DNA from: DATDCY01 sp031406795 [NCBI: Candidatus Rokuibacteriota bacterium]
GTDB taxonomy: Bacteria > JAUVQV01
Direction of reading: 5' to 3'
NCBI GenBank assembly: GCA_031406795.1
Contig: JANOHV010000078.1
Coordinates: 1-11,551, forward strand
DNA length: 11,551 bases
Shown here: piece by piece, positions 1 to 11,551 of the stretch
Numbering within the stretch: position 1 is the stretch's first letter
How the letters are laid out: every line of letters begins with the position of its first letter
Made by a program: the position numbers and the translations under genes
The notes under the pieces: generated by a model
Databases searched by the model: none
Seen by the model: only the letters and a program-made list of their open reading frames with translations
Told to the model about the DNA's origin: nothing

Positions 1-36
1 CACTTCGACGAAGGTGAATCCCCGATCAGCGCCCAC
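1..36 (-). CDS. Second minor pseudopilin, N-terminal 12 codons only (runs off the left edge)
   Basis: Reading leftward from a GTG at 34-36, the codons give M-G-A-D-R-G-F-T-F-V-E-V. This is a class III (type IV prepilin) signal: a short basic leader, the Gly where prepilin peptidase cuts, then Phe at +1 and Glu at +5 of the mature protein. A ribosome binding site (GGGAGG on the minus strand, 43-48) lies six bases upstream of the GTG, and the start overlaps the end of the preceding pseudopilin gene by 11 bases, typical of translationally coupled pseudopilin operons. In type II secretion clusters gspI follows gspH, and in type IV pilus clusters pilV follows fimT/fimU, so a GspI/PilV-like minor pseudopilin is the natural guess. 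Only the leader is visible, so the subfamily is inference. Confidence 0.62.
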   Translation of the reverse strand, partial: MGADRGFTFVEV

Positions 37-526
37 GCCCCGCCTCCCGATCGCCGCGATAGAACCGCACCCTGCCGGTAGTGGGCGCCAGCGAGCACCG
101 GTAGACGCCGCCGTCGGCGCCACGCAGCGTGATGCTGCCGAGGCTGCAGGTACCATCGGGGTTGAAGACCTTTTCGGCTGCGCCGGCGACGGCCACGATG
201 GTGCCGCGCGGGATCGGTTGCTCCTCCCCGTCGGGAACCCAATCCGCCCCCTGCTCCCGTTCCACACGAAACAGCCAGGCGCCGTCGTCGAGCTGACGCG
301 CCGACACCCGCACCCGCCTCCCGGTGACGACCGCGCGCCAGTGCGCCAGCCGCAGTTTCTGGGTCAGCCCGACCGCGGCGGATTCGAGTTCCTGCCCGCG
401 CCGCAGCCCGGCGAGGGCGGGGTACGCCATCGCCGACGCAACAGCCACGATCGCCACGACCGTGATTAGCTCGACCAGGGTGTAGCCGCCGTCACGCCGG
501 ATACCGCCTAAGGCCATTGTTGCCAT
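26..526 (-). CDS. GspH/FimT-family minor pseudopilin
   Basis: From ATG 526 this is a 166-residue protein. Residues 1-14 are a short leader ending R-R-D-G-G; the next residues Y-T-L-V-E-L put Glu at +5 after the Gly14 cleavage site, followed by a hydrophobic helix of about 20 residues (I-T-V-V-A-I-V-A-V-A...) that anchors prepilins in the inner membrane and later packs in the pilus core. The soluble part has the GspH/FimT look: a helical segment with W-R-A-V-V-T-G, then beta-rich sequence ending G-R-V-R-F-Y. Two cysteines in the C-terminal third (in D-G-T-C and V-Y-R-C) could form a periplasmic disulfide. The frame stays open to a GTG at 610, but that would put about 28 unusual residues before the leader; ATG 517 is an alternative. 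No strong ribosome binding site precedes either ATG. Role: minor pseudopilin of a type II secretion or type IV pilus machine; which one cannot be told here. Confidence 0.82.
   Translation of the reverse strand: MATMALGGIRRDGGYTLVELITVVAIVAVASAMAYPALAGLRRGQELESAAVGLTQKLRLAHWRAVVTGRRVRVSARQLDDGAWLFRVEREQGADWVPDGEEQPIPRGTIVAVAGAAEKVFNPDGTCSLGSITLRGADGGVYRCSLAPTTGRVRFYRGDREAGRGR
43..48 (-). promoter_or_regulatory. Ribosome binding site GGGAGG deciding the GTG start at 36
   Basis: The plus-strand CCTCCC reads GGGAGG on the minus strand, six bases before the GTG codon of the second pseudopilin. It lies inside the coding sequence of the upstream pseudopilin, which supports both the unusual GTG start and coupled translation. 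Confidence 0.6.
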
Positions 527-768
527 GAGCGGGTCAATTGCACCATCCGTGCCAGTTGCCGGATCCCGCAGAAACCGTCGAGTGCCGCACCATTGCCGAG
601 GATTCAGCACGGAACGCGACCATCGAAGACCACGCGGGCGCTCCCCGGGGAGCGCTGTTCGCCGTCAACCAGTGCCCAGCGGGAGCAGCGCCTGGCAGCC
701 GCCGGCCGCCATGACGGATCGGACGAAGAAGAGGGTGCGACAGGGGAGAGTTGTGGTACAAGGATCGC

Positions 769-1575
769 ATGTGCGAACTCTGCACCAGGCACGGCGACGG
801 CCAGGTCTGGTACCGCAACGCCCGCAACTACGCCCAGGACCTGCTCGCCGACCTGCGGCGGCGGCGCTTCATCGAGGAATTCTACCGGACCACGATGACC
901 GAGGGGCTCGTGGGACTCGGCCGCCTCGAGTCCATTCACCGGCGCAAGGGGCGACTGCCGCGGAAGCTCGTGCGCGCGATCGTCGATCAGGCCCGCGACG
1001 AGCACTTCGGCCAGGTCGTGACGCTCGACGATGTCCGCGCGATCGTCGGCGCGGCGGCGCAGGTGGTGCGCCTGCCCTGCGCCTGCCGCTGGGTCGACGA
1101 GCACGTCGAGGCGCGCAGCTGCTACAGCCTGAGTTACTCCGCCGACCCCTGGTTCAAAGGCCTCGACCCCGCCTCCTTCGGCGCGCCGCCGACCGCGGGG
1201 CTGGAAACCGTGTCCCGGGAGGAAGCCGTGGCGCAGATGGCCGCCCTCGAAGATAGCGGCGCCGTCCACACCATCTGGACGATGGTCACGCCGTTCATCG
1301 GCGCGATCTGCAATTGCACGCCGAAGCAGTGCCTTGGGCTGCGCAATCTCGCGATCGGGCTCGACACGCTCTCGCCGGGGGAGTGCACCGCTACGGTGGA
1401 CGCTCTCGCCTGCTCCGGCTGCGGCCGGTGCCTGGGGCGCTGCCACTTCGGCGCAATCTCCATCACGGAAGATGCGGGGCGCGCCGCAGCACGCGTCGAT
1501 ACGGCCCGCTGCTACGGCTGCGGCCTGTGCGCCAGCGCGTGCCCGGAGCAAGCGATGGCGCTGCGCCCGAGATGA
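769..1575 (+). CDS. Cysteine-rich protein with C-terminal 2x[4Fe-4S] ferredoxin domain
   Basis: From ATG 769 the protein has 268 residues and begins M-C-E-L-C. The C-terminus carries two classical 4Fe-4S motifs: Cys215-x2-Cys218-x2-Cys221-x3-Cys225 and Cys248-x2-Cys251-x2-Cys254-x3-Cys258-Pro. Upstream there are further cysteines in compact groups: Cys2/Cys5, Cys104/Cys106/Cys118, and Cys181/Cys183/Cys188 (I-C-N-C-T-P-K-Q-C), so the N-terminal 200 residues may hold another metal or cluster site. No signal peptide or membrane helix is visible, so it should be cytoplasmic. Role: probably electron transfer to an unidentified partner; I recall homologues annotated only as 4Fe-4S binding proteins. 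Start choice: the frame opens at 715 with a TTG at 751, but that codon sits only two bases after a GGGGAG; ATG 769 has AAGGA four bases upstream and gives the M-C-E-L-C start I expect for the family. Nothing in the neighbourhood names its pathway. Confidence 0.8.
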   Translation: MCELCTRHGDGQVWYRNARNYAQDLLADLRRRRFIEEFYRTTMTEGLVGLGRLESIHRRKGRLPRKLVRAIVDQARDEHFGQVVTLDDVRAIVGAAAQVVRLPCACRWVDEHVEARSCYSLSYSADPWFKGLDPASFGAPPTAGLETVSREEAVAQMAALEDSGAVHTIWTMVTPFIGAICNCTPKQCLGLRNLAIGLDTLSPGECTATVDALACSGCGRCLGRCHFGAISITEDAGRAAARVDTARCYGCGLCASACPEQAMALRPR

Positions 1576-1878
1576 ACTGACTGGCCGCATCCGGTTGTGG
1601 TGCGGAGCGTAGAACTCCGTCATCTTCTCGAGATTGACCACCAGCAGATCGAGTAACCCGGGATTCTCACGCGCGAATTCGTCCAGCATGTATTCCGCGC
1701 CGCCGAAGTAGATATCCCCATCTTCGCCGAGCTTTTGAGCTAGCTCCGCGGGCGTGGCCTTGAAGCCCTCGACGCTGACCCCGTGCTTTTCCCGGAACAA
1801 TTCGGCGCATTCCTTAAGCAGGTGATGCGGCCCGCCGGGACCGTAAGCGCGCAGGACTTTGACTTTATGCGCCTCGGC
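1576..1878 (-). pseudogene. Remnant of an AcfC-like periplasmic substrate-binding protein
   Basis: On the minus strand, from a stop codon at 1879-1881 down to about the ferredoxin stop, one frame reads K-V-L-R-A-Y-G-P-G-G-P-H-H, then F-R-E-K-H-G-V, then D-G-D-I-Y-F-G-G-A-E-Y-M-L-D-E-F, then E-N-P-G-L-L-D. This is the N-terminal part of the mature AcfC-like (accessory colonisation factor, ABC-type periplasmic binding) family: the Y-G-P-G-G-P loop and the G-x-E-Y-M segment are hallmarks. No start codon or signal peptide precedes it, and about two thirds of the expected protein (usually roughly 250 residues) is missing after about 1580. The frame happens to stay open through the ferredoxin gene, but that continuation shows no family resemblance. 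Both ends are lost, so I call it a gene relic, truncated on its 5' side exactly where the AT-richer junction starts. The exact lower boundary is uncertain. Confidence 0.6.
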
Positions 1879-1913
1879 TTACTATGTACAGCAACTCGAC
1901 CGTCGCCGCCAGC

Positions 1914-1942
1914 TTGACTATCCTACTCCTTAGCCCGAGAAT
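1914..1942 (+). promoter_or_regulatory. Possible sigma-70 promoter of the helicase operon
   Basis: TTGACT (1914-1919; five of six matches to TTGACA) is followed after 17 bases by GAGAAT (1937-1942; four of six matches to TATAAT). Transcription would begin near 1949 and give a leader of about 290 bases before the helicase ATG. It lies in the only AT-rich stretch upstream of the operon, which has the right orientation and no better candidate nearby. Such matches are common by chance. Confidence 0.3.
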
Positions 1943-1963
1943 GAAAAATGAATGTTTTATTCT
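1938..1963. repeat. Short AT-rich inverted repeat overlapping the possible -10 box
   Basis: AGAAT (1938-1942), a one-base bulge, and AAAA (1944-1947) can pair with TTTT (1955-1958) and ATTCT (1959-1963), leaving a seven-base spacer. The arms overlap the candidate -10 element and the expected transcription start, which is where a repressor would bind. There is no sequence evidence for a specific regulator; the embedded winged-helix protein of the operon is one conceivable candidate. Confidence 0.22.
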
Positions 1964-2173
1964 TCGGTAGAGGAATATCTTTAATTGATGACAGGAAGGT
2001 CCATGAGAGCAATCGCTCGAAAAATATTCAGGAATTACGGTTTGGCTACCATGACAGACCGAGGGGCAATCTTGCCAACCATCAGAAGAGATTTTGTTGG
2101 CCCGCTGACGCCAATCATTTAAGACCAGACCATAACCTGCGATTCATGGCCAACAAGAAACGACTGGCAGGCT

Positions 2174-2214
2174 GGTTGCAGGGGCAGCATTCGCGTCTGG
2201 CTGCTCGTCCAACC
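2174..2214 (+). repeat. Imperfect hairpin in the operon leader
   Basis: GGTTGCAGGGGCAGC (2174-2188) faces GCTGCTCGTCCAACC (2200-2214): 15-base arms with two mismatches and one G-U pair around an 11-base loop. It ends 28 bases before the helicase ATG. No run of T follows, so it is not a standard intrinsic terminator; it could shape the leader RNA or be a DNA-level operator. Confidence 0.3.
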
Positions 2215-2242
2215 CACACGCCCCCAGCGAAAGATCCTCCTC

Positions 2243-5200
2243 ATGCGCCTTGAGGACATTCAGCCAGGCGCATCCCTGAACGGCTTAGAGACCGTTGCCG
2301 TCGCCACCGTTGTTGCCGTGGTGCCGATCTCTGCGGATACCATTCAACTCGTATATAAAACGCCGGACGGCACTTTGAAGGACATCCTCCTCGGGCGACA
2401 CGATGAGGAAAGCATCACCCCAGCCACACGGGAGCGCCCGTGGTCGTTCGACGGCGACGGCGCCGCTTTCAAACTGGCGGTCGAGGCCAAGCGAATCGAC
2501 CTGGCGTTCCTGTTCGATCCCATGATGGCCGTCCACACATCCAATGTCGAACCCCTTCCGCATCAGATCACCGCGGTTTACGAGTCCATGCTTCCTCGTC
2601 AGCCGCTGCGCTTCGTGTTGGCCGACGACCCGGGGGCCGGAAAAACAATCATGGCTGGCCTCTACATTCGCGAACTCATCATGCGAGCCGATTCCCGCCG
2701 TATTCTTGTAGTCGCTCCCGGCAGTCTGGTCGAGCAATGGCGCGACGAGTTGTTCGAGAAGTTCGGACTCCAGTTCAATGTGTTTTCCTCCGCTCTTGAG
2801 GCGGCTACACCAACCGGCAATCCCTTCGAGGATCTTGACCACCTCATCGTCCGGCTCGATCAGATGGCTCGCAACGAAGAACTTCAGGAGAAGCTGCTTG
2901 CCGCCTCATGGGATCTAGTGATTTTCGATGAGGCCCACAAACTCGCCGCTCATTTCTTTGGCTCCAAACTCGAAAAGACCGGGCGCTTCATCCTCGCGGA
3001 GAAACTCGGTGCCCGCACCCGGCATCTCCTGCTGATGACCGCCACGCCGCACAGCGGGAAAGAGGAGGACTTCCAGCTTTTCCTCTCGCTGCTCGACTCC
3101 GATCGCTTCTACGGCAGGTTCCGCGATGGCGTCCACAAGGCCGATTCCTCGGATCTCATGCGCCGCATGGTGAAGGAGGAAATGTGCAAGTTCGACGGCA
3201 CGCCCTTGTTCCCCGAGCGCCGCGCCTACACGGCCAATTACAAACTCTCCAACATCGAGTCCGCGCTTTATGAGGCAGTCACTTCCTACGTGAAGACCGA
3301 GATGGGCAAGGCCGACGCACTCAAAGGCCCCCGCAAAGGTTCGGTCGGTTTCGCGCTGACTTCACTCCAGCGCCGACTCGCCTCCAGCCCCGAGGCCATT
3401 TATCAATCCCTCAAGCGTCGCCGCGAACGTCTGGAAAACCGTTTACGCGAGGAAAACCTGTTGGCCCGTGGTCAGCAATTCTCCGCCCAGATTTTGGAAG
3501 CGCCGCCGGAAGACGACGACGACCTGAGCGCCGAGGAGCAGGAGGAGCTGGAAGAAAAGCTCACCGACACGGCCACTGCCGCCGAGACCATCGCCGAACT
3601 CGAAGCCGAGATCGCCATTCTCGCCAGTCTGGTCGAGCAAGCTCGCGGCGTGGTGGATTCGGGACTTGATCGCAAGTGGGACGAACTTTCGAAGATTCTC
3701 CAGAACGATCCCAACATGCGCGATGCCGGTGGTCGCCAGCGCAAGATGATTGTCTTCACCGAGCACCGCGACACCCTTAACTATCTGGAGCGGAAAATCG
3801 GCGGTGTTCTCGGCACACCCGACGCGATTGTCACGATCCACGGTGGCACGCACCGCGACGAACGCCGCAAGCGCCAGGCCCTGTTCCGTTCCGACCCCGA
3901 AGTCCGTATCCTTCTCGCCACCGATGCTGCTGGTGAAGGCGTGAACCTCCAGAACGCCAATCTCATGGTCAATTACGATCTGCCATGGAACCCGAACCGC
4001 CTCGAACAACGCTTCGGGCGTATCCACCGCATCGGCCAACAAGAGGTCTGCCATCTCTGGAACCTCGTGGCCAAAGAAACCCGCGAAGGCGAGGTCTACC
4101 ACCGCCTCCTCACGAAGCTCGAAACCATCAACGAGACCTTCAAAGGGCGCGTGTTCGATATTCTCGGTGAGGTGTTCGAGGAAAAGAGTCTCAAGGATCT
4201 TCTCCTCGATGCTATCCGCTACAACGACCAGCCCGAGGTTCGTGCCCGCCTCGCCCACAGCATCGACACCGCCTTCGACAACAGCCGCATCAAGGAACTT
4301 CTCGAACGGAACGCGCTCGCGCAGGAAACCATGAGCGCAGAGCGGCTCTTCGCCGTGAAGGAACAGATGGAAATGGCAGAGGCCCGCCGACTTCAGCCTT
4401 ACTTCGTCCGCTCATTCTTCACGAAGGCGTTCGAGGGTCTCGGCGGAGCCATGTATCCCCGTGAGCCGGGCCGCTGGGAGATCACCCACGTTCCCGCCCT
4501 CATTCGCGAGCGCGACCGCCGGATCACCGGGCGCAACCGTCGCGAACTTGCTCCCGTCCTGAAACGATACGAGCGCGCCTGTTTCACCAAGGAAGCCGTC
4601 CGTCCGCTTGACCGGCCGGGCATACCGTTCGCCCAGATGATCCACCCTGGCCACCCGCTCATGCTTGCTGTCAGTGACATAGTGCTGGAGCAGCACAGCA
4701 ATTTAATGCGCCAGGGCGCGATCCTCGTGGACCCCGCCGACGAGGGTGAAGAAGCCTCGCTCCTTTTCCTCATCACCCACGAGATCAAATCCGGCGACAG
4801 CACCGTCCTTTCCAAGCGGCTCCAGTTCGTCCACGTCACTCCCGCCGGCAAAGCCTCCTTTGCAGGATGGGCACCGCACCTCGATTACGAGCCTTTGGCC
4901 GACGCCGACCGCGCCTTGCTCGCCGGCCTGCTTGAGTCCGACTGGATTCGCGCCGATCAGGAGCAAAAAGCCCTTGCCCTCGCCGCCACCACACTTGTCC
5001 CCGAGCATTACGGTGAAGTCGCCGGCCGCCGCATTGCCCATGTGGACAAGACCCTTGCCGCCGTTCACGAGCGGTTGACCAAAGAAATCGCCTTCTGGTC
5101 CGACCGCTGGATGAGACTCAAAGAGGATCAGGAAGCCGGGAAAGACGTGCGCCTGAATCTCGAAAACATCCAGCGCACTATCAACGACCTCGAAGGCCGT

Positions 5201-5758
5201 CTGCAAAACCGGAAGAAGGAACTCCAGTCCATGCGCCACGTTACCAATGGCACCCCGGTCGTTCTCGGTGGCGCGCTCGTGGTCCCCATCGGCCTGTTGC
5301 GCAAGCTGCGGGCTGAGCCGGCACCCGATGCCGCAATGGCTGCGTTCTCCGCCGACCCCGCAGCTCGTTCGCGCATTGAGCAGTTAGCCATGAACGCCGT
5401 CCGTCTTGCCGAAGAAGCTCGCGGCTGCCGTGTGGTGGATGTCTCCGCCCAGAAATGCGGCTGGGACATCACCTCCTATGCGCCTGCCGTGGATGGCAAA
5501 TTGCCCGAGTCCCGCCACATCGAGGTCAAAGGCCGCGTCAAGGGCGCGACCACGGTCACGGTGACCAAGAACGAAATCTTCGAAAGCTGGAACCAGGGCG
5601 TCAAGTACCACCTCGCCATCGTTCTCGTCGGCGAAGACGACTCCATCGACGGTCCCTACTACGTGCCCCATCCCTTCAAGGAAGAACCCGGCTGGGGCGT
5701 GGCCTCCGTGAATTACATTCTCAATGACCTGCTTGCGCGTGCCGGAGGCGTCCTGTGA
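2243..5758 (+). CDS. SNF2-type superfamily 2 helicase with C-terminal DUF3883 domain (defence system helicase)
   Basis: 1171 residues, full length for the family as I know it. Motif I is D128-D-P-G-A-G-K134-T135, the Walker A variant usual in this branch; motif II is D229-E-A-H232; a T-A-T-P-H motif III follows. The second RecA-like domain has I-V-F-T-E-H-R, then [11 protein letters not shown] and the arginine-finger motif Q589[10 protein letters not shown]599. Between the two domains, around residues 420-470, lies an acidic, glutamate-rich probable coiled coil. Residues about 1043-1135 form a DUF3883 domain (C-G-W-D-I-T...I-E-V-K-G), a nuclease-like or recognition fold common in defence helicases. 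The protein should be an ATP-dependent DNA translocase acting on foreign DNA. The start M-R-L-E-D-I-Q-P-G is family-like although no good ribosome binding site precedes it. Its stop overlaps the next start by four bases. DrmD of DISARM is related, but the DUF1156/DUF499 partners point to an Hma-like system. Confidence 0.93.
5744..5748 (+). promoter_or_regulatory. Ribosome binding site GGAGG deciding the GTG start at 5755
   Basis: GGAGG lies inside the last codons of the helicase gene, six bases before GTG 5755. With the four-base GTGA overlap it supports coupled translation of the DUF4062 protein with the helicase. Confidence 0.7.
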
Positions 5759-6885
5759 ACAGGCACCGCTCGCTTGTGTTCATTTCCAGCGTGCAAAAGG
5801 AATTGGCAGAGGAACGCCAGGCTCTCAAGTCTTTTATCGAGGGCGACGCACTTCTGCGCCGGTTCTTCGAGGTGTTTCTCTTTGAGGAGTTGCCGGCGTC
5901 GGGCCGCCGGGCGGATGAGGTTTATCTTGCGGAAGTGGATCGTTGCGACGTGTATCTTGCCCTCCTCGGCAACGAGTACGGCCACAAAGACCGGGAAGGC
6001 TTGTCCCCCACCGAGCGCGAGTTTGACCGTGCCACCGCCAAAGGCAAAGAGCGGCTGGTGTACATCAAAGGCGCCGACGACATCGCCCGCCATCCCAAGA
6101 TGCAGTCGCTTATCGACAAGGCCAGCGCGCAACTTACCCGGCGCCGGTTCGGTAGCGTGCCCGAGCTGACCGCACTCGTTTATGCCAGTCTCGTCGAGCA
6201 CCTTGAGCGCAGCGGACATCTTCGCACCAAGCCCTTCGACGCCGCCGTCTGTCCGGACGCCACGTTGGCCGATCTCTCGCGCGAGAAACTCGCCGAGTTC
6301 CTGGCCGCCGCCAAGGCTGAGCGGGCTTATGTGGTCGGGCCGCGAACCTCGACCCCAAAAGCGCTGGCCCATCTGAATCTGCTGGACGGCGACAAACCCA
6401 GCCATGCCGCCGTGCTGTTGTTCGGGAAGAAGCCCCAGCGCTTTCTCATTACCTCCGAAGTCAAGTGCATGCACTTTCACGGCACCGAGGTGCAGAAGCC
6501 CATCCCCTCCTACCACATCTACAAGGGCACGGTCTTCGAACTGGTTGATCAGGCGGTGGATTTCGTCATGGCCAAGATCGACCGTGCCGTCATTCCCCAG
6601 GACGACGCTGTCGCCAGTCAGGTGAAATACGAGCTGCCGTACAAGGCGGTGCGCGAAGCCATCGTCAACGCCGTGACGCACCGCGATTACACCAGCAACG
6701 CCAGTGTGCAGGTTATGCTTTTCGCCGACCGACTCGAAGTCTGGAATCCCGGCGAACTGCCGCCGACACTGACCATCGCCGGGTTGCGCCTACCGCACGC
6801 CTCTATTCCGCATAATCCCCTCATCGCCGAACCCATGTTCCTTGCAACGTATGCAGAGAAAGCCGGTAGCGGCAACTCGACATGA
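5755..6885 (+). CDS. DUF4062 / GHKL-type ATPase protein, N-terminal part of a frameshifted gene
   Basis: 376 residues from GTG 5755. Residues about 4-90 are a DUF4062 domain ([11 protein letters not shown] at the start, then [14 protein letters not shown]), a TIR/SLOG-like Rossmann fold seen in prokaryotic conflict systems and thought to sense or bind nucleotide-derived signals. Residues about 150-370 match the COG2865 type of ATP-binding regulator: A-V-L-L-F-G-K-x-P-Q-R-F, and the ATP-binding N-box E301-A-I-V-N305 followed by H-R-D-Y. The frame ends N-S-T-stop just after Y-A-E-K-A-G-S-G, where relatives continue G-T-L-D-M-I. That continuation is present in another frame from 6882, so one base was lost near 6874-6876. 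The stop and the ATG of the second part overlap as ATGA, so reinitiation could yield both halves. Its position between helicase and methylase suggests a sensor or regulator of the system; that role is inference. Confidence 0.85.
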
Positions 6886-7346
6886 TCAAACTCTGCCGGG
6901 CGGCCGGTGTTCGCGCCCCGGACTTCCGGCAGGATGGCGGCCAGTTCGTGCAGACCCTTTGGCGGCCCAAGCCGAATGCGACCGCGCAAGTCACCGCGCA
7001 AGTCGGCACAGAATCCAATGTCTTCAAAGACAAGGTGTTGCAAGAGCTCGCTGAGACTCTGGGAACCCCCGCCGCGCAAGTCACCGCGCAAGTCACCGCG
7101 CAAGTCATCAAGGTGCTCGATGCGGCGGCAAGTGAGGCAAAAAACCGCGAGGATCTCCAATCAGTAGCAGACATCGCCCATCGCGAACACTTTCGTAAAT
7201 TCTACGTCGAACCGATGGTGGAGTCTGGCTGGCTCGAACGCACCATCCCCGACAAGCCCACCAGCCGATTCCAGAAATACCGGCTCACGGCGAAAGGCCA
7301 CGCCTGGTTGGCGAACGCGAAAACCGCCGGGAAAAGACCTTCATGA
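6882..7346 (+). CDS. C-terminal winged-helix part of the frameshifted DUF4062 gene
   Basis: 154 codons from ATG 6882. The first residues (M-I-K-L-C-R-A-A-G, then [15 protein letters not shown]) directly continue the ATPase domain of the preceding frame, as in intact relatives. Then come five copies of a four-residue unit (T/A-A-Q-V) in two blocks, and from about residue 85 a winged-helix domain (R-E-D-L-Q-S...R-E-H-F-R-K-F-Y, ending [11 protein letters not shown]). With one base restored, 5755-7346 would encode a single protein of about 530 residues, the expected size. The stop overlaps the methylase start (ATGA, 7343-7346), continuing the coupling. As an independent protein it would be a small DNA-binding domain. 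Whether it is expressed through reinitiation at the ATGA overlap, is dead, or is an assembly artefact cannot be told from sequence alone. Confidence 0.72.
6981..7004 (+). repeat. Tandem 12-base repeat, first block (two copies)
   Basis: ACCGCGCAAGTC occurs at 6981-6992 and 6993-7004 without a spacer and encodes T-A-Q-V twice. Relatives of this ATPase family often carry similar T-P-Q-V type repeats before the winged helix, so the array is probably a flexible linker able to expand or contract by slippage without changing frame. Confidence 0.8.
7071..7106 (+). repeat. Tandem 12-base repeat, second block (three copies)
   Basis: GCCGCGCAAGTC (7071-7082) is followed by ACCGCGCAAGTC at 7083-7094 and 7095-7106, encoding [12 protein letters not shown]. 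The unit is identical at the base level to the block 66 bases upstream, which suggests recent duplication or conversion rather than protein-level selection alone. Confidence 0.8.
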
Positions 7347-7594
7347 CCTATCCCGTCAAATCACCTCGCAAGCTGATCGAGGTTGCGCTGCCGTTGGATG
7401 CGATCAATGCCGCCTGCTCGCGGGAGAAGTCCATCCGACACGGGCATCCGTCCACACTCCACCTCTGGTGGGCGCGACGGCCTCTGGCGGCGGCGCGAGC
7501 TGTCATCTTTGCGCAGTTGGTAAATGACCCCGGTTATCAGCAGGGCGGGGGCTCCAAATACGGGCGGGAAGAACAAGAAAGAAGCCGCGATTGA
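7343..7594 (+). pseudogene. DUF1156 (COG1743) adenine methyltransferase, N-terminal piece before a frameshift
   Basis: The frame starts at ATG 7343, overlapping the previous stop as ATGA. Residues about 5-60 are a very recognisable DUF1156 domain: [15 protein letters not shown], then [21 protein letters not shown] and [13 protein letters not shown]. After G-S-K-Y-G the frame turns into unrelated residues and stops at 7592-7594, while the expected sequence (G-K-N-K-K-E-A) continues in the next frame. One extra G in the run at 7562-7564 explains this exactly: removing it gives [10 protein letters not shown]. An intact protein of this family methylates adenine in host DNA to mark it as self, so the frameshift by itself would prevent full-length production. 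Confidence 0.85.
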
Positions 7595-8717
7595 GCGGAA
7601 GCGGCTCTTCAAGATCATCGAAGACCTTGTGCTGTGGGAAAACACCACGAACGAAACCGTCCTCGAAGCTGCCCGCGTCGAGATCCGCCGCTCGTGGCGG
7701 GAGGTGTGCGAACTGAACAAGGACCACCCGCAGGCACTTCAGACGCACCCAGCTTTGCCTGTCACCATTTACTACGCGTTTAAGCAGGCAGAAACCGACT
7801 CGGAGTCCGGCACCGTTTCGACTGGATGGGAGACCTTCCTTGAAGCTGTTACACGCGCTGGTTTACAGTTGTCGGGCACATGGCCAATGCGCACGGAGCT
7901 TGAAAATAGGCCACGCGGAAGTGGGTCCAACGCCCTCGCTTCCAGCATCGTCCTTGTCTGTCGCAAACGCCCCGCCGATGCGCCGACGATTTCCCGCCGT
8001 GAGTTCATCCGCGAATTGAACGGACTCCTGCCAGATGCGCTCGACGTGATGACCAAAGGCTCCGGCGATGACCGTTCGCCCGTCGCACCGGTGGACCTCT
8101 CGCAGGCCATCATCGGGCCGGGCACGGCCGTCTTTTCCAAATACGCCGCCGTGCTGGAGGCCGACGGTTCGCCCATGAGCGTCCGCACCGCCCTCCAGCT
8201 TATCAACCGCTTCCTAGCTGAAGACGACTTCGACGCCGACACCCAGTTCTGCCTCCACTGGTTCGAGCAACACGGCTGGGCCGAAGGAGTTTTTGGTGAT
8301 GCTGACACGCTGTCGCGTGGCAAAGGCACGAGCGTGGACGGGATGAAGGAAGCCGGCGTCCTGCAAAGCGGCAGCGGCAAAGTCCGCCTCCTCAAGTGGG
8401 CCGAGTATCCCACCGGTTGGGACCCGAGCACCGATAAGCGCACACCAGTGTGGGAAGGCCTGCACCAGCTCATCCGGGCACTGAAACAAGGCGGAGAATC
8501 CGCCTCCGGCGCACTCCTCGCAGCCCTCGGTGGTAAAGCTGAAGCCATCCGCCAACTCGCCTACCGTCTCTACACCCTCTGCGAACGCCTCGGCAAAGCC
8601 GAAGACGCCCGCGGCTATAATGAACTCATCACGAGCTGGACGGGCATCGAAACCGCTGCTGCCAGCGTCACCGTCCCAGAACCGGCCGCCCCGTATTTGC
8701 CCGGCTTTGAAAAATAA
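7524..8717 (+). pseudogene. DUF1156 methyltransferase, C-terminal piece with the catalytic core deleted
   Basis: An open frame of 397 codons (first ATG 7524, without a clear ribosome binding site). True homology starts at G-K-N-K-K-E-A near codon 15 and runs through W-E-N-T-T-N-E and [17 protein letters not shown]71. In intact relatives the SAM-binding motif (D-P-F-A-G-G-G) follows almost at once, and the catalytic D-P-P-Y comes several hundred residues later. Here codon 72 jumps directly to [17 protein letters not shown], the segment after D-P-P-Y. Some 450-550 residues, including both motifs, are absent, and the join at about 7737 keeps the frame. The rest ([23 protein letters not shown], and the helical tail ending L-P-G-F-E-K) is uninterrupted. 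It cannot be a methyltransferase; a residual scaffold role is possible but unproven. Confidence 0.85.
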
Positions 8718-8722
8718 AGGAG
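8716..8722 (+). promoter_or_regulatory. Strong ribosome binding site AAAGGAG for the DUF499 ATPase
   Basis: AAAGGAG overlaps the stop of the methylase remnant and lies seven bases before ATG 8730. It fixes the start and lets the ATPase be translated even though the two genes upstream are broken. Confidence 0.75.
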
Positions 8723-8729
8723 CCGTAAT

Positions 8730-11537
8730 ATGAGCCTGAAACCGTGGCGAGAAATCATCGTTCCTCATCCTGACGTTCTGAATGGCACGTTCCAACAGTC
8801 TGAATTTGCCGCCGACCTCACGGCAGTACGCACGGGTAAAGCAACCCCGGAATACGGCGACGCTCAAGCATTCTACGAACGCACCTTCATTACCGAGGGT
8901 ATGGGACGCCTCCTCACGCAGGTGGCACAGCGGCTCAATGGCAAAGGTGGCGAGCCGGTCATCCAACTGCAAACCGCCTTCGGTGGTGGCAAGACGCACA
9001 CTTTGCTGGCGGTGTACCATCTGGCCTCACGCAAGTGCCCGTTGGGCGACCTCGCTGGCATCCCGGCACTGCTCGATCAGGCAGGACTGTTGGATGTGCC
9101 ACAGGCGCAGATCGCGGTGCTGGATGGCACGGCCCACGCCCCCGGCCAGCGGTGGAAGCATGGCAAGCAAACGATTCGGACGCTCTGGGGTGAATTGGCA
9201 TGGCAACTTGGCCAGGCGGAGGGGTTCGCGCTGGTGCAGGAGTCCGATGCGAACGGAACCTCGCCGGGGAAGGATGTACTCTGCACACTTCTGACCCGCT
9301 TCGCGCCGTGCGTAATTCTGCTGGATGAATTGGTCGTTTACATCCGCCAGTTCGTGGAAAGCCAGCCGTTGAGTGGAGGCACGTACGACAGCAACCTTTC
9401 TTTCATCCAATCGCTTACTGAGGCTGCCAAGCTGGTGCCAAACGCTGCGGTGCTGGCGTCTCTGCCGGAATCCGATAGCCAGGCCGGTGGTCCGCGTGGC
9501 GTAGCGGCATTGAAGGCGCTGGAGGCGGTCTTTAACCGGGTGCAGGCACTCTGGAAAACAGTTGCCCCCGAGGAAGCCTTTGAGATCGTCCGGCGGCGCT
9601 TGTTTGAACAAATCCGTGACGCCAAGGCGCGTGACCAGGTCTGCCGAGCTTTTGCCGACGCCTACGTGGCCGAAGGCGCTAAACTGCCGCAGGAAACACA
9701 GGAGTCCCGCTACTTTGATCGAATGATGCAGAGTTACCCCATCCACCCGGAGGTCTTCGCCCAACTCTACGAGGAGTGGACGACGATTGATGGATTCCAA
9801 CGCACTCGCGGCGTGCTGAAACTCATGGCCAAGGTTATCTATCGTCTGTGGCAGGACGACAACAAGGACCTGATGATCCTTCCCGGCAGTCTGCCGCTTT
9901 ATGACAGCAGTGCGCGCAATGAGCTGATCTACTATCTCGGGCCGGGCTGGGATCCGGTGATGGACCGTGATATTGACGGCGAGAGAGCCGAGACCACGAT
10001 ACTGGAAACCAAGGAGACGCGATTCGGCTCCGTGCAGGCTGCACGCAGGGTGGCGCGGACGGTGTTCCTGAGCAGCGCGCCGTCATCGGTAAACGCAAAA
10101 CCTGGAACCCGCGGCATCGACCGTGGGCGAGTTCTGCTGGGCTGTCTCCAACCCGGCCAAACTTCCTCACTCTACTCCGATGCACTGAACCGATTGGCGG
10201 ATCAGCTCCACTACCTAAACTCCTCCGGTGATAGGACGCAGGATGCGACCCGCTATTGGTTCGACACTCGCGCAAATCTGCGCCGGGAGATGGAGGAGCG
10301 AAAGAAGCGGTTCGAAGACAAGAATGAAGTGCGCGGACGGATGGCGAAGATCGTCGAGAAGCTCGTCGCCGGCGCGACATTCTTTAACGGCACGCATATC
10401 TTCACACCGCACAGCGATGTGCCCGACGATGGGGCGCTGCGTTTGGTTGTGCTGGCACCGGAGCAGTTTTATTCCCGCGAGGAAACCCGTCTGGCCTTCG
10501 ATGGTGTGCTGGACTATGTGCGCAACAACGGAACGAAACCGAGGTATCGCGGCAATCGCTTGCTCTTCGTCGCGCCTGATCACGGAGCCCTGACGCGACT
10601 GCGCGATTGCATCCGCGTGGCGTTGGCTTGGAACTCCATTGTCGAAGATGTCGCAGCGATGCGGTTGGTACTGGACAATCTCCAGGCTGAGCAAGCTCTG
10701 AAAGAACTGAGAACTGCGGAAGACGTTTTGCCACGTGTCGCCCGGGAATGCTACAAATGGCTCCTCTGCCCGTCACAAGACAGCCCCACAGGCAAGCCGG
10801 CCGTGGAGACTTTTCCGATCAACACCAGCGGGGCTACTTTGGGGCCTGAGATCGAGCGGGTGTGCATCGACCAAGTGCTGGTGATCACCACCTGGTCACC
10901 GATTCATCTGCGGGATGAGTTAAAGAAACTCTACTGGAAGGCCGACAAGATCGCCGTGACAGCCGCCGACTTCTGGGAAGACACACTTAGATACCTTTAT
11001 CTCCCGCGCTTGAAAGATCGCGGCGTGCTGGCGCAGGCCATCGTCAAGGGTGCCGGAACAAGCGACTTTTTCGGCACCGCCTATAGCCAGAACGGAGAAA
11101 TATTCGAGGGCTTCAAGCTTGGCGATGCCAACGTGCAACTCGACGACACGCTGCTGCTGATCGAACCCGCCGCCGCCAAAGCGTATGGAGTCGCGCATCC
11201 GCCACTCATTCCGCCCGGACCACCTTGCCCCCCTGAACCGCCACGCCCGCCTGGCCCACCCGGACCTCCAGAACCGCCACGACCTCCAGGACCGCCTCCG
11301 ACTTCGAAGGCAAAAACATTCTACGGTTCAGCAGACGTCGCACCTGCAACGGCCAAAGTGCGTCTCGTCCAGATCGCAGAGGAAATTATCGCCATACTCG
11401 CCGCCGACCCGAACGCCGAGGTCAAAGTCAGCGTCGAGATACAGGCGAACTTCCCCAATGGCGCGCAGGATCAGTCAAAGCGCGCAGTCTCCGAGAATGC
11501 AAGGACGCTCGGGTTCAATAATGCAGAGTGGGAATGA
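8730..11537 (+). CDS. DUF499 (COG1483) AAA-type ATPase of the defence system
   Basis: 935 residues, intact from ATG 8730 to TGA. It starts [15 protein letters not shown], typical of the family. Walker A is A83-F-G-G-G-K88-T89-H-T and Walker B is V-I-L-L-D199-E200, in the expected order and spacing for an ATPase module of about 350 residues. The middle holds R-Y-F-D-R-M...Y-P-I-H-P-E and R-T-R-G-V-L-K-L-M, the latter resembling the region with the sensing arginine. Residues 828-857 form a run of P-P-x triplets that links to a small C-terminal domain (F-Y-G-S...V-K-V-S-V-E-I-Q-A) also found at the end of relatives, so the C-terminus is complete. The family is a fixed partner of DUF1156 methylases and SNF2/DUF3883 helicases and is related in role to BrxC/PglY of BREX. 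It is probably the ATP-driven assembly or switch subunit. It is the best-preserved gene besides the helicase. Confidence 0.92.
11211..11300 (+). repeat. P-P-x triplet repeat (10 units) in the DUF499 ATPase
   Basis: Codons 828-857 encode ten consecutive Pro-Pro-x triplets with x = G, C, E, R, G, G, E, R, G, P. A higher-order unit of 12 residues ([12 protein letters not shown]) is nearly duplicated. A polyproline or collagen-like rod would keep the small C-terminal domain apart from the ATPase. Such a run is expected to slow ribosomes and need EF-P. Confidence 0.85.
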
Positions 11538-11545
11538 GAGGTGAG

Positions 11546-11551
11546 ATGTCC
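11546..11551 (+). CDS. Likely start of a further operon gene (first two codons, cut by the right edge)
   Basis: Eight bases after the ATPase stop there is ATG TCC, preceded by GAGGTGAG. GAGG (11538-11541) ends four bases before the ATG, short but usable. The close spacing matches the rest of the operon, so a fifth system gene is likely. Nothing can be said about its product. Confidence 0.4.

Follow-up and report, generated by a model that had tools for sequence, protein, structure and literature searches.

Hma (helicase-methylase-ATPase), a DUF499-centered and BREX-related defense system, was named in PMC8565338, where the passages on this system describe HmaB as an m5C methylase; PADLOC-DB, unlike those passages, describes it as an adenine methylase. 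According to the sections of PMC12839542 on the HmaB family, the C-terminal region of the protein is HTH-like. For the related Type I BREX, the parts of PMC11842806 that deal with the methylase report that this enzyme acts as the sensor of unmethylated sites and works only when complexed with its partners, that its deletion causes no toxicity, and that mutation of the tyrosine in its NPPY motif abolishes both methylation and defense, again without toxicity. A further point of comparison is Swarozyc, a defense system built on a DUF4062 TIR-like NADase (PMC13174449), which is characterized by NADase activity and by activation through the phage portal.

Here, we analyzed a stretch of 11,551 nucleotides (hereafter, the window) from DATDCY01 sp031406795, a Candidatus Rokuibacteriota bacterium (contig JANOHV010000078.1). 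Judged by its genes, the region at 2243-11537 is an Hma defense operon with the order hmaA, accessory DUF4062 gene, hmaB, and hmaC, and it is a broken member of Hma, not a working one. We consider it quite likely that hmaB is a recently inactivated pseudogene in an otherwise well-preserved anti-phage operon. The features are as follows.

2243-5758, + strand: hmaA, SNF2/DEAD helicase with a C-terminal NOV_C (PD-(D/E)XK-like) domain, intact (PADLOC, Pfam, motifs)
5755-6885, + strand: accessory gene part 1, DUF4062 (TIR-like NADase family) and the start of HATPase_c_4, frame ending early (Pfam PF13271, PF13749)
6871-6885 (approximately), + strand: frameshift in the accessory gene, net loss of 1 bp against homologues (L083 and L113 run through)
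6882-7346, + strand: accessory gene part 2, rest of the HATPase and a wHTH (Fic-like_C; Pfam PF21247), homologous to the C-terminus of L113
7343-8717, + strand: hmaB remnants overall (PADLOC pieces in frames 7343-7594 and 7524-8717)
7343-7594, + strand: hmaB 5' remnant, DUF1156 (Pfam DUF1156, E = 4e-30; HmaB profile 1-80 of 967)
7561-7568, + strand: 4-bp tandem duplication, CGGG CGGG, causing the hmaB frameshift (alignment with relatives)
7566-7735, + strand: hmaB middle remnant, out of frame with the 5' remnant and ending in NKDHPQA (tblastn, query residues 15-71/73 in relatives; alignment)
7733-7740, + strand: deletion junction, ~1.5 kb (~515 codons) gone (alignment with relatives)
7736-8717, + strand: hmaB 3' remnant, end of the methylase domain and C-terminal region (HmaB profile 647-957 of 967)
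8730-11537, + strand: hmaC, DUF499 AAA+ ATPase, intact (PADLOC, Pfam DUF499, its own AGGAG 5' of the gene)

The two outer genes identify the system. HmaA matched its PADLOC profile over nearly the full length (1982.7 bits, residues 1-1167 on profile positions 2-1169 of 1176), with the Pfam domains Helicase_C and NOV_C and the motifs GAGKT, DEAH, TATP, RFGRIHR, and WD...EVKG, and HmaC matched over its full length (1372.4 bits, residues 1-935 on positions 1-940 of 941), with the motifs GGGKT and VILLDE. By these matches, they are the helicase and the DUF499 AAA+ ATPase expected of an Hma system. The remnants between them score as HmaB, but the core with motif I and DPPY is absent and the frame is broken. 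The window thus shares with Hma, as presented in the relevant passages of PMC8565338 and PMC12839542, the gene order, an HmaA with a nuclease-like C-terminus, DUF1156 (here as remnants), and the DUF499 ATPase, whereas it differs from the usual Hma in an hmaB that is frameshifted and without a catalytic core, and in the DUF4062 gene that lies between hmaA and hmaB. Because HmaA ends in a nuclease-like domain, in agreement with the Type-1 form as set out in those sections of PMC12839542, the operon is probably of Type-1 among the DUF499-centered BREX-related systems. Canonical BREX is not indicated, as neither PglZ/BrxZ nor BrxC appeared among the PADLOC matches listed for the six operon frames (for HmaA, the best 25 of 49 families). 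At 1600-1880, the − strand holds a fragment that is bounded upstream by stop codons and that, as we take it, resembles a substrate-binding protein. Since the GC content drops from ~0.70 to 0.53 across it, this region may mark where an island gained by horizontal transfer begins or ends.

The main lesion is the loss of the catalytic core of hmaB. In a tblastn comparison of the HmaB of one relative (L001, 970 amino acids) with the window, residues 3-79 mapped to 7349-7579, residues 43-132 to 7485-7742 in a different frame than 3-79, and residues 646-969 to 7734-8711, whereas for residues ~131-645 even the best hit in the window fell short of significance (E = 3.5). The 3' remnant is 84% identical to L001 (E = 3e-176). 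In L001, FAGGG lies at residue 146 and DPPY at residue 574, both within the segment that the window has lost, and the patterns F-[ACGS]-G-[GS]-G and [DNS]-P-P-[YFW] are absent from all six frames of 7343-8717. The lost segment probably also includes the target-recognition insert.

For the size of the loss, we turned to 82 relative loci (the best 80 of 376 in genome contigs, plus two viral ones), of which 65 contain hmaB as one open full-length frame, 8 have it cut by contig ends alone, and 9 are otherwise incomplete. All 65 full-length relatives were tried, and 36 passed the alignment filter, aligning on both sides of the junction. The implied loss is divisible by 3 in 36 of 36, and amounts to 1518-1578 bp in 33 of them and to 1944-2133 bp in the remaining three. 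Past the junction, the frame runs on for 326 open codons before it reaches its stop. These results partly bear out an earlier note on this DNA, which had described a core-less DUF1156 protein beside an intact helicase and ATPase (as the profile matches and motifs confirm), ~450-550 missing residues (~515 codons by the comparison with L001), no D-P-P-Y or F-A-G-G-G in 7343-8717, a join near 7737 that keeps the frame of its neighbors, and about 330 stop-free codons after it. While the large in-frame internal deletion claimed there stands, the accompanying claim of one frame at 7343-8717, encoding a single short protein, does not: The CGGG duplication, which is missing in all 13 aligned relatives, changes the reading frame, and a TGA at 7592-7594 closes the DUF1156 frame and cuts it off from the rest of hmaB, which lies in another frame. 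No single open reading frame, as a short HmaB should have, runs through the remnants, and the internal ATG at 7524 has nothing resembling AGGAG in front of it. Hence, hmaB carries two separate lesions, a core deletion and a frameshift.

The frameshift in the accessory gene, which the earlier note had missed, is the third lesion of the locus. Homologues of this gene were found in one frame in L083 (496 amino acids) and in L113, a Legionella anisa plasmid (503 amino acids), and the homologue in L085 is continuous at the frameshift site and broken elsewhere. Positions 6983-7110, between the HATPase and the wHTH, consist of AQVTAQV-type repeats, and the homologues have GEMSGEM or GQVAGQV there. 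As in Swarozyc, a DUF4062 domain is present (PF13271, E = 3.4e-22), whereas in the window this domain is joined to HATPase_c_4 and a wHTH, lies within an Hma operon, and is part of a frameshifted gene. The main text of PMC12839542 makes no mention of DUF4062, nor does that of PMC13174449 mention Hma. The DUF4062 part found no match in the DNA of the 82 relative loci, and no relatives of it were present in the viral contigs searched. One of the loci (L012) has a Schlafen/AlbA_2 plus HATPase_c_4 gene between hmaA and hmaB, and two others (L035 and L039) have such genes before hmaC. Because the HATPase_c_4 accessory genes of these three loci carry Schlafen/AlbA_2, the putative NADase seems to stand where those genes have the Schlafen domain, attached to a comparable HATPase scaffold.

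Damaged Hma genes were also found elsewhere. Among the nine loci with an otherwise incomplete hmaB, three (L011, L048, and L060) were counted as cut and not as broken, given a first frame near the locus start, and in L004, L017, L022, L032, L068, and L080 the gene is apparently truly broken, each time in a different way. In L022, a deletion at ~4990-5020 sets hmaA residue ~422 beside hmaB residue ~313. For hmaA and hmaC, six loci each of the 82 were neither full nor end-cut, a class of which the check by hand covered some members only; in L057, a large internal deletion of hmaC at ~9060-9100 has removed residues ~140 to 700. In two further genomes, HmaB is split into two frames at residue ~358 (G549) or stops after residue ~584 (G535).

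HmaB matches occurred in 75 plasmid records, of which three, picked for having no annotated feature under the match, were read. An Aeromonas caviae plasmid has hmaA, hmaB, and hmaC all intact. The Sulfuricystis multivorans plasmid pSTJ2 (L110, 7204-8760; also present as G666 and counted as one case) retains just the 3' ends of hmaA (residues 1012-1167) and hmaB (residues 701-957, in two frames), and no hmaC is found in the DNA examined. In the finished Thermus oshimai JL-2 plasmid pTHEOS01 (L111, 4899-8963), hmaB is split into two halves (query residues 5-493 and 488-965) that overlap by ~6 residues, with an annotated IS4 transposase between them and full-length hmaA and HEPN-annotated DUF499 frames beside them. 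The window and pTHEOS01 thus both have hmaB broken in two frames next to full-length hmaA and DUF499 genes, whereas a transposase gene interrupts hmaB in Thermus and a deletion does so in the window, and only the Thermus DUF499 protein is annotated with HEPN. Since pTHEOS01 is a finished plasmid, the loss of hmaB with hmaA and hmaC kept is neither unique nor limited to draft assemblies. Programmed phase variation was considered for these breaks and set aside, as no shared tract or repeat was seen, by eye, at the breaks of L004, L017, L022, L032, L057, L068, and L080. Close to the break there are six consecutive G in L032 and a CG run in L057, and slippage is possible in these single cases. The duplication in the window consists of two CGGG units only.

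The loss of hmaB looks recent. We examined columns that are near-invariant (at least 97%) among the most similar relatives (30 for HmaA, 40 for the others), and counted 0 of 45, 0 of 24, and 1 of 139 deviations in the three hmaB remnants, against median rates of 0.000, 0.000, and 0.007 in the relatives, a test of limited power given its 208 remnant columns and the damage in some of the relatives themselves. In the window's HmaA and HmaC, 1 of 256 and 2 of 276 such columns deviate. A gene that has long been unused should have drifted, and the remnants show no excess drift; a recent loss would likewise explain why HmaA and HmaC are still intact. In none of the 36 aligned relatives do the two sides of the breakpoint have more than 5 bp in common in register, which led us to reject a deletion between direct repeats. 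Illegitimate recombination at very short homology would instead have removed the methylase core, and slippage would have produced the small indels, i.e., the 4-bp duplication and the 1-bp loss. All three lesions, which lie within ~870 bp, fall in the two middle genes, and the chance that three random lesions in the operon would all hit these two genes is ~0.03, a figure computed post hoc.

That the organism has an intact hmaB, of which the contig misjoins parts or carries indel errors, is in our estimate improbable, even if the clustering of three lesions in so short a stretch and the fully conserved look of the remnants would both suit such an artifact. For a k-mer assembler to make a false join, the two sides must have a long word in common, and they offer no more than those few base pairs in register; moreover, each of hmaA and hmaC, which add up to 6.3 kb, is one full-profile open frame, so the general rate of indel errors looks low. 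We give still far less credence, next to none, to a functional short HmaB subfamily that would bind DNA as a subunit lacking methylase activity. The join in the frame of its neighbors and the open and conserved C-terminal region would fit such a protein, and a core-less C-terminal HmaB remnant also exists on the Sulfuricystis plasmid. This remnant, however, also lacks DUF1156 and lies in two frames next to the mere end of hmaA, and in the window the frameshift parts DUF1156 from the rest of the gene, with no AGGAG-like sequence ahead of the internal start. The earlier note had itself allowed for a natural short subfamily. The form in which residue 130 is joined to 646 occurred in 0 of 82 relative loci, all 82 of which retain coding sequence before residue 646 that the window lacks, and it was absent among the matches listed from profile searches of 387 and 398 genomes (HmaB matches in 22 and 18 of them, respectively, with scoring limited to two candidates in each genome). 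We therefore rejected such a subfamily. The plasmids and phages searched held no close copies of the window, nor was the exact junction sequence found in the viral contigs searched. Three genomes (G259, G300, and G453) have a strong HmaC and no HmaB match at E = 1e-50, with no HmaB in the DNA from hmaC to the contig end, which spans just 1.4-2.0 kb, where accessory genes often sit, so that these genomes carry no weight either way.

Two other readings would keep HmaA and HmaC at work. Methylation could be supplied in trans by another, intact DUF1156 enzyme encoded at a different place in the genome, in line with the intact and conserved state of both proteins; by analogy with the BREX methylase, which acts only in complex in the cited parts of PMC11842806, an unrelated enzyme would nevertheless have to fit these partners, and we regard this as very improbable. 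It is also highly unlikely, in our view, that the locus is a methylase-free Hma derivative, with HmaA and HmaC under selection, either without self-marking at specific sites or served by a methylase in trans, and with the DUF4062 frameshift as a compensating change. If this were true, the frameshift in a suicide-type DUF4062 effector would have made the loss of self-marking survivable.

We thus return to hmaB as a recent pseudogene, and to what its loss would do. The earlier note had called a core-less methylase beside an intact helicase and ATPase a paradox, should the system still attack unmodified DNA. This assumes that the helicase-nuclease attacks without the methylase, and if the methylase is the sensor, as the quoted parts of PMC11842806 have it for BREX, where its deletion is nontoxic, the paradox would fall; pTHEOS01 has also lost hmaB. 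In related systems, the methylase recognizes the target for both self-marking and attack, and loss of HmaB would by this analogy silence the whole system rather than turn it on the host: The missing part of HmaB should include the target-recognition insert, and HmaA and HmaC would be left blind to their sites. The absent core and broken frame, together with the BREX analogy, thus lend support to one option that the note had named, that of a silent system. Two points weigh on the other side, namely that the conservation of HmaA and HmaC matches that of intact systems and would be compatible as well with continued use of the system, and that a pseudogene does not require a deletion in multiples of 3, for which the chance is 1 in 3.

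Overall, the locus presents a naturally occurring methylase-loss state of Hma with helicase and ATPase intact. It parallels the Type I BREX systems with brxX/pglX deleted or mutated, as described in those parts of PMC11842806, in being the methylase-less state of a related system, whereas the loss was engineered there and is natural in the window, and no PglZ is seen in the window operon. Viewed on its own, the case is an ordinary pseudogene, and the point about sensing is a modest one. Taken together with the Thermus case, it suggests, by analogy, that in Hma, as in BREX, loss of the methylase need not kill the cell and that the methylase of Hma may also be its sensor.
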